Below, one piece after another: positions 1-64,000 of a stretch of DNA of 64,000 nt. Under the pieces are notes generated by a model. It was given only the letters and a program-made list of their open reading frames with translations. It searched no databases and was not told where the DNA came from. The DNA is taken from the NCBI GenBank assembly GCA_023664865.1, contig JAMPEU010000009.1, positions 50,391 to 114,390 on the forward strand, written 5' to 3'. The translations under genes and the position numbers were made by a program. Numbering within the stretch: the stretch's first letter is position 1; every line of letters begins with the position of its first letter. The DNA is from Butyrivibrio sp. (GTDB lineage Bacteria; Bacillota; Clostridia; Lachnospirales; Lachnospiraceae).

Positions 1-1129
1 TAATTCTGACAATAGGCTCGTATTCCTTGCCTATATCAGCCGGATCTATCGGCAGATAAGGGACCTGCCATATCTGGCTGTTACGCTCTTTCATTGCCTT
101 AATGCCCTTATTAATGGCATCCTGATGCGAGCCTGAAAATGCGGTAAACACCATTTTGCCTGCATATGGATGACGCGGGTGAATCGGTATCTTACAGCAT
201 CTTTCATAAATCTCAATACTTTCATTAATATGCTCAATCGCAAGCTTAGGATCAATTCCCTGAGAAAACATATTATAAGCAATATTCAAAATATCCACAT
301 TTCCGGTTCTCTCTCCATTGCCGAAAAGAGTTCCTTCCACACGGTCAGCCCCCGCAAGCAGCGCAAGTTCGGTGCTTGCCACGCCTGTTCCCCTGTCGTT
401 ATGCGGATGTACGCTTAAGATAATGCTCTCCCTGTCCTTAAAATGCTTATTCATCCATTCAATCTGGTCCGCATAAACATTCGGCGTATTCATTTCTACT
501 GTAGAAGGCAGATTTATAATCATCGGCTCTTCCTTAGTCGGTCCCCATGTTTCCTGAACCGCCGTACATATTTCCAAGGCGAAATCTAATTCCGTACCTG
601 TGAAGCTCTCCGGTGAATATTCAAGAATAATTTTACCGGGGAAGTCCTTAGCGCGCTCTTTTACCATCTTAGTACCCTCTACGGCGATGTCTATAATTTG
701 CTCTTTGTTCATTCCGAATACCACGTCGCGCTGAAGGGTTGAAGTAGAGTTATAAATATGGACTACCGCCTGTTTACAGCCCTGAATCGATTCAAATGTC
801 CTGTCAATCAGTTCTTCCCTGCATTGCGTAAGCACCTGTACCAGAACGTCGTCAGGTATCATTCTGCGCTCTATCAACTGGCGCAGGAAATCATATTCAA
901 TCTGGCTCGACGCCGGAAAGCCGATTTCTATCTCCTTAAATCCGAGTTTAATCAGGTAATTAAAAAATTCTATCTTCTCATGCACAAGCATCGGCTCAAT
1001 TAACGCCTGATTTCCGTCTCGCAAATCTACGCTGCACCAGATTGGCGCTTTGACAATTTCCTTGTTCGGCCATTCTCTTTCGGGATAATCCACCACAGGA
1101 TTCTTTTGATATCTTTTATAATTTAACAT
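1..1129 (-). CDS. leuA: 2-isopropylmalate synthase (3' part outside window)
   Basis: Condenses acetyl-CoA with 2-oxoisovalerate, the first committed step of leucine synthesis. The 376 visible codons carry the TIM-barrel catalytic half: the DLRDGNQAL substrate motif at residues 35-43, the metal-binding VHPHND motif, and the GNGERTGNVD loop, all diagnostic of the long LeuA type also found in actinobacteria. The C-terminal regulatory (leucine-binding) domain would lie beyond position 1, as family members are roughly 550 residues. ATG at 1129 follows a strong GGAGGAAGG site. The ptsH terminator hairpin ends only about 20 nt before this start, leaving no room for a T-box leader. Homocitrate synthase is a less likely alternative because of the motif pattern. 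Confidence 0.93.
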   Translation of the reverse strand, partial: MLNYKRYQKNPVVDYPEREWPNKEIVKAPIWCSVDLRDGNQALIEPMLVHEKIEFFNYLIKLGFKEIEIGFPASSQIEYDFLRQLIERRMIPDDVLVQVLTQCREELIDRTFESIQGCKQAVVHIYNSTSTLQRDVVFGMNKEQIIDIAVEGTKMVKERAKDFPGKIILEYSPESFTGTELDFALEICTAVQETWGPTKEEPMIINLPSTVEMNTPNVYADQIEWMNKHFKDRESIILSVHPHNDRGTGVASTELALLAGADRVEGTLFGNGERTGNVDILNIAYNMFSQGIDPKLAIEHINESIEIYERCCKIPIHPRHPYAGKMVFTAFSGSHQDAINKGIKAMKERNSQIWQVPYLPIDPADIGKEYEPIVRI

Positions 1130-1146
1130 AATGCCTTCCTCCATTT

Positions 1147-1171
1147 AAAAAGCCCGTTTATTCAACGGGCT
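1147..1171 (-). terminator. Intrinsic terminator after ptsH, abutting the leuA ribosome site
   Basis: An 8-bp stem (1151-1158 with 1164-1171, AGCCCGTT/AACGGGCT) has a 5-nt loop and is followed on the minus strand by a short T run (1147-1150). It ends the long recD2-to-ptsH gene run. The leuA Shine-Dalgarno begins a few bases downstream, so readthrough or a promoter inside ptsH must feed leuA. Confidence 0.75.
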
Positions 1172-1185
1172 TAGGTTAGATGGTG

Positions 1186-1449
1186 TTATTCGCCAAGACC
1201 ACTCTCTATCGCACCAACGAGAGCTTTCAATGCCTCTTCTTCATCTTCGCCGTCACACACAAACTCAATCTCATCGCCACATTTGACACACGCCCCCAAA
1301 ACGCTTAGCACGCTTTTGGCGTTAGCTGTATTTTCTTTAAAAGAAAACGTAATCAATGATTTAAATTTCATAGCTTCTTTGCATAGGATGCCTGCGGGAC
1401 GTAGATGCAGACCTGTTGGGTTCTTTATAACCACCTTTTGACTTACCAT
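1186..1449 (-). CDS. ptsH: HPr family phosphocarrier protein
   Basis: An 87-residue HPr, the cytoplasmic carrier that passes phosphate from Enzyme I to PTS sugar permeases. The active-site histidine sits at the canonical position 15 in TGLHLRPAG, and the HPr-kinase target serine is at position 46 (AKSVLSVLG), so both catalytic and regulatory phosphorylation should be possible. GGAGG lies 9 nt before the ATG. It is 52 nt downstream of glmM and is the last gene before a terminator, so it is probably cotranscribed with glmM and the c-di-AMP genes. No Enzyme I gene (ptsI) is adjacent. It could be a specialised HPr paralogue instead of the main carrier. Confidence 0.9.
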   Translation of the reverse strand: MVSQKVVIKNPTGLHLRPAGILCKEAMKFKSLITFSFKENTANAKSVLSVLGACVKCGDEIEFVCDGEDEEEALKALVGAIESGLGE

Positions 1450-1501
1450 ACCCTCATTACCTCCAATTCATATTTATAACTATATCATTTTTTATAAAAT
1501 A

Positions 1502-2851
1502 TCACAATAGAATGTTCTGTATTAGCTCCGCTAATTTTTTAGCCTCTTCATCTATCATGCTCTTATCTTTGCCTTCAATCATAACCCTCACAAGCGGTTC
1601 TGTTCCCGACGGCCTGATTAGTACGCGCCCTTCCCCCGCAAACTTCTTATTAAGCGCGTCTATCGCATCCGCAATCTCCGGATAATCCATATAATTTTCC
1701 TTTTTATGGTTCGGAACTTTGGCATTGACAAGCGCCTGCGGCATAACTTCCATTACCTTCGCCAACTCAGACAGCGTCTTCCCTGTTTCCGCCACTACCT
1801 GCAGCAGATGAAGCGCGCTAAGGAGTCCATCGCCCGTCGTATTCTCATCCAGAAAAATGACGTGTCCCGACTGCTCTCCCCCCAGACTTGCACCGATTTC
1901 ACGCATTCTTTCCAGCACATATCTGTCGCCGACTTTTGTCTGTTCTATCTGAATGTTATTTTTCTCTGCCATCATCAGAAAGCCAAGATTGCTCATAACG
2001 GTTACTACAATCGTATCGTTTTTAAGTTTGCCGTTATTTTTCATATGCAGGCCGACTATTGCCATAATCTGGTCGCCATCCACTACTTTGCCTGATTCGT
2101 CTACCGCCAGCAGTCTGTCTGCATCTCCGTCAAATGCAAGCCCCAAGTCCGCCTTCTCGTATACCACCCTTGCCTGCAGCTCATTCATATGGGTAGAGCC
2201 GCAGTTGGCATTTATATTAATTCCATCCGGATTATTATGTATCGCTACCACTTCAGCGCCAAGCTCTTTAAGCGCCTCTACCGAGGTATAAAAAGACGCC
2301 CCTTCTGCGCAGTCTACTACGATTTTCATACCCTGAAGGTCCACTCTGACCGCCTGTATCGCATGATTAATATATTCTTCCCTGGCATCAGTGCGGTACT
2401 TAACCTTACCTACTCCGGCGCCTATAGGGAATTTGATATCCGGCATCCCATCTCGTATAAGCGCCTCTATCTCGTCTTCCAAAGAATCCGGAAGCTTATA
2501 TCCACTGCCGTCAAAGAATTTAATTCCGTTAAATTCTACCGTGTTATGCGACGCTGATATAACGACTCCTGCGTCCACTTTGTATTTTCTTGTCAAATAC
2601 GCGACCGCCGGTGTAGGAACGATTCCTACATAAACCGCATTCGCCCCGACAGAACATGCGCCAGCCATTAAAGCATTGGCAAGCATATCGCCTGAAATCC
2701 TCGTATCACAGCCGACCATAATCGTCGGTTTATGTTTATTCTCTTTAGAAAGCACATAAGCGCCCGCCTGCCCCAATTGCATCGCAAGCTGCGGGGTAAG
2801 TTCTTCGTTGGCTATCCCCCTTACGCCATCCGTACCAAACATTCTCCCCAT
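1502..2851 (-). CDS. glmM: Phosphoglucosamine mutase
   Basis: Converts glucosamine-6-phosphate to glucosamine-1-phosphate, feeding UDP-GlcNAc for peptidoglycan. The 449-residue length is typical. The phosphoserine loop ISASHN places the catalytic Ser at residue 101, the Mg-binding motif DGDADR is present, and the C-terminal phosphate-binding motif RPSGTEPLVRVM is intact. Start at 2851 is preceded by AGAAAGGAGA. It follows cdaR by 33 nt, the conserved cdaA-cdaR-glmM arrangement of Firmicutes. In that system GlmM binds and inhibits CdaA (family knowledge), linking wall precursor flux to c-di-AMP. Confidence 0.97.
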   Translation of the reverse strand: MGRMFGTDGVRGIANEELTPQLAMQLGQAGAYVLSKENKHKPTIMVGCDTRISGDMLANALMAGACSVGANAVYVGIVPTPAVAYLTRKYKVDAGVVISASHNTVEFNGIKFFDGSGYKLPDSLEDEIEALIRDGMPDIKFPIGAGVGKVKYRTDAREEYINHAIQAVRVDLQGMKIVVDCAEGASFYTSVEALKELGAEVVAIHNNPDGININANCGSTHMNELQARVVYEKADLGLAFDGDADRLLAVDESGKVVDGDQIMAIVGLHMKNNGKLKNDTIVVTVMSNLGFLMMAEKNNIQIEQTKVGDRYVLERMREIGASLGGEQSGHVIFLDENTTGDGLLSALHLLQVVAETGKTLSELAKVMEVMPQALVNAKVPNHKKENYMDYPEIADAIDALNKKFAGEGRVLIRPSGTEPLVRVMIEGKDKSMIDEEAKKLAELIQNILL

Positions 2852-2884
2852 ATTTAAAAACTTCTCCTTTCTAAATTTCCAAGT

Positions 2885-4165
2885 CTATTCCCCCAACTCT
2901 GTCACTTCAACATTTAGCCTTACCGTCTCTTTAAGCGTCACCGTTTCATCCAGATTAAATACCAGTTCCATCAGATATGCGCCTTCACTCATTTCTTCCA
3001 TATCATGGATTTCCATATACGCGCTAACGTCTATAGCGCCCACAATCGAAGATGTATCCACTGCGTCTACGTCACGCTGCAGGCCAACCAGCGTCAATGA
3101 ATAAGTCGTTGTTTCTTCTGTTATTTCAGCGTTATATCCTTCCGGCACATTTATAATGTGCACTCCCCTTATCGGCATCGTTACGACGCGCTCTACATCC
3201 GGCTCTACGGAAATATTTACCGTCACCTTACCATCAAAGTTCTCCTCTGCCAAAATCACGCCGTCAGGAAGATAATTGTGCAAGTCTATAATCTTTTCCA
3301 AACTTTCTGTAACACCCGTAATATCCAGCGCCGTCTCCGGTATCTCTATTGCGGTAATGTCTTCAATAGCTTTCGCCCTTCCGGCAATCAGCACGCTCTC
3401 TTTAGTTGAGGAAACCTCGCCTGTCGCCTGATATCCTTTTGCCGGGTCGCCTGTCGTGTTAAGATTAATCGCTACGGTCTTTGTCGCAAGGATTTCCACG
3501 TTAATACGCACTTTGCTAATGTTCTTAACAATACTTCCTGATACGATTTCATTATCGTTTTCATCGTATAGCTTAATTACCGAGTCTGTTCCGATATTAC
3601 TTGTAAACCCTGACACATTGACGGTTGCCGAAGCCCTCTTTACCTGTGAAATAATAGATTCCGGTCCCGTTATTTCCACAAGGTTCTGCTCCGCAGTTAT
3701 ATCACCTACTATATAACCTTCCCGCACAGTGCCTGTCGTAGATGTCCTAAGCTGCAAAGTCTTAGTCCTCTTATTCTCTATATTGAGCTTTACACTGTCG
3801 ATATTCCCCATTATGCCTTCGAGTTTATCATTGTACTTATTAGTTGAGAGTTTTATTGTAATTGTATTCAGGCTCGTCAAATCATTCATATCCGCAACTG
3901 CAACTATATTACTCTCGTCCAATAAATCTATTATGGAGCGTTTGGCGGATACCGTTACCACGTCTATTACGTCCGTATCGTCCAAAACTTCGTATATCTG
4001 CCCGCTGTTTGTAATCAAATCTGCATTTTGTATCTGAACCGGAACATTATATACCCTGAATGTCCCCACAGGATCGTTTATATTCGTAACAACGAGCCAC
4101 AGAATAGCTGCAAAAAGGAAGGAACCCAGCTTAAGCCCCCAATTTCTGGTTAATTTATTCTTCAT
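2885..4165 (-). CDS. cdaR: YbbR-domain protein, regulator of the diadenylate cyclase
   Basis: A 426-residue membrane-anchored protein with one N-terminal transmembrane segment (about residues 9-28) followed by several tandem YbbR beta-rich repeats on the outer face. In Firmicutes this protein binds CdaA and modulates c-di-AMP synthesis. The chosen ATG at 4165 (MKNKLTRNWG) overlaps the end of cdaA by 11 nt and has upstream AAAGG/AGAGG purines. An upstream ATG at 4204 would add a 13-residue tail that reads as cdaA sequence in another frame. Not to be confused with the unrelated sugar-diacid regulator that is also called CdaR. Confidence 0.92.
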   Translation of the reverse strand: MKNKLTRNWGLKLGSFLFAAILWLVVTNINDPVGTFRVYNVPVQIQNADLITNSGQIYEVLDDTDVIDVVTVSAKRSIIDLLDESNIVAVADMNDLTSLNTITIKLSTNKYNDKLEGIMGNIDSVKLNIENKRTKTLQLRTSTTGTVREGYIVGDITAEQNLVEITGPESIISQVKRASATVNVSGFTSNIGTDSVIKLYDENDNEIVSGSIVKNISKVRINVEILATKTVAINLNTTGDPAKGYQATGEVSSTKESVLIAGRAKAIEDITAIEIPETALDITGVTESLEKIIDLHNYLPDGVILAEENFDGKVTVNISVEPDVERVVTMPIRGVHIINVPEGYNAEITEETTTYSLTLVGLQRDVDAVDTSSIVGAIDVSAYMEIHDMEEMSEGAYLMELVFNLDETVTLKETVRLNVEVTELGE

Positions 4166-5024
4166 TCCTCTGCCTGCCTTTCCACAACTTACGTTTTTTA
4201 TCATCTGTCGTCTTGTTCTGGATGCTGCGTAAAAGTTCTCTTAACTTCTCAGCATCAAGGCCACGTTGCAAATTTCCATTATATGCCACGCTAATCTTTC
4301 CCGTCTCTTCGGAAACAATAACCGTCATGGAATCCGTTGCCTCTGATATGCCGACGCCTGCGCGATGCCTTGTGCCAAGCTCTTTACTGAGCCCCATATT
4401 ATCGGATAACGGAAGGTAACATGTCGCCGATGTAACGCGATTATCCTTTATTATAACGGCGCCGTCATGCAATGGCGTATTATGCTCAAATATATTGATC
4501 AAAAGCTGGCTTGACACAATAGCGTCAACATCAATGCCGGTCCTCTCATAATCAATAAGCGACTGCTCATTCTGAATTACAATCAATGCCCCCGTCTTGG
4601 CCCTTCCCATTTCCACGGACGCTTTTACGATTTCGTTTATGGTACGGTCAGAGAGTCTGGTTTCGTTTGCCTTAGACGAGCTGAGCGACAGAATGGGGGC
4701 AATAAAATTCTTGCGCCCCAGTTCTTCCAATGCTCTCCGCAATTCAGGCTGTAAGACGACGACGATGGCAATCGCCGCAATACTGAATAGATTCGTGAAA
4801 ATCCACAGAATCGTATTCATTTGGAAAATAACCGCAATCAATAAAAAAACTACTATGACAAAAATGCCCTTTAACAAAGCCCACGCTTTTGTCTTTTTAA
4901 TCCAAAGCAGAATATAATACAGTATAAAGGCAATCATTATAATCTCTGCAACATCTGTCCAGAGCAGTTTAGGCATATAAAGTTTTGCTAAATAATTTTT
5001 TATAAGTGTATTAATCTGCTGCAT
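4155..5024 (-). CDS. cdaA: Diadenylate cyclase CdaA
   Basis: Makes the second messenger c-di-AMP from two ATP. Three transmembrane helices (roughly residues 26-41, 50-68 and 75-92) precede a DisA_N cyclase domain carrying the HDGAV motif (DGA at 187-189) and GTRHRAG (RHR at 219-221), the two signature active-site motifs. At 289 residues it matches the CdaA (DacA) class. Its 3' end overlaps cdaR, and glmM follows, so the full conserved trio is present. Upstream, two unrecognised membrane proteins are packed into the same run of genes. c-di-AMP typically controls potassium uptake and turgor in this phylum. Confidence 0.96.
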   Translation of the reverse strand: MQQINTLIKNYLAKLYMPKLLWTDVAEIIMIAFILYYILLWIKKTKAWALLKGIFVIVVFLLIAVIFQMNTILWIFTNLFSIAAIAIVVVLQPELRRALEELGRKNFIAPILSLSSSKANETRLSDRTINEIVKASVEMGRAKTGALIVIQNEQSLIDYERTGIDVDAIVSSQLLINIFEHNTPLHDGAVIIKDNRVTSATCYLPLSDNMGLSKELGTRHRAGVGISEATDSMTVIVSEETGKISVAYNGNLQRGLDAEKLRELLRSIQNKTTDDKKRKLWKGRQRNEE

Positions 5025-5056
5025 AGTCAGTCTTTCCCATAAAAAATATTTTTTAT

Positions 5057-6004
5057 TTAATGGGTACTTCTACCCCTTCTCTGCCGTGCAATCTGCTTTA
5101 CACGTTTCTCAGGCCTTGACACAGTCACTTTTGGAACCGCCTTTACATAATAATAGTATTCATCGTCCTCAAACTGAACTTTTTCCGCTCTGCTGTAATC
5201 CACATGGAAAGCAAAAAATTGTAGCGCGCCCGTCAGTAAGAGCGAAATTATCGTACCGAATATCGCTCCCAACACGGATACGTTTGTATCAAACATCAAA
5301 TCCCCTATCAGGATAACCATGATATTGACTAACGCCCCAGCTACCATCGCGATTGTCCACGCATAATCAATGCTCATTCTGCGGATAATATACACCAGTA
5401 TAATCGTAATCGCAAAAGCTGCTATCGTCACTACCATTTCTTTATTATTAATGATGCCGTCTATGACGATCCTAAATCTCGCTACCGTCTCTTCCTCCGC
5501 CATTCCTGCTAAAACAGAGGCGTTATCACGCACATAGCTAATCATGTAATACGAAACCACTCCACATGCGACAGACATTGCGGACGCCGGAGTTCCAACC
5601 AATCCCATTGAAAGCGGAATCACATACGGTATCTTTAGCAAAAAACAAAGCGGAGTGAGTACAACCGCCACGGTATCTTTAGGCGAAAACCTGAAATAGA
5701 GCAAAAACATGAGCAAAAATACTACTCCTACGACAACGGTACATTCCAGGCTGAAAGCATACAGATGCAGCAGTACAAACAACGCTGCCATAATAACAAT
5801 AAAATTCATCGGCATAAAAGAACACATCAACGCTACAATCAGGACAATCGAAATCTTATTAATGCCTGCCCGATATCCCAGATTAGCGTTAATCAGTATA
5901 AGTGCAATAAATGCCAGTAAAAATTTTAATATAGGAGTTATATAAACCTCATATTTACTGTAAAACAGTTTCATATACTGTTTTACAACAATCAATGTCG
6001 TCAT
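5057..6004 (-). CDS. Polytopic membrane protein of unknown function
   Basis: A 315-residue integral membrane protein with about eight or nine hydrophobic segments between residues 20 and 270 and a cytoplasmic-looking basic C-terminus. Before the basic tail is an unusual acidic-aromatic patch, EDDEYYYYVKAVPKV, which may be an interaction or processing site. I do not recognise the family. ATG at 6004 follows GAGAGG. It lies between a 131-residue two-helix membrane protein and cdaA, each within about 35 nt, so it is probably cotranscribed with the c-di-AMP genes. Confidence 0.75.
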   Translation of the reverse strand: MTTLIVVKQYMKLFYSKYEVYITPILKFLLAFIALILINANLGYRAGINKISIVLIVALMCSFMPMNFIVIMAALFVLLHLYAFSLECTVVVGVVFLLMFLLYFRFSPKDTVAVVLTPLCFLLKIPYVIPLSMGLVGTPASAMSVACGVVSYYMISYVRDNASVLAGMAEEETVARFRIVIDGIINNKEMVVTIAAFAITIILVYIIRRMSIDYAWTIAMVAGALVNIMVILIGDLMFDTNVSVLGAIFGTIISLLLTGALQFFAFHVDYSRAEKVQFEDDEYYYYVKAVPKVTVSRPEKRVKQIARQRRGRSTH

Positions 6005-6029
6005 TAATTCAGCCTCTCATAACTGTATG

Positions 6030-6425
6030 TCATAGCTTTGAATTGCTATACATATGGGATAATTTTTTTAAATTTATATAATATAGCCTCATGCTCTTGC
6101 GCGCCTTACTGTAGCGGTATGAAAAGTATATATATGACAGGACCGCATATGCGCCTACTACTCCCGCATATGAGAACAAGACATGCTTACCGAAGTCCAG
6201 CAAATCCATTCTGTAGATATCCGTCATAAATACTTCAAAATCATAAAAAATATACACGGCAAAAACCACTACAAATGCAATGCTTGCACTTATAATGGAT
6301 TTCAATACCTGCCAGCCAATGTAATCGCTGCGAAAGTAATTGCCGATTGCCACATTCCGCTTACCTTCACCAGCCTCGTATGAGGCAAGCTTGGTCATCA
6401 GAATTACACGTTCTTCATTCAGCAT
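6030..6425 (-). CDS. Small two-helix membrane protein of unknown function
   Basis: 131 residues with two predicted transmembrane helices (about 43-63 and 80-102), separated by a short loop with acidic residues, and a basic C-terminal tail. No catalytic motif is visible. ATG at 6425 has a GGAGAC site. It sits 25 nt upstream of the larger polytopic protein and 17 nt downstream of the YvyF-like gene. The conserved tight spacing suggests that the two membrane proteins act together, but this is inference from position only. Confidence 0.72.
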   Translation of the reverse strand: MLNEERVILMTKLASYEAGEGKRNVAIGNYFRSDYIGWQVLKSIISASIAFVVVFAVYIFYDFEVFMTDIYRMDLLDFGKHVLFSYAGVVGAYAVLSYIYFSYRYSKARKSMRLYYINLKKLSHMYSNSKL

Positions 6426-6442
6426 GAAAAGTCTCCAATCTA

Positions 6443-6850
6443 CTAATTCAGGAAACGCATTTTAGGATTATCTTTAAGGTCTTTCTTCGGCGCAGGTTTC
6501 GGTGGCTCCGGTTTTTTGATGCTGCTGCTTAATTTATTAGCCATTTCATTCTTGCATTTATCGCAAAAACGTCCCGAAAGAATAGGCGCCTCACAGTTCT
6601 CACAAAACAGGACGAATCCTGAACCCTCTGCTATTTCCAGCCTTTCATCCCTTAACCACTGTTGGATCTGATTGGTTGATACGTCGCAAGCCTCGGCCAC
6701 TTCCGGAATGGTCGCGTGCTTGTTCTCGCGAATATAGTTCTTTACTTCCTGGAATTTTGCTTCAAGCGCTTCCCTGCACTGGGCGCAAATCGGCGGCCCT
6801 GAAACATAATTGAAAATTTTTCCACATTTTCTACAATTTCTTACGTTCAT
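6443..6850 (-). CDS. YvyF-like flagellar-operon zinc-ribbon protein
   Basis: A 135-residue protein with two Cys4 zinc-ribbon halves: CRKCGK with CAQC near the N-terminus, and CENCEAP with CDKC near residue 100. A small helix-turn-helix-like segment lies between them (IPEVAEACDVSTNQIQQWL). This architecture matches the flagellar operon protein family that includes B. subtilis YvyF, which lies next to comFC there as it does here. A role in flagellar gene control is plausible but not shown by the sequence. Start at 6850 has a strong AGGAGG site. Confidence 0.82.
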   Translation of the reverse strand: MNVRNCRKCGKIFNYVSGPPICAQCREALEAKFQEVKNYIRENKHATIPEVAEACDVSTNQIQQWLRDERLEIAEGSGFVLFCENCEAPILSGRFCDKCKNEMANKLSSSIKKPEPPKPAPKKDLKDNPKMRFLN

Positions 6851-6865
6851 AATTTTTCCTCCTAG

Positions 6866-7594
6866 CTACATTCCATTTCCTATTGCAAGTGCAATAAAAT
6901 AAATACGTTCAATTCCCGCCTCGCGCATCAGGCGCGCCATAGCGTCAATTGTACTTCCGGTTGTATAAATGTCATCTATAATTATAATCGTATTTAATTT
7001 TACATCATTATGGCAAATTTTAAAAGCCCTTTTCAAATTATTTTGCCGCTCCATGGCAGATAAATCTTTCATAGGGCGCGTTTTACGGGTTCTTTTTATC
7101 AATCCGGTTTCCACAGGTATATTTAACCGCCGTCCAAGCTCCTTGGCAATAAGCTGCGCCTGATTGTATCCGCGCACCCTCTTTTTGGAAGGATGAATCG
7201 GCACAGGCACCAGCGCATCGGGGTTTAACTGCTCTATTCTCTGTCCTAAGACTGCTGCCAGCCGCTCCCCATAATATGCCGCATATTCCTGTCTTCCACA
7301 ATACTTAAAGCGATATATGGACTGCGCCACGCTTGGATACTTAAAAAGCGCCATACCCTTGTCGAAACTATGTTCCTTATGGGCGCAGTCATAGCAAAAA
7401 ACCGCCCTTTTATCTTTTAGCTCTTTTCCACACTTATTACAGCGCGGGGCTTTAACATATTCAATTTTCTTCGCACACTCATCACAGATGAGCGCGCCAA
7501 ACGGCTTAACCGCCTTATCACAGACAGGACATCTTCTTGGATATATCAAATCCAGAAACGCCCCACAGACAAACTTGAAAGGATTTTCCTTCAT
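6866..7594 (-). CDS. comFC: ComFC-family phosphoribosyltransferase-like protein
   Basis: 242 residues. The N-terminus has paired CPVC/CDEC and CNKCG/CYDC zinc-binding knuckles, and the C-terminal half is a type I phosphoribosyltransferase fold with the PRPP-binding motif TIIIIDDIYTTGST. ComFC proteins are linked to DNA uptake in competent Firmicutes. In this lineage the comFA helicase is not adjacent; recD2 occupies the upstream position instead, 17 nt away. The molecular function of ComFC remains poorly defined, so the name reflects family membership. Confidence 0.9.
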   Translation of the reverse strand: MKENPFKFVCGAFLDLIYPRRCPVCDKAVKPFGALICDECAKKIEYVKAPRCNKCGKELKDKRAVFCYDCAHKEHSFDKGMALFKYPSVAQSIYRFKYCGRQEYAAYYGERLAAVLGQRIEQLNPDALVPVPIHPSKKRVRGYNQAQLIAKELGRRLNIPVETGLIKRTRKTRPMKDLSAMERQNNLKRAFKICHNDVKLNTIIIIDDIYTTGSTIDAMARLMREAGIERIYFIALAIGNGM

Positions 7595-7610
7595 TCTTTA
7601 GATTTGCTCC

Positions 7611-9878
7611 CTACATTAACTCTTTGATTCTTTCAGACAGGCCGCTGTAACGCCTGTTCTGGTAATTATTGTCAATCATTTCCTGCAGCGTCTCGCTGCT
7701 CCCTAAAATAGTAACGCAGTTTCGCGCCCTTGTAACTCCCGTATACAGCAAATTCCTGTTAAACAACATTCTCGGACCGGAAAGCAGCGGCATAATGACC
7801 GCCGGATATTCACTGCCCTGAGATTTGTGTATGGTGATTGCATATGCGTGTTCAATCTCATCCAACTGGGCAAACTGATAAGTCACCCTTTTGTGTTCAT
7901 CATATTCCACGACTACACTGTGAGTATATTCATTAATCTCCACAATCATGCCAATATCGCCGTTAAAGACTCCCATCCCCTTATCAATAGGTATTCCGTA
8001 GCTGCTCACCACTTCCCATTCCAGCTGATAATTGTTTTTTATCTGCATTACTTTATCTTTTTCCCTATACAGAATATCTCCATTCAAATACTCATTTTTC
8101 TTATCAGACGGCGGATTCAAGTATCTTTGCAAAATACCGTTCAATGTCTCCACTCCGAGTTTTCCCTTGCGCATGGGCGTAAGCACCTGAATGTCATACG
8201 GCTGCGCTCCGACATAAGGCGGCAGTTTCTCAAGGATAAGCTGTATCATATGCTTATATATTACGTTTACATCATTTCGCTTCAGGAAGAAGAAGTCCCG
8301 GCTTTTATTGTCCAACGGAATATGTTCTCCTGCGTTGATGCGGTGCGCATTCAAAACGATATCGCTTTCCTTTGCCTGCCTGAATATTTTCTCCAAGAAT
8401 ACTACGGAAAAATATCCGCTCCCCAGTAAGTCCTGAAGAACCTGTCCCGGTCCAACCGATGGGAGCTGGTTTACATCCCCCACCATTATAAGGCGCGTCC
8501 CGACTGCCACTGCCCTTAACAGGGATTGAAAAAGAAAAATATCCACCATTGACATCTCGTCTATTATAATAACGTCCGCCTCAAGCGGATTTTCTTCATT
8601 TTTTTCAAAACGCGCCAGGCTGCGTCCTTCCGTGACCGCTCCGCTCAATTCCAACATTCTGTGTATGGTTCTGGCCTCATATCCGGTAGTTTCAGTCATT
8701 CTCTTAGCCGCTCTGCCTGTCGGCGCTGCCAGAAAGATATCCATTCCCTCCGAGAGAAAAAAGCGGATAATCATATTGATAGTAGTCGTTTTACCCGTAC
8801 CCGGCCCCCCGGACAATATCATAACGCCGTTGTTTACGCTCTCATAGACAGCTTTCTTTTGAAGTTCGTCTAACTCTATATTAAGTTCCTTTTCAAGCGC
8901 GGTTATTTTCTCTATCACTTTCTTCTCTTTATGTCCCGCGCCTTCTTCATCATGTACGGATATATTCAAATCATGCAGCATTTTTGCGCAGTTAAGTTCC
9001 GCATAATAGTAGGACGCTGCATATATTTTTTTATCAGTTTCGTTTTTGTCCGGCATTTTTATTACTACTTTTTTATCCATTGCCAGATTTTGAAGCTGCG
9101 GCTCCATAACGCCAGATTCCAATTCCAGCAATTCTCCGGCTTTACTTAGCAGAATGCTTGCCGGCAGATAACAGTTGCCCTCCGCGCCCGCCTGTGACAA
9201 TACATAGAGCAGCCCGCTCCTAATGCGGTAATCTGAATCGATATGAATGCCTATTCTTGACGCAATCCCATCCGCAGTCTTAAATCCGATACCGTCAATG
9301 TCTTCCGCCAGCTGATACGGATTTTCCCTCATAATGCCGTACAGATTCATGCCATATGTTTCGTAGATGCGAATCGCCAGCACTCCTGAGATTCCGTATT
9401 TCTGTAGGAAAGTCATTGCCTCTCTGGCATCCCTTTTCTCGTATACCTGTGCCGCTATTTCCTGAGCCTTGCGCTCACTTATTCCCTTGACCTCGGCAAG
9501 CCGTTCCGGTTCTTCTTCTATAATCCTGAATGTATCAGCTCCAAACTTTTTAACAATTCTCGCTGCCAAAGCCTCTCCTACGCCTTTAACCGCACCGGAA
9601 CCCAAATACCGCTCCATGCTCACGGCATCATCAGGCTCTACATATCTATAGCTTTCAACCTTGAATTGTTCGCCATACACAGGATGCGCCATATATCCGC
9701 CTTCCGCTTCTATGGTGTCTCCTTGTCCTATTGTCTGGAATCCGCCGACGCAGGTTACACTCGTTCCCTCAACAATCAGTTCAAAAACTGTGTATCCGTT
9801 GTCCGTATTCCGGTATATTATATGCTCAATATATCCCCGTATTTTTTCCATATGCCGTCTACCGGTCTTACCGGACAT
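7611..9878 (-). CDS. recD2: RecD2-type 5'-3' DNA helicase
   Basis: A 755-residue SF1B helicase. Helix-hairpin-helix repeats lie in the first 200 residues (for example GVGEALAARIVKKFG). Walker A is SGGPGTGKTTT at about residue 357, Walker B/motif II is VIIIDEMSMVD, and the C-terminal motif is AITIHKSQGSEYPAV. RecD2 works without RecBC in replication repair. ATG at 9878 follows AAGGAAG closely; a second ATG 27 nt downstream (MEKIRGYIEH) is also plausible and begins at the usual conserved N-terminus. It is the first gene of a run of closely spaced genes that continues to ptsH. Confidence 0.95.
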   Translation of the reverse strand: MSGKTGRRHMEKIRGYIEHIIYRNTDNGYTVFELIVEGTSVTCVGGFQTIGQGDTIEAEGGYMAHPVYGEQFKVESYRYVEPDDAVSMERYLGSGAVKGVGEALAARIVKKFGADTFRIIEEEPERLAEVKGISERKAQEIAAQVYEKRDAREAMTFLQKYGISGVLAIRIYETYGMNLYGIMRENPYQLAEDIDGIGFKTADGIASRIGIHIDSDYRIRSGLLYVLSQAGAEGNCYLPASILLSKAGELLELESGVMEPQLQNLAMDKKVVIKMPDKNETDKKIYAASYYYAELNCAKMLHDLNISVHDEEGAGHKEKKVIEKITALEKELNIELDELQKKAVYESVNNGVMILSGGPGTGKTTTINMIIRFFLSEGMDIFLAAPTGRAAKRMTETTGYEARTIHRMLELSGAVTEGRSLARFEKNEENPLEADVIIIDEMSMVDIFLFQSLLRAVAVGTRLIMVGDVNQLPSVGPGQVLQDLLGSGYFSVVFLEKIFRQAKESDIVLNAHRINAGEHIPLDNKSRDFFFLKRNDVNVIYKHMIQLILEKLPPYVGAQPYDIQVLTPMRKGKLGVETLNGILQRYLNPPSDKKNEYLNGDILYREKDKVMQIKNNYQLEWEVVSSYGIPIDKGMGVFNGDIGMIVEINEYTHSVVVEYDEHKRVTYQFAQLDEIEHAYAITIHKSQGSEYPAVIMPLLSGPRMLFNRNLLYTGVTRARNCVTILGSSETLQEMIDNNYQNRRYSGLSERIKELM

Positions 9879-9923
9879 CTTCCTTAGAGTATGCTTTTAT
9901 TTTATCATACCTTTTCATAATAT

Positions 9924-9952
9924 GCAAACAAGCTGCCTTTTATGGCAGCCTG
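9924..9952 (-). terminator. Probable terminator after the rod-binding protein gene
   Basis: A hairpin (GCTGCC/GGCAGC with flanking pairs, loop ATAAAA) lies 20-45 nt past the flgJ-like stop. On the minus strand it is followed by TTGTTTGC, a modest T tract. It separates the flagellar operon from recD2. Confidence 0.55.
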
Positions 9953-9969
9953 TCGTAGAAAAAATTTTA

Positions 9970-10365
9970 TTAGTCATTTGCCGCTTTCAAATCAGCGGGC
10001 GTAATCGGATTAATATTCCGTTTCATCTGTTCATACAACATCTGCGAAAGCGAATTAGCCCCTCCTTCTTCGGAGGTTATCTGCTTGGCAATCTCCTGAA
10101 ATGCAGTTTCCTTAAAGTAATCGGTCATGTTGCTCGCATATCCGTCTTCCTCGTCATCATCACCAAATACTTTCGTAGTTTTCTCCATTCCCTTGATAAC
10201 CTGCTCCCACAGATATGCTTCAAACTGCTTACAGGCTTCCAGAAGCTCTTCGTCTTCTGCGTCTTCATCCGCAGCCCTATTCAGTTTATTCTCAAGTTCC
10301 TTAGTTGACGCCTTGTTAGCCTCTTCCAAGTAATTAGTATAGTTCGATATTCCGCCGATATCCAT
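9970..10365 (-). CDS. FlgJ-type flagellar rod-binding protein
   Basis: 131 residues covering only the rod-binding domain of FlgJ, without the muramidase domain found in gammaproteobacteria, as is normal in Clostridia. Key features are the ACKQFEAYLWEQVIKGM helix, an acidic linker DDDEED, and the C-terminal LSQMLYEQMKRN motif. It should cap or chaperone rod assembly across the wall. It lies 59 nt downstream of flhP in the mbl-flhO-flhP operon and has a GGAGG site. Confidence 0.85.
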   Translation of the reverse strand: MDIGGISNYTNYLEEANKASTKELENKLNRAADEDAEDEELLEACKQFEAYLWEQVIKGMEKTTKVFGDDDEEDGYASNMTDYFKETAFQEIAKQITSEEGGANSLSQMLYEQMKRNINPITPADLKAAND

Positions 10366-10423
10366 AACTTATCATTCCTCCGAAAAAATGTATATAACAT
10401 ATCCTCTTTAAATAATCATATCA

Positions 10424-11242
10424 TTAACGTTTCAGGTTATTAGCCGTATCCATCATAGAGTCCGACGTAGTAATCGCTTTTGAGTTCATCTCATATGCAC
10501 GCTGCGCCACAATAAGATTTACCATCTCGTCCGCCACAGAAACATTTGAACCTTCAAGGTATCCCTGTACGACTTCACTCTTTTTTACATTACCGTTAGT
10601 TTCTTCATTCAGCGGTCCGCCGCTTGCCTCTGTCACCTCAAAGAGCGTATCTCCTACTCTTTCCAAACCTCCGGCATTGTTAAACTGGTATAATCCTATT
10701 TTCATGCCTATAGGCTGTGGATTATTATTTTCATCAGGATAGCACACTTCTCCTGTCTGGTCTACAAATATTTGGCTTGCTACATAATTACGGTTCAAAG
10801 TTATATCCCTTCCCGTAGTGGTGAGTACCGGAAGCCCATCTTGGTTAGTCAGGACAAGACCGCCGTTAGACGCCATCGACCATGTGAAATCGCCATTTCT
10901 CGTATAATATGTATTTCCGTCTTCTCCCCTTACCGCAAAGAAACCTTCGCCGGCAATTGCAAACGCCGTATCGCTTTGCGACTCCAACAGGCTCCCCTGT
11001 GTGAAAATATTGTTGATGGAAGATGTACGCACACCAAGCCCTACCTGCGAGGTTGTCGGTTTGGGATCTCCGTTAGCCGTAGTCGTCTTAGTCTGCAATG
11101 TCTGATAAAGCAGCGATTTAAACTGTGCATTCTGTGCCTTATATCCTGCCGAATTGACGTTTGCAAGATTATTTGCAATAGTATCCACATTCGTCTGCTG
11201 CGCATTCATACCTGTTGCCGCCGTCCATAAACTTCTAACCAT
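10424..11242 (-). CDS. flhP: Flagellar hook-basal body (distal rod) protein, FlgG/FlhP family
   Basis: 272 residues with both family signatures: the N-terminal ANNLANVNSAGYKAQ and the C-terminal heptad-rich QRAYEMNSKAITTSDSMM helix that packs in the rod and hook. The central region is Asn/Gly-rich. It probably forms part of the distal rod. Position immediately after flhO and mbl mirrors B. subtilis mbl-flhO-flhP, which is why FlhP is preferred over FlgG. Confidence 0.9.
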   Translation of the reverse strand: MVRSLWTAATGMNAQQTNVDTIANNLANVNSAGYKAQNAQFKSLLYQTLQTKTTTANGDPKPTTSQVGLGVRTSSINNIFTQGSLLESQSDTAFAIAGEGFFAVRGEDGNTYYTRNGDFTWSMASNGGLVLTNQDGLPVLTTTGRDITLNRNYVASQIFVDQTGEVCYPDENNNPQPIGMKIGLYQFNNAGGLERVGDTLFEVTEASGGPLNEETNGNVKKSEVVQGYLEGSNVSVADEMVNLIVAQRAYEMNSKAITTSDSMMDTANNLKR

Positions 11243-11286
11243 TTCCCTTACCTTCCTTTTCTCACCAATATCCGTTTAATTTATAT

Positions 11287-12063
11287 CTATACTCTTCCTG
11301 TCTGATTTACCGCATCTTCCAGCGTACTGTCATATGTAGTAATTACTTTCTGATTAGCCTCGTACTGCCTCTGTATGGTAATCATATTCACCATTTCCGT
11401 TACAACCGACATATTGGACATTTCCAGATATCCTGAATAAACTTCTGCAGCCGCAGGCACTATTCGCGCGCCGTCTACCGGCTGGAAATAGTTCTCTCCA
11501 TAGCGTTCCAGATAATTATAGTCTGCAAAATCGGTTATCCCGATTGTGCTTACATAAGCATCGTTCTGATAAATCTCGCCCATCCTGTTAATGGTCACAG
11601 GCTGATTAGGGTCAAGCCTTATATGCCTTCCGCCGTTTGCCAATACAAAATCGCCGTCCTGAGTTACGAGTTCTCCACGTGCCGTCATGGTAAAATTACC
11701 ATCACGGGTATATTTCGTTGAAGTCTCTCCCGCCTTATTTGTAAACTCTATCGTAAAGAAACCGTTTTCTGACAATGCCAAGTCTAACGAATTGCCGGTC
11801 TCCTTAAAAGGTCCTCCGGAATAATCCACATAATTTTCACCGACTTTAACGCCTAACGACATAGTTCCAATCCGGTTAGGAAGATTGGGAGTCTCTGACG
11901 TATCTTTCAGCTTATATGCCAGCACCCTGTCAAAGGCCTGACTTGTGGCGCCTTCTTTCTTAAAGCCGTTAGTCGTAGCATTCGCCAGATTATTCGTCAT
12001 GGTGTCCATTCTGTGTTGTTCGTTAATCATGCCGGTATAGGCTGTATATAAACCCTTAAGCAT
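11287..12063 (-). CDS. flhO: Flagellar hook-basal body protein, FlgF/FlhO family
   Basis: 258 residues with the rod-protein N-terminal motif TNNLANATTNGFKKEG and the C-terminal helix QRQYEANQKVITTYDS. It is a paralogue of the next gene and likely a proximal rod component exported by the flagellar type III system. It starts 30 nt after mbl, and AAAGGAAG precedes ATG 12063. FlgF and FlhO are not distinguishable without a tree; synteny supports FlhO. Confidence 0.9.
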   Translation of the reverse strand: MLKGLYTAYTGMINEQHRMDTMTNNLANATTNGFKKEGATSQAFDRVLAYKLKDTSETPNLPNRIGTMSLGVKVGENYVDYSGGPFKETGNSLDLALSENGFFTIEFTNKAGETSTKYTRDGNFTMTARGELVTQDGDFVLANGGRHIRLDPNQPVTINRMGEIYQNDAYVSTIGITDFADYNYLERYGENYFQPVDGARIVPAAAEVYSGYLEMSNMSVVTEMVNMITIQRQYEANQKVITTYDSTLEDAVNQTGRV

Positions 12064-12093
12064 CTTGTTTTCTTCCTTTCATATCTTATGAAA

Positions 12094-13086
12094 TCAATCT
12101 TCTCTATATCCTGCAAGAAATTCTACGTATTTGCCGGTTCCTATCGCTACCGCAGTCATCGGATCTTCCGCGGTCATGGTGTTAATTCCCGTCTTCTCTG
12201 CAATCAAATCCTCAAGTCCGCGCAGCAGGCTTCCGCCGCCCGTCAGCACAATGCCCCTGTCCGCAATATCCGCCGCAAGCTCCGGCGGCGTCTTTTCCAA
12301 CACGCTGTGAATAGTTTCGACTATCTGTACTGTCGTCTCATGCAGCGCCTCTTCCGTTTCCTCTGAAGAAACCTTGACTGTTCTCGGAAGCCCTGTTACA
12401 AGGTTACGGCCTCTGACGTCCATATAGTCTAATTCAGGCCTCTTAAAAGCAGTTCCTATCTTTATCTTCAAATCCTCAGCTGTTCTTTCACCAATTAACA
12501 GATTGTGTTTCTTACGCATGTAACGCACTATCGCCTCGTCAAAATCGTCTCCGGCAATCTTAATAGATGCGCTGACAACCGTGCCGCCTAGGGAAATAAC
12601 GGCTATATCCGATGTACCGCCGCCGATATCCACTATCATATTCCCGCAGGGTTTGGAAATATCGATTCCTGCACCAATAGCCGCTGCAATAGGCTCTTCT
12701 ATAATTGAAACTTCTCTGGCTCCCGCCATATAAGTTGCATCTTCTACCGCTTTCTTCTCTACCTCGGTAACGCCGCTGGGTACACACACGGCGATGCGGG
12801 GCTTCCTAAAGGTCTTCTTACCAAGCGCTTTCTGAATAAAATATTTCATCATTTTCTCAGTAACGCGATAATCGGAAATAACGCCCTGACGAAGCGGCCT
12901 TACCGCTACGATATTCCCCGGCGTCCTTCCAAGCATCAGCCTTGCGTCTTCACCGATTGCTTTGATTTTATTTGTATCCCTGTCAAAAGCCACCACGGAA
13001 GGTTCTTTTAACACAACCCCTTTGCCCCTGATGTATACTAAAATGCTCGCTGTCCCTAAATCAATCCCTATATCTGTATACTGCAT
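12094..13086 (-). CDS. mbl: MreB-like actin homologue Mbl
   Basis: 330-residue bacterial actin that organises lateral wall synthesis. The nucleotide-binding motifs are intact: phosphate-1 IGIDLGTASILVY at the N-terminus and phosphate-2 VDIGGGTSDIAVISLGG around residue 160. ATG at 13086 (MQYTDIG) with AAAGGGG upstream is chosen; an extension to 13197 would add a 37-residue unrelated leader. The downstream flhO-flhP pair identifies it as the Mbl branch and not MreB, since mreCD are absent. Confidence 0.92.
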   Translation of the reverse strand: MQYTDIGIDLGTASILVYIRGKGVVLKEPSVVAFDRDTNKIKAIGEDARLMLGRTPGNIVAVRPLRQGVISDYRVTEKMMKYFIQKALGKKTFRKPRIAVCVPSGVTEVEKKAVEDATYMAGAREVSIIEEPIAAAIGAGIDISKPCGNMIVDIGGGTSDIAVISLGGTVVSASIKIAGDDFDEAIVRYMRKKHNLLIGERTAEDLKIKIGTAFKRPELDYMDVRGRNLVTGLPRTVKVSSEETEEALHETTVQIVETIHSVLEKTPPELAADIADRGIVLTGGGSLLRGLEDLIAEKTGINTMTAEDPMTAVAIGTGKYVEFLAGYRED

Positions 13087-13123
13087 TTTTATATCCCCTT
13101 TCTTTCCGTATACGCTGTATCTA

Positions 13124-13151
13124 TAATTACATAATCTCCAATTGCTGCCAA
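13124..13151 (-). promoter_or_regulatory. Candidate promoter for the mbl-flagellar operon
   Basis: On the minus strand, TTGGCA (13146-13151) is separated by 16 nt from TAATTA (13124-13129), with a TG dinucleotide just before the -10, about 40 nt ahead of the mbl ATG. The match to sigma-A is moderate. Confidence 0.4.
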
Positions 13152-13268
13152 AGTAAACATTTTGCCGTCCAAATGAAAATAAAGACACGAATAGCAATAT
13201 ACATTATAACCTAAAGAAAGAGTTTTTCAAAGGGCTTTCATAAAATTTTTTATTTTTTAAAAAATTTT

Positions 13269-13319
13269 AAAAAAAGATGCCAAAACCAGAACGATTCCGT
13301 CCGTTCTGATATCAGCATC
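13269..13319 (-). terminator. Intrinsic terminator of uvrA
   Basis: A composite stem: the outer GATGC/GCATC (13315-13319 with 13276-13280) encloses an inner CAGAACG/CGTTCTG hairpin. Seven T residues follow on the minus strand. It lies 80-130 nt past the uvrA stop. Confidence 0.8.
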
Positions 13320-13398
13320 CATGCTATTACTTTTATCGGCGCAAGTATCAGTTTACTTAACCCCTTATTTCTAAAAATTTAAGTCAATTTATGCCAGC

Positions 13399-16260
13399 TT
13401 ACTTCGTTTCTGCCCTATCCAGCATCTTCTTTACATATATGCCGGTATATGAATCGGGATTTTTCGCTATCTGTTCCGGCGTGCCTTCTGCAATTACCGT
13501 TCCCCCGCCGTCTCCGCCTTCGGGGCCTAAATCGATAATATAGTCGGCGGTCTTGATGACATCGAGGTTATGCTCGATTACTACCACAGTGTTGCCGCCA
13601 TCCGCCAGCTTGTGCAGAATATCCACCAGCTTATGAACATCTGCAAAATGCAGTCCCGTCGTCGGCTCATCAAGGATATAGATGGTTTTGCCCGTACTGC
13701 GCCTGCTAAGTTCCGTTGCCAACTTAATACGCTGCGCTTCGCCTCCGGACAACGTAGTGGAAGGCTGTCCAAGTTTCACATAAGACAAACCCACATCATA
13801 TAAAGTTTCAATTTTCTTCTTGATGGAAGGCACGTTCTCAAAAAACGGCACCGCCTCTTCCACGGTCATGTCCAACACGTCATAGATACTCTTGCCTTTA
13901 TATTTTACTTCCAGCGTCTCCCTATTATATCTCTTGCCGCCGCAAACTTCGCATGGCACATACACGTCAGGAAGAAAGTGCATTTCTATTTTGATGATTC
14001 CGTCTCCACTGCACGCTTCGCATCTTCCTCCTTTTACGTTGAAGCTGAATCTGCCCTTACCGTATCCTCGCGCTTTGGCATCCATAGTCGAGGCAAACAA
14101 ATCCCTTATCTGGTCAAATACCCCTGTATAAGTCGCCGGATTGGAGCGCGGCGTCCTTCCGATTGGCGACTGGTCAATATTTATGACCTTATCAAGCTGC
14201 TTTATGCCCGTTATATTTTTATGCTTACCCGGTATGGTTCTCGCCCTGTTTAAGTCCCTTGCCAGACGCTTATATAATATTTCGTTTATCAGCGAGCTTT
14301 TGCCGGAGCCGGAAACTCCGGTTACGCAGGTCATTACGCCAAGCGGAATCTTCACGTCTATGCCTTTTAGGTTGTTTTCCGCCGCGCCCTTAATAACAAT
14401 GCTTCCTGTGGGTTTTCTTCTCGCCGCAGGTACCGGAATCTGTAATTCGCCGCTCAAATACTGCCCCGTTATGGATTCTTTCACATTCATGATATCCTGT
14501 GCCGTTCCTTCCGCCACGACTTCGCCGCCGTGCGAGCCGGCTCCCGGTCCTATATCGACGATGTGATCCGCCGCCAGCATCGTATCCTCATCATGCTCTA
14601 CAACAATCAGGGTATTCCCCATGTCCTTTAAATTCTTAAGCGCCGCTATAAGCTTGTCATTATCACGCTGATGCAGTCCTATGCTCGGCTCGTCAAGAAT
14701 ATAGCAGACTCCGACAAGTCCGGAACCTATCTGCGTCGCCAGCCTGATTCTCTGTGCCTCGCCCCCGGATAAAGATGCCGTCGCCCTTGAAAGTGCAAGA
14801 TATTCCAATCCGACTTCAATAAGAAAACCGACTCTTGCCCTTATTTCTTTCAAAATCTGCCTTCCTATCATCTCCTGCTGCTTAGTCAGATTCATTCCGT
14901 CAATAAATTCATGCAGATTTTTGATGGACATGGAAGTAATCTCATAGATGTTCTTATCGCATACAGTTACCGCAAGCGATTCCTTCTTAAGCCTCATTCC
15001 GTTACATTCGCGGCATGGGGTAATCCGCATAAACGTCTCATATTCCTGTTTGGTTATCTCCGAGGCAGTTTCCCTATATCTGCGCTCGACATTCTTAATC
15101 AGGCCTTCAAACGCCACGGGGTATACGCCCTCTCCGCGCTGTCCTTTATAATGCACGTCTACTTTCCTGCCGTTTGTACCGTGTATGAGCATCTTTTGAA
15201 TAGAGTCGGGCAGTTCTCCAAACGGCGTATCGAGGCTGAATTTATATTCCTTAGCAAGCGCCTGTAAAATCGCATTGGTAAAGCTGCCCTCGCTGCCGCT
15301 GGACTGCCAGCCCATCACGACAATCGCCCCATCTTTTAAGCTTACGCTTTTATCCGGAATCATCAGATCTTCGTCAAATTCCATCTTATACCCCAGGCCA
15401 AAGCACTCCGGACACGCGCCGAACGGATTATTAAAGGAAAAACTTCTCGGCTCAATCTCTCCGATGCTGACACCGCAGTCCGGACAGGAAAAACTCTCGC
15501 TGAAAGTAACAGGTTCACCTCCGATTACATCCAAAAGCATCAGCCCTTCCGATAAACTCAAGACGTTTTCAATCGAATCGGTCAGTCGTCGCTCAATTCC
15601 TTCTTTTACAACCAGTCTGTCTACTATTATTTCAATATTATGCTTTATATTTTTATCAAGCTTAATTTCCTCGGACAGTTCATAAAGATTACCGTCCACC
15701 CTGACTCTGACATAACCGCTTTTCTTAGCTCTCTCAAACACTTTGGCATGTTCACCCTTACGCCCCCTGACAACCGGCGCAAGAAGCTGGATTTTGGTTC
15801 CCTCAGGCATACTAAGAATCTGGTCTACCATCTGGTCTACGCTCTGCTTTTTTATTTCTTTGCCACAGTTAGGGCAGTGCGGTATTCCCACTCTGGCATA
15901 AAGCAGGCGGAAGTAATCATATATCTCCGTAACCGTGCCGACGGTAGAACGCGGGTTTCTGTTAGTGGATTTCTGGTCTATTGAAATCGCGGGAGAAAGC
16001 CCTTCTATTTTCTCTACGTTCGGTTTCTCCATCTGTCCCAAAAACTGTCTCGCATAGGAAGAGAGCGATTCCATATACCTTCTCTGCCCCTCCGCATATA
16101 TGGTGTCAAATGCCAGAGAAGACTTGCCCGAACCTGAAAGCCCTGTAAGAACCACAAACTCATTACGCGGAATGTCCACATTTATATTCTTAAGGTTATG
16201 CTCGCTTGCCCCCCTTATTTTAATATATTCCCTCGGTCGCATCTTTACTGTGTCAGCCAT
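13399..16260 (-). CDS. uvrA: Excinuclease ABC subunit A
   Basis: 953 residues, full length for the damage-recognition ATPase of nucleotide excision repair. Two ABC halves are visible: Walker [16 protein letters not shown] near residue 39 and [15 protein letters not shown] near 650, each followed by an LSGGEAQRI signature. Zinc-finger cysteines ([30 protein letters not shown]) sit between. It starts about 90 nt downstream of uvrB in the usual uvrBA order and ends at a clear terminator. Confidence 0.98.
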
Positions 16261-16352
16261 TTTATATTTTGCCCCTTTCTCATATGAATCTCTGTATAAT
16301 TATGAAACTTTAATTTACTATCAAAAATTTAACAAGTTCCTTATGGCTCTTT

Positions 16353-18338
16353 TTATTTCTCCATATCACGCTGAATTTTCTTAAGTTCTACCATCTTATC
16401 GCGCAGTTGTGCCGCAGCCTCAAAGTTTAAGTCCGCAGCGGCTTTCTTCATCTTTTTCTCTACATCTTTAATAAGCTTCTCAAGTTCCTGACGGCTCATG
16501 GACTCAGGATCTTTTTCAAATTTGATATCTTCTTTATCTATTACCTTAGAGATACTAATCAAATCCCGCACCGCTTTCCTGATTGACTGCGGCGTTATAC
16601 CATGCTCCTCATTAAACTTCTGCTGGGTTTCACGTCTTCTGTTAGTCTCCGTTATGGCGGCGTTCATCGACTCTGTTATCTGGTCGGCGTACATTATAAC
16701 ATGCCCATCAACATTTCTTGCCGCACGCCCTATTGTCTGTATCAATGAAGTTTCTGAACGCAGGAAACCCTCTTTATCTGCGTCCAGAATCGCCACCAGA
16801 GAAATCTCCGGAATATCCAGACCTTCCCTCAGAAGATTGATTCCAACAAGTACATCAAATACATTGAGCCGCATATCACGAATAATCTCTGCACGCTCTA
16901 ACGCATCAATATCAGAATGCAGATATTTCACGCGTATCCCGACGTCGTTCATATAATCCGTTAAGTCTTCCGCCATGCGCTTCGTCAATGTAGTTACCAA
17001 GACTTTATTCTTCTTTTCTACTTCCTTATTAATCTCCGTAACCAAATCATCAATCTGCCCTTCTACAGGCCTTACCTCCACCTGTGGATCAAGCAGCCCC
17101 GTAGGCCTGATAATCTGTTCCGTACGCATAAGCTCATGCGCCGCCTCATAGTCCGACGGAGTCGCCGACACAAACATCATCTGATCGATATGCTGCTCAA
17201 ACTCATCAAAGTTGAGCGGTCTGTTATCCAATGCGGACGGCAGGCGGAAACCATAGTCAACCAGAGTCGTCTTTCTTGCCCTGTCCCCCGAATACATACC
17301 GCGTATCTGCGGAATAGTCATATGCGACTCGTCTATAATAATCAGATAGTCGTCTTTAAAATAGTCCATCAAGGTAAACGGCGTCGCGCCCGGCGGCATA
17401 CCGTTAAGATGTCTTGAATAGTTCTCAATCCCCGAACAAAATCCGGTTTCGCGCAGCATCTCAACGTCAAAATTCGTGCGCTCCGCAATTCGCTGCGCCT
17501 CAAGCAGCTTGTCCTCTCCCTTAAAATATTTTACGCGCTCTTCCATTTCTTTTTCAATATTTTTACACGCCTCGTTAATTTTCTCCTGCGGAACTACATA
17601 ATGTGAAGCCGGAAAGATGGCAATATGCTCCAATGTCGCATGAACCTGCCCTGTAAGCGGATCAGTCTGTGCGATTCGATCTATCTCATCTCCGAAAAAT
17701 TCAATCCTTATCAGATAATCGCCGCCCTGCGCCGGATATACCTCCAGCACATCTCCGCGTACACGGAAACAGCCGCGGTCCACATCCATATCATTCCTGT
17801 CATATTGTATATCTATAAGTTCTTTTATTACCTGGTCCCTGTCTTTCGTCATACCCGGACGCAGGGATACAATCATTTCCTCATAATCATCGGGGCTTCC
17901 CAGACCGTATATGCACGAAACGCTTGCTACCACAACTACGTCTCTTCGCTCCGCCAGCGATGCAGTTGCGGACAGCCTTAATTTATCGATTTCGTCATTT
18001 ATTGAAGAGTCCTTGGCTATATAAGTATCCGTGGAAGGAACATATGCTTCCGGCTGGTAGTAATCATAGTAGGAGACAAAATACTCTACAGCATTTTCAG
18101 GAAAAAATTCTCTAAACTCACTATAAAGCTGAGCCGCCAGAGTCTTATTATGAGCTATTACCAGAGTCGGCTTATTTAACGCCTGAATCACATTCGCCAT
18201 CGTAAATGTCTTACCGGAACCCGTAACGCCAAGAAGCGTCTGAAACTGGTTGCCTTCTTTAAAGCCTTTCACCAGTTCCGCGATTGCCTGCGGCTGGTCG
18301 CCTGTGGGCTGATATTCACTATGAAGTCTAAATTCCAT
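16353..18338 (-). CDS. uvrB: Excinuclease ABC subunit B
   Basis: 661-residue helicase-like damage-verification subunit. Motifs seen are Walker [15 protein letters not shown], the beta-hairpin region [17 protein letters not shown], the DESH box, helicase motif [11 protein letters not shown], and the C-terminal UVR domain that contacts UvrC. ATG at 18338 ([10 protein letters not shown]) has AAGGAGG 13 nt upstream and matches the conserved family start; the ATG at 18377 would precede that ribosome site. Confidence 0.98.
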
Positions 18339-18489
18339 TGGAGAAAAGCACCTCCTTAAATAAGCATTACCTATCATATCACAAATTTATATATTTGTAC
18401 AGACTTATGCAAACATTTGTTCTATTTTATTACATGTCCATTTCTATTGCGTACCCACATTCTGCCAATGCGCCGTATTATGCGCCAAT

Positions 18490-18522
18490 ATAAAGAGAGC
18501 GCCCGATACAGGCACGCTCCCC
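18490..18522 (-). terminator. Probable terminator after the S41 protease gene
   Basis: A GC-rich imperfect hairpin (GGAGCGTGCC...GGGCGCTC on the minus strand) is followed by TCTCTTTATATT, about 30-60 nt past the protease stop. The remainder of the 18339-18552 gap is the uvrB promoter region, where I see no other feature. Confidence 0.55.
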
Positions 18523-18552
18523 CGATAATCCATATTCAATTCCATATTTTTA

Positions 18553-19944
18553 TTACTTAATCATATCCGCCATCTCTTCTTTAGCGCGCTCTAACTGACT
18601 GTCGATGCCTTCGTCATAATATGCGTCTGCGTCCAGTTCACATTCTATATCTGGCTCTATGCCGATACCGTGAATGTTATTTCCATTTGGCGTATAATAT
18701 GCGCTGACTGTAAGTTTGAGCGCGGTTCCGTCAGTAAGCGGAAGTATCCTTTGCACTATACCTTTTCCATAGGTGGTTGTACCGATAAGCGTTCCTTTTT
18801 CATAATCCTTAATGGCGCCTGCAAGAATTTCCGACGCACTTGCCGAGTTACCATTCACCAATACCACTAACGGAAACTCCAATTCATTTTTACCATCGCA
18901 AGCATATTCGACACGTTCACCATCACGATCCTCCGTATATACAACCAATCCTTTCGGAAGAATCTGCCTTGCGATATCCACTACCACGGAAAGGCTTCCG
19001 CCCGGGTTGCTGCGCAAGTCGAGAATAAGCCCTTTAGCGCCGGAACCCTTTATCACAGCCATTGCTTCTACAAACTGGTCATAAGTTACTTCATCAAATT
19101 CCGTAATCTGGATATATCCTACTTTGTTATCCAGCATTTCATAATTAACGGTAGGGGTTTCGATTTTTTTCCTGACGACGTCTATCTCCAGATAATCGGA
19201 CTCGCCTTCCCTGTAAATCGTCAGATGTACCGTGGTTCCTTCTTCACCCTTGATTTTTGCCACAATTTCAGACAGCTCAAGTCCATACGCCGATTCGCCG
19301 TCCACCTCATAAATAATATCGTTTTCTCTAAGTCCGGCTTCCTGTGCCGGAGTATTATCTATAACTCCGCTAATCTTACCGTATCCGCTAAATTCGTCCA
19401 GTCCGACATATGCTCCGATACCAAAGTATATCCCTTCCGTATCCTGCATAAGTTCCGCCCATTCCTCCGCGGTATAATAAACTGAATACGGATCGCCTAA
19501 GGCATCTACCATTCCGGCATACATGCCTTCTATCATTTTATCCGTATTAATATCTTCTTCATTATAATAATATTTTTCTATAACATCTTCGATTGCTTCC
19601 AGTTTAGAAACCGTATCGGCGCCGGCAACTCCATCGGCGGTTACGTCTCCCGATTCTTTTTCCGAAATTACCTGTCTGGTGCTTGTAATCTTAAAAGCAT
19701 CATTTGCTTTTGCTCCTACAAATATGCAGCTTGCCGTAAGCACACTCGCCATTATGCCGGTCAAGAGTCCTACAATAAACATTCCTTTCGTCTGACGAGT
19801 ATGAGTATCCTGAGGCGCTTTCTGCGGCGGCTGTCCCTGCGGCTGCCGTGGCTGCTGTCCCTGTGGTATATTAGGGTTCAAGTTATTTGCCGCTCCCTGA
19901 TTCATATTGTTATTATTACTATATCCGTAATTATCCAAAATCAT
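18553..19944 (-). CDS. S41-family carboxyl-terminal processing protease
   Basis: 463 residues. A cytoplasmic Gln/Pro/Asn-rich N-terminus is followed by one transmembrane helix (about 53-75), a PDZ domain (GFSGYGKISG...AGLRENDIIYEVDG) and an S41 peptidase domain with the Ser nucleophile in NGNSASASEIL and the Lys base in TTYGKGIVQ. CtpA/CtpB-type proteases cleave exported signalling or wall-hydrolase proteins. It sits 18 nt after the EnvC-like hydrolase and ftsEX, so a role in processing the FtsEX-dependent hydrolase is plausible but inferred. Confidence 0.93.
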   Translation of the reverse strand: MILDNYGYSNNNNMNQGAANNLNPNIPQGQQPRQPQGQPPQKAPQDTHTRQTKGMFIVGLLTGIMASVLTASCIFVGAKANDAFKITSTRQVISEKESGDVTADGVAGADTVSKLEAIEDVIEKYYYNEEDINTDKMIEGMYAGMVDALGDPYSVYYTAEEWAELMQDTEGIYFGIGAYVGLDEFSGYGKISGVIDNTPAQEAGLRENDIIYEVDGESAYGLELSEIVAKIKGEEGTTVHLTIYREGESDYLEIDVVRKKIETPTVNYEMLDNKVGYIQITEFDEVTYDQFVEAMAVIKGSGAKGLILDLRSNPGGSLSVVVDIARQILPKGLVVYTEDRDGERVEYACDGKNELEFPLVVLVNGNSASASEILAGAIKDYEKGTLIGTTTYGKGIVQRILPLTDGTALKLTVSAYYTPNGNNIHGIGIEPDIECELDADAYYDEGIDSQLERAKEEMADMIK

Positions 19945-19962
19945 TCATCTCCATTTACTTTA

Positions 19963-21174
19963 TTACTTTAAATAATTCCACGGATTCACATATTCTCCGT
20001 TAAGCCTTACGCTGAAATGCAGGTGATTGCCCGTAGAACGCCCTGTGCTTCCTACTGCCGCAATCGACTGCCCCTTATATACGCTCTGCCCCTTTGATAC
20101 ATACAGCGCAGAAGCGTGCATATATATGGTATACAAGCCGTCTCCATGGTCTATCATAATATAGTTTCCCATAGAAGAACTATATGTCGCCGCAACCACA
20201 TCTCCATCATATGCCGCATATATAACAGAGCCATACGGCGCTGCAAGGTCGATCCCATTGTGCATTTTCTGGGCGCCCGTATAAGGATCTGTACGATATC
20301 CGAAGTCATCGGAAATTCTTTTATATGCCGGACACGGCCATGAAAACATGCCGCCGTCATAGACTCTTGCCTTAGCATTTTCCGCTGCCAGTCTCGCCTT
20401 CTCCTCCGCAACCGCTTTCTCCAAAGCCTTAATTGTTTCGTTTTCCGCCGCTATATCGGCTTCATATGCCTTAATTGCCTCAGCTTTCGTAGAAATATCA
20501 GCTGTTACGGTTTTTAACTGTGTCTCCTTCTCGGCAATTAATGTATTAACCGCAGTCTCTTCATCCTCTACCGCAAGTTTAGCCTCCTCAAGCATCGCCT
20601 TCTCAACTTCCAGTTCTTCCTTGCACAGCGCAATAAGTTCGGTATTGCTTATGTATTCGTCTAACTGCGCCCTGTCGTAGGCTGACAACGCCTCTATATA
20701 ATCAGCTTTATTCATCAAGTCCACGAAGTTATCCGATGAAAAAAGCATTTCCAAATACATTGTGTCTCCACATTCGTACATGAATTTGATGCGCGCCTTC
20801 ATCTCCTCATACTGCTCTTCCTGCCTAAGCACGGCGGCATCCAGTTCTGCGGTCGTTTCTTCTATTTCAGTTGTCTTGTCCGTAATCAGCGTCTTGTACT
20901 CGTCGATTTTAGTCTGAATATTAGAAAGCTGTGTATCAAGCTGTGTTACATATTCCGTCAGATTGCTCTTGGATTTTTCCAGCTCTTTTTTGACCGCTTC
21001 CACATCAGTCATGCTGCTCTTTAACTTGTCTACTTCCCTCTTGGCAGCATCAATCTCCGCCTCTTTCTCTTTAATGCTGTCATTAGTGACCGCGCCCGCC
21101 GGTTCGGAAGGAAAGAGAAAGATTATGCCAAGACACATTATAATACATAATATTTTCTTCAAATGTTTTATCAT
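19963..21174 (-). CDS. EnvC/PcsB-like M23 peptidoglycan hydrolase or activator
   Basis: 403 residues. A signal peptide (cut near residue 28) is followed by long coiled coils (about 30-265) and a C-terminal LytM/M23 domain. The zinc ligands look intact (HNGIDLA, and HLHF near the end), so it may be a genuine endopeptidase and not an inactive EnvC-style activator. The gene begins 3 nt after ftsX. FtsEX in Firmicutes transmits ATP hydrolysis to such coiled-coil hydrolases (CwlO, PcsB), which fits the operon order ftsE-ftsX-hydrolase-protease. Confidence 0.9.
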   Translation of the reverse strand: MIKHLKKILCIIMCLGIIFLFPSEPAGAVTNDSIKEKEAEIDAAKREVDKLKSSMTDVEAVKKELEKSKSNLTEYVTQLDTQLSNIQTKIDEYKTLITDKTTEIEETTAELDAAVLRQEEQYEEMKARIKFMYECGDTMYLEMLFSSDNFVDLMNKADYIEALSAYDRAQLDEYISNTELIALCKEELEVEKAMLEEAKLAVEDEETAVNTLIAEKETQLKTVTADISTKAEAIKAYEADIAAENETIKALEKAVAEEKARLAAENAKARVYDGGMFSWPCPAYKRISDDFGYRTDPYTGAQKMHNGIDLAAPYGSVIYAAYDGDVVAATYSSSMGNYIMIDHGDGLYTIYMHASALYVSKGQSVYKGQSIAAVGSTGRSTGNHLHFSVRLNGEYVNPWNYLK

Positions 21175-21177
21175 AAG

Positions 21178-22074
21178 CTAAACCCTAAGATGTTTTTTAA
21201 CAGTGACAAAACTACCAAAAAATCCTATTCCGATACCAATTACAAGTGAAACCGGCATAAGTATGCGGAAAACTTCCCCTACTGATAAAAAGCTGAGCAG
21301 ACTGTCAAGCATGGCAAATCTTGACATTATATATTCCATAATCTTATTGTATAAAAAGTAAATAAGCGCTAAAGGAATCGCGGCTCCAATCAGTCCAATC
21401 AGCATACCCTCTATAACAAACGGCGACCTGACGAAGAAATCCGTTGCCCCTATATATTTCATAATGTTGATTTCTTCCTTTCGCACGGAAATTCCGATTG
21501 TTACCGTGTTCCGAATCAGGAAGATTGCAACCGCCAATAATATTGCAATAATCCCCACAGATATATAGGCTATCAGCGCATTTATCCCGGTCAGCGTCGT
21601 AGACAGCATCTCAAAACGATTTACTTTTCTTACGCCGTCGATAGAGAGCAGATACGTCACCAGCGCAGACTGCATAGACACATCGCTTAAATTGACTCTG
21701 TAATTATCGGAGTTCGCAAGCGGATTTTCCGTAAATCCGTCCGAATACTCTTTTAGCCAGTCATTTTTAAATGTCTCCCATGCCTCATCGGCAGACACAT
21801 AATGAACTTCTGACACTTCAGTCCGTCTTGTAATAAGCTCACCGATTTCCTGCTTTCTCAAATCGTCTGTCCCTTCATCAAAAAAAACCGTAACATATAC
21901 CTGCTGTTCCGCGTTTTTAACTATATTCTGAAAATTAACGATTATTGAATAAAATAACCCAAACAGGAACAGACAGGAACCGATTGTGGCAATCGAAGCA
22001 AGCGTAAACGACTTATTCCTGAAAATGTTGCGAAACCCCTGACGGATTGTGTAAAAAAGCGTACTAATCCTCAT
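21178..22074 (-). CDS. ftsX: Cell-division ABC transporter permease-like protein FtsX
   Basis: 298 residues with four transmembrane segments: one near residues 23-45 and three in the C-terminal half. A large extracellular loop between the first two holds the hydrolase-binding region. ATG at 22074 (MRISTLFYTIRQG) is preceded by AGGGAGGA and overlaps ftsE by 11 nt, indicating translational coupling; an earlier ATG at 22098 lacks a site. It pairs with FtsE to drive the adjacent coiled-coil M23 protein. Confidence 0.95.
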   Translation of the reverse strand: MRISTLFYTIRQGFRNIFRNKSFTLASIATIGSCLFLFGLFYSIIVNFQNIVKNAEQQVYVTVFFDEGTDDLRKQEIGELITRRTEVSEVHYVSADEAWETFKNDWLKEYSDGFTENPLANSDNYRVNLSDVSMQSALVTYLLSIDGVRKVNRFEMLSTTLTGINALIAYISVGIIAILLAVAIFLIRNTVTIGISVRKEEINIMKYIGATDFFVRSPFVIEGMLIGLIGAAIPLALIYFLYNKIMEYIMSRFAMLDSLLSFLSVGEVFRILMPVSLVIGIGIGFFGSFVTVKKHLRV

Positions 22075-22810
22075 CGATATATCCTCCCTTTTCCTCATCG
22101 CTCACAATCACGCCGCGCTTTAAAGTAACCACCCTTTTCTGCATGGCATTGACGATTTCCTTATTATGGGTAACAACCAGTACGGTAGTTCCGCTCTCAT
22201 TTATCTGTTCAAGCAGTTTCATAATCTCCAGTGAATTTTTGGGATCCAGATTACCGGTCGGCTCGTCCGCCAGCAATATTGCCGGCTCATTAACCAGCGC
22301 CCTTGCCAAAGCTACACGCTGCTGCTCGCCGCCGGACAACTGCCTGGGTTTAGCCTTATATTTTCCGGCAAGCCCCACGACAGAAAGGATACTTGGCACG
22401 TTTCTTCTGATTTCTTTATTGGATTTCTGTATGATGCGCTGTGCAAACGCTACGTTCTCATACACATTCCTGTCCTTAAGCAGCCTGAAGTCCTGAAATA
22501 CGATACCGATATTACGCCTGAATTTCGGTATCTTCCTGTGCTTTATCCTTGTAAGGTCATATCCCATAACCTTAATCTCTCCGCTTGTAATAGTAAGCTC
22601 GCGCATCAAAAGCTTAATCAATGTGGATTTACCCGAACCGCTGTCGCCTACGATAAAGACAAACTCTCCTTTACTGATATGGAGATTTACTTCCTTCAGG
22701 GCAGGCGCCCCGGTCGAATACGCCTTACTGACATTGGTAAGCGAAATAATCTCACCATTCCTGTTATCTGTCGATGGTCTTTTCCTTTTCCTTTTTACAG
22801 ATGAATCCAT
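22064..22810 (-). CDS. ftsE: Cell-division ATP-binding protein FtsE
   Basis: 248-residue ABC ATPase. Walker A GDSGSGKSTLIKLL, the signature LSGGEQQRVALARAL and Walker B ILLADEPTGNLDP are intact. The N-terminus has an extra basic stretch (KRKRKRPS) of about 20 residues before the ABC core, longer than in most FtsE proteins. GGAGGAG precedes ATG 22810. It is coupled to ftsX by overlap. Confidence 0.96.
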   Translation of the reverse strand: MDSSVKRKRKRPSTDNRNGEIISLTNVSKAYSTGAPALKEVNLHISKGEFVFIVGDSGSGKSTLIKLLMRELTITSGEIKVMGYDLTRIKHRKIPKFRRNIGIVFQDFRLLKDRNVYENVAFAQRIIQKSNKEIRRNVPSILSVVGLAGKYKAKPRQLSGGEQQRVALARALVNEPAILLADEPTGNLDPKNSLEIMKLLEQINESGTTVLVVTHNKEIVNAMQKRVVTLKRGVIVSDEEKGGYIDED

Positions 22811-22868
22811 GATATATCTGCTCCTCCCAACTTACAACTCAATTCATGCCAAATCCTAATTTATCTGT

Positions 22869-23957
22869 CTAATATTCAAAATTCTCCATGTATTTCATAT
22901 ATTTAACTACCATAAGCGCTATTTTGAAGGTAATCGCATCTTCAAACACACGCAAATCCAGCCCCGTATTCTTCTGCAGCTTGTCCAGCCTGTATACAAG
23001 AGTATTCCTATGTATAAAAAGCTGTCTGGAAGTCTCCGATACATTCAGGCTGTTCTCAAAAAACTTATTGATTGTCGTCAGCGTCTCTTCGTCAAAGTCA
23101 TCGGGGCTTTTGCCATCAAAAATCTCTTTAATGAACATTTTACACAGCGGAATAGGCAGCTGGTATATCAGACGCCCTATTCCAAGCTCGCTATATGCGA
23201 TTACATTTCTGTCTTCAAAAAAGATTTTACCTACGTCTAACGCCATCTTCGCCTCTTTGTATGAGCGGCTTACTTCCTTAATCTCATTGACCGCCGTGCC
23301 GTATGCGATTCTTGCGTTCTTTATATTCTCTTTCTCTAAAAAAGCCGAAATTCCGACAGCCGCCTTCTCTATCTCCCTGCTGTTTTCTCCCTCAGACAGG
23401 CTTTTGACAATAATTACGTTATTCTCATCCACAGCCGTAGTGAAATCCATACTGCTGCTGCCAAAATATCCGCGCATTATCTCTAAAACATTGTTTTCCT
23501 TCGCTTTATCCGCCTCAATAATCAGCACCACTCTTTTATCATTAGTCGGAATATGCAGTTTCTTAGCGCGGCTGTATATATCTACTAACAACATATTATC
23601 CAAGAGAAGGTTTTTGATAAAATTATCTTTATCGAATCTCTCTTTATATGCAACTATAAGATTCTGGATTAAAAAAGAAGACATCTTGCCTACCATATAG
23701 ACGTCTTCGCCTATTCCCCCGGCAATAAGTATGTATTCCAGTTTCTGCTCTTCATAGACTTTAAAGAATTGATACCCCTGTATTTCCTGAGAATCCGCAG
23801 GCGATTTGGCAAATTCCGCAGCAAGATCCGCACACTTCTCCATTTCATTCGCAGTTAGGACAACCACCTTACCTTCTATATCCGTTATGCACAGTTCAAC
23901 GCGCGATATCGTTCTGAGCCCGTCAATCGTACTCTGTAAAGTCTGATTTGAAATCAC
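22869..23957 (-). CDS. PucR/CdaR-type (sugar diacid) transcriptional regulator
   Basis: 362 residues. The N-terminus resembles a sugar-diacid recognition or GAF-like sensory region, the middle is a GGDEF-like regulator region (RIAYGTAVNEIKEV), and the C-terminus is a PucR helix-turn-helix (NVSETSRQLFIHRNTLVYRLDKLQ). The likely start is GTG at 23957 with AAGGGG upstream. No diacid or purine catabolism gene is adjacent, so the regulon is unknown. It is monocistronic, and the 24.0-24.2 kb spacer upstream is very AT-rich with two GTTAAT direct repeats that could be an operator. Confidence 0.85.
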   Translation of the reverse strand: MISNQTLQSTIDGLRTISRVELCITDIEGKVVVLTANEMEKCADLAAEFAKSPADSQEIQGYQFFKVYEEQKLEYILIAGGIGEDVYMVGKMSSFLIQNLIVAYKERFDKDNFIKNLLLDNMLLVDIYSRAKKLHIPTNDKRVVLIIEADKAKENNVLEIMRGYFGSSSMDFTTAVDENNVIIVKSLSEGENSREIEKAAVGISAFLEKENIKNARIAYGTAVNEIKEVSRSYKEAKMALDVGKIFFEDRNVIAYSELGIGRLIYQLPIPLCKMFIKEIFDGKSPDDFDEETLTTINKFFENSLNVSETSRQLFIHRNTLVYRLDKLQKNTGLDLRVFEDAITFKIALMVVKYMKYMENFEY

Positions 23958-24171
23958 TGTTCAACACCCCTTCAAAATGTGTTAATGATAACGTTAATAC
24001 ATTTTTAGCACATTTATACAATACTGAAGCCTGACTATTTTCATTATAAAAAGCATCTGTTCATTATTTTAATATATTTTAACAAAAAAATCTACCCTGA
24101 AACGTGAATTTTTTGTGTATTTTTTAATAAAATTACAAATTTTTACAAAAAAATTAATTCGGAAAAATGTA

Positions 24172-24202
24172 CAAAAAAACAGAGGGCGATAGCGCCGCTC
24201 TA
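24172..24202 (-). terminator. Terminator of the TagA-like gene
   Basis: On the minus strand, AGAG-G-GGCG-type arms (AGAGCGGCG/CGCCCTCT with one bulge, loop CTAT) are followed by GTTTTTTTG. The stem begins at the TagA-like stop codon. The rest of the 23958-24199 spacer holds only A/T-rich sequence and the GTTAAT repeats at about 23980-24000. Confidence 0.72.
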
Positions 24203-24865
24203 TTTTTTATATTGATTCACTCTTCTGCTAAGCCATAAATTCAAAATACGCTTTCCTATTTTGGCAATCGGCATTTCCCTCTTCCATGCAAAGCGGAAAT
24301 CCTCCGGAATGCAAACCCACATAACCGTATTTATATACTGTCTGCTGCGCGCAAGCCACTTCTGCTGCATGGAAAATGGCATCCTTACAAAAATCACGGT
24401 CGGAGCTATCATGTTTATTTCGTTGATAATATCCTCCTGCTTTTCATCTGTCTCTGAAATATCCACAGTACCCGCTATGGTAATACCGTCTTGTATCTCT
24501 AAAAGTTCCTTTTTCAAGACCTCCGCCTTCTCATGCGTATCGGAAAGCACAAGAACAAGTTTATGCGTTTTGGCTATTTTATAGAGAAACGCTTTCATAA
24601 ACTCTTTCTCTTTAACCTCACGGTATCTTGCCTTTGAAGTTACATCCGCCGCCGCGAGTATTTCCGTATCGCCCCATAACGTCAGGTCTGCCGATTCAAT
24701 CAGCTCTTTCCCGGCATCATCTTTAACCGCTTCCATAATGACAGGCGCAGTCAGATATAATATCGTATGCGCGGCGCCTTCTTCTATAAATCTGTCAGTT
24801 AATGTAAGCGCTTCCTTTACATAACGATCCTTTAGTTTTATGCCAAGCAGATTAATATTTTTCAT
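24200..24865 (-). CDS. Divergent WecG/TagA/CpsF-family glycosyltransferase-like protein
   Basis: 221 residues, a normal length for the family that makes ManNAc-lipid linkage units of teichoic acid or enterobacterial antigen. Family landmarks are present in weak form: the ESADLTLWGDTEIL stretch corresponds to the usual aDG segment, and the C-terminus PEDFRFAWKREMPIAKIG resembles the conserved amphipathic membrane-binding tail. However, the usual glycine-rich and DG motifs are replaced, so activity is uncertain and it may be a non-catalytic paralogue. It is divergently transcribed from yjfB. Confidence 0.6.
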   Translation of the reverse strand: MKNINLLGIKLKDRYVKEALTLTDRFIEEGAAHTILYLTAPVIMEAVKDDAGKELIESADLTLWGDTEILAAADVTSKARYREVKEKEFMKAFLYKIAKTHKLVLVLSDTHEKAEVLKKELLEIQDGITIAGTVDISETDEKQEDIINEINMIAPTVIFVRMPFSMQQKWLARSRQYINTVMWVCIPEDFRFAWKREMPIAKIGKRILNLWLSRRVNQYKK

Positions 24866-24930
24866 ACAACGTTCCCATAAATGATATAAATAATTTTATT
24901 TCCCTTATATAATATCTTATTCGTAATTAC

Positions 24931-24959
24931 TTGTAAAGGAAACGAATATATGATACTAT
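24931..24959 (+). promoter_or_regulatory. Candidate sigma-A promoter for yjfB
   Basis: TTGTAA (24931-24936) and TACTAT (24954-24959) are separated by exactly 17 nt, about 40 nt ahead of the yjfB ATG. Confidence 0.5.
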
Positions 24960-24999
24960 AAAATCAGATTTAGAAGTGAATCAAAGGGAGGTGGTCACT

Positions 25000-25191
25000 A
25001 TGGATATTGCAAAATTATCCATGTCAATGTCAGCAGTCCAGACCAATACTGCTTACGGTGTAGCGATGCTTAGCAAATCTTTAGATGCCGTCTCGTCCAC
25101 CGGTGAACAGCTTGTCAACATGATGGATTCTGCTGCAATGGAACGCTCAGTCAATCCTGCTGTCGGTTCTAACTTTGACACATACATCTAA
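25000..25191 (+). CDS. yjfB: YjfB-family putative motility protein
   Basis: A 63-residue, Ser/Met/Ala-rich small protein without a signal peptide, of the YjfB family. It has the typical N-terminal MDIAKLSMSMS and internal motif AVQTNTAYGVAMLSKSLD. Members occur in flagellated Firmicutes and are annotated as putative motility proteins; the mechanism is unknown. ATG at 25000 has a near-perfect AGGGAGGTG site, so the upstream ATG at 24976 is rejected. It is one of only two plus-strand genes here and is monocistronic, with terminators directly downstream. Confidence 0.85.
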   Translation: MDIAKLSMSMSAVQTNTAYGVAMLSKSLDAVSSTGEQLVNMMDSAAMERSVNPAVGSNFDTYI

Positions 25192-25200
25192 ATTGAGCAT

Positions 25201-25222
25201 GCGCCCTAAGGCGGCGTTTTTA
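25201..25222 (+). terminator. Weak first terminator after yjfB
   Basis: A CGCC-CTAA-GGCG mini-stem is followed by GTTTTTAG, beginning 10 nt past the stop codon. Confidence 0.45.
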
Positions 25223-25226
25223 GAGC

Positions 25227-25258
25227 AAAATACCCCACAGCCTGCTGCGGGGTATTTT
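25227..25258. terminator. Bidirectional terminator between yjfB and the CPBP protease gene
   Basis: A perfect 10-bp AAAATACCCC/GGGGTATTTT stem encloses a further CAG/CTG pair set. A and T runs at each end let it serve the convergent genes on both strands. Confidence 0.85.
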
Positions 25259-25260
25259 GC

Positions 25261-26193
25261 TTATGCCAGCACTATCATATAAATAAGACACAGTATTATA
25301 GCAATAATAAGCGGAATGCTTACTATATGCCCCTTAGTCTCTTTGCGGCGCGCCCAAATATTTCTAAAGTGTTCCTCTCTGTTCTCATTCTTGGCAATCC
25401 AGACCAGTACGCAGACAGCAAGCGATGTCGCAATTGCCGCCATAATAAGCTCCGGTCCTATCATTGCAATCAGGTCGGACTGAGTCAGCATTTCTTCCGC
25501 ATTGGCTTCCGAATAAAAACCGGGACTGATAAAATCAGCCAGATACATTATTATTACCGACGGGCTGTTGAATACAATGTGCATAATGACTGACGCCCAC
25601 AGACTGCCGGTTGCTTCTACTGCAAACGCAAGCATAATCCCCAGAACAAACGCATACGCCGCCTGATTAAAATTAAGGTGCATAAGCCCAAACAGTATGG
25701 CGGACCAGATAACCGCCTGTAATATCGAACCAGAATTCTTATATCCCCTGAATATAATTCCGCGGAAAACAAATTCCTCAGAAAACGGTCCCAAAATTCC
25801 GATAAAAAACAGCATTACCGGAAACGGCATCCCAAGCACCCGGTCGCTAATCGCATCTACCGCATTATCCACAAAAAGCATGGAGATGCTGTTAATAAGC
25901 GAGGTAAGCGGTGAAAGCAGCATAGTAAACAGGATTAGCATGAAAAACGTCGAAACCTTAATCTTGTGAAAGCCAAGCATCTCATTAAAGCCCACCCCGC
26001 CGGAGTCCACACGCGATGCGACGGCAAAACAGACTGCCGGCACGAACATAATCGCCTGCGCCAATAAAAGGCTCTCTATAATGCTCATATTAAATATTTT
26101 GCCTTGAAACATTATTACAAGCATCATAGCCACTAATCCGTAGTTAGCAAGTATTATTATCAGATAAAGCCAGTTCACTTTTTTATTATTCAT
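25261..26193 (-). CDS. CPBP-family intramembrane metalloprotease
   Basis: 310 residues with about eight transmembrane helices and the Abi/CAAX protease motifs: EEFVFRG (paired glutamates) near residue 140, HLNFN and HIVFN as later metal-ligand histidines. Such proteins process prenylated or peptide substrates, and some give bacteriocin self-immunity. There is no bacteriocin gene adjacent, although the small secretable-sized YjfB lies convergently. Ribosome site AGGG precedes ATG 26193. Confidence 0.88.
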   Translation of the reverse strand: MNNKKVNWLYLIIILANYGLVAMMLVIMFQGKIFNMSIIESLLLAQAIMFVPAVCFAVASRVDSGGVGFNEMLGFHKIKVSTFFMLILFTMLLSPLTSLINSISMLFVDNAVDAISDRVLGMPFPVMLFFIGILGPFSEEFVFRGIIFRGYKNSGSILQAVIWSAILFGLMHLNFNQAAYAFVLGIMLAFAVEATGSLWASVIMHIVFNSPSVIIMYLADFISPGFYSEANAEEMLTQSDLIAMIGPELIMAAIATSLAVCVLVWIAKNENREEHFRNIWARRKETKGHIVSIPLIIAIILCLIYMIVLA

Positions 26194-26245
26194 TTAAAAG
26201 CTGCACCCTATATCGTTTCGGCGATATATCCCTTTCTTTGGTTTT

Positions 26246-27079
26246 TTAGACTCTGTATATTGTTTTTTCCCCTATCGCTATCTTTCTTTCCTTTAAAAGA
26301 TGTCCTACCGCCCTTTTGAATTCATTCTTGCTCATCTGCGTTACCCTTTTAATGGTCTCAGGAGACGCCTTATCGGTAAAAGGCAGTACGCCGTCATAGC
26401 TGTCGATTATCTCAAGCAGCCTCTCTGCATCGGGTTCTATCTGCAGATATGCTTTCTCACGAATGCTTAAGGTAAGCTTTCCGTCTTCCCTCACCTCGGA
26501 TATCCTTGCCGAGACAGCTTCTCCCAATTTGATTTTTCCATATATTTCATTTTTAGGGATAAGCGCCGAATAGATGTTATCCACAGCTACGAACGCTCCA
26601 AAATTATCACTGATTTCATAAACGGTTCCCGTTACCTTGTCGTCTTTAACATATGGACTGTCCTGACGCAGATACGGATAAATATACATAGTGGCACACA
26701 GCCTGCTGCTTTTATCTATATAAAGGGCAACCAGATATTCTTTGCCCTCTTCCACACGACCTATCTGTTCTTTAAATGGCAGCAGCAAATCTTTCTCCAA
26801 GCCCCAATTAAGAAAAGCGCCGTTTTTGCCAATCTGAGCCACCTTAAGCTTCGCCACTCCCCCCAGAGTAACAAGCGGTCTGTTGACAGTCGCTATAGGA
26901 CGGTCTTTAGAATCTTTATATACAAATACTTCGACATCGCCGCCTATATCCGCGTCTGCCGGAACCTGTTTTATAGGAAGGAGGATTTTTTCATCAGGCT
27001 GCTCCTTGTCCGCCAGATAAACTCCAAAATCCACCTTCTTTACTATCGTCAATGTCTGAATCTCTCCTAATGCTATCAT
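26246..27079 (-). CDS. cvfB: CvfB-like S1-domain RNA-binding protein
   Basis: 277 residues. Successive S1/OB repeats (about 1-65, 70-130 and 140-205) are followed by a C-terminal winged-helix domain, the CvfB/YitL architecture. The conserved linker RPIATVNRPLVTLGG is present. CvfB affects virulence and RNA metabolism in staphylococci; in Clostridia its role is undefined. It lies 34 nt downstream of the acyl-ACP thioesterase gene and is likely cotranscribed. Confidence 0.9.
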   Translation of the reverse strand: MIALGEIQTLTIVKKVDFGVYLADKEQPDEKILLPIKQVPADADIGGDVEVFVYKDSKDRPIATVNRPLVTLGGVAKLKVAQIGKNGAFLNWGLEKDLLLPFKEQIGRVEEGKEYLVALYIDKSSRLCATMYIYPYLRQDSPYVKDDKVTGTVYEISDNFGAFVAVDNIYSALIPKNEIYGKIKLGEAVSARISEVREDGKLTLSIREKAYLQIEPDAERLLEIIDSYDGVLPFTDKASPETIKRVTQMSKNEFKRAVGHLLKERKIAIGEKTIYRV

Positions 27080-27113
27080 TTAAGTAACCATACCTTTCTT
27101 ACGGCTCTATTCT

Positions 27114-27836
27114 CTACGATTTCCGGTTTCCTGCAAATTCAACAATGCTGTATGGAGCTGCGCCCTCTGTGCCTAACACCACTGTGTAAAGGGTTCCATC
27201 CGCATTTGAAGATACAATCGGAATAATTGCATCATTTAGCATTGCCTGTTTTTTATACTCCGCACGCATCTGCCTGATATGAAAATCCTCCGGGATATAT
27301 CTCATAGCCATACGTACATGCTGTCCGTTATTCATATGCCCGTTGGTATCAAGATTATGCAGTCCCACGCGAACCGTTTCTTCGTGAACGCCGCCTTCCG
27401 GCACAGCTATCTTTCTGGGCGCATAGTCCATCTCTAATTTCTCTGACAGCACATAGCCTTCCAGCATTTCAGCCGGCGGTTTGGCAGGCATCATTTTCCC
27501 CATATCCATAAGGCTCCATATCGAGTTGGCATAAGCAAGGCGTTCACCGGCTGCTGTCTGCATCATAAAATTCCTATACCCGATAAAAGATTTAAACTCA
27601 TACGGCGCGGTGCCAATTACCACATTCTCACATATATCCGGATATCTTTCCACAACTATCTGCCACGACGACAATACCCAGGCAAGATTTCGCTCCTGCA
27701 GATATTCTAAGCCAAATCCGATATCTTCCGAATGAAAAGTAGAGCAGTCCTGAAAATAATCAATCAAGGATTCAAGCGTCAGCTTTCCGTCCGTCCCTGC
27801 TTCACTATAACGTATCCTGCTTTGGAATGTATACAT
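27114..27836 (-). CDS. Acyl-ACP thioesterase
   Basis: 240 residues of the FatA/FatB-like bacterial family that releases free fatty acids from acyl carrier protein. Two hotdog folds are evident: the first near residues 1-130 with GLEYLQERNLAWVLSSWQI, the second with the catalytic segment LDTNGHMNNGQHV (Asn/His). Start at 27836 follows TGGGGGA. It is probably the first gene of a two-gene unit with cvfB. Confidence 0.9.
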   Translation of the reverse strand: MYTFQSRIRYSEAGTDGKLTLESLIDYFQDCSTFHSEDIGFGLEYLQERNLAWVLSSWQIVVERYPDICENVVIGTAPYEFKSFIGYRNFMMQTAAGERLAYANSIWSLMDMGKMMPAKPPAEMLEGYVLSEKLEMDYAPRKIAVPEGGVHEETVRVGLHNLDTNGHMNNGQHVRMAMRYIPEDFHIRQMRAEYKKQAMLNDAIIPIVSSNADGTLYTVVLGTEGAAPYSIVEFAGNRKS

Positions 27837-27893
27837 ATCAATCCCCCATTTTTACTTATGTCAAACACATTAACAAAACATATTGTGAATATA

Positions 27894-27921
27894 AAAACCT
27901 CAGCGAATCACTTCACTGAGG
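27894..27921 (-). terminator. Terminator after tRNA-Gln
   Basis: On the minus strand CCTCAGTGAA/TTCGCTGAGG (10 bp including one G-U) has a 4-nt loop and is followed by TTTTTAT. It lies directly downstream of the tRNA. Confidence 0.8.
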
Positions 27922-27930
27922 CTATTTTAG

Positions 27931-28002
27931 CTGGGCTACAAGGATTCGAACCTTGAAATGACGGAGTCAGAGTCCGTTGCCTTACCGTTTGGCGATAGCC
28001 CA
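27931..28002 (-). tRNA. tRNA-Gln (anticodon CTG)
   Basis: A 72-nt cloverleaf read on the minus strand. Acceptor TGGGCTA/TAGCCCA has discriminator G; the anticodon arm is ACGGA-CTCTGAC-TCCGT, giving anticodon CTG (codon CAG); the T arm carries GGTTCGAATCC. The CCA end is not encoded (the genome continues CTA), so it must be added by a nucleotidyltransferase. It is a single isolated tRNA followed by its own terminator. Confidence 0.95.
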
Positions 28003-28094
28003 TCAGCGTTACAACATGGAATTATACAGCATCTTAATTTGATTTGCAAGTGTTATTTTTATTTTTTGAGCAACTTTTTGAAACCTATGCCAAG

Positions 28095-28122
28095 AAAAAG
28101 GCTCCTCATATGATGAAGAGCC
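28095..28122 (-). terminator. Terminator after glutamine synthetase
   Basis: On the minus strand GGCTCTTCAT/ATGAGGAGCC (10 bp, one wobble) is followed by TTTTTC, starting about 35 nt past the glnN stop. Confidence 0.85.
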
Positions 28123-28155
28123 AATTTTATATGTTTATCGCTTTCTGCTCATGCT

Positions 28156-30267
28156 TTAGATTTCAAACATCAGCTCGCCATAAGTCGGAATAGGCCAGAT
28201 GTTCTTATCAACTATCATTTCAAGCTCATCGGCGGGCGCGCGAAGTTCATCCATAGCCGGCTTTACGGTATCCTTATAGAAGAACGCCCTTGCTTTTTCA
28301 TCGTCCATTGCAGATGCTTCGTCCTCTAACTTTTTCAGCTTGGAGAGCGCTGTCTGCATAGCCGCCAGTTTAACGCTGACGGTTTTTAAAAGCTCTGTCT
28401 GCATAGAGGCATCCGCTCCCGCTTCTTTTACGGCGTTTACGGTATCTGCAAGCGCTTTTGTATATTTAACGACAGCCGGGATAATCTGCTTGCCTGCCAT
28501 GTCAATCATCGTCAGTGCCTCGATATTAATCGTCTTTGCATAAGTTTCGTAAATAATCTCCTCACGGGATTCAAGTTCAACCTTTGTAAAGATTCCGAAT
28601 TTCTCAAACAGTTTTACCGCCTTATCCGTCGTTATGGTTCCTGCTGCCTCAATCATGGACTTAATATTAGGCAGGCCTCTCTTCTGCGCCTCCTCAACCC
28701 ACTCGTCAGCGTATCCGTTGCCGTTGAAAATAATCCTCTGATGCTTGGTCAGGTACTCTTTAATCAAGTCATGAATCGCATCTTCAAGGTTATCCGCCTT
28801 CTCCAGCCTGTCAGCCGCTTCGCAGAATGCCTCTGCAACGATGGCGTTCAGCGTGGTATTCGGGCTGGCGATAGAATCCGCCGAACCGACCATACGGAAC
28901 TCGAATTTATTGCCGGTAAAGGCAAACGGTGAAGTCCTGTTCCTGTCGGTAGCGTCCTTCTGGAAGTCAGGGAGCGTCGATACTCCGGTAAGCAGTTTGC
29001 CCCCTTCTTTAACTGTTGTCGCCGCACCTGTCTCAATCAACTGGCTGACAACGTCTTCAAGCTGTTCGCCAAGGAAAACCGAAATAATTGCCGGAGGAGC
29101 CTCGTTAGCCCCAAGCCTGTGGTCATTGCCCACATCCGATGCAGACTGTCTGAGCAAGTCGGCATGTGTATCTACCGCCTTCAATATGCAGGCAAGCACC
29201 AGCAAGAACTGTATATTTTCATTCGGCGTATCGCCCGGATCAAGAAGATTGACTCCGTTATCCGTTGTTATAGACCAGTTATTATGTTTACCCGAACCGT
29301 TGACGCCTGCGTATGGCTTCTCATGCAGCAGACATCTCATGCCGTGCATTTCGGCAACCCTCTTCATCGCCTCCATAACAATCTGGTTATGGTCTACGGC
29401 AATATTAGCAGTCTCATAAATCGGCGCAAGCTCGTGCTGCGCGGGCGCTACTTCGTTATGCTGTGTTTTAGCTGTAACTCCCAGTTTCCAGAGTTCTTCG
29501 TTCAAGTCTTTCATAAACCCGCCGACACGCTCCCTGATAACTCCGAAGTAATGATCCTCCATCTCCTGCCCCTTAGGCGCGGGCGCCCCGAAAAGAGTAC
29601 GTCCGGCAAACATAAGGTCGGTTCTCTTCATATATAATTTTTCATCCACTAAGAAATATTCCTGCTCAGGTCCTACGCTCGCCACTACTTTAGTAGCCTC
29701 AGTGTTGCCAAAAAGCCGCACGATACGGAGCGCCTGCTGGCTTAACGCTTCCATTGAACGCAAAAGCGGCGTTTTCTTATCCAGCGCTTCTCCCGTATAT
29801 GAGCAGAATGCGGTAGGAATACACAGGATAGGTCCGCATGCGGATTCTTTTAAGAACGCAGGAGACGTGATATCCCACGCCGTATATCCTCTTGCCTCAA
29901 AAGTCGCCCTCAGTCCTCCCGAAGGGAACGAAGACGCATCAGGCTCGCCCTTTATTAACTCCTTGCCGGAAAATTCCGTAAGCATCTTGCCCTGGTCGTC
30001 CGGATGCGCCACGAAAGCGTCATGTTTCTCCGCCGTTATGCCGGTAAGCGGCTGAAACCAGTGCGTATAGTGCGTTGCGCCATGCTCTACCGCCCAATCC
30101 TTCATTGCCTTTGCTACAACGTTAGCCGTTTCCATGGAAAGCTCTCCGCCCTGGTCCATGACTTTTACGACTTCCTTGTATACATTTTTCGGTAAGCGTT
30201 CTTTCATCTTACCAAGCGTGAACAGATTCTGTCCGAAAATCTCTTCAACATTAAAAACTTCACTCAT
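28156..30267 (-). CDS. glnN: Type III glutamine synthetase (GSIII)
   Basis: 703 residues, the large GSIII class typical of Bacteroidetes and many Clostridia. It makes glutamine from glutamate, ammonia and ATP. Class hallmarks include the N-terminal [15 protein letters not shown] block, [14 protein letters not shown], and [10 protein letters not shown] within the ATP and glutamate sites. AGAAGGGAAGGG precedes ATG 30267. The 200-nt leader contains an intrinsic terminator just before the start, implying control of elongation into the gene, probably by nitrogen status. Confidence 0.97.
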
Positions 30268-30287
30268 TTTAACACCCTTCCCTTCTT

Positions 30288-30320
30288 AAAAAAAAATGCT
30301 CCAAAAAAACTTTGGAACAT
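30288..30320 (-). promoter_or_regulatory. Putative transcription attenuator in the glnN leader
   Basis: A 10-bp stem (30311-30320 with 30296-30305, ATGTTCCAAA/TTTGGAGCAT in RNA sense) has a short loop and is followed by nine T residues, ending about 20 nt before the ribosome site. A competing fold (UUU-GAAC-GAAGAU-GUUC-C-AAA, 30311-30331) uses the same 5' arm. A further hairpin lies at 30378-30403. Terminator-like structure inside a leader is the mark of an attenuator; the signal sensed is unknown. Confidence 0.65.
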
Positions 30321-30475
30321 CTTCGTTCAAAATAAAATATGCCTGTATTCTGTTTAGTATGCGGTCATTGACCTTTCTTTAAGATACTCTTGTTTTATCT
30401 AAAATGCAATACCCATATTACAATTTTGTATAAATTACAAAAAATGTGTCATTTTAAACAAAATATATGTTCATA

Positions 30476-31705
30476 TTACACAAAATTTCTCACCCGCAGG
30501 ATATCATATTTATCCGGAGTATGCGACAGTTCAATATCGATAATCTGCTTGGAATGTGGACAGCTCTCCACGCTCTCCCCTTCTTCATTATACATTCGCA
30601 GCGCCTTCACAGGAATATTTCTCCCATCCGGCTTCATAATCTCTATTTCATCGCCCACAGAGAATTTATTCCGCTGGCTGAACCTTGCCCGTCCCTTTTC
30701 ATCCACAGAGTCTATAATCCCCAGATAGATATAGCCCATTACATAGGTGCTGTTATCATAAATCTGCGTCGCCGCATCCGGCTTGCCAAAATAAAATCCC
30801 GTAGAAAACTGGCGATATGTGCATTTGGCTATTTCATCCTGATACCAGCCCATATTAGCGCGGTACTTTTCCTCTGATTCCAGATAGTCGTCTATTGCCC
30901 TGCGGTATGTGCGCGCAACGGTAGCGACATAGAGCGCGGTCTTCATTCTTCCTTCTATTTTAAAACTGTCTATGCCTGCATCTATCATTTCCGGAATATA
31001 TTCTATCATGCACAGGTCCTTAGAATTAAAAATATATGTCCCCCGCTCATTCTCATATACGGGAAGGTATTCCCCCGGACGGGTCTCCTCTACCACTGCG
31101 TATTTCCAGCGGCACGGGTGCGTACATTCTCCCCTGTTGGAATCTCTGCCTGTAAAATAATTGCTTAAAAGGCAGCGTCCCGAATAGGATATGCACATGG
31201 AGCCGTGAATGAAACTTTCTATCTCCATTTCCGCAGGTATCTTACTGCGGATTTCCTTAATCTCATCAAGCGACAGCTCCCTCGCGGATACAACCCTCTT
31301 TGCCCCCTGCTCATGCCAGAATCTATATGTCATGTAGTTAGTATTATTCGCCTGCGTGGATATGTGGATATCTATTTCGGGGCAGATTTTCTTTGCCAGC
31401 ATAAACATGCCGGGGTCTGCAATAATGAGAGCGTCGGGGTTCAATTCCTTTAATTCCCTGAAATACTCATCCGCCTCTTCTATATCGCTATTATGCGCCA
31501 GAATATTCGCCGTTACATGCACACGGACGCCGTATTTATGCGCAAAAGCAATGCCCTCTGCCATCTCTTCTTTAGTAAAGTTTTTTGCCTTGGCGCGCAG
31601 TCCGAAGACTTCCCCACCAATATAAACCGCATCAGCCCCAAATATAACCGCCGTCTTCAATACCTCCAGGCTTCCCGCCGGAACCAGCAACTCCGGTTTT
31701 CTCAT
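30476..31705 (-). CDS. trhP: U32-family peptidase homologue, likely tRNA uridine-34 hydroxylase TrhP
   Basis: 409 residues with the U32 signature ESFIHGSMCISYSGRCLLS and clustered cysteines (SMC, GRC, GECTHPC) that suit an Fe-S site. The N-terminus is a TIM barrel (PELLVPAGSLEVLKTAV). U32 proteins of the YrrN/YrrO/YegQ type are now known as prephenate-dependent tRNA ho5U34 synthases, not proteases. The upstream trmR-like methyltransferase would complete mo5U, supporting this reading. TGGGGGA precedes ATG 31705. Confidence 0.85.
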   Translation of the reverse strand: MRKPELLVPAGSLEVLKTAVIFGADAVYIGGEVFGLRAKAKNFTKEEMAEGIAFAHKYGVRVHVTANILAHNSDIEEADEYFRELKELNPDALIIADPGMFMLAKKICPEIDIHISTQANNTNYMTYRFWHEQGAKRVVSARELSLDEIKEIRSKIPAEMEIESFIHGSMCISYSGRCLLSNYFTGRDSNRGECTHPCRWKYAVVEETRPGEYLPVYENERGTYIFNSKDLCMIEYIPEMIDAGIDSFKIEGRMKTALYVATVARTYRRAIDDYLESEEKYRANMGWYQDEIAKCTYRQFSTGFYFGKPDAATQIYDNSTYVMGYIYLGIIDSVDEKGRARFSQRNKFSVGDEIEIMKPDGRNIPVKALRMYNEEGESVESCPHSKQIIDIELSHTPDKYDILRVRNFV

Positions 31706-31725
31706 GTCAATCCCCCATTTCAGTT

Positions 31726-31889
31726 TCTCATTTCAATAACCAGAGTTTAGTGCCAAAAACAGAAAATTTACTTCGTAAATTATCTGGAACAAAATAAGGA
31801 GCGACTTACCGCTTTTCAGGCATTGGAGCTCCGTTTTTGTACAGATAATTTACGAAGTAAATTTTCTGTTATTCAGCCTAAACTCGTGA
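31726..31889. repeat. Structured intergenic repeat, copy 1
   Basis: Shares the left flank ATTTCAATAACCAGAGTTTA, a near-identical 56-nt core (31787-31842) and the right end AAACTCGTGA with copy 2 at 60100-60204. Here the core is enclosed by a perfect 27-nt inverted pair (31760-31786 with 31842-31868) unrelated in sequence to the arms of copy 2. The core itself folds with GGAGC/GCTCC. No reading frame is convincing. It lies between trhP and trmR. Confidence 0.85.
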
Positions 31890-31910
31890 AAGCAAATAAT
31901 AATTTCGCAA

Positions 31911-32555
31911 TCATTCGGTTTTCACGCTCACTGTAATGCCATCTCCTAACGGAATAACCGTTGTAATAAGCTGCGGATTGTGTTTTAATTCATACAGATA
32001 CTCCCTCATCCTCGTATGTATAGTCCGGTTTCTCCTTGTGACCGCATATCTGGACTGAATGATGTCTCCGTCTTGAAGCACATTATCCGATAAAAGAATA
32101 CCGCCCACGGACAGCAGTCGCAGTACATGCGGCAGAAAATTTATATACTGCCCCTTCGCCGCGTCCATAAAGATAAAATCATATGTGCCTTCCAGTCCTT
32201 CCAGCACTTCTGCCGCATCGCCCTCTATCAGGGTAATGTCGTTTTCCCTTCCCGCCCTCTTAAAGTTCTCTTTAGCAACAGGAATCCTTTTTTCATATTT
32301 CTCGATGGTGGTTATTTTACAGCCTTTGGGCGCATACTCACTCATCAATAATGCCGAAAAGCCGATGGCGCATCCGACTTCAAGTATTGACATCGGCGCT
32401 TTCAGTGCAAGCAGGAATTTGATGAAACCCTGCGTCTCGGTACGGATTATTGGCACGCCTCCACGCTTAGCCTCTTTCTCTATCTCATTTAAAAGCGGCG
32501 TATTATCCGGCTCCAGAGAGTTGATAAACGCCGCCGTCCGCTCATTGACTATCAT
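31911..32555 (-). CDS. trmR: tRNA 5-hydroxyuridine methyltransferase-like O-methyltransferase
   Basis: 214 residues of the class I SAM methyltransferase family that includes YrrM/TrmR and catechol O-methyltransferases. SAM motif I is ILEVGCAIGFSALLM, the acidic motif is FIFMDAAKGQY, and the metal-binding post II region is LLSDNVLQDGD. In B. subtilis TrmR converts tRNA ho5U34 to mo5U34. Its position between an mltG-like gene and a U32 gene reproduces that locus. It overlaps the mltG-like gene by 14 nt. Confidence 0.87.
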   Translation of the reverse strand: MIVNERTAAFINSLEPDNTPLLNEIEKEAKRGGVPIIRTETQGFIKFLLALKAPMSILEVGCAIGFSALLMSEYAPKGCKITTIEKYEKRIPVAKENFKRAGRENDITLIEGDAAEVLEGLEGTYDFIFMDAAKGQYINFLPHVLRLLSVGGILLSDNVLQDGDIIQSRYAVTRRNRTIHTRMREYLYELKHNPQLITTVIPLGDGITVSVKTE

Positions 32556-32940
32556 CGTCTTCTTCCCCCGGTTCTACATAGCCTGCCGACATCACAGCCA
32601 TCATTTCCTCTGGCTTCATGGAAGTGTTAAGGTCATAAATCCCCGGCTGAATCTTCCCATGGTATTCTGAAAGAAGCTCCTGAATATAAAATAAATTAGA
32701 GTCCCTTATCAGCCCTTTCTCCTGAAGGTTTACCCCGATATCTTTTACAGAATCCTCGCTCTTTACATATATGCTTATTGTTCTGCCTTCTCCGAAAGTC
32801 ATCGGTTCTTCTGCAAATACCCTGTATCCATAGTCATAAGCTTTTACTGCTATATCATATACGAACATCACAATAAAGATTACTGCTACTATTTTAATAC
32901 AAGTCTCTACAATAGAACCTATTATCTGCTTTATGTCCAT
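32542..32940 (-). CDS. Truncated MltG/YceG-like membrane protein
   Basis: 132 residues. One transmembrane helix (about 15-34) is followed by an extracellular LysM-like region (VKSEDSVKDIGVNLQEKGLIRD...) matching the N-terminal part of the endolytic transglycosylase MltG. The catalytic YceG domain (about 200 further residues) is absent, and the frame ends cleanly with an acidic EEDDD tail overlapping trmR. It occupies the mltG position of the conserved ruvX-yrzB-mltG-trmR cluster, so it looks like a reduced orthologue that cannot cut glycan itself. Confidence 0.8.
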   Translation of the reverse strand: MDIKQIIGSIVETCIKIVAVIFIVMFVYDIAVKAYDYGYRVFAEEPMTFGEGRTISIYVKSEDSVKDIGVNLQEKGLIRDSNLFYIQELLSEYHGKIQPGIYDLNTSMKPEEMMAVMSAGYVEPGEEDDDSQ

Positions 32941-32973
32941 TCAAAACCTCCCCTTTGAGCTTGCAGTTTAATA

Positions 32974-33309
32974 TTATTCAAACTCAAGCCCTGCCGTAAT
33001 ACGGACGTTCACTTCCTGCATCATACGGCAAAATGCAAGTTCAGCCCGCAGAAAACTGTCTACCAATGGGTTCTCCCTGAATTTCTCATTCTCTTTTTCA
33101 AAGGCATCAAGTTTGTCAAACAGCTCGTCGCCCTGCGTCTCCGCCATCTGAATGACAAAGTTCTGCCGTCTGAACTCCTTTACCTTTTCAAACAGCTCCG
33201 GCTGCTCCTTAAGTCTGTTTTTCTGATAATCATATTCTTTGTATATATCTGATTTCCTGATTTCATTAATAAAATTTTCTGCAGCCGCTGCTGCAATGCT
33301 GTCTCCCAT
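32974..33309 (-). CDS. YlbF/YmcA-family protein
   Basis: 111 residues, mostly alpha-helical, with the family pattern of YlbF/YmcA (AAAENFINEIRKSDIYKEY... then FRRQNF). In B. subtilis YlbF and YmcA belong to the complex that tunes RNase Y cleavage, and here the gene lies 23 nt after RNase J, which fits an RNA-decay role. ATG at 33309 has GAGGAGAG upstream; an ORF extension into RNase J is rejected. Confidence 0.85.
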   Translation of the reverse strand: MGDSIAAAAAENFINEIRKSDIYKEYDYQKNRLKEQPELFEKVKEFRRQNFVIQMAETQGDELFDKLDAFEKENEKFRENPLVDSFLRAELAFCRMMQEVNVRITAGLEFE

Positions 33310-33332
33310 GCTGACTTCTCTCCTCTGTATCT

Positions 33333-35015
33333 TCAGACCTCCATAATAATCGGTAATATCATGGGACGCCTCTGTGTTTTCTTCCATACAAAGTCACTAA
33401 GCACATCTTTAATTGTAGACTTTAATTTGCCCCAGTCGGTCTGTCCCTTGTTAATGCAGCCTTCAACCGCACTGTCAACTAACAGTCTCGCCTCTTCGAG
33501 AAGTTCGTCTGATTCCCTGACATATACGAAGCCTCTCGATACAATGTCCGGTCCCGACACAAGTTGGCTGCCATAAGAGTCCAATGCCATTACCACAATA
33601 ATAATGCCGTCTTCCGCAAGATGCTGCCTGTCCCTTAAAACGACATTGCCTACGTCGCCTACTCCCAGGCCGTCCACCAGAATAGCGCCTACCGGCACCT
33701 TGCCTGTAACCTCCGCCTGCTCGCCGCTAATCTCCAACACATCTCCCGAATGTAAAATAAAAATATTTTCCTTATCAATGCCAAGTTCATTCGCTATCTT
33801 TGCCTGCGCCTTCAAATGTTTATATTCCCCATGTACGGGAATCGCATATTTAGGCCTCAGAAGCGTATAGATAAGTTTAATTTCTTCCTGACACGCATGC
33901 CCCGAAACATGCACGTCCTGAAAAATAACATCCGCCCCCTTCATCAGCAGTTCGTTAATGACATTAGTAACCGCTTTTTCGTTACCGGGTATGGGATTGG
34001 ACGAAAAGATAACCGTATCCCCGGGTACAATGGATATCTTTCTGTGTATGCTGCTTGCCATACGGCTTAGCGCAGCCATGCTTTCTCCCTGACTCCCCGT
34101 AGTAATAATTACGGTTCTTTCATTAGGATAATTTTTCAGCTGCTCCACATCAATTAAAGTCTGATCCGGGATATTCAAATATCCGAGATTTGACGCCGTT
34201 TCAATGATATTCACCATGCTGCGGCCTTCTACGACGACTTTTCTTCCGAATTTATATGCCGAATTAATAATCTGCTGCACCCTGTCTACATTAGACGCAA
34301 ACGTTGCAATAATAATCCTTGTATCCTTATGTTCTGCAAACAGCGTGTCAAATGTCTTACCTACGGTTTTCTCCGATGGCGTAAATCCGTGGCGTTCTGC
34401 GTTAGTGCTGTCACACATAAGCGCGAGAACTCCCTTTTTGCCGATTTCCGCAAATCGCTGCAAATCAATAGCGTCACCAAACACGGGAGTATAATCTACT
34501 TTAAAATCTCCGGTATGCACCACTACTCCCGCCGGAGAATAAATAGCCAATGCTGCCGCGTCTACAATACTATGGTTGGTCTTTATAAATTCAATCCTGA
34601 ATTTTCCAAGATTAATCGACTGTCCGAACTTAACCACTTTACGCTTAGTGTTATTCATAAGCTCATGTTCTTTTAACTTGTTTTCGATTATGCCCATCGT
34701 CAATTTCGTGGCATACACAGGCACGTTTATCTCTTTCAGCACATAAGGCAGCGCTCCGATATGGTCCTCATGGCCATGCGTAATCATGAATCCTTTTACC
34801 TTCTCGATATTATCCCTTAGATAAGTAATATCCGGAATTACCAAATCGATTCCCAGCATCTCGTCTTCCGGGAATGACAAGCCGCAATCCACAACAACAA
34901 TACTGTCCTCATATTCAAAGGCAGTAATGTTTAATCCAATCTGCTCCAAGCCTCCCAATGGGATAATCTTCAACTTTGAAGCATTTTCCTGTTCAATTTT
35001 TTTCAAATGTTCCAT
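33333..35015 (-). CDS. rnjA: Ribonuclease J
   Basis: About 560 residues of the metallo-beta-lactamase/beta-CASP family with exo- and endoribonuclease activity in mRNA decay and rRNA maturation. The zinc motif THGHEDHIG, the HTGDFKVDYTP motif and the C-terminal beta-CASP HVSGHA motif are intact. Two ATGs lie six bases apart (35021 and 35015); the second has better AAAGGA spacing. It interrupts what in B. subtilis is a continuous yrzB-mltG-trmR run. Confidence 0.95.
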   Translation of the reverse strand: MEHLKKIEQENASKLKIIPLGGLEQIGLNITAFEYEDSIVVVDCGLSFPEDEMLGIDLVIPDITYLRDNIEKVKGFMITHGHEDHIGALPYVLKEINVPVYATKLTMGIIENKLKEHELMNNTKRKVVKFGQSINLGKFRIEFIKTNHSIVDAAALAIYSPAGVVVHTGDFKVDYTPVFGDAIDLQRFAEIGKKGVLALMCDSTNAERHGFTPSEKTVGKTFDTLFAEHKDTRIIIATFASNVDRVQQIINSAYKFGRKVVVEGRSMVNIIETASNLGYLNIPDQTLIDVEQLKNYPNERTVIITTGSQGESMAALSRMASSIHRKISIVPGDTVIFSSNPIPGNEKAVTNVINELLMKGADVIFQDVHVSGHACQEEIKLIYTLLRPKYAIPVHGEYKHLKAQAKIANELGIDKENIFILHSGDVLEISGEQAEVTGKVPVGAILVDGLGVGDVGNVVLRDRQHLAEDGIIIVVMALDSYGSQLVSGPDIVSRGFVYVRESDELLEEARLLVDSAVEGCINKGQTDWGKLKSTIKDVLSDFVWKKTQRRPMILPIIMEV

Positions 35016-35093
35016 ATCCATCCTTTCTTCTTTGACTTCTTTTCACGCAATTTCTCCACAATTTCAGCATGTACACAGTATCCCGATATATCC

Positions 35094-35348
35094 TTAAGAT
35101 AATTCGATATCTTCAAGCATACTTCCGAATACTCCTGCAACAGCATTAAGTTCACTATCGTCCGTTACGATTTCATAAAGCGCTTCCGTTTCCCCATGTT
35201 GTGACATATCACGTAAAATCAACGCTTCTCCATCGCCTTCCTCTGTATCCGTCACCAGAATGTAATCCATTCCGCCTATCCTTGTCTGTTCCAGTACATA
35301 AAATTCCGCGGTTTCCCCGCCTTCCGGTCTAAAAACTATTTTCTCCAT
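35094..35348 (-). CDS. DUF1292 protein (YrzB-like)
   Basis: 84-residue acidic protein of the DUF1292/YrzB family, with the motif FYVLEQTRIGGMDYILVTD. Function is unknown, but the gene is a conserved companion of ruvX in Firmicutes. It starts 21 nt after ruvX. Confidence 0.87.
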   Translation of the reverse strand: MEKIVFRPEGGETAEFYVLEQTRIGGMDYILVTDTEEGDGEALILRDMSQHGETEALYEIVTDDSELNAVAGVFGSMLEDIELS

Positions 35349-35369
35349 TAAGATGTTTTGCCTTTCTGT

Positions 35370-35804
35370 TCAAACATTCTTCCTGTCTGCAAGATAGTCC
35401 AGATACCCCTGTAAAATCAAAACCGCAGCTATCTTGTCTACATAGTCCTTCCGATGTTCGCGCCGGATGCCTGCCTCTATCATCGCTTTATCCGCTGCGA
35501 CAGTCGTCAGCCGCTCGTCCCACATAGTCACGGGCAGCCCCGTCCTACGCTCCAGTTTATCTTGAAACTCTAACGAGAGTTCAGCCCTCTCCCCTATCGT
35601 ATCGTTCATGTTCTTGGGAAAGCCCAGGACAATTTCACCCACCTCATACTGCACAGCCAGTTCTTCAATGCGCGCAAGCGTCCGACGTAATTTATTCTCT
35701 TCTTTTCTTCTGATAATTTCAATTCCCTGCGCCGTCACCAAAAGCGGATCGCTGATGGCAACCCCCACAGTCTTAGCGCCGTAATCTAATCCCATTATTC
35801 TCAT
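35370..35804 (-). CDS. ruvX: RuvX/YqgF Holliday-junction resolvase-like RNase H-fold protein
   Basis: 144 residues with RNase H-fold motifs [17 protein letters not shown] (first catalytic Asp) and [10 protein letters not shown] plus a late Asp in [11 protein letters not shown]. The E. coli homologue processes pre-16S rRNA 5' ends, and resolvase activity has been proposed for others. It is 20 nt downstream of ireB and 21 nt upstream of DUF1292. Confidence 0.93.
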
Positions 35805-35824
35805 AATCTGTACCTAAAGCCGCA

Positions 35825-36088
35825 TCATTTCTTAATAGATGTTTTAATGTACTCCTTTAGCATCTCTTCAACCAGTTCGTCACGTTCTACCTTCATGATA
35901 AGGCTTCTTGCGCTCTTATGGCTTGTAATGTAAGTAGGATCTCCTGACATAATATAGCCCACAATCTGGTTGACAGGGTTATATCCTTTTTCAGTCAATG
36001 CTTCGTATACTGTCGCAAGCACAATCTTTACGCCAGTCTCCGGTTCCGTCTCTACTCTGAAAAATTGTGTGTTTCCCATATCCTGCAT
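35825..36088 (-). CDS. ireB: IreB-family regulatory phosphoprotein
   Basis: 87 residues of the IreB (formerly UPF0297) family, a target of the PASTA kinase IreK in enterococci. The start is taken as ATG 36088 with GGGGAG eight bases upstream; the in-frame GTG at 36097 lies too close to that site. Conserved core motifs are TQFFRVE and [23 protein letters not shown]. It heads the cluster with ruvX. Confidence 0.9.
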
Positions 36089-36230
36089 CTTTGCCACTCC
36101 CCTTTTTAAGTTGCATTTCTACCCCAAAGCCGATATCCATAAGTGCTGTTTATGTTATCATACTCTATCTAATAATAAAATTCAATCGTTCATTTAAAAA
36201 ATATATAACAGTTGTTACTATTTTGGGTGT

Positions 36231-36246
36231 GGCATGAGCTCATGCC
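36231..36246. repeat. 16-bp palindrome related to the arms of the 56.46 kb inverted repeat
   Basis: GGCATGAGCTCATGCC is perfectly self-complementary and immediately follows the mtaB stop. With its flank (TGTGGCATGA) it matches the outer arm tip of the large repeat at 56462-56610. It has no T run, so it is unlikely to be a terminator. Confidence 0.6.
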
Positions 36247-36248
36247 GC

Positions 36249-37643
36249 TTACATTAGTATATCCTTCGTCAGAAACCCTGTAACCCTTTTAGCCCTAATT
36301 TGATTGCTTAAATCTTCTGCGGTTTCTAACGCTACTTTAACATATTCGCGTGTATGTCCTATCTGATAAATATGTCCGTTTATCTCCTTGGCTTCTTCAA
36401 ACAACACTTCCAGCTCCCTGCCTATATAGCCCTGCCTGTATTCCTCTGACAGACGGCTTTCCAACTTTATCAGCCTATTGCTTCTCTCGGATTTAACTTC
36501 GTCGGGAATCTGATGTTCCATTGATGCCGCCCTTGTTCCCTGTCTTTGAGAATACTTAAAAATGTGCATCTCATAAAAATGTACCCGGTCGAGAAATTTT
36601 TCCGTACATTCAAACTCTTCGTCAGTCTCGCCCGGAAAGCCTACAATAACGTCCGTCGTAATTGCAGCCCCTTGAAAATATTTCCGTAATATATCCACTT
36701 TTTCCAAGTATTCCCCGGTTGTGTAATGTCTATTCATACGGCGCAGCGTCTCGTCGCAGCCGCTTTGCAGTGATAGATGGAAATGCGGGCATACCTTATT
36801 AAGCGCGGCAATTTCTTTTACAAATTCTTCCGTAACTATCCCCGGTTCTAAAGAGCCTAAACGAATACGCCTAAGACCTTCTATATCATTCAGCTTATGT
36901 AGCAACTGCAGCAGCTCGGATTCCCCCCTGTCCACTCCATAAGAACTGATGTGAATACCTGTAAGAACCACTTCCTTACAGCCCCTTTTTACTATCTCAG
37001 ACGCTTCCGCAAGAATATCTTCTTCTCTTCGGCTTCTTACCCTGCCTCTTGCATAGGGAATTATGCAATAAGAGCAGAACTGATTACAGCCGTCTTGTAT
37101 TTTTATGTAAGCCCTTGTGCGCGCTCCTTCCCACAGATTATCTGTGACAGTCTTTGCATTTTCCCTTCCCTGCGGAGCCGCCTCATTCGCCGCCATTGTC
37201 AGAGAAGAACGCATTTCTTCATATTCGTTATCAACGTTTATATCAATGACAGTCCTATTATTCAGGCTTTTATCCAGCGGGCGGACGCCATTCTTCAGCG
37301 TATCAAGATACTCTTCAAGAATTTCCACGACGTCTTTTTTACGATTATTCCCAATCACTAAGTCTATTGCCGAATCCTTCTCTATCGCGTCTTTACCCGT
37401 CTGTACATAGCAGCCTACAGCCACTACTATCGCCTTAGGATTTAACTTTTTGGCGCGGTGCAGCATCTGTCTGCTCTTTCTGTCGGCAATATTTGTCACA
37501 GTACAGGTATTGACAATATATATATCGGCTTTTTCTTCAAAAGGCACAATCTTATAACCTTTTTCACTTAACATCTGCTGCATGATTTCCATTTCATAAC
37601 CGTTGACTTTACAGCCCAGATTGTGCAGAGCTATACTTTCCAT
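36249..37643 (-). CDS. mtaB: tRNA t6A37 methylthiotransferase MtaB
   Basis: 464-residue radical SAM methylthiotransferase that adds the 2-methylthio group to t6A37 in tRNAs reading ANN codons. The N-terminal UPF0004 domain has cysteines in LGCKVNGYE, NTCTVTNIAD and AVGCY; the radical SAM cluster is CNQFCSYCIIPYARG; and a C-terminal TRAM domain follows. ATG 37643 (MESIALHN) is used since the upstream in-frame start is only TTG. AAAGGAG lies about 14 nt upstream. Confidence 0.95.
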   Translation of the reverse strand: MESIALHNLGCKVNGYEMEIMQQMLSEKGYKIVPFEEKADIYIVNTCTVTNIADRKSRQMLHRAKKLNPKAIVVAVGCYVQTGKDAIEKDSAIDLVIGNNRKKDVVEILEEYLDTLKNGVRPLDKSLNNRTVIDINVDNEYEEMRSSLTMAANEAAPQGRENAKTVTDNLWEGARTRAYIKIQDGCNQFCSYCIIPYARGRVRSRREEDILAEASEIVKRGCKEVVLTGIHISSYGVDRGESELLQLLHKLNDIEGLRRIRLGSLEPGIVTEEFVKEIAALNKVCPHFHLSLQSGCDETLRRMNRHYTTGEYLEKVDILRKYFQGAAITTDVIVGFPGETDEEFECTEKFLDRVHFYEMHIFKYSQRQGTRAASMEHQIPDEVKSERSNRLIKLESRLSEEYRQGYIGRELEVLFEEAKEINGHIYQIGHTREYVKVALETAEDLSNQIRAKRVTGFLTKDILM

Positions 37644-37698
37644 TTTGATAACCGCGCTCCTTTTTATGCTAATATCCAATTTTTGTATGGATTTATCA

Positions 37699-37727
37699 TT
37701 GACTTTTATTCTCCCAACCTTTAGTAT
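37699..37727 (+). promoter_or_regulatory. Candidate promoter for the HPr-like gene
   Basis: TTGACT (37699-37704), a 17-nt spacer, then TAGTAT (37722-37727), about 35 nt before the HPr-like ATG in the divergent spacer with mtaB. Confidence 0.6.
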
Positions 37728-37763
37728 TATAGCAGAAAGTAATTAAAAAGGAGGTAAGTTTTG

Positions 37764-37994
37764 ATGAAAACAGTTCAAATCTCTTTAAATTCCATAGACA
37801 AAGTCAAGTCTTTTGTAAATGATATTACCAAATTTGATTACGATTTTGATCTGGTATCAGGCAGATACGTTATTGACGCAAAATCCATCATGGGCATTTT
37901 TAGTCTGGACTTGTCTAAGCCTATTGATCTGAATATCCATACAGAAGATAATGCCGAAGAGATAATGAATGCTTTGAAGCCTTATCTGATATAA
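37764..37994 (+). CDS. HPr-like protein lacking the active-site histidine
   Basis: 76 residues with an HPr fold signature around the regulatory serine, AKSIMGIFSLDL (Ser 41), but no histidine at or near the canonical position 15; the corresponding stretch is NSIDKVKSF. It therefore cannot carry PTS phosphate but could still be a target of HPr kinase, as with B. subtilis Crh. GGAGG precedes ATG 37764, and it is one of only two plus-strand genes. It is monocistronic with its own promoter and terminator. Confidence 0.85.
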   Translation: MKTVQISLNSIDKVKSFVNDITKFDYDFDLVSGRYVIDAKSIMGIFSLDLSKPIDLNIHTEDNAEEIMNALKPYLI

Positions 37995-38023
37995 TCTATG
38001 ACTTTTATAACAGCAGGTCCAAG

Positions 38024-38066
38024 TGGCATCACAAGATATTTTTCCTTATCATGTGATGCCATTTTT
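38024..38066 (+). terminator. Terminator of the HPr-like gene
   Basis: A 10-bp TGGCATCACA/TGTGATGCCA stem with an inner GATA/TATC pairing is followed by TTTTT on the plus strand, 30 nt past the stop codon. Confidence 0.85.
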
Positions 38067-38071
38067 GACTT

Positions 38072-39250
38072 TTAAGAGACAATAATCAGCTCGTCCGTAT
38101 TAAGTGCAGTCTGTACAAGTTCGTCTATCTTTTCCGACAGATTTTCTTCATGTTTCCTTATTATTTTCAGGTTCGGCTTAGTTACGGGGTGCTTGGCAAC
38201 AAAAATCGTGCAGCAGTCCTCATAAGGCTGAATGGAAGTTTCGTAAGTATCAATTTTCTCAGAAATACCAACAATCTCCATTTTGTCGAAACCAATTAAA
38301 GGCCTGTATACCGGCAGCGTACACACCTCGTTAGTAGCCATAAGTGAGTGCATGGTCTGAGATGCCACCTGACCGATGCTTTCTCCCGTAATAAGCCCCA
38401 GACATTCAGATTCCATTGCAATGTGTTCGGCAATCCGCATCATATACCTGCGCATGATAATCGTCAATTCATCGTGCGGGCATTTATCATATATATACAA
38501 CTGTATATCCGTGAAATTTATAACATGCAGATAAATTGGCCCCGTATACTGCGCAACCTTTTTAGCTAAGTCCACTACTTTCTGTTTTGCCCGCTCGCTC
38601 GTGTACGGCGGTGCATGGAAATATACCGCGTCTATCTTGACACCGCGCTTGGCAATCATATATCCCGCTACTGGAGAGTCGATTCCGCCCGAAAGAAGCA
38701 GCATTGCCTTGCCGCCTGTGCCTACCGGCATACCACCCGGTCCCGGAATGATTTCAGAGTATATATATATCTTGTCCCGAATTTCCACATTGAGCATTAT
38801 CTCCGGCTTATGCACGTCTACCGACATCTGCGGGAAAGCGTCAAGAACTACCCCGCCAAGCTCCGCATTTATCTCCATGGAGTTCAGCGGGTAATTCTTT
38901 CTTGCCCGTCTCGTGGCCACTTTAAAAGTTTTATTTTTATCCGGATAAACTTCGTCCAGATATCTGACTACCCTTTCTCCAAGCTTCTCAAAGCCTTCGT
39001 CTTCTACGGCAACCACTGGACAGATACCGGCAATTCCGAACACCTTTTTAAGCGCCGACACTGCTTCCTCATAGTCAAAATCAGTTATAGCGTCAACATA
39101 TATTCTTCCGTCTGTTTTGCGTACCTGAAAGTCTCCATCGCATTTTTTCATGGCATGCTTAATCTGTTTCACAAGCGCATCTTCAAAGAGATAACGGTTT
39201 TTTCCTTTTACGCCTATTTCGGCATATTTAATTAAAAATGATGTAAACAT
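38072..39250 (-). CDS. thiI: tRNA 4-thiouridine synthase ThiI
   Basis: 392 residues. The N-terminal ferredoxin-like and THUMP domains are followed by a PP-loop ATPase (LLLSGGIDSPVAGYM) that adenylates uridine-8. The rhodanese domain present in enterobacterial ThiI is absent, so sulfur should come directly from the neighbouring cysteine desulfurase, as in many Firmicutes. It starts 34 nt after that gene with AAAAGGAG. Confidence 0.95.
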   Translation of the reverse strand: MFTSFLIKYAEIGVKGKNRYLFEDALVKQIKHAMKKCDGDFQVRKTDGRIYVDAITDFDYEEAVSALKKVFGIAGICPVVAVEDEGFEKLGERVVRYLDEVYPDKNKTFKVATRRARKNYPLNSMEINAELGGVVLDAFPQMSVDVHKPEIMLNVEIRDKIYIYSEIIPGPGGMPVGTGGKAMLLLSGGIDSPVAGYMIAKRGVKIDAVYFHAPPYTSERAKQKVVDLAKKVAQYTGPIYLHVINFTDIQLYIYDKCPHDELTIIMRRYMMRIAEHIAMESECLGLITGESIGQVASQTMHSLMATNEVCTLPVYRPLIGFDKMEIVGISEKIDTYETSIQPYEDCCTIFVAKHPVTKPNLKIIRKHEENLSEKIDELVQTALNTDELIIVS

Positions 39251-39284
39251 TCCGGCTCCTTTTATCCTATTTATAACTTTTACG

Positions 39285-40439
39285 CTAATGTCGTGAATAT
39301 TTTCTGAGTTCAGGAATAATATCGCACAGCGTCCTAACGGTATATAATATTTCTTCTTCGGTCGTGAAAACGGAAAAGCTAAAGCGTATCGTAGAACTAA
39401 GCAGGTCTTTCTCCACTCTGATAGCTTTCAGCGTCGCAGATGTCTGCGGCTTGTTCGAGGAACATGCGCTTCCTGCCGAAACATAAATGCCCCTGTCTTC
39501 TAAGGCATGCAGCAGCACTTCGCTTCTTACCCCGCTCACGGAAAGGCTGACAATGTGTGCAGCGCTTTCATTTCCCATACAGCCGTTTACCCTGACTCTG
39601 TCTATCTGTGAAATTCCCTGTATAAACATTTCCCTAAGTCTGTAAAGCCTATCCATATCAGTATCCAGATTGGAATACATGATTTCTGCAGCTTTCGCAA
39701 AACCTGCAATTCCCGCAACGTTTTCCGTACCGGAGCGTATGCCCTTCTGCTGTCCGCCGCCATAGATAATCGGCTTAATTTTAACTTTATCATTAATATA
39801 CAGGAAACCTACGCCCTTCGGCCCGTGAATTTTATGCGCGCTCACCGAGAGCAGATCGATTTTCATTCTTGAAGGGTAAATGCGGAATTTGCCAAAACCC
39901 TGAACCGCATCTACATGAAAAAGAGTAGAGGGATTGATTCTTTTAATCAGTTCTCCCGCTTCTTCAATCGGCTCCAATGTCCCAATCTCATTATTCGTGT
40001 GCATTATTGATACCAGAATTGTCTCCTTACAGATTGCCGCCTGCAAGTCTTCCAATCTAATTCTGCCTTTTCTATCCACGGGAAGGTAAGTCACTCTAAA
40101 TCCCTGGTCTTCAAGATATCTCATTGTCTGTATGACTGCCGGGTGTTCTATCTGTGTGGTAATAAGATGGCGCCCCGTCCTGTGATTCGCCATTGCCGTA
40201 CCAATTATAGCGATATTATCCGATTCGGTCCCCCCTGATGTGAAAAAGATTTCCTTTTCATCTACCTTCAGTATTTTGGCTATAACTTCCTTCGCATGTC
40301 GTATATAACGCTCCGCTTCAACGCCTTTATGATGCAAGCTTGAAGGATTCCCATAATCTTCACAACTGATTTTCACCATAAGCTGCGCTACTTCGTCAAA
40401 GCATCTGGTCGTAGCCGAATTGTCCAAATATACTTCCAT
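39285..40439 (-). CDS. Cysteine desulfurase (NifS/IscS family)
   Basis: 384-residue PLP enzyme that extracts sulfur from cysteine. The PLP-lysine motif is SVSAHKIHGPKGVGFLY and the persulfide-forming cysteine is in SAGSACSSNKPQ. Placement directly upstream of thiI suggests a dedicated NifZ-like sulfur donor for s4U8 rather than general Fe-S assembly. AGGAG precedes ATG 40439. Confidence 0.94.
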   Translation of the reverse strand: MEVYLDNSATTRCFDEVAQLMVKISCEDYGNPSSLHHKGVEAERYIRHAKEVIAKILKVDEKEIFFTSGGTESDNIAIIGTAMANHRTGRHLITTQIEHPAVIQTMRYLEDQGFRVTYLPVDRKGRIRLEDLQAAICKETILVSIMHTNNEIGTLEPIEEAGELIKRINPSTLFHVDAVQGFGKFRIYPSRMKIDLLSVSAHKIHGPKGVGFLYINDKVKIKPIIYGGGQQKGIRSGTENVAGIAGFAKAAEIMYSNLDTDMDRLYRLREMFIQGISQIDRVRVNGCMGNESAAHIVSLSVSGVRSEVLLHALEDRGIYVSAGSACSSNKPQTSATLKAIRVEKDLLSSTIRFSFSVFTTEEEILYTVRTLCDIIPELRKYSRH

Positions 40440-40526
40440 ACACAGCTCCTATAAGAATAATTTATTTATGATGCGAATATATTATTTTATAATGTAATAT
40501 ATGACATTTTTATGCCTTTTGACATT

Positions 40527-41267
40527 CTATTTTTCAAAATGATACATTAACCATGAAAGCACTGTGGAACCTGCCGTCTCTGTTCTTAAAATCCTTTTCC
40601 CGAGTGTAACGGGAATAAAACCCCCTGCCACGGCTTCTTCAATTTCTTTTACTTCAAATCCGCCTTCCGGTCCGATAAAAACCGCCACAGATTCTCCCTC
40701 TTTAATTTCTTCTATAATCTGCTTGGTTTTACCCATATCCTCGGAAAGTTCGTACGGAATGAGCTTCACATCAAGCGAATCCACATAAACAAGGGCGTCT
40801 TTCATATTCATGACGCCTTTTATTCGGGGTATGAGCGCCCTTTTACTCTGTTTTGCCGCTGCCTGCGCAATCCCCTGCCATCTTTCAACTCTGCTCTGTG
40901 CTTTCTTTTCATCGAATTTCACTACGGATCTCGCGGCTGCGACCGGAATAATTTCATAGACTCCAAGCTCTACCGCTTTCTGGATAATCACTTCCATTTT
41001 ATCAGATTTCGGTATTCCCTGCAGCAGATATATCTTTGATGGGAGTTCCACATCAGCCTCTTTAATGAAACGTAAGGCGCATATGATTTCGCCCTCTTTA
41101 AATTCTTCTATTCCGCATCGATACTCTTTTTCATCAATTCCATTGCTTACCGATATCTCGTCTCCGACTTTCATTCGCAGCACATTTTTAATATGATTTA
41201 CATCATTTCCGGTTATGATGATTTTTGTTCCCTGTATCTGCGACGGTTCCGCAAAGAAATGATACAT
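40527..41267 (-). CDS. rsmE: 16S rRNA m3U1498 methyltransferase RsmE
   Basis: 246 residues: an N-terminal PUA-like domain (MYHFFAEPSQIQG) and a SPOUT knot with IGPEGGFEVKEIE and the LGKRILRTETA loop. It modifies U1498 in the small-subunit decoding region. Its start overlaps the 3' end of the VanZ gene by 55 nt, an unusually long coding overlap, and GGGAG precedes the ATG. Confidence 0.95.
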   Translation of the reverse strand: MYHFFAEPSQIQGTKIIITGNDVNHIKNVLRMKVGDEISVSNGIDEKEYRCGIEEFKEGEIICALRFIKEADVELPSKIYLLQGIPKSDKMEVIIQKAVELGVYEIIPVAAARSVVKFDEKKAQSRVERWQGIAQAAAKQSKRALIPRIKGVMNMKDALVYVDSLDVKLIPYELSEDMGKTKQIIEEIKEGESVAVFIGPEGGFEVKEIEEAVAGGFIPVTLGKRILRTETAGSTVLSWLMYHFEK

Positions 41268-41692
41268 TTTTTCACTCCCATAAAAATAAATACTCCAAGC
41301 AAGGCGCCCATGCTATCTATAATTACATCGCTAAACCTTCCGGCGCGCCCCGGCACAAAAAGCTGGTGAACTTCGTCGCTTACCGCATAAAGCGCTGCAA
41401 AGGCAACCGCCGCCTGCCATTTTCCAATCCATATATATATCAGAACGGAAAGCACGGCATACTCCGCCATATGCGCGGCTTTTCTAAGCGGAGTCTCGAT
41501 TGCCTCCGCTATACGGAGCAGTTCTTCGTCGTCCAGATTAATATGGAAAAATTTATCAACGGAGCTTACTATCTGTTGACTTAAAGCTCCGCTCACTTCA
41601 CCGGATTCCTCGCTCTCCTGCGCGGAAAATGCAAAAATCATGCACATCCACATTACCGCAAGGACTCCTGCATATAACCTTTTTCTTTCCAT
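41213..41692 (-). CDS. VanZ-family membrane protein
   Basis: 159 residues with four hydrophobic segments and the VanZ-family motif DEVHQLFVPGRAGRFSDVIIDSMG. VanZ-like proteins are linked to low-level teicoplanin resistance in some settings, but most homologues have no known role. ATG 41692 shares a base with the prmA stop (TAATG), indicating coupled translation. The C-terminus runs 55 nt into rsmE. Confidence 0.88.
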   Translation of the reverse strand: MERKRLYAGVLAVMWMCMIFAFSAQESEESGEVSGALSQQIVSSVDKFFHINLDDEELLRIAEAIETPLRKAAHMAEYAVLSVLIYIWIGKWQAAVAFAALYAVSDEVHQLFVPGRAGRFSDVIIDSMGALLGVFIFMGVKKCIISLRNRRRYREQKSS

Positions 41693-42678
41693 TATTCCTT
41701 CATCGCCGTTACCGACACCCACTCGCCCTGACGAGTGACTTCCAGCACTTTGAGTCCCGCCTCTCTAACCGCTTTTACAACAACCTCTTCTTTTTCCTGA
41801 ATAATTCCGGAAGTTATATAAATGCCGCCCTTTTTCATCTGCTTTATAATGACCGGTGTGAGCAAAAGCAGGACGTCTGCCAGAATATTAGCTGCCACGA
41901 TATCATAACATTCATAACCAACCTTATCCTGAATGGCTTTCTCCGTAATGATATTTCCAATCATCATCGTAAAAGCATCTTCCGGAATACCGTTTGCCTC
42001 CATATTCTGTCTGACAGCTTCAACTGCGCAAGGATCAATATCCGTTCCAACAGCCTTCTTTGCCCCATACATCAACGACACGATTGACAAAATGCCGCTT
42101 CCGCATCCCACGTCAAGAAGCGTCGTCTCAGAAGTCAAAAACTTCTTAAGCTGACGTATGCACAGTTGCGTCGTCTCGTGCATTCCGGTGCCGAAAGCGG
42201 TCCCGGGATCAATATGCAGAATTTTTTTATTTTTATCCGCCTCGCCAACTTCTTCCCACGAGGGAATAACCAACAGGTCGTCAATATAGAACTGATGAAA
42301 AAACTGTTTCCAGTTGTTAATCCAGTCAATATCTTCTGTCTCTTCAACGCTTATAGTACCCTCGCCGATATCCATAAACGTCCTAAGGTCTTCAAGTTCC
42401 TCTTCTATCTGTTTCAGGACGGAGTCTTTATCGGTAGTTTCACCATTGATATTAAGACTTCCGTCCTCTTTTTCTTCCACAAAGAAACTAAGGTATGCAA
42501 TTCCGTCATCAACGGCTCCGGTTGGAAGGATATCTACAAACATCTGCTCCTTCTCCCATGCGGTAAGCGGCACTTTATCCTCTATCTGCGCTCCTTCAAG
42601 CCCAATGTCGTATAAGTCGCTTATAATAATGTCTTCCGCGTCCGTTAATGTTTTAATTCTGAATTTAAGCCATTTCAT
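41692..42678 (-). CDS. prmA: Ribosomal protein L11 methyltransferase PrmA
   Basis: 328 residues. An L11-recognition N-terminal domain (MKWLKFRIKT) precedes a SAM-dependent methyltransferase with LLDVGCGSGILSI. Start at 42678 lies 5 nt after the DUF3048 stop. It belongs to a dense run (DUF3048, prmA, VanZ, rsmE) linked by overlaps, and rsmE is a common partner of prmA. Confidence 0.94.
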   Translation of the reverse strand: MKWLKFRIKTLTDAEDIIISDLYDIGLEGAQIEDKVPLTAWEKEQMFVDILPTGAVDDGIAYLSFFVEEKEDGSLNINGETTDKDSVLKQIEEELEDLRTFMDIGEGTISVEETEDIDWINNWKQFFHQFYIDDLLVIPSWEEVGEADKNKKILHIDPGTAFGTGMHETTQLCIRQLKKFLTSETTLLDVGCGSGILSIVSLMYGAKKAVGTDIDPCAVEAVRQNMEANGIPEDAFTMMIGNIITEKAIQDKVGYECYDIVAANILADVLLLLTPVIIKQMKKGGIYITSGIIQEKEEVVVKAVREAGLKVLEVTRQGEWVSVTAMKE

Positions 42679-42683
42679 ATATT

Positions 42684-43880
42684 TTATTCGTACTCTACAT
42701 ACTCTCCATATTCTTTCCAAATATTACATATCCAAGTCTTACCCTGATTCATCACGATTTCTTCACCGTTCTCGTCATAAAATCTTGCCGGCTCGAAATC
42801 CGCTGCACGGGACCACGTTCCTTTAATTACTTTGCCGTTGGTAAATACAATAGCGTCTCCCTCACCGTGAACGCCAAAGGCAAGATAATCATGGTCGTCT
42901 CTGACTTCTCCGTGACAATACTGGAAGATAACGTTAGTAACGGTAAGCTGCTCGTTATTATATTCGTCTATCTGCTCCTTGCCATCCTGATAACGATAGT
43001 AAAGATGATCGTCCTCATGGTACTCAAAATAAGGGTGATATGAGCCGTATCCGCTGGAATTGCTGCCGGATTTGCCGCCCGGATAAATCATAGTCGCGCT
43101 CTCATTATCGGGGTAATCCTTAATCACATCATTAGCAAACAGGAACGGACGTACATGGAAACTGTCATAATTCCAGTCATATCCCAGCCTGTCCACAGCC
43201 TTCATAAGTCCGTCTACCATCAAATATCCGGTAAACTCCAAAGCATATCCGCTTCCGCGGTTGACTCTGTCAAATGCTTCGTCCGCCGGATTATGTATGC
43301 CTTCCACAGCCGCGCTGACATTATATACCTCGGGACGGTTAATCAGCTCTTCAACATACGGACGCGCAAGTCCCCAGTTACAATAAATCGCCTCAAATCC
43401 CATTGCCGTATAAACGTAATAGTCCCTGCTGCTTCTGACAGGTCCGATTCTGTCCAAATCGTCGAAGTTCTCAAAGATTGGCATCAACCTGGTAATACGT
43501 CCCTCTACAGGCGCCTCATAAATAACTCCTGCAAGCGAAAGTCCGTATTGCGGCATAGCCGGTTTGTTATTAGGAACCATAACGGCTATCGGTCTCCTGT
43601 CAGCTATTTCCTCGTCTGTCCACTCACCTGTCAGATAACTCTGGATCTGCCCGTTTACAACCGTTCTTTCCTCAATAACATCACCGTCTGTCGCCGGTCC
43701 TTCCGGTTCTTCCTCTTCCACAGGCGGTTCTTCCACTACCTCAGGCTCAACAGCCACAGGAGTTTCAATAATCTCGGGTTCTTCTACTTCCACCTTTTCC
43801 GGCTGATTGCCACACGCCGTCAGGCAGCCTATTGCCAATATTCCCACCGCCGCAAGTAATTTAATATGTTTTTGTTTCAT
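42684..43880 (-). CDS. DUF3048 (YerB-like) lipoprotein
   Basis: 398 residues. The N-terminal lipoprotein signal ends in the lipobox LTAC (cysteine near residue 23), followed by an acidic Pro/Glu-rich linker (VEEPPVEEEEPEGP) and a DUF3048 domain with RPIAVMVPNNKPAMPQYGLS and RIGPVRSSRDYYV. Function is unknown. ATG 43880 with AAAAGGGG is chosen; a 25-residue upstream extension lacks a site. Confidence 0.9.
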   Translation of the reverse strand: MKQKHIKLLAAVGILAIGCLTACGNQPEKVEVEEPEIIETPVAVEPEVVEEPPVEEEEPEGPATDGDVIEERTVVNGQIQSYLTGEWTDEEIADRRPIAVMVPNNKPAMPQYGLSLAGVIYEAPVEGRITRLMPIFENFDDLDRIGPVRSSRDYYVYTAMGFEAIYCNWGLARPYVEELINRPEVYNVSAAVEGIHNPADEAFDRVNRGSGYALEFTGYLMVDGLMKAVDRLGYDWNYDSFHVRPFLFANDVIKDYPDNESATMIYPGGKSGSNSSGYGSYHPYFEYHEDDHLYYRYQDGKEQIDEYNNEQLTVTNVIFQYCHGEVRDDHDYLAFGVHGEGDAIVFTNGKVIKGTWSRAADFEPARFYDENGEEIVMNQGKTWICNIWKEYGEYVEYE

Positions 43881-44031
43881 AATATGTCCCCTTTTCTGGA
43901 TTAATATTAAAATTATTTCTCTATTATACCCGAAAATCGACAATTTGTATATCATATAATTTGGTTTTATAAAAAATTATTTTTCCTGCTATTTTCTTAC
44001 TTCCCGTATTTTTAATACGAATATAAAATCC

Positions 44032-44775
44032 TCAGTGATGTCCACGACCGTGTGATTCGGAATGTTCGTTATGGTGTTCTTCGCTGTGTCCCTGACAGGT
44101 CTTAATTCGGTCCTGAATTTCATCCATTGACATCCCGTGACAATCCTCCACAGTGATATTAGCGTCATACTGCGATAATTCGAGAAAAGCCCGGTATTTC
44201 CCAAAAGACATCTCATGCTGGTGCGCCTCATTCATGCTGGCTGTATCGCTGCTGTAAACCAGCGCGCCTAACGCCTGCAGGCTATTGCTTGCATTAATTT
44301 GTTCCATCATCTCATCGGAGTTCTCCGCAATGACCGTCACTACCAGCAGAGAGTCTTGGTTTAAAAACTGACTGTAATAGGTATCCTGCAGCAGCCGGTC
44401 AATCGCCTGCATGTAGGAAATATTTTTTAGTGAAACATGCTGCAGGATGTCCTGCGCATCCGTGTTGTAGCCTTTTGCGGACACCACCCTGTCAAAACGG
44501 TTGACTGCAAGTTCAATAGAAGGATTTACATCAATACTGATGTACGATATCGGTCTGTTGTATATAGAATAAGCTCCCGTGCCTGTCAATAAAAAAACAC
44601 AAATGGCAATCACGGCATACCGCAGCATGGCGTATGGTTTTCGTGAATAAGCACTGCGGTTCTGTCTCGTTTTCTGTGCCTCTAAATAATGCAGCGTATT
44701 TTGTTTCATCGCCTCTGTTGCCCGTATGTTCTCCATACTTTTCCTAATTTCATTCTGCATGTTGTTCACGACCAT
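44032..44775 (-). CDS. RsgI-like membrane anti-sigma factor with a His-rich tail
   Basis: 247 residues. A cytoplasmic N-terminus of about 50 residues precedes one transmembrane helix (about 52-72) and an extracellular RsgI-type domain with SYISIDVNPSIELAVNRFD. The last 20 residues contain seven histidines (HSEEHHNEHSESHGRGHH), which could bind metal. It overlaps the ECF sigma gene by 10 nt, so it is probably its cognate anti-sigma. RsgI domains normally partner SigI-type factors, so the ECF pairing is notable. Confidence 0.85.
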   Translation of the reverse strand: MVVNNMQNEIRKSMENIRATEAMKQNTLHYLEAQKTRQNRSAYSRKPYAMLRYAVIAICVFLLTGTGAYSIYNRPISYISIDVNPSIELAVNRFDRVVSAKGYNTDAQDILQHVSLKNISYMQAIDRLLQDTYYSQFLNQDSLLVVTVIAENSDEMMEQINASNSLQALGALVYSSDTASMNEAHQHEMSFGKYRAFLELSQYDANITVEDCHGMSMDEIQDRIKTCQGHSEEHHNEHSESHGRGHH

Positions 44776-45245
44776 TCACCTCCCAACTTCTCCCGCAGGA
44801 TACCTTTGGCCCTGGAAAGCCATGTATACACGGTATTCTCATTTTTTCCAAGTATTTTTGCAATCTCCACTGCCGTGTACCCCTCATAATAGAAGAAATA
44901 AACAACGTCACGGTATTTTTCGGGAAGATTTAGAACAGCCTCTAAAACCTCTTTTGATGAATCGTCTAATTCCGCGCTCTCCTCGGCAAGCGTGTCGAGT
45001 GGAAGCCATTTTCTGCGTGACAGGGCGCGCAGCCAGTCTGTGCAGGCATTGACGGTTACGCGCACAAACCAAGCCTTTTCGTGTTCGGCGCTCTCAAAGG
45101 TTCCTTCATATAACAGATATTTCATATATACATTCTGGAATACATCTTCTGTGTCATGTCTATTTTTGAGATGTATGAAACATATTCTCCGCACCATATC
45201 CGCGTAAGCTTCCATAACACGGTTTACATCCGCTGTGCTTTTCAA
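44766..45245 (-). CDS. ECF-type RNA polymerase sigma factor
   Basis: 159 residues with sigma-70 region 2 (LKNRHDTEDVFQNVYMKYL) and region 4 helix-turn-helix (LPEKYRDVVYFFYYEGYTAVEIAKILGKNENTVYTWLSRAKGIL, split by position), the two-domain ECF layout. The probable start is TTG 45245 behind AGGGGG; an ATG 10 codons later is possible. It overlaps and likely is held by the RsgI-like protein downstream. Upstream, on the same strand, is a Cys/His-rich secreted protein. Confidence 0.9.
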   Translation of the reverse strand: MKSTADVNRVMEAYADMVRRICFIHLKNRHDTEDVFQNVYMKYLLYEGTFESAEHEKAWFVRVTVNACTDWLRALSRRKWLPLDTLAEESAELDDSSKEVLEAVLNLPEKYRDVVYFFYYEGYTAVEIAKILGKNENTVYTWLSRAKGILREKLGGEWS

Positions 45246-45275
45246 AAATATTTCCCCCTACTTTGAATTGTTTCT

Positions 45276-45305
45276 AAAACCCCCGCCGATTATGGCAGGG
45301 GCTTT
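45276..45305 (-). terminator. Terminator after the Cys/His-rich gene
   Basis: On the minus strand GCCCCTGCC/GGCGGGGG (one mismatch, loop ATAATC) is followed by TTTT. It lies between the secreted-protein gene and the sigma gene, partially uncoupling them. Confidence 0.75.
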
Positions 45306-45330
45306 GATTTTACAGTGTGCGCATCTTGTA

Positions 45331-45648
45331 TTAATGATGATGCCTTTTATGGCGTCTGTTTCCACTGTAGCAATAAGTTTGCGTGTGGTGTACAGTTCCG
45401 TCACAGTCTGCGCCTAAAATACATACGCCATCCACATCGCAGCTACCATCTTCATAGCATACCACGCCACAACTGTCTTCTTCATGGCATACATCATCAC
45501 AAACGTTGTCTTCACAGCACACGGCAGGGGATTGTACGACTGCCTTATGAGAACAACCGTGATGTGCATACGCTACATTTGACGAACTTCCTGCCACAAT
45601 CAGCGTCAAAGCCATTACCGATGCTATTTTTGTTACATTTCTCCGCAT
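45331..45648 (-). CDS. Secreted Cys/His-rich small protein, unrecognised
   Basis: 105 residues: a signal peptide cleaved after AYA (residue 28) leaves a mature chain of about 77 residues with 11 cysteines, 10 histidines and many Asp/Glu, ending RRHKRHHH. The composition suggests metal binding or disulfide-rich secretion, not an enzyme. ATG 45648 has GGAGG eight bases upstream. A candidate ECF-type promoter precedes it, and the sigma and His-tailed anti-sigma genes follow. No family was recognised. Confidence 0.75.
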   Translation of the reverse strand: MRRNVTKIASVMALTLIVAGSSSNVAYAHHGCSHKAVVQSPAVCCEDNVCDDVCHEEDSCGVVCYEDGSCDVDGVCILGADCDGTVHHTQTYCYSGNRRHKRHHH

Positions 45649-45691
45649 AACATTTACCTCCATATCTAACTTTATTTACTGTTTCATAAAT

Positions 45692-45720
45692 AATACGCGC
45701 AAAAAGCTATAATCCTTTCA
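45692..45720 (-). promoter_or_regulatory. Candidate ECF-sigma promoter before the Cys/His-rich gene
   Basis: On the minus strand TGAAAG (45715-45720), 17 nt, CGTATT (45692-45697). This resembles the TGAAAC...CGTA form recognised by Bacillus ECF factors. It would give a 40-nt leader to ATG 45648. Confidence 0.4.
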
Positions 45721-45797
45721 CCTTCTTAAAAGATTTTAGTCTTTTTAGTACATTATATACCCAGCCGCCGTCTCAGGAAATAAAATTTTACATATTG

Positions 45798-45829
45798 AAA
45801 GACCTGCCGCTGGTTTTCCGACAGGTCTC
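45798..45829 (-). terminator. Probable terminator of the LysM-protein gene
   Basis: On the minus strand AGACCTGTCGG/CGGCAGGTCT (mostly paired, loop AAAACCAG) is followed by TTTC. It begins about 35 nt beyond the LysM-protein stop. Confidence 0.6.
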
Positions 45830-45862
45830 TTAAAATAAGGTTTTTAGATTATTGGTTAGCAA

Positions 45863-47413
45863 CTATTTTGCAGGAATGACAATTTTCTGTCCCGGTTTAA
45901 TCTTATTAGGGTTCGTAATCTGATTCTGCTTTACCAATTCAGCTAAGGCAATATTATACTTCTTTGCAATCTTTGACAGCGTATCGCCTTTAACAACGGT
46001 ATACTCCACATTCTCTGCAGCAACAGGCACTACAGACCCCGTAATCGCTGTCTGTCCGTCATATGGATACATGCCATACAGATATAATGGCCCATAATAC
46101 TCAATTCCCTCTACCACACGCGCCTTACCCGCCGGTATAAGCACCTTGTAATCTTTGCCTTTGTATCTGTACTCCAAGTACAATGAAATAGTAGGATTGT
46201 TGACTAATGTTTTCATCACGCTGCTTGTTAAAGTAACACTGTCCTTTGTTACAATCTTGACTGTTGAATTTGCTTGTGCTGTGTTAATCGTCTTCTCAAC
46301 ATCTTTTATATAATTGTTATAGCTGTTTGCTACGGAATCAGAATTGCCAGATGCCTTAGCAGTTGTTTCAGACTTACTGCCCGTTGTTTCGGATTCTTCT
46401 ACAGAAGCGTCCGGATTCTCCTTCTTCCACTCTGCTATCGCCGGAGCTGTATAGTCTGCATAATCATTATCTATATTAGCCTTATCGCCTTTTATGCCTA
46501 CATCGCTACTGCCATCGCCGTTATAATCTTTATAAATATCTGAGCCTACACTCTTTTTACTATCAGGAAGGGCATTATACGCCGATGTCGCGCTTTCATA
46601 ATACTGTTTTGCGAGTTTATACTGTTTCTCAACCTCGGCGATGCAGCTAAGCGTCTTTGTGCGCGCAGCATCTATGCCGCTGCCTTTTTTAACCGCTTCT
46701 TCATATTCTGCAAGCGCACCGCCACTACTTGCACCAGCCTCTTCATCATATACTCCCATCAGGCTTTCCTTTGCGCTCCAGTATGTCTTGCTTTCCCAAT
46801 ATGAGCTGCTTGCATCCCAATATGAATTCTCTTTATCACCTGCTTCCCATTCGTCAATGTATCCACAGGCTGTTTCATAATCTCCCTTAATGCCTGAGTT
46901 ACCATCCTCACCATTATAATCGCTATTTATTCCGGTCCAATCTTCTGTGGGTGTAGTTGCCTCTGAATCCTCTGCATCCTTATAGCCTTTCTCATCATCT
47001 GAAAGCGCATCATATTTACTCTTAATTTCATCATATCTGGATTTCACATTATTATAGGCGGTTTCATATGCCGATACGGCTTTCTTCACATTATTTCTGG
47101 CTGCATCTAAACCGCTGCCGCTTGCGACCGCATCATCATATGCTTTCATTGCACCGCCACTGCCGTCTTCATCTGTCCCCCACAGCTTTTCCGATGCGTC
47201 ATAAAAGGCTTCTTCCAGATCCCAATATGACGGACTCCCATCTTCCGGATTTATTGCTGCCCAAAAGGCATCAAATTTCTCCGTTAATTCTACCTCTCCC
47301 GCATACACTGTGTTCATGCCGATAGGACATATCACCAGGCTAAATATCAGGAAAAAAGCAAGAGGCGTAAGCCAGCATTTCTTTCCATGACGCTTTGTTA
47401 CATACTTTTTCAT
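45863..47413 (-). CDS. Secreted LysM protein with a duplicated helical module
   Basis: 516 residues. A signal peptide (to about residue 38) is followed by two diverged copies of a roughly 130-residue module (about 60-200 and 200-340). Each has a SYW start, a SG-[LI]-DAAR helix, and a Ca-binding-like DYNG loop ending GIKGD. A Ser/Thr-rich linker, a beta-rich region and a C-terminal LysM (VVKGDTLSKIAKKYNI) follow, so it should bind peptidoglycan. The module itself was not recognised. AAAGGAG precedes ATG 47413. Confidence 0.85.
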   Translation of the reverse strand: MKKYVTKRHGKKCWLTPLAFFLIFSLVICPIGMNTVYAGEVELTEKFDAFWAAINPEDGSPSYWDLEEAFYDASEKLWGTDEDGSGGAMKAYDDAVASGSGLDAARNNVKKAVSAYETAYNNVKSRYDEIKSKYDALSDDEKGYKDAEDSEATTPTEDWTGINSDYNGEDGNSGIKGDYETACGYIDEWEAGDKENSYWDASSSYWESKTYWSAKESLMGVYDEEAGASSGGALAEYEEAVKKGSGIDAARTKTLSCIAEVEKQYKLAKQYYESATSAYNALPDSKKSVGSDIYKDYNGDGSSDVGIKGDKANIDNDYADYTAPAIAEWKKENPDASVEESETTGSKSETTAKASGNSDSVANSYNNYIKDVEKTINTAQANSTVKIVTKDSVTLTSSVMKTLVNNPTISLYLEYRYKGKDYKVLIPAGKARVVEGIEYYGPLYLYGMYPYDGQTAITGSVVPVAAENVEYTVVKGDTLSKIAKKYNIALAELVKQNQITNPNKIKPGQKIVIPAK

Positions 47414-47479
47414 ATAATTCTCCTTTCGATTTTCGATATTTTTATATACGTCTCATAATTCTACCATTTTGGAAAAAGC

Positions 47480-47523
47480 AAATGGAGTGCAGCCTGCACA
47501 CTTTTGCACGCTGCACTCCATTT
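47480..47523 (-). terminator. Strong terminator after the LRR-kinase gene
   Basis: A perfect 14-bp AAATGGAGTGCAGC/GCTGCACTCCATTT stem with an inner TGCA pair lies 30-70 nt past the kinase stop and is followed on the minus strand by GCTTTTTCC. Confidence 0.85.
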
Positions 47524-47551
47524 ACTTTTCAGGAGTTCTTGAATTACCGCC

Positions 47552-49306
47552 TCACTGATGCGTATATATTATCTCAAAAGAAGGTTCACCATAGAGAGAA
47601 ATCAATTCTTCCATCTTCTCCCTGCCTTTAATGCTCATTTTCACTGTGGCCAGATTCGGCATTGTAAAAAGCGGAGTCAAATCGCCCATTACGTTTTGTT
47701 CCAAACTAATTAATATGATGTCTTCTCTTCCTTCCAACGCCGAAATATCCCAAATCTGCGCCTCGCAAAGATACAGTTCTCTAATGTACTCTGTGTCCTT
47801 AAGGCATTCCAAATCTGTCTCTCCTAACGCCCTTATCCTCAACACATTTACGTATAAGCCATCCAGATATTTCCATGCATCAGATTCATTGTCAATATCC
47901 AGAAAATTTAAGTCCTTCAAATCCCCAACGACGCTTGCGTCATAACTTCCGGTAGTTGCCAAATCCAGTTCTTTAAGCATAGGCAGCGTGCGTACAACAT
48001 CAATCCCCTCCAGCGGATTGCCGTTAAGCCTTACATTTTCAAGCGTCTTATGGCCTTCCAGCGGAGAAATATCCTGTATATTATTATCACGTAGTTCTAT
48101 CACCTGCAGATGCTGCAGCTCCTTCAAAGGCGATACGTCTTCAATGAGATTGCCCCCTATATACACATTTCGGATATTTGGCATACTTTTAATATCCGAC
48201 AGTTCCTTGATAGGCCCTTTGATCCTCTGTGTGCTGTTGTACCATCTGCCCCCCCCGCTATCGCTATAAAAAGAATCTTCATCCGCATATGCCTGCTCTG
48301 CCTGTATGTATATTCCGGTAACAGCCTCCAAATCTGCTGCCGTTATAATGCCTTCCGGCTTATTTAATACAATCCTCGCCGCTTCTTCTATCAGCGGCTC
48401 TTTAAATACATATGCCTTATCACGCAGCGACTTCTGATATTCATTTCCCGCCACTGTTATGCCTGATGACAGCAGTATCAGAAGAGACGCGGCGGCAATG
48501 AGCCAATTACGCCTACGGCGCCTGTAGTTATCGGTTGCATGGTACAAAGCCCTGAGAAGAGCCTGATCGTTCCTATAACGTTTGTTCGGTGCAAATTCAC
48601 AGCATTTTGCCGCTATCCGCCCCATCCTTGTAACCGGATTCCGTATCGGTTTCGCTTCGCCGGTAAGCAGCCATGATATCACAATGCCAAAAGAATATAT
48701 ATCTGAACGGACGTCTGTCTGCATAAAGCCATATTGTTCCGGAGGCGCATAGTTTTCAGTGCCGCAGAAAACCGTATCCACATCGCCATCTGCTTTAAAA
48801 ACACGGCTGATTCCGAAATCAATCAATGCTATACTTCCATCTTCTTTTATAATAATATTTTCGGGTTTGATATCACGATGTATGATGGCAGGTTCAGAAC
48901 CATGAAGAATCTGCATTGCCTTGACAAGTTGAATTGCCAGCTCTGCCAAAGCTGTTTCAGATAAGGGATTATTTTGCACATATTTATTTAAGGAGATGCC
49001 CTCAATATACTCCCGCAGAATACAATAATAATTTTCATTTCTATATTCTCCGATATACCGTGGGATAGCTTCATTTTTCATACTTAAAAACCGTGCCGGT
49101 TCCCCTGCGCTATATTGCATGCTGTTTTGGGTATAGCATTTTGCCACAAGCCTTATATCAGTTTTCTTCCGCTTTACAAGCAGGGTATCACATTCCCCTG
49201 TACTGCTTAGACACTCCATTATATTATAAGTCTTCGTAAATTCAACAGGCAAATTCTTTTCATAACTATCATCATAGTATGCCTGAAATTCTCTGATTAC
49301 ATCCAT
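47552..49306 (-). CDS. Transmembrane Ser/Thr protein kinase with extracellular leucine-rich repeats
   Basis: 584 residues. An N-terminal protein kinase domain has the VAKCY lysine, the catalytic loop HRDIKPENIII and the DFGIS Mg motif, and SDIYSFGI in the APE region. The usual glycine-rich loop is degenerate. A transmembrane helix follows near residue 275-295, then an LRR region of internalin type (LQVIELRDNNIQDISPLEG repeats). This gives an inside kinase and an outside ligand-binding face. ATG 49306 follows GAGG; an upstream start is only TTG. It is 13 nt after an HTH gene. Confidence 0.9.
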   Translation of the reverse strand: MDVIREFQAYYDDSYEKNLPVEFTKTYNIMECLSSTGECDTLLVKRKKTDIRLVAKCYTQNSMQYSAGEPARFLSMKNEAIPRYIGEYRNENYYCILREYIEGISLNKYVQNNPLSETALAELAIQLVKAMQILHGSEPAIIHRDIKPENIIIKEDGSIALIDFGISRVFKADGDVDTVFCGTENYAPPEQYGFMQTDVRSDIYSFGIVISWLLTGEAKPIRNPVTRMGRIAAKCCEFAPNKRYRNDQALLRALYHATDNYRRRRRNWLIAAASLLILLSSGITVAGNEYQKSLRDKAYVFKEPLIEEAARIVLNKPEGIITAADLEAVTGIYIQAEQAYADEDSFYSDSGGGRWYNSTQRIKGPIKELSDIKSMPNIRNVYIGGNLIEDVSPLKELQHLQVIELRDNNIQDISPLEGHKTLENVRLNGNPLEGIDVVRTLPMLKELDLATTGSYDASVVGDLKDLNFLDIDNESDAWKYLDGLYVNVLRIRALGETDLECLKDTEYIRELYLCEAQIWDISALEGREDIILISLEQNVMGDLTPLFTMPNLATVKMSIKGREKMEELISLYGEPSFEIIYTHQ

Positions 49307-49319
49307 AAATACTCTAACC

Positions 49320-49748
49320 TCAATTTTCACCAAGCAATGGGAGATTGATAGATTCCAGCAGTTCCTGCACTTCCATAACGCTCATTCCACGGGATATTCC
49401 AAACATACATGCCGCATCCCTCTCAAACTTTACATAAAGCATACTTTTCCCTGCAAGCTTTAGTAATGCCTGCGCCTCATCAAGCGACAGCCCAAAGCCT
49501 AGCGAAAGTTGTATCAATTTATCTCTGGATGGAGTTCGTGTACCATTGAAAATCTGATGTCCATAGGCCCTTTCAATCTGTGCTTTACGAATGACATCGC
49601 TTGGAATCATAGCTCTCTCTTCGCACAATTTATACAAAATTATAGGCAGAGACCGTTCTTCAAAATCATCTTTGCTCTCATCCACAAAGAAATGAAAATT
49701 TTTACTTCCTTTAAGCCGATTCAGCAAAGACGCCGTTGATATTGACAT
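49320..49748 (-). CDS. HTH (XRE-like) protein paired with the LRR kinase
   Basis: 142 residues with a weak Xre/Cro-type helix-turn-helix (PSDVIRKAQIERAYGHQIFNG...SRDKLIQLSLGFGLS). It lies 13 nt ahead of the kinase gene and is certainly cotranscribed with it. It may be a transcription factor phosphorylated by, or a regulator of, the kinase; neither is shown by the sequence. GGGAGG precedes ATG 49748. Confidence 0.8.
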   Translation of the reverse strand: MSISTASLLNRLKGSKNFHFFVDESKDDFEERSLPIILYKLCEERAMIPSDVIRKAQIERAYGHQIFNGTRTPSRDKLIQLSLGFGLSLDEAQALLKLAGKSMLYVKFERDAACMFGISRGMSVMEVQELLESINLPLLGEN

Positions 49749-49892
49749 GCTTTTCCTCCCACGAAATAGATATAAAAACGCGCTTTTTCTATAAAAAGTA
49801 TATCATACTTTTATATAATATAAAAGGCTCTACACCACGTATAATTACACCCGCTCAAATATACATGCCGTAAAGCATCGTGCCAATTATGC

Positions 49893-49928
49893 AAAACCGC
49901 CGTGCAGTCCTTATCAAGACCGCACAGC
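49893..49928 (-). terminator. Terminator of the dnaK operon
   Basis: On the minus strand GCTGTGCGGTC/GACTGCACGGC (11 bp with wobbles, loop TTGATAAG) is followed by GGTTTTGC, about 25-60 nt past the dnaJ stop. The rest of the 49749-49951 gap shows nothing else of note. Confidence 0.7.
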
Positions 49929-49951
49929 GATTTCTACATTCATATATTCTC

Positions 49952-51115
49952 TTATTTCCTGAATCTTTTCTTGCCTTTAGTTTCTTCTGCGCCCTGTCCC
50001 GCCTGTTTTGATGCGTTCAGCGTATTTCCGCTTTCTTCGTCAAAATGCTTTAACAATTCCTTAGCTTCTCGCGAGAGTTTGTCGGGAACCTGAACCACCA
50101 GCGTAACATAGTGGTCTCCTCTTACATCTTTATTTCTAAGAGACGGTACTCCCTTTCCTTTCAGGCGGACTTTGGTATCGGTCTGCGTACCCGGTTTAAC
50201 GTCATAGATAACTTTGCCGTCTACCGTGTCTACGATAATCTCGCCGCCAAGCGCCGCTATCGCAAACGACATAGGTACAGTGGAATAAATATTGGTGTCC
50301 TGCCTCTGGAAAATCGGGTGACGGTCTACTATTACCTCTACAAGCAAATCACCACGCGGTCCCCCGTTTAAGCCCGGCTCGCCTTTATCCCTGAGCCTTA
50401 CGCTCTGACCGTTGTCAATTCCCGCGGGAATGGATACCTGTATCTTCTTTCTGTTGGCAATATAACCTGTTCCACTACAATCAGGACATCTCTCCCTGAT
50501 AATCTTACCCGTTCCATGACAGTCCGGACATTTCTGGATATTTTGAACAGTTCCGCCAAAGAAACCCGGCTGCGTAAATACTACCTGGCCTTTTCCGCCG
50601 CATCTGGTACAGGTTTCCGGACTCGTTCCGGGTTTAGCTCCGCTGCCATGGCAGGTCGTACATTCGTCCTTAAGCGTGAGTTCTATTTCCTTTTCTACTC
50701 CGAATACCGCTTCTTCAAATTTAATGCGCACACTCGTGCGGATATTGGCTCCCTTCATGGGACCGTTTCCTCTTCCCGAACTGCGTCTGCCGCCTCCAAA
50801 GAAATCTCCGAAAAGGTCGCCAAAAATATCCCCAAAATCCATGCTGTTGAAATCAAATCCGCCAAAGCCGCCGCCTGCCCCGGAGTCAAATGCTGCATGA
50901 CCATACTGGTCGTATTGCCGTCTCTTCGCCGGATCGCTCAGCACGGCGTATGCCTCTGAAGCCTCTTTGAATTTCTTCTCAGCTTCCGCGTCTCCGGGAT
51001 TCATATCGGGGTGATATTTCTTAGCCAGAACTCTGTATGCTTTTTTGAGCGCCGCATCGTCAGCGCTCTTATCTACGCCGAGAACTTCATAATAATCTCT
51101 TTTCTGCTCCGCCAT
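49952..51115 (-). CDS. dnaJ: Chaperone DnaJ
   Basis: 387 residues, type I DnaJ: a J domain with HPD (YHPDMNPGD), a Gly/Phe linker, four CxxCxGxG zinc motifs ([32 protein letters not shown]) and a C-terminal client domain. Stimulates DnaK ATPase and delivers substrates. It is the last gene of hrcA-grpE-dnaK-dnaJ, with GGAGG before the ATG. Confidence 0.98.
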
Positions 51116-51150
51116 GTTTATAATCCTCCAAGTCTATTCCATCCGGAAGC

Positions 51151-53043
<1,893 letters not shown>

Positions 53044-53070
53044 CTATAAATAATATGATTTTTAATTTTA

Positions 53071-53703
53071 TTATTGTACGACCGCTACCATGCTGTGTCT
53101 TACGACACTGCCGCGGTAAGTATAGCCTTTTTGTAACTCCTGTGCCACCGTTCCTGCTTCGTATTCTTCACTTTCCACCTGCATTACCGCATTGTGGAAT
53201 TCCGGATTAAATTCCTGTCCCACCGCTTCTATAGGTTTTACGTCTATTGACTCAAGTTCGGTCATAAGCTGTTTGTAAATCATTTCCATGCCTTGTGCAA
53301 ACGCGCCGCCCTTTTCATCCTCCGGAACCGCAGCTAAGCCTCTTTCAAAATTATCGACAATCGGCAGGATTTTCTCAATTACGCTCTTAGCGCCCGTCTC
53401 AAACATTGCGGATTTCTCTTTCTCTGTGCGCTTGCGGAAATTATCAAATTCCGCCATCTGCCGTCTCGCCCTGTCCTCAAGTTCTTCTATCTTTTCCTTT
53501 AATACGTCCTGTTTCTTATCGGCTTTTTCTTTTTTCTTTTTCTCTTTCTTAGACTCTTTGGATTCAGCTTTTTCCTCCGCTTCCTCCTTAGAGCTGCCTT
53601 CTTCTCTTGCAGCTTCTTCCTCAGCCGCCTCTTCCTCAAGTTCTTCGAGAATTTCTTCTAATACTTCTTCCTTTTCTTCTTTTTGTTTTTCGTTTTCCAC
53701 CAC
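53071..53703 (-). CDS. grpE: Nucleotide exchange factor GrpE
   Basis: 210 residues. The first 75 residues are an extremely acidic/lysine-rich (EEEAAEEEAAREEG, KKEKKKKEKADKK) low-complexity extension, then the paired coiled coil (RRQMAEFDNFRKRTEKE) and the beta-wing ending RHSMVAVVQ. Releases ADP from DnaK. The start is GTG 53703 behind AAAGGA. The charged extension is longer than in E. coli GrpE. Confidence 0.95.
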   Translation of the reverse strand: MVENEKQKEEKEEVLEEILEELEEEAAEEEAAREEGSSKEEAEEKAESKESKKEKKKKEKADKKQDVLKEKIEELEDRARRQMAEFDNFRKRTEKEKSAMFETGAKSVIEKILPIVDNFERGLAAVPEDEKGGAFAQGMEMIYKQLMTELESIDVKPIEAVGQEFNPEFHNAVMQVESEEYEAGTVAQELQKGYTYRGSVVRHSMVAVVQ

Positions 53704-53730
53704 AATATCATTCCTTTCATGCTCAAGTCG

Positions 53731-54753
53731 TTATTTCCTATATAAATCATCAAGCTGGTTTTTCAGCATTTTTAAGTTGCTTATTACTTTCTCATAATCC
53801 ATTCTCTTAGGTCCGATGATTCCTATAGTTCCTTTCATGCCCTCGTCTAATTCATAGGTTGCCGTCACCACGCTGCAATCCCTCATGCTTTGTATCGGCG
53901 CTTCGTTTCCTATATATATCTGTATGCCTGTATTTTCATCGGAGAGATTTTCCTGCACAAGCTCATTCAAGATCTGTTTCTCTTCAAATGTTGTAATTAG
54001 CTCGCTCGCCCGCTGATTATCGGAAAGCTCAGGGTATTTGAAGAAATTCTTCGCTCCACTGGTATATATTTCCAAATCTTCGTCAGCCTTAATCGCATCG
54101 GCTACCGCATCGATTACATTAGCCACAATTTCGCTATGGATTCCCGCCTGCTGTTTCATTGCGGCTATCATGCCCAGATTTATTTCTTCCATCGACAGCC
54201 CGTTTAAATGCGTATTAAGAAGTATATTCAGTTTAAGGATAGTCTCGTCATTCATTTCCTCTGAAACAGAAAGCATGGAATTCTTGATTACATTGCCCTC
54301 TACCACTATAACCGCAAGAAGTTGATTTACATCCACTCTTGAAAGCTGGATAAATTTCAGCTTATTCCTGTGGTACTGCGGAGCCGATACCATTGCCGCA
54401 TATTCAGTATTATTGGCAAGAAGCTTCGCCGCCTGTTTTAAGAGATGTTCCATTTTGTCTTCTTTCTCAAGAAGCATCTCTTTCATCTCTTCTACTTCCC
54501 GCTCCTTTATTTCCATCATTTTATCAACATAAAGCCTGTATCCTTTATCCGATGGAATACGTCCGGCAGAAGTATGCGGCTGGATAATATATCCCAGTTC
54601 TTCCAAATCCGCCATTTCATTACGAATGGTCGCGGAACTCAAATTTAGGTCGGTATACTTGGAAATCGTCCTGCTCCCTACCGGCTCGCCCGTCTCTAAG
54701 TAGTTCCGAATGATGGCTTGCAATATTTTATATTTTCTTTCGTCTAACTGCAT
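53731..54753 (-). CDS. hrcA: Heat-inducible repressor HrcA
   Basis: 340 residues. An N-terminal winged helix (MQLDERKYKILQAIIRNY... SRTISKYTDLNLSSATIRNEMADLEELGYI) binds CIRCE, and the C-terminal IAGD-like region ends with IGPKRMDYEKVISNL. ATG 54753 has AGGAG. It lies directly below a perfect CIRCE element and so represses its own operon. Confidence 0.96.
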   Translation of the reverse strand: MQLDERKYKILQAIIRNYLETGEPVGSRTISKYTDLNLSSATIRNEMADLEELGYIIQPHTSAGRIPSDKGYRLYVDKMMEIKEREVEEMKEMLLEKEDKMEHLLKQAAKLLANNTEYAAMVSAPQYHRNKLKFIQLSRVDVNQLLAVIVVEGNVIKNSMLSVSEEMNDETILKLNILLNTHLNGLSMEEINLGMIAAMKQQAGIHSEIVANVIDAVADAIKADEDLEIYTSGAKNFFKYPELSDNQRASELITTFEEKQILNELVQENLSDENTGIQIYIGNEAPIQSMRDCSVVTATYELDEGMKGTIGIIGPKRMDYEKVISNLKMLKNQLDDLYRK

Positions 54754-54770
54754 ACCATTTTCTCCTATTG

Positions 54771-54797
54771 TTAGCACTCGTTTGACTAGAGTGCTAA
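54771..54797. promoter_or_regulatory. CIRCE operator
   Basis: TTAGCACTC, nine spacer bases, GAGTGCTAA: a perfect match to the CIRCE consensus bound by HrcA. It lies 18 nt before the hrcA ATG and overlaps the expected transcription start. Confidence 0.98.
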
Positions 54798-54811
54798 CAC
54801 CTTCTAGTGAT

Positions 54812-54840
54812 AAGTTATCACTTCACAATTTAATTGTCAA
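54812..54840 (-). promoter_or_regulatory. Candidate promoter of the hrcA-dnaK operon
   Basis: On the minus strand TTGACA (54835-54840) is followed after 17 nt by TAACTT (54812-54817), placing the start site near the CIRCE element. Confidence 0.6.
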
Positions 54841-54951
54841 CATATATTATAGAAAAATTTATGAAAAAAAAATAAAAACAGTTAAAATGAAGTAAATCTT
54901 TTACCCTAAATTAACCGTTTTTATTATAAATAGTATAACCGTTTTTCTTAA

Positions 54952-55398
54952 TTAGATAGCAAAGCTTCCTGATACTTCATCGTTTATTACATAATAAACA
55001 AGCTTCTCTTCTAATTTCACATAGAGCTTAACTGATTTGAAATCTGCAGGTTCACGCTTTAAGTCATACTGCCATACATCCTTCGCAATATTTACAAGCT
55101 TCTCAGTCGTATAGTCGTTTCCTGCATACTGTACTACAACTTCTGCAGCTGCTGCCTTTTTAGCCCTGGGCTTAGACGCTGCCTTTTCACCGGCTGCTTT
55201 CTTAGCTGTCTTCTTTGTTGAATCCTTTTTAGCCGTTTCTTTCTTTGTCGTCTTCTTAGCTGCCGGTTTCTTTGTTTCTGCTTTAGGAGCTTCTTTTACT
55301 GCTTCTATCTTAGCTTCCTCTTTCTTAACCTCAGCCGCGTTTGCTGCTACTGCTTTTGCGGCTGGTTTTGCAACTGCTGTTTTCTTTGTTTCTGCCAT
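54952..55398 (-). CDS. Histone H1-like Lys/Ala-rich protein (DUF6465-like)
   Basis: 148 residues. About the first 85 consist of AAKK/KPAAK/TKK repeats like histone H1 tails or DNA-compacting proteins. The last 60 form a globular domain (VQYAGNDYTTEKLVNIAKDVW... VKLYVKLEEKLVYYVINDEV), of a type found in Lachnospiraceae and provisionally DUF6465. A DNA- or polyanion-binding role is a reasonable inference from charge only. GGGAGGAG precedes ATG 55398. It is monocistronic, next to the heat-shock operon. Confidence 0.8.
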   Translation of the reverse strand: MAETKKTAVAKPAAKAVAANAAEVKKEEAKIEAVKEAPKAETKKPAAKKTTKKETAKKDSTKKTAKKAAGEKAASKPRAKKAAAAEVVVQYAGNDYTTEKLVNIAKDVWQYDLKREPADFKSVKLYVKLEEKLVYYVINDEVSGSFAI

Positions 55399-55586
55399 GA
55401 ATATTCTCCTCCCATGTATTCATAGTTAAATTTTTATGCGACAATAATCTAGCTATAACTTATTATAATCCATTGATTATAGAAAGATTGTACCCCAACT
55501 ATTTTTCAATGTCAATTACAAACTGCCACAAATACAAGCTTATTTCGGGCAAATATTATGCGAAATGCTCAAAATTCCGCACAAAA

Positions 55587-56411
55587 TCACGCGTGCCCGA
55601 CGATAAAATATGCCAAAACCAATATTCCAAGGATAATCCGATACCAGCCGAACACCTTAAAATCATGCTTTTTGATGTATCCCATAAGGAAACGAATCAC
55701 TATCACTGATACAATAAATGCCGAAACCATTCCGATTAACAGAATACTAAGTTCCGTCCCGGTAAATGAAAATCCAAACTTAACCAGCTTAAGCAGGCTT
55801 GCCCCGAGCATGACCGGAATAGCCAGTACAAATGTAAATTCCGCCGCCGCCGTCCTTGATACGCCAATCAGAAGCGCGCCTATAATAGTCGCCCCCGAAC
55901 GGGAAGTCCCCGGAAAAACCGCCGCGATTAACTGAAATATTCCTATTAATAATGCCGTCTTATATGTAATCTGCTCCGTACTAGTAATCTTTGGCTTCAT
56001 ATCTTTATTACGGTTTTCAATTATGATGAACGCCACGCCGAATACTATAAGCGCCGCCGCCACGCACCACGGATTATAAAAGAGGGCGTCAAAGACATCA
56101 TCAAACGCAAGCCCTATAACTGCTGCCGGAACGCATGCAACTAAAATTTTAAACCATAACGTAAAAATATCTTTTTTGATAACGGGTCTGTTCTTTAAAT
56201 CAAAGGGAAAAATTTTTCCCAAAAATAGCAATACCACAGCTAAAATTGCGCCAAGCTGAATAACCACCAGAAACATTTCCCAGAATTCTTCCGATACATT
56301 CAGCGTCACAAACTCGTTAAGCAGAATCATATGTCCTGTGCTGCTGATAGGCAGCCATTCCGTAATGCCTTCCACTATACCGAATAATATTGCTTTCAAA
56401 ATTTCTAACAT
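55587..56411 (-). CDS. uppP: Undecaprenyl-diphosphatase UppP (BacA)
   Basis: 274 residues, about eight transmembrane helices. Catalytic motifs are EGITEWLPISSTGHM near the N-terminus and FPGTSRSGATIIGALLIG in the middle. Recycles the lipid carrier for wall synthesis and gives bacitracin tolerance. AAAGAGGA precedes ATG 56411. A large inverted repeat lies just upstream. Confidence 0.97.
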   Translation of the reverse strand: MLEILKAILFGIVEGITEWLPISSTGHMILLNEFVTLNVSEEFWEMFLVVIQLGAILAVVLLFLGKIFPFDLKNRPVIKKDIFTLWFKILVACVPAAVIGLAFDDVFDALFYNPWCVAAALIVFGVAFIIIENRNKDMKPKITSTEQITYKTALLIGIFQLIAAVFPGTSRSGATIIGALLIGVSRTAAAEFTFVLAIPVMLGASLLKLVKFGFSFTGTELSILLIGMVSAFIVSVIVIRFLMGYIKKHDFKVFGWYRIILGILVLAYFIVGHA

Positions 56412-56461
56412 ATCTAAGTCCTCTTTCCTTTCCTATTTATCATTTCTATTCGCAGTCATTG

Positions 56462-56610
56462 TGGCATGAACTCATATGTTTTCATGAGTGGCACGCTCCC
56501 GCTCCGTGGAAAATCGCAGCGGTACTAGGTTCAAAAGCTAAAAAACAGCTTTTTCACCAAGGACCGGCGTTTTCCAAGGGCCACTCACAAAAACATATGA
56601 GTTCATGCCA
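56462..56610. repeat. Large nested inverted repeat
   Basis: 31-nt outer arms (56462-56492 and 56580-56610, two adjacent mismatches) enclose further paired segments (GGAAAA/TTTTCC, 56507-56574 region) and a central AAAAGCT/AGCTTTT hairpin (56533-56539 with 56547-56553). The arms begin TGGCATGAACTCAT. It fills most of the gap between uppP and the aminotransferase gene and contains no plausible coding frame. Confidence 0.8.
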
Positions 56611-56643
56611 TATAGGCTGTGAATAGTCACTATTATGAATTTA

Positions 56644-57831
56644 TCATTTATACTCCGTATTGACAAATTTCCTGAACGCCTCCAAAGAACGCTCTACCTT
56701 CTCAGTGTCGATGCAGTATGCGATACGGAAGTATCCCTTTACGCCAAAACTATCGGCAGGCACTAGAATTAAGTCATACTCCTTAGCCTTTTCGCAGAAG
56801 GCAATCGAGTCAGGCTCTAAAGCTTTAGGGAACATATAGAAAGTTCCGCCCGGTTTCACACATTCAAATCCGAGAGACGTAAGCTCTTTATATAATATGT
56901 TCATATTCGTCTCATATACCGATAAATCAGCAGTCAGGTCAAGAACTTCCGCTACCGCGAGCTGGATAATCGAGGGCGGGCAGTTATGCCCCGTACCCCT
57001 GGAAATCTGTCCGCACATATTTGTAATGTATTCTGCATCTGTGCATGCGGGGTTGACCGCAACATATCCTATTCTTTCTCCCGGAAGAGACAGGGATTTT
57101 GAGTAGGAGTAGCATGAAAGGGTATTCGGATAAAACTTCGATACATAAGGCGCTTCCGTGTCCGCGAATATAATCTCCCTATAAGGTTCATCGGAAATAA
57201 GGAAAATATCGTGACCGTATTCTTTCTCCTTAGCCGTCATAAGCTCCGCCAGTTTCCTTAACGTCTCAGATGTATAAACCATACCCGACGGATTATTCGG
57301 AGTATTGATAAGCACAGCCATAACCTTATCGGTAAGCATCTGCTCAAAAGCTTCAAAATTAATCTGAAAGTTTTCCACATTTGCCGGAACCACTCTAAGA
57401 ACTGCGCCGCTTAAATTAACATATGGCTGATACTCCGGAAAATACGGAGCAAAGGTAAGCACCTCGTCTCCGGGCTGCGTAACGCATCTGAGCGCATGCG
57501 CTATTGCGCCCGCCGCCCCCGTAGTCATAAAAATATGATTGCCGGTATAATTCATGTCGAAACGCTTATTTAGCGACTGCGCAATCTTCTCACGGACTGC
57601 CGGTATCCCCAGACTCTGGCTGTAGCCGTGCAGTTCCATAGGGTCTTTGGTTTGCAGCATCTCTATCATAGTGTCCGTGAATTTCTGCGGCACGGGTACG
57701 GACGGATTGCCGAGACTGAAATCAAAAACGTTTTCATATCCTATCTCAGCCCCTCTTGCGGTTGCAAATTCCGCAAGCTGCCTTATGACGGATTTTTTAC
57801 CCAACATGTCTTTATATTTTTGTACGATCAT
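56644..57831 (-). CDS. Class I/II PLP-dependent aminotransferase
   Basis: 395 residues. The fold-type I PLP-lysine motif is SYSKSLSLPGERIGY, with NTPNNPSGMVY and the conserved Asp in ISDEPYREIIF. Substrate cannot be fixed from the sequence (aspartate/alanine/aromatic-type). It starts just 2 nt after the alpha-galactosidase stop, so translation is likely coupled, a functional link that is not obvious. Confidence 0.9.
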   Translation of the reverse strand: MIVQKYKDMLGKKSVIRQLAEFATARGAEIGYENVFDFSLGNPSVPVPQKFTDTMIEMLQTKDPMELHGYSQSLGIPAVREKIAQSLNKRFDMNYTGNHIFMTTGAAGAIAHALRCVTQPGDEVLTFAPYFPEYQPYVNLSGAVLRVVPANVENFQINFEAFEQMLTDKVMAVLINTPNNPSGMVYTSETLRKLAELMTAKEKEYGHDIFLISDEPYREIIFADTEAPYVSKFYPNTLSCYSYSKSLSLPGERIGYVAVNPACTDAEYITNMCGQISRGTGHNCPPSIIQLAVAEVLDLTADLSVYETNMNILYKELTSLGFECVKPGGTFYMFPKALEPDSIAFCEKAKEYDLILVPADSFGVKGYFRIAYCIDTEKVERSLEAFRKFVNTEYK

Positions 57832-57833
57832 TT

Positions 57834-60053
57834 CTACTTCCCTTCTTTCTCAACTAAGTGAATAAGTTTTGCCCTGAAATCTCCCCATAAGGACGGTATA
57901 TTTATGCCTGCATAATGCAGCATTTCTCCCGTATATTCTGTCTTGGTTATTTCCGGCCAGTCTTCCTTATTATCAATCACATATGTCTTATCAGGAGCAA
58001 GCCCCGGTATATAAATCCGCCTGCTGTGGTAATTAGGTCTGTTAAGTACCTGAACATATGTAACAAGCGCTTCTGTCTTGTCTTTAGACACCACTTCATA
58101 ACAGTCATAATAGTGATTCTGCGCATATGAAGCAATGCGGTAATAATCGCCTTCCCTTACAAGGTCATTATATTTATGATACATTGCAACCTGCGTGGGA
58201 ATCATCTGCCTGTCTTCTTCAGGAATCTTGGTTACGTCCAATTCATAGCCGAATGTGCCGGCAAGCGCCACATACCCCCTCGTTTCAAAAGGTGTAACCC
58301 TGCCCACGGTATGATTAGGACAATCGGATACATGCGCCCCCATAGCTGAAAGCGGATATATCATCGCCGTGCCTTCCTGAATCGCCAGACGCTCAACAGC
58401 GTCTGTATCGTCAGAACACCATATTTGAGGGCTGTAGTACAGCATACCCGGATCGAATCTGGCGCCTCCGCCCGAACAGTTCTCTAATAAAATATGTGGG
58501 AACTCCGTAGTCATGCGCTCCTGCAGTTCATATACTGCCAACGCCTGCCTATGGAAAAGCTCTCCCTGTCTGTCCTCTGGCAGACCATAACTTCCTATAT
58601 CGCAAAGCTGCCTGTTCATATCCCATTTTACATATTCAATATTTGCGCTGCGAAGAACCGCAGATATCATATCGTAGACATAATCCCTTACTTCCTTGCG
58701 CGTCAAATCTAGCACATACTGATTGCGGGAAAGGCAGCCCGTTCTTCCCGGAATCGCAATCGCCCAGTCCGGGTGCGCCCTGTACAAATCCGAATCCGGC
58801 GATATCATTTCCGGTTCCAGCCAGATGCCAAACTTCATTCCCAGCTTATTAACTTCGTCTACAAGATGCTTTAATCCGCCCTTAATCTTATCTTCATTGA
58901 CAATCCAGTCGCCAAGGCTGGTATTGTCGTCGTTTCTATGCCCGAACCAGCCGTCGTCCATAACCAGCATTTCTATGCCGAGTTTGGAAGCCTGCCTTGC
59001 AATATCAAGAAGCTTATCCGTATCAAATTTAAAGTATGTCGCTTCCCAGTTATTAATAAGAATGGGACGTTTCTTATTCTTATATTCACCCCTGATAAGG
59101 TGGTTCCTGTATAAATCATGCAGCGTCCTGCTCATGCCGCCGATGCCGTCTGCGGAATACACACACACTGCTTCGGGCGCTTGGAAGCTCTCGCCGCTCT
59201 CAAGTTTCCAGCAGAAATTATCCGGATTGATTCCCATCGTCGCGCGCATACTTCCAAACTGTGTCAATTCTATCTGCGCCATGAAGTTGCCTGAATATAT
59301 GAAGTGCATACCATAGACATCACCGCCCTCCTGCGTAGCGGCAGGTGATTTCCATGCCATGAACGGATGCACCTGATGCCCAGATTCTCCGCGAACTGAT
59401 GCAATCCCCTGCTTTCCTTTCATAACAGGGGCGCACTGAATGGCACGCTCCCTTGCCCACGAGCCATGCAGCGTAATCATTTCATAATCTTCGTTATCCA
59501 TATCAATACAAGCCGATAGTACCTTAGTCAGATAGACGGCGTCTTTTCCGTTATTTATTATTTTTACGCTTCTCGTTATCACATCTGTGTCATTAAATAT
59601 TGAATAAAGTAAAACAATCTGTAACTGCAAAGAAGAATCTTCGCACCAAAGCTCCAGCGTTTTACACTCATTGTCCTCGCCGAATGTAGCCGGAAGCCCT
59701 TCCAGCTTGGGCTTGCCGTCATATATTTTATGCGAAACATATGATAGCGAGACTCCCGCATGTCCGCCTTTTGTCCTTACGTTAAAAGCGCCTTCCCTAT
59801 AATCTCCAAGCCCGCTCCCCGCATACTCCATAGGAAACGTATCCAGAAACGAAGCCCTATCCCGCATATTATTTGATGGCACAAATGGCGCCTCTCTTGT
59901 CCGCAGCAGATATGCTAAATCATCACTTTCAATTTTTCTTCCATAATAAACATGCCCCACAAAATTTTCTTCGTCCACAATGCCGATACAGTAACTCGTA
60001 TGCTCCGTATCCAGCTTAAATATACGTTCCTTTGTGTTAAATGAAATATTCAT
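57834..60053 (-). CDS. GH36 alpha-galactosidase
   Basis: 739 residues, the length of cytoplasmic clostridial GH36 enzymes acting on raffinose-family oligosaccharides. Nucleophile motif is VKWDMNRQL and the acid/base region is WCSDDTDA. There is no signal peptide. No sugar transporter is adjacent, so oligosaccharide import must be encoded elsewhere. AAAAGGAG precedes ATG 60053. Confidence 0.95.
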   Translation of the reverse strand: MNISFNTKERIFKLDTEHTSYCIGIVDEENFVGHVYYGRKIESDDLAYLLRTREAPFVPSNNMRDRASFLDTFPMEYAGSGLGDYREGAFNVRTKGGHAGVSLSYVSHKIYDGKPKLEGLPATFGEDNECKTLELWCEDSSLQLQIVLLYSIFNDTDVITRSVKIINNGKDAVYLTKVLSACIDMDNEDYEMITLHGSWARERAIQCAPVMKGKQGIASVRGESGHQVHPFMAWKSPAATQEGGDVYGMHFIYSGNFMAQIELTQFGSMRATMGINPDNFCWKLESGESFQAPEAVCVYSADGIGGMSRTLHDLYRNHLIRGEYKNKKRPILINNWEATYFKFDTDKLLDIARQASKLGIEMLVMDDGWFGHRNDDNTSLGDWIVNEDKIKGGLKHLVDEVNKLGMKFGIWLEPEMISPDSDLYRAHPDWAIAIPGRTGCLSRNQYVLDLTRKEVRDYVYDMISAVLRSANIEYVKWDMNRQLCDIGSYGLPEDRQGELFHRQALAVYELQERMTTEFPHILLENCSGGGARFDPGMLYYSPQIWCSDDTDAVERLAIQEGTAMIYPLSAMGAHVSDCPNHTVGRVTPFETRGYVALAGTFGYELDVTKIPEEDRQMIPTQVAMYHKYNDLVREGDYYRIASYAQNHYYDCYEVVSKDKTEALVTYVQVLNRPNYHSRRIYIPGLAPDKTYVIDNKEDWPEITKTEYTGEMLHYAGINIPSLWGDFRAKLIHLVEKEGK

Positions 60054-60099
60054 GTTGATACCTATCTCCTTTTATTCTTATTTTTAATCACTTGCTCAT

Positions 60100-60204
60100 T
60101 CTATTTCAATAACCAGAGTTTATCCAAAATGAACAAAATAAGGAGCGACTTACCGCTTTTCAGGCATGGAGCTCCGTTTTTGTTCATTTTGGACAAACTC
60201 GTGA
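60100..60204. repeat. Structured intergenic repeat, copy 2
   Basis: Same left flank (ATTTCAATAACCAGAGTTTA), core (60131-60185, one base indel and one substitution against copy 1) and right end (AAACTCGTGA) as the element at 31726-31889. Its enclosing arms are a perfect 16-nt inverted pair (60123-60138 with 60178-60193), different in sequence from copy 1. Located between the GH36 gene and the PII-like gene. Confidence 0.85.
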
Positions 60205-60219
60205 CCAGCACATACTACT

Positions 60220-60915
60220 TCAATCCAGCCCCACAATATCATCAACCGGCAGCGAAAGCACAAATCCCTGCGCCTCGCTCTGCATTCCGCACTTTTGACC
60301 GATTGCCTGCATAATGGCAAGCTTATCCTCATTCCTTGCAAGTATAATAACGACTTCCCGTTCCTGCTGTACGCTGATTTTCCAGAATTTCGCCGTTTCT
60401 TCATTGCCAATCTGCCTACTGTGAAAAACCGTTCCCCCTGTTGCGCCGACCGGCCTTGCAGCCTCCATCACCTCACCGCTGTATCCCTGGTTTACAAACG
60501 CCATAATCATATAATATCCGTTTTCCTTCATATCCGAATCATCTCCCTTTAATAATGTCCTGTTTATTTCCGGCTGCAAAGTCTCCATCAACTGTACGAG
60601 ATGCCCGCTGCTGCCGGACATGACAACGGAAAATGCTATTCCTGTATTCGGCATTCCCAAATGCAGTTTCTTTTGCAGTTTGGAAACCATTTCATTCGCA
60701 TACGCCCTCGGCATCATACACACAGTTACAATCTTATCCACTCCGTCGAGTCCGAGCATATCCATAACTTCGCTCGACGCCGTTCCCTGCGCGTGAAAAG
60801 TATATTGCACGGGTATATCCGACTGCTTATATAAATCCATCGCCTTCTTGGTAAGCTTCGGCGTCGCAATAAGGAACAGGATGCGAAAAGCCCCTTTTTT
60901 TATATTTGGCGTCAT
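60220..60915 (-). CDS. Tandem PII-like signalling protein
   Basis: 231 residues made of two PII-like (GlnB fold) halves: about 10-110 (ILFLIATPKLTKKAMDLY...) and 130-228 (YYMIMAFVNQGYSGEVMEAA...VGATGGTVFHSRQIG). The second half retains the recognisable beta-alpha-beta pattern and a G-rich loop. PII proteins usually sense nucleotides or 2-oxoglutarate. It lies 2 nt after the DUF1538 membrane protein and probably regulates it. GAGGAGG precedes ATG 60915. Confidence 0.85.
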   Translation of the reverse strand: MTPNIKKGAFRILFLIATPKLTKKAMDLYKQSDIPVQYTFHAQGTASSEVMDMLGLDGVDKIVTVCMMPRAYANEMVSKLQKKLHLGMPNTGIAFSVVMSGSSGHLVQLMETLQPEINRTLLKGDDSDMKENGYYMIMAFVNQGYSGEVMEAARPVGATGGTVFHSRQIGNEETAKFWKISVQQEREVVIILARNEDKLAIMQAIGQKCGMQSEAQGFVLSLPVDDIVGLD

Positions 60916-60917
60916 AC

Positions 60918-62444
60918 CTAGACCTCCTCAAACTCGAATATTTCATCGACAATATCCGGATAAACCGTCTCGTGAATTGCCGAATTGGCAGCAACGTTCA
61001 GCTTATATTGATATAGCAGCCCCATTATCTGTACGGCAATAAGAGGAGTCAATGCCACCAGCGCCACCACGCCGAAAGCATCCTCCATAATATTTCCGCC
61101 AAGCGCATTACACGCGCCTATGCTGAAGGGAATCAAGAAAGTCGTCGTCATAGGCCCACTTGCCACGCCGCCGGAGTCAAAAGCAATGCCGACAAACATC
61201 TTAGGCACAAACCTCGAAAGAACCAAAGCCGCTATATACCCGGGTATGACAATATAGTATACGGGAATCCCCGTCAAAACCCTCATCATCGCCAGACCGA
61301 CGCTGACCGAAACGCCGATTGACAGACATTTATTCATAGTTCCCGCGGAAACCGCGCCGTCAGTCACGTCCTGAACCTGCCTGTTCAAAACCTGTATCGC
61401 CGGCTCCGCTTTGACGATATAATAGCCAATCAGCATGCCTATCGGCACTAACAGCCATTTCCAGCCCTCCGACGCGATTTCATTTCCCATGGAAGAACCC
61501 ACGGGCGCAAAGCCCACATTGACTCCGTTAAGAAAAAGAACCAGCCCTATATAAGTGTACATAAGCCCAACCGATATACGTTTAATCTGACGTTTCTTAT
61601 AACGCTTGCTTAAAATCTGGAAAAAGATAAATACCAGCACAACGGGAAACAGCGAAATAATAACCTCTTTTATATATGGCGGAATGCTTTTTAGAAATTC
61701 AAGTGCCACGTCGCGGGTAGTTGCAACGGCCGCCACCTCCGATGCCGCATATGCAGCCTCTGTCGGGTTATAGAAACATCCAAGAATCATAACGGCAAGC
61801 ACAGGTCCCACGCTTGACAGGGCAACCAGGCCGAAACTGTCACTAGAAGCGTTTTTATCGCCTCTGACCGAAGCAAGACCGATACCCATTGCCATGATAA
61901 AAGGCACAGTCATAGGTCCGGTTGTCACACCGCCCGAATCAAATGCCACGGCAAGAAAGCCCTTCGGCGCCATAAAAGATATGCCGATAAGCGCTATGTA
62001 AAATATGATTAAAAGAGTGGATAGGTTAATCTGAAATAAGATTCTGACAATCGCCATCGCCAAAAAGATTCCCACGCCGACAGCCACAGTCAAAATTAAA
62101 ACATAATTGGGAATAGACGGAACCTGCTGCGCCAGAACCTGTAAGTCCGGCTCTGAAATAGTTATAATTGTACCCATGGAAAAACCGATAAGCAAAATAA
62201 GCATTATGTAACGCGTCTTCGATATCTGTACGCCAACGCCTTCACCCAGAGGTGTCATAGACATCTCTGCCCCAAGCTGGAAAAAGCCCATGCCCACAAC
62301 CAGCATAACCGCGCCGCAGAAAAACATCACGATAGTGCCAAGCTCTACAGGCACAAGCAATATGCTAAGCAACAGAACGATTCCCGTTATAGGCAGGACT
62401 GCCGAAAGGGATTCCAATATTTTTTCTTTAAGCTTCTGATTCAT
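60918..62444 (-). CDS. DUF1538 integral membrane protein
   Basis: 508 residues, about a dozen transmembrane helices in two homologous halves. Each half carries the same motif: AFDSGGVTTGPMTVPF (middle) and AFDSGGVASGPMTTTF (C-terminal half), pointing to an internally duplicated transporter fold. Substrate is unknown. It is cotranscribed with the tandem PII-like gene immediately downstream, which resembles the amtB-glnK arrangement in concept but with unrelated proteins. Confidence 0.9.
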   Translation of the reverse strand: MNQKLKEKILESLSAVLPITGIVLLLSILLVPVELGTIVMFFCGAVMLVVGMGFFQLGAEMSMTPLGEGVGVQISKTRYIMLILLIGFSMGTIITISEPDLQVLAQQVPSIPNYVLILTVAVGVGIFLAMAIVRILFQINLSTLLIIFYIALIGISFMAPKGFLAVAFDSGGVTTGPMTVPFIMAMGIGLASVRGDKNASSDSFGLVALSSVGPVLAVMILGCFYNPTEAAYAASEVAAVATTRDVALEFLKSIPPYIKEVIISLFPVVLVFIFFQILSKRYKKRQIKRISVGLMYTYIGLVLFLNGVNVGFAPVGSSMGNEIASEGWKWLLVPIGMLIGYYIVKAEPAIQVLNRQVQDVTDGAVSAGTMNKCLSIGVSVSVGLAMMRVLTGIPVYYIVIPGYIAALVLSRFVPKMFVGIAFDSGGVASGPMTTTFLIPFSIGACNALGGNIMEDAFGVVALVALTPLIAVQIMGLLYQYKLNVAANSAIHETVYPDIVDEIFEFEEV

Positions 62445-62557
62445 TTATAACCACCTTATAATTGCGCCGCTTGTTTTTCTTTTGCGCTCATTATACCATA
62501 AAACTATCGGCTCGTGTAGGTGGTGTTGAAATAAATTCATGTAAATTTATAGGCACG

Positions 62558-64000
62558 TTAGTTTCCGGGCTGAAATTGTATCGGCGTCACGTCTTCGCTT
62601 AACGGTTTCATTTCGTATTCCGGAAGTCCGTCTAAGAGCAGTTCCAGACATATGCCGGTAGCATAGACTACATCATGCGCCAGCATCACTACTTTCTTAC
62701 GTCCAAAGGTGCTTCCCAGACCGTTGGCGACTAACTGCACGGGATCCGGATCTTTTACCGCGTCCTCCATGCTGGCGTTCCAATCATAATATATATATCC
62801 GCGTTTCGTCATTTCATCAATAATCGCATCCCTTACCCCCGCGTTATAAGCATTAATGCTTCCGCCCGGAAAACGGAACAGGTTAGTCTCCACGCCGGTT
62901 ACTTCATACACGGTCTGCCTCGCCGTTTCAAAATCCTGAACATAGCTTTCCATGCTGCTGTATATCTTCCCATAATCATGACAGTCACAGTGAATCCCTA
63001 TCGTATGTCCTTCTTCCACGATGCGCTTAGCCATTTCAGGGTGCGCCCTTACATTTTCGCCTATCAGAAAAAATGTCGCCTTGATTCCCCTCTCTTTCAG
63101 AATATCAAGAACTCTCGCCGTATTCTCTTCGGAAGGACCATCATCAAACGTTAAATACATCGTCTTAGGGTGAAAGTAATACTCTATGCCCTGAACAATC
63201 CCCGCCGCTATCTGCTGTTGATATTCCGGTGTAGAGAGTTTGGCGCGCTCATCAGCATCAGATAGAAAACCACTCTCAACCAGACACGCCGGCATTGTCG
63301 TATTTACCGTCACATGGAAATTGGAATCTCCCCTAAGCTCTCTCATGTCAGCTCCGGTACTTAACATCGTCTGCTGCCATATGAGCTGCGCAAGCCTCTT
63401 ACTGTCTCGGTTTGTATCCGTTCCGTCATACCATACTTCTATGCCGCTGGCATTATCGACTTCTGCAGCATTCTGATGAATACTCACATAAATGTCGGCA
63501 TTTACTTTCTTTGCGGCTTCTACACGTTCTTCCTTGGCTATATATGTATCATCTTCTCTTGCCATCACAACCGTATATCCCGCTTCTTCCAACTGTGTCT
63601 GAACAAGCTTAGCAATTTCTAAATTTATCACTTTTTCCTGAATGCCGTCTCTAGCGCAGCCCTCGTCACTTCCGCCATGCCCGGCGTCTATGAAAATAAC
63701 AGGAATCTCATTTTCTGCTGTTTCTGGCATGCTGTTTTTGACTATCTCTTGCGCCGCATTTATTCCTTCCGCAACAGTGTCTCGAAAAAAATCATCTGTA
63801 GGCAATACGCCTTCCCTTGTTTCTTCTTTGGCTTCTCCAACTTCCTCCACCGCCCATACGTTCACCATCGGCATATTCTGTACCAGAAGCGCCGCTGAAA
63901 CGATAAGCGCTATCGCAAGGCCCAATGCCAATATCCGCCTTCCCATTTTTAATCTCTTCTTTTTCTTAAGATAATGGCGATAATAATCTGAATAATTTGC
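62558..64000 (-). CDS. Amidase_3 / NodB polysaccharide deacetylase fusion (5' end likely outside window)
   Basis: At least 480 residues. A transmembrane anchor is followed by N-acetylmuramoyl-L-alanine amidase motifs (IDAGHGGSDEG, VSIHQNA, CLVESGFLS) and then a NodB deacetylase domain (YLTFDDGPSEEN, HCDCHD, FRFPGGS, LAHD). Both active sites look intact. An ATG at 63946 lacks a strong site, and the frame is open upstream to base 64000 encoding basic KKKKRLK before the helix, so the true start is probably beyond the window. Confidence 0.9.
   Translation of the reverse strand, partial: ANYSDYYRHYLKKKKRLKMGRRILALGLAIALIVSAALLVQNMPMVNVWAVEEVGEAKEETREGVLPTDDFFRDTVAEGINAAQEIVKNSMPETAENEIPVIFIDAGHGGSDEGCARDGIQEKVINLEIAKLVQTQLEEAGYTVVMAREDDTYIAKEERVEAAKKVNADIYVSIHQNAAEVDNASGIEVWYDGTDTNRDSKRLAQLIWQQTMLSTGADMRELRGDSNFHVTVNTTMPACLVESGFLSDADERAKLSTPEYQQQIAAGIVQGIEYYFHPKTMYLTFDDGPSEENTARVLDILKERGIKATFFLIGENVRAHPEMAKRIVEEGHTIGIHCDCHDYGKIYSSMESYVQDFETARQTVYEVTGVETNLFRFPGGSINAYNAGVRDAIIDEMTKRGYIYYDWNASMEDAVKDPDPVQLVANGLGSTFGRKKVVMLAHDVVYATGICLELLLDGLPEYEMKPLSEDVTPIQFQPGN

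Follow-up and report, generated by a model that had tools for sequence, protein, structure and literature searches.

The two long hairpins that lie between genes at 31.73-31.89 kb and 60.10-60.21 kb of the window (the whole 64,000-nucleotide stretch of Butyrivibrio sp. DNA analyzed here) belong to a repeat family which is read, with a probability of roughly 0.55, as a non-coding, intergenic, palindromic family that is MITE- or REP-like in the broad sense, would be passively spread by a putative enzyme, and would have its arms kept symmetrical probably largely at the DNA level. Spread as a passive element moved by such an enzyme is the most likely course. The family reaches high copy numbers, which differ widely between relatives, is present or absent at orthologous sites, keeps its feet and the edges of its core, and changes its arms on both sides together. 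The original prediction had offered two readings, a hairpin under selection or a mobile element with arms of its own; both find support below, and the interpretation stands in part.

The prediction of two look-alike intergenic hairpins at these places holds; feet, inner stem, loop and ends are common to both (copy 1, locus L029; copy 2, locus L030). A 26-nt core pattern occurs exactly at 31798-31823 and 60142-60167, with 0 matches expected from 100 shuffles. The parts of the two copies are:

31730-31742, plus strand: copy 1, left foot ATTTCAATAACCA with a CCA tail at its end; across the family the left foot is conserved as TTTCAATAACCAGAG
31743-31794, plus strand: copy 1, left arm, from GAGTTTAG to CAAAA, with a nested palindrome inside (inverted repeat I1)
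31760-31786, minus strand: copy 1, nested 27-nt palindrome, left copy (exact match in L029 1466-1492, minus strand)
31798-31832, plus strand: copy 1, core, with inner stem GGAGC (31798-31802) / GCTCC (31828-31832) and loop 31803-31827
31834-31885, plus strand: copy 1, right arm (inverted-repeat search)
31842-31868, plus strand: copy 1, nested 27-nt palindrome, right copy (exact match in L029 1548-1574, plus strand)
31885-31895, plus strand: copy 1, right foot CGTGAAAGCAA
60104-60115, plus strand: copy 2, left foot TTTCAATAACCA
60116-60138, plus strand: copy 2, left arm GAGTTTATCCAAAATGAACAAAA
60142-60175, plus strand: copy 2, core, with inner stem GGAGC (60142-60146) / GCTCC (60171-60175) and loop 60147-60170
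60178-60200, plus strand: copy 2, right arm (inverted-repeat search)
60200-60209, plus strand: copy 2, right foot CGTGACCAGC

Each copy forms a single long hairpin on either strand, at -68.5 and -71.7 kcal/mol for copy 1 (z -12.6 and -14.6) and at -42.2 and -45.1 kcal/mol for copy 2 (z -7.9 and -7.7). The stem of copy 2, previously given as 16 perfect base pairs, actually runs to 23 bp and includes a single mismatch (60116-60138 paired to 60178-60200). The 27-bp arms of copy 1 do pair but are not unique to it: one 27-nt near-palindrome, CAGATAATTTACGAAGTAAATTTTCTG, lies inverted on both sides (31760-31786 and 31842-31868) and has exact matches in 14 of 315 loci, some of them overlapping, with L029 and L120 both being window copy 1 itself. 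This near-palindrome occupies both arms in window copy 1 and one arm only in L018, L020, L027, L073 and L096; L033 is also listed among the family copies that carry it in their arms. The arm at the L020 site is a plain one in the relative G020 (L032), so the palindrome was probably inserted into an existing arm there. The loop of copy 2, which is of the main type, reads ATG CCT GAA AAG CGG TAA on the minus strand (60150-60167). This mini-frame (MPEKR and a stop), which lies on the gene-sense strand and varies synonymously in several ways among loops of the main type, was considered and dropped because the loops of other species lose it.

Within the 3.82-Mb home genome (G000), the core is found at 91 places with up to three mismatches, against 0 for the reversed control, which excludes that there are only two unique copies; a chance origin of the core was likewise rejected, with 0 core matches expected in shuffles. 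A covariance model built from 45 copies gave at least 141 matches with E no higher than 0.01, corresponding to at least 114 places after merging strands, and weak copies may be missed since the best 150 of 1816 first-look candidates were scored. The home genome is a draft with 97% completeness and 5% contamination, and some of its contigs look like a second strain (C8 and C89 align to the window at 87%), so that a few of the counted copies may be foreign to it. The covariance-model search proposed with the original prediction thus returned many further copies with strong covariation, the outcome named there for a structured RNA or MITE, and neither an absence of copies or covariation nor an Rfam or IS match was encountered, IS elements being covered by PF01797 and by pattern only. 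The expectation that no named RNA matches was borne out as well: at gathering score, Rfam matched only tRNA in the window and nothing in six other loci, and with an E-value threshold the additional matches were all weak, scoring far under the gathering cutoffs. A text search of the literature found the letters of the core, their reverse complement and the core of a second family (see below) in no paper of the collection searched, and none of the publications listed by general searches names this repeat family.

The arms change together. Among 81 aligned copies, 97.0% of the 2254 stem cells pair and 279 cells are changed on both sides; two-sided changes occur in 26 of the 28 pairs, on each of five measures the alignment lay above all 500 shuffles, and sliding the partner columns by 1-3 lowers pairing to 36-51%. 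These 81 were drawn from 103 extracted copies, omitting 13 flagged as nested or short (L026 among them, wrongly flagged by the filter), three partial tandem units and six more G020 copies. A further alignment (A3) of 39 copies, 35 from other genomes and four from G000, with some G010, G035 and weak copies omitted, likewise gave 97.0% of 1085 cells paired and 264 two-sided cells, with 0 of 500 shuffles as high; the exception was the count of pairs showing two-sided change (20 vs 17.0), one of five measures, which 10 of 500 shuffles equaled, a point against the main reading.

Such pairing would probably be maintained largely at the DNA level. Single-stranded DNA at the replication fork would fold into the hairpin, and polymerase fold-back (template switching, quasipalindrome correction) would repeatedly copy one arm onto the other, wiping out mutations or mirroring them. 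Any selection for the folded form would come on top of this fold-back copying. Among the effects described for template switching are the making and the keeping of stems (PMC8794818). Several copies are rearranged: right halves with their foot are repeated in tandem at L025 and L088 (also at L084) and left halves at L049, with up to three or more units, and the hairpin is flipped inside its own feet at L031 and L051. The tandem half-copies of L025, L049 and L088 and the two flipped hairpins would be the rearrangements expected from polymerase switching. The site of L051 is orthologous to that of window copy 1 and lies on a probable second-strain contig.

Covariation of this kind could also arise by ordinary compensation in a cis-acting RNA hairpin whose transcript is selected as a terminator, an RNase III site or an mRNA stabilizer after stop codons, an explanation that we consider doubtful. 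According to a simple frame caller, the neighbors of the 95 G000 copies, in the orientation of the element, are minus-minus in 56 cases, plus-plus in 12, divergent in 8, convergent in 6 and unresolved in 13, meaning that the plus strand is antisense to both neighbors in 56 copies and sense in 12, a bias that favors an RNA function; many of these copies lie near an upstream stop codon, and 11 of the 95 overlap a frame of at least 70 codons. Additionally, both window copies have a terminator-like site on the gene-sense strand (1 found vs a mean of 0.1 in shuffles), and a transcribed hairpin would serve its neighbors as a 3'-UTR hairpin or weak terminator. However, the orientation bias (56 vs 12), strong in G000, is inconsistent elsewhere, with minus-minus and plus-plus counts of 4 and 4 of 13 in G010, 2 and 5 of 12 in G035, 2 and 3 of 6 in G020, and 4 and 0 in six other copies. 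Promoter-like sites near copies numbered 1 vs 0.7 in shuffles and 3 vs 0.5. Replication-oriented insertion was considered as the cause of the G000 bias: over 20 regions of 13-20 kb, sense copies ran with most genes of their region in 6 of 9 cases, a small sample.

The kinds of mismatch bear on the same question, given that one selected RNA strand should tolerate G-U and not A-C. In a separate count in G000, the 278 Watson-Crick two-sided cells comprise 176 of transition type and 102 of transversion type, and the mismatches are 46 G-T, 22 A-C and 45 other (G-T over A-C, p 0.005). This G-T excess fits selection on one folded strand and speaks for the RNA explanation and against the DNA-level reading; some strand-specific pressure on the hairpin is thus possible in G000, as far as mismatch counts can tell. 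Outside G000 both mismatches are equally rare: the 35 non-home copies, over 17 arm pairs and 595 cells, have 567 Watson-Crick pairs, 12 G-T, 12 A-C and 4 other. Wobble pairs are rare overall, at about 2%, a share that is low for RNA stems and was counted against the RNA hairpin. Such a low share fits a DNA-level process better than it fits a plain structured RNA.

The original prediction also spoke of private arms. In the home genome the arms are private in a weak sense, as they follow a consensus (AAATGAACAAAA) with free positions; a fuller sense applies in another genus (G396), where ten copies share an arm identity of 0.48 vs a core identity of 0.98-1.00, pair at 0.97 with their own arm vs 0.59 across copies, and follow part of a consensus. 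Arms made afresh from target DNA at each insertion, e.g., by the core landing in the apex of an existing palindrome, could explain why G396 copies with the same core differ strongly in their arms, and the stem base of L082 resembles, by eye, the local sequence at the G020 site. Against such an origin, which is very improbable, stand the arm consensus shared in G000 and partly in G396 and the orthologous copies of G000 and G020, five pairs of which have 27, 25, 24, 21 and 19 of 28 base pairs unchanged. Over the 140 base pairs of these five (L020 was omitted because of its insertion and L049 because it is inverted), 116 are the same, 11 changed on one side, 10 changed on both sides with Watson-Crick pairing kept and 3 changed on both sides with Watson-Crick pairing lost. 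To judge from these alignments, the arms are inherited yet changing in pairs among orthologs. One-sided changes being as common as two-sided ones (11 vs 10) weighs against the reading of a passively spread palindrome with DNA-level symmetry.

Comparison with G020 (94% complete), which covered about 800 kb plus smaller loci, some of them chosen for holding copies, reveals turnover. Both flanks were found for 29 of the 95 G000 copies, which are 27 distinct copies because three tandem units of L088 are one site; the hairpin is absent in G020 at 20 of these 27 and kept at 7 (L010, L020, L022, the plus-strand copy of L049, which is turned round, L068, L075 and L076). A visible remnant is left in G020 at L017, L027, L030 (window copy 2), L086 and L092, and remnants at no fewer than five hairpin-free sites indicate that loss contributes to presence and absence; divergence of the intergenic DNA blurs loss vs gain in this comparison and hid empty sites, and no clean insertion boundaries could be read. 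Also among the 20, the L003 site differs by a large, unclear change, and the site of window copy 1 holds another repeat in G020. At the latter site G010, G006, G004 and G016 show no hairpin, with 8-57 nt between the flank matches.

That other repeat defines a second hairpin family with the core CTAAGTACCGGCGTTTTCCA, found at 133 places in G000 (loci L286-L315 among them). Its members have a fixed middle and long complementary arms, the longest perfect arm ranging from 9 to 42 bp (27 of the 30 fetched loci gave a value), and the arm given for each of L300 and L301 pairs with an inverted copy next to it. An inner terminator-like stem is present, and by eye its variation is also paired. A piece of the second family with 2 mismatches lies at 56557-56575 of the window on the plus strand, and one copy (L269) sits inside the feet of the first family. 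From this layout, a fixed core with differing complementary arms would occur in at least two families of G000.

The family unit measures about 100 bp, and about 130-150 bp with the outer terminal repeats of the fullest copies. In the fullest copies of G010 and G035 and in some of G000, terminal inverted repeats, ATAATTGCRAAACTC ... AGTTTCGCAATTAT, form the outer ends, followed inward by an asymmetric unpaired stretch and by the hairpin in the middle, over 128-150 bp in the nine copies measured of eleven tried. These outer ends are a minority in G000 (left in 20 of 82, right in 11 of 82, as loose matches of which some are surely chance). TA is readable by eye on both sides of L226, L229 and L232, and not of others such as L104; no clean target-site duplication could be read in the copies and sites compared. 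On one strand the family carries CCA 5' and CGTC 3', the reverse of the order in dRS3. The foot 4-mer CGTC is found in 11 of 81 G000 copies, where CGTG is commonest (33 of 81), in 7 of 10 copies of G396 and in 5 of 5 of G336, and the CCA tail of the other foot is preceded in G000 by A in 31, C in 15, T in 7 and G in 2 of 81 (ACCA, CCCA, TCCA, GCCA). GTAG is absent from the foot 4-mers listed at either end, which for the G000 left foot are the 12 commonest.

As for a mobilizing enzyme, the counts of Y1_Tnp (PF01797) matches are 0 for G000, G020 and G004, all of which carry the family, one each in the carriers G010 and G035, and one to sixteen in three genomes in which no copies were found. Spread by a Y1 transposase in the home genome today was therefore rejected. 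A pattern search for an autonomous element bounded by these outer ends, its places read by eye, established none among the matches listed. That the PF01797 and end searches gave neither a mobilizing enzyme nor a clean target-site duplication counts against passive spread by an enzyme. It is quite improbable that the family is a folded single-strand recombination substrate in which, as in attC sites and REPs, a tyrosine recombinase or HUH enzyme reads the hairpin shape and unpaired bases and the arms need only pair; in its favor are unpaired bases that are conserved and asymmetrically placed (TAA opposite G/GT; CCA and CGTS feet) on a stem otherwise largely free in sequence, together with the nearly free arm sequence in G396, and the PF01797 distribution just given argues against it. 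A mobile single-strand hairpin with sequence-free arms, whose fold and few unpaired bases are read by an undescribed enzyme and whose pairing is kept by fold-back recopying without RNA selection, is unlikely.

The distribution of the family is patchy. At E 0.001, 10 of 61 genomes, the home genome included, match the covariance model, with at least 65 matches in G035, at least 59 in G010 and at least 41 in G020 (best 67 candidates scored in each), 8 in G004, 4 each in G006 and G034, 2 in G029 and 1 each in G023 and G060. In an order-wide sample, whose stricter filters lose weak matches, 4 of 392 genomes match at E 0.0001: the home genome, G396 (at least 10, the best 10 being scored), G336 (6) and G131, a weak match taken as an unrelated hairpin because its arms are mostly unpaired in the model alignment. 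Across relatives, feet and core edges (CAGA ... ACAAAATAAGGGG ... CCCCGTTTTTGT ... CGT) are mostly kept and the loops are lineage-specific; some loops of relatives contain a small extra hairpin, GAAATATTTATATTTC (L113, L116 and L218). Within a species both core and loop are strongly conserved, which hints at either some function or recent spread and counts against the main reading. An exact scan of genome contigs for a 19-nt piece of the core gave 9 stretches, 8 of them in the MAG NALB_7961_5 (G020); the ninth, in the archaeon Pyrobaculum oguniense (L036), has no longer core match and was taken as chance. Viral contigs gave no exact 23-nt match and plasmids no match to copy 2.

With more than 100 copies, a near-fixed core and arms at many stages, the upkeep of stem pairing can be tested in relatives mutation by mutation, and the family offers a natural case for how hairpin DNA spreads and stays symmetrical. 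A further lesson is that covariation, usually taken as proof of a structured RNA, may on its own stem from mobile palindromic DNA: here it is very strong, yet outside the home genome wobble pairs are not preferred.

Among known repeats, the family is absent from Rfam and, by its sequence features, appears closest to MITE-like and CGTC-tagged palindromic repeats, sharing parts of the REP- and ERIC-type definitions. In the features described for ERIC, NEMIS/Correia and other MITE-like repeats (PMC2229807), the resemblance lies in a length of about 100-160 bp, non-coding and intergenic placement, a long stem-loop, high copy number and terminal inverted repeats, here in the fullest copies; those descriptions also set it apart, as its arms are nearly sequence-free but complementary, no TA duplication was established and Rfam gave no match. 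Compared with the palindromic candidate structured RNAs described from the human microbiome (PMC8040213), it likewise consists of covarying intergenic palindromes, many of them terminator-like, but by that description differs in being a repeat family with more than 100 copies in one genome. Like the GTAG REPs associated with RAYT transposases, as characterized in PMC3733652, it comprises high-copy extragenic hairpins, often after stop codons, whereas no GTAG occurs among the foot 4-mers listed and no Y1_Tnp in G000 or G020. The same source outlines CGTC-tagged REPs, which share CGTC at one end, a CCA tail at the other and no dedicated transposase found; their stem of 8-9 bp and loop of 4-5 nt contrast with 28 pairs and a loop of about 15-25 nt here (24-25 in G000), and their tag (CGTC or TGTC/CCTC) is unpaired, whereas the first C of CGTC is paired in the present alignment (PMC3733652). 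Its stem and loop sizes depart from those that define CGTC REPs, and the TA duplication of the MITE type was not established; the family is filed as a variant of bacterial intergenic palindromic repeats.
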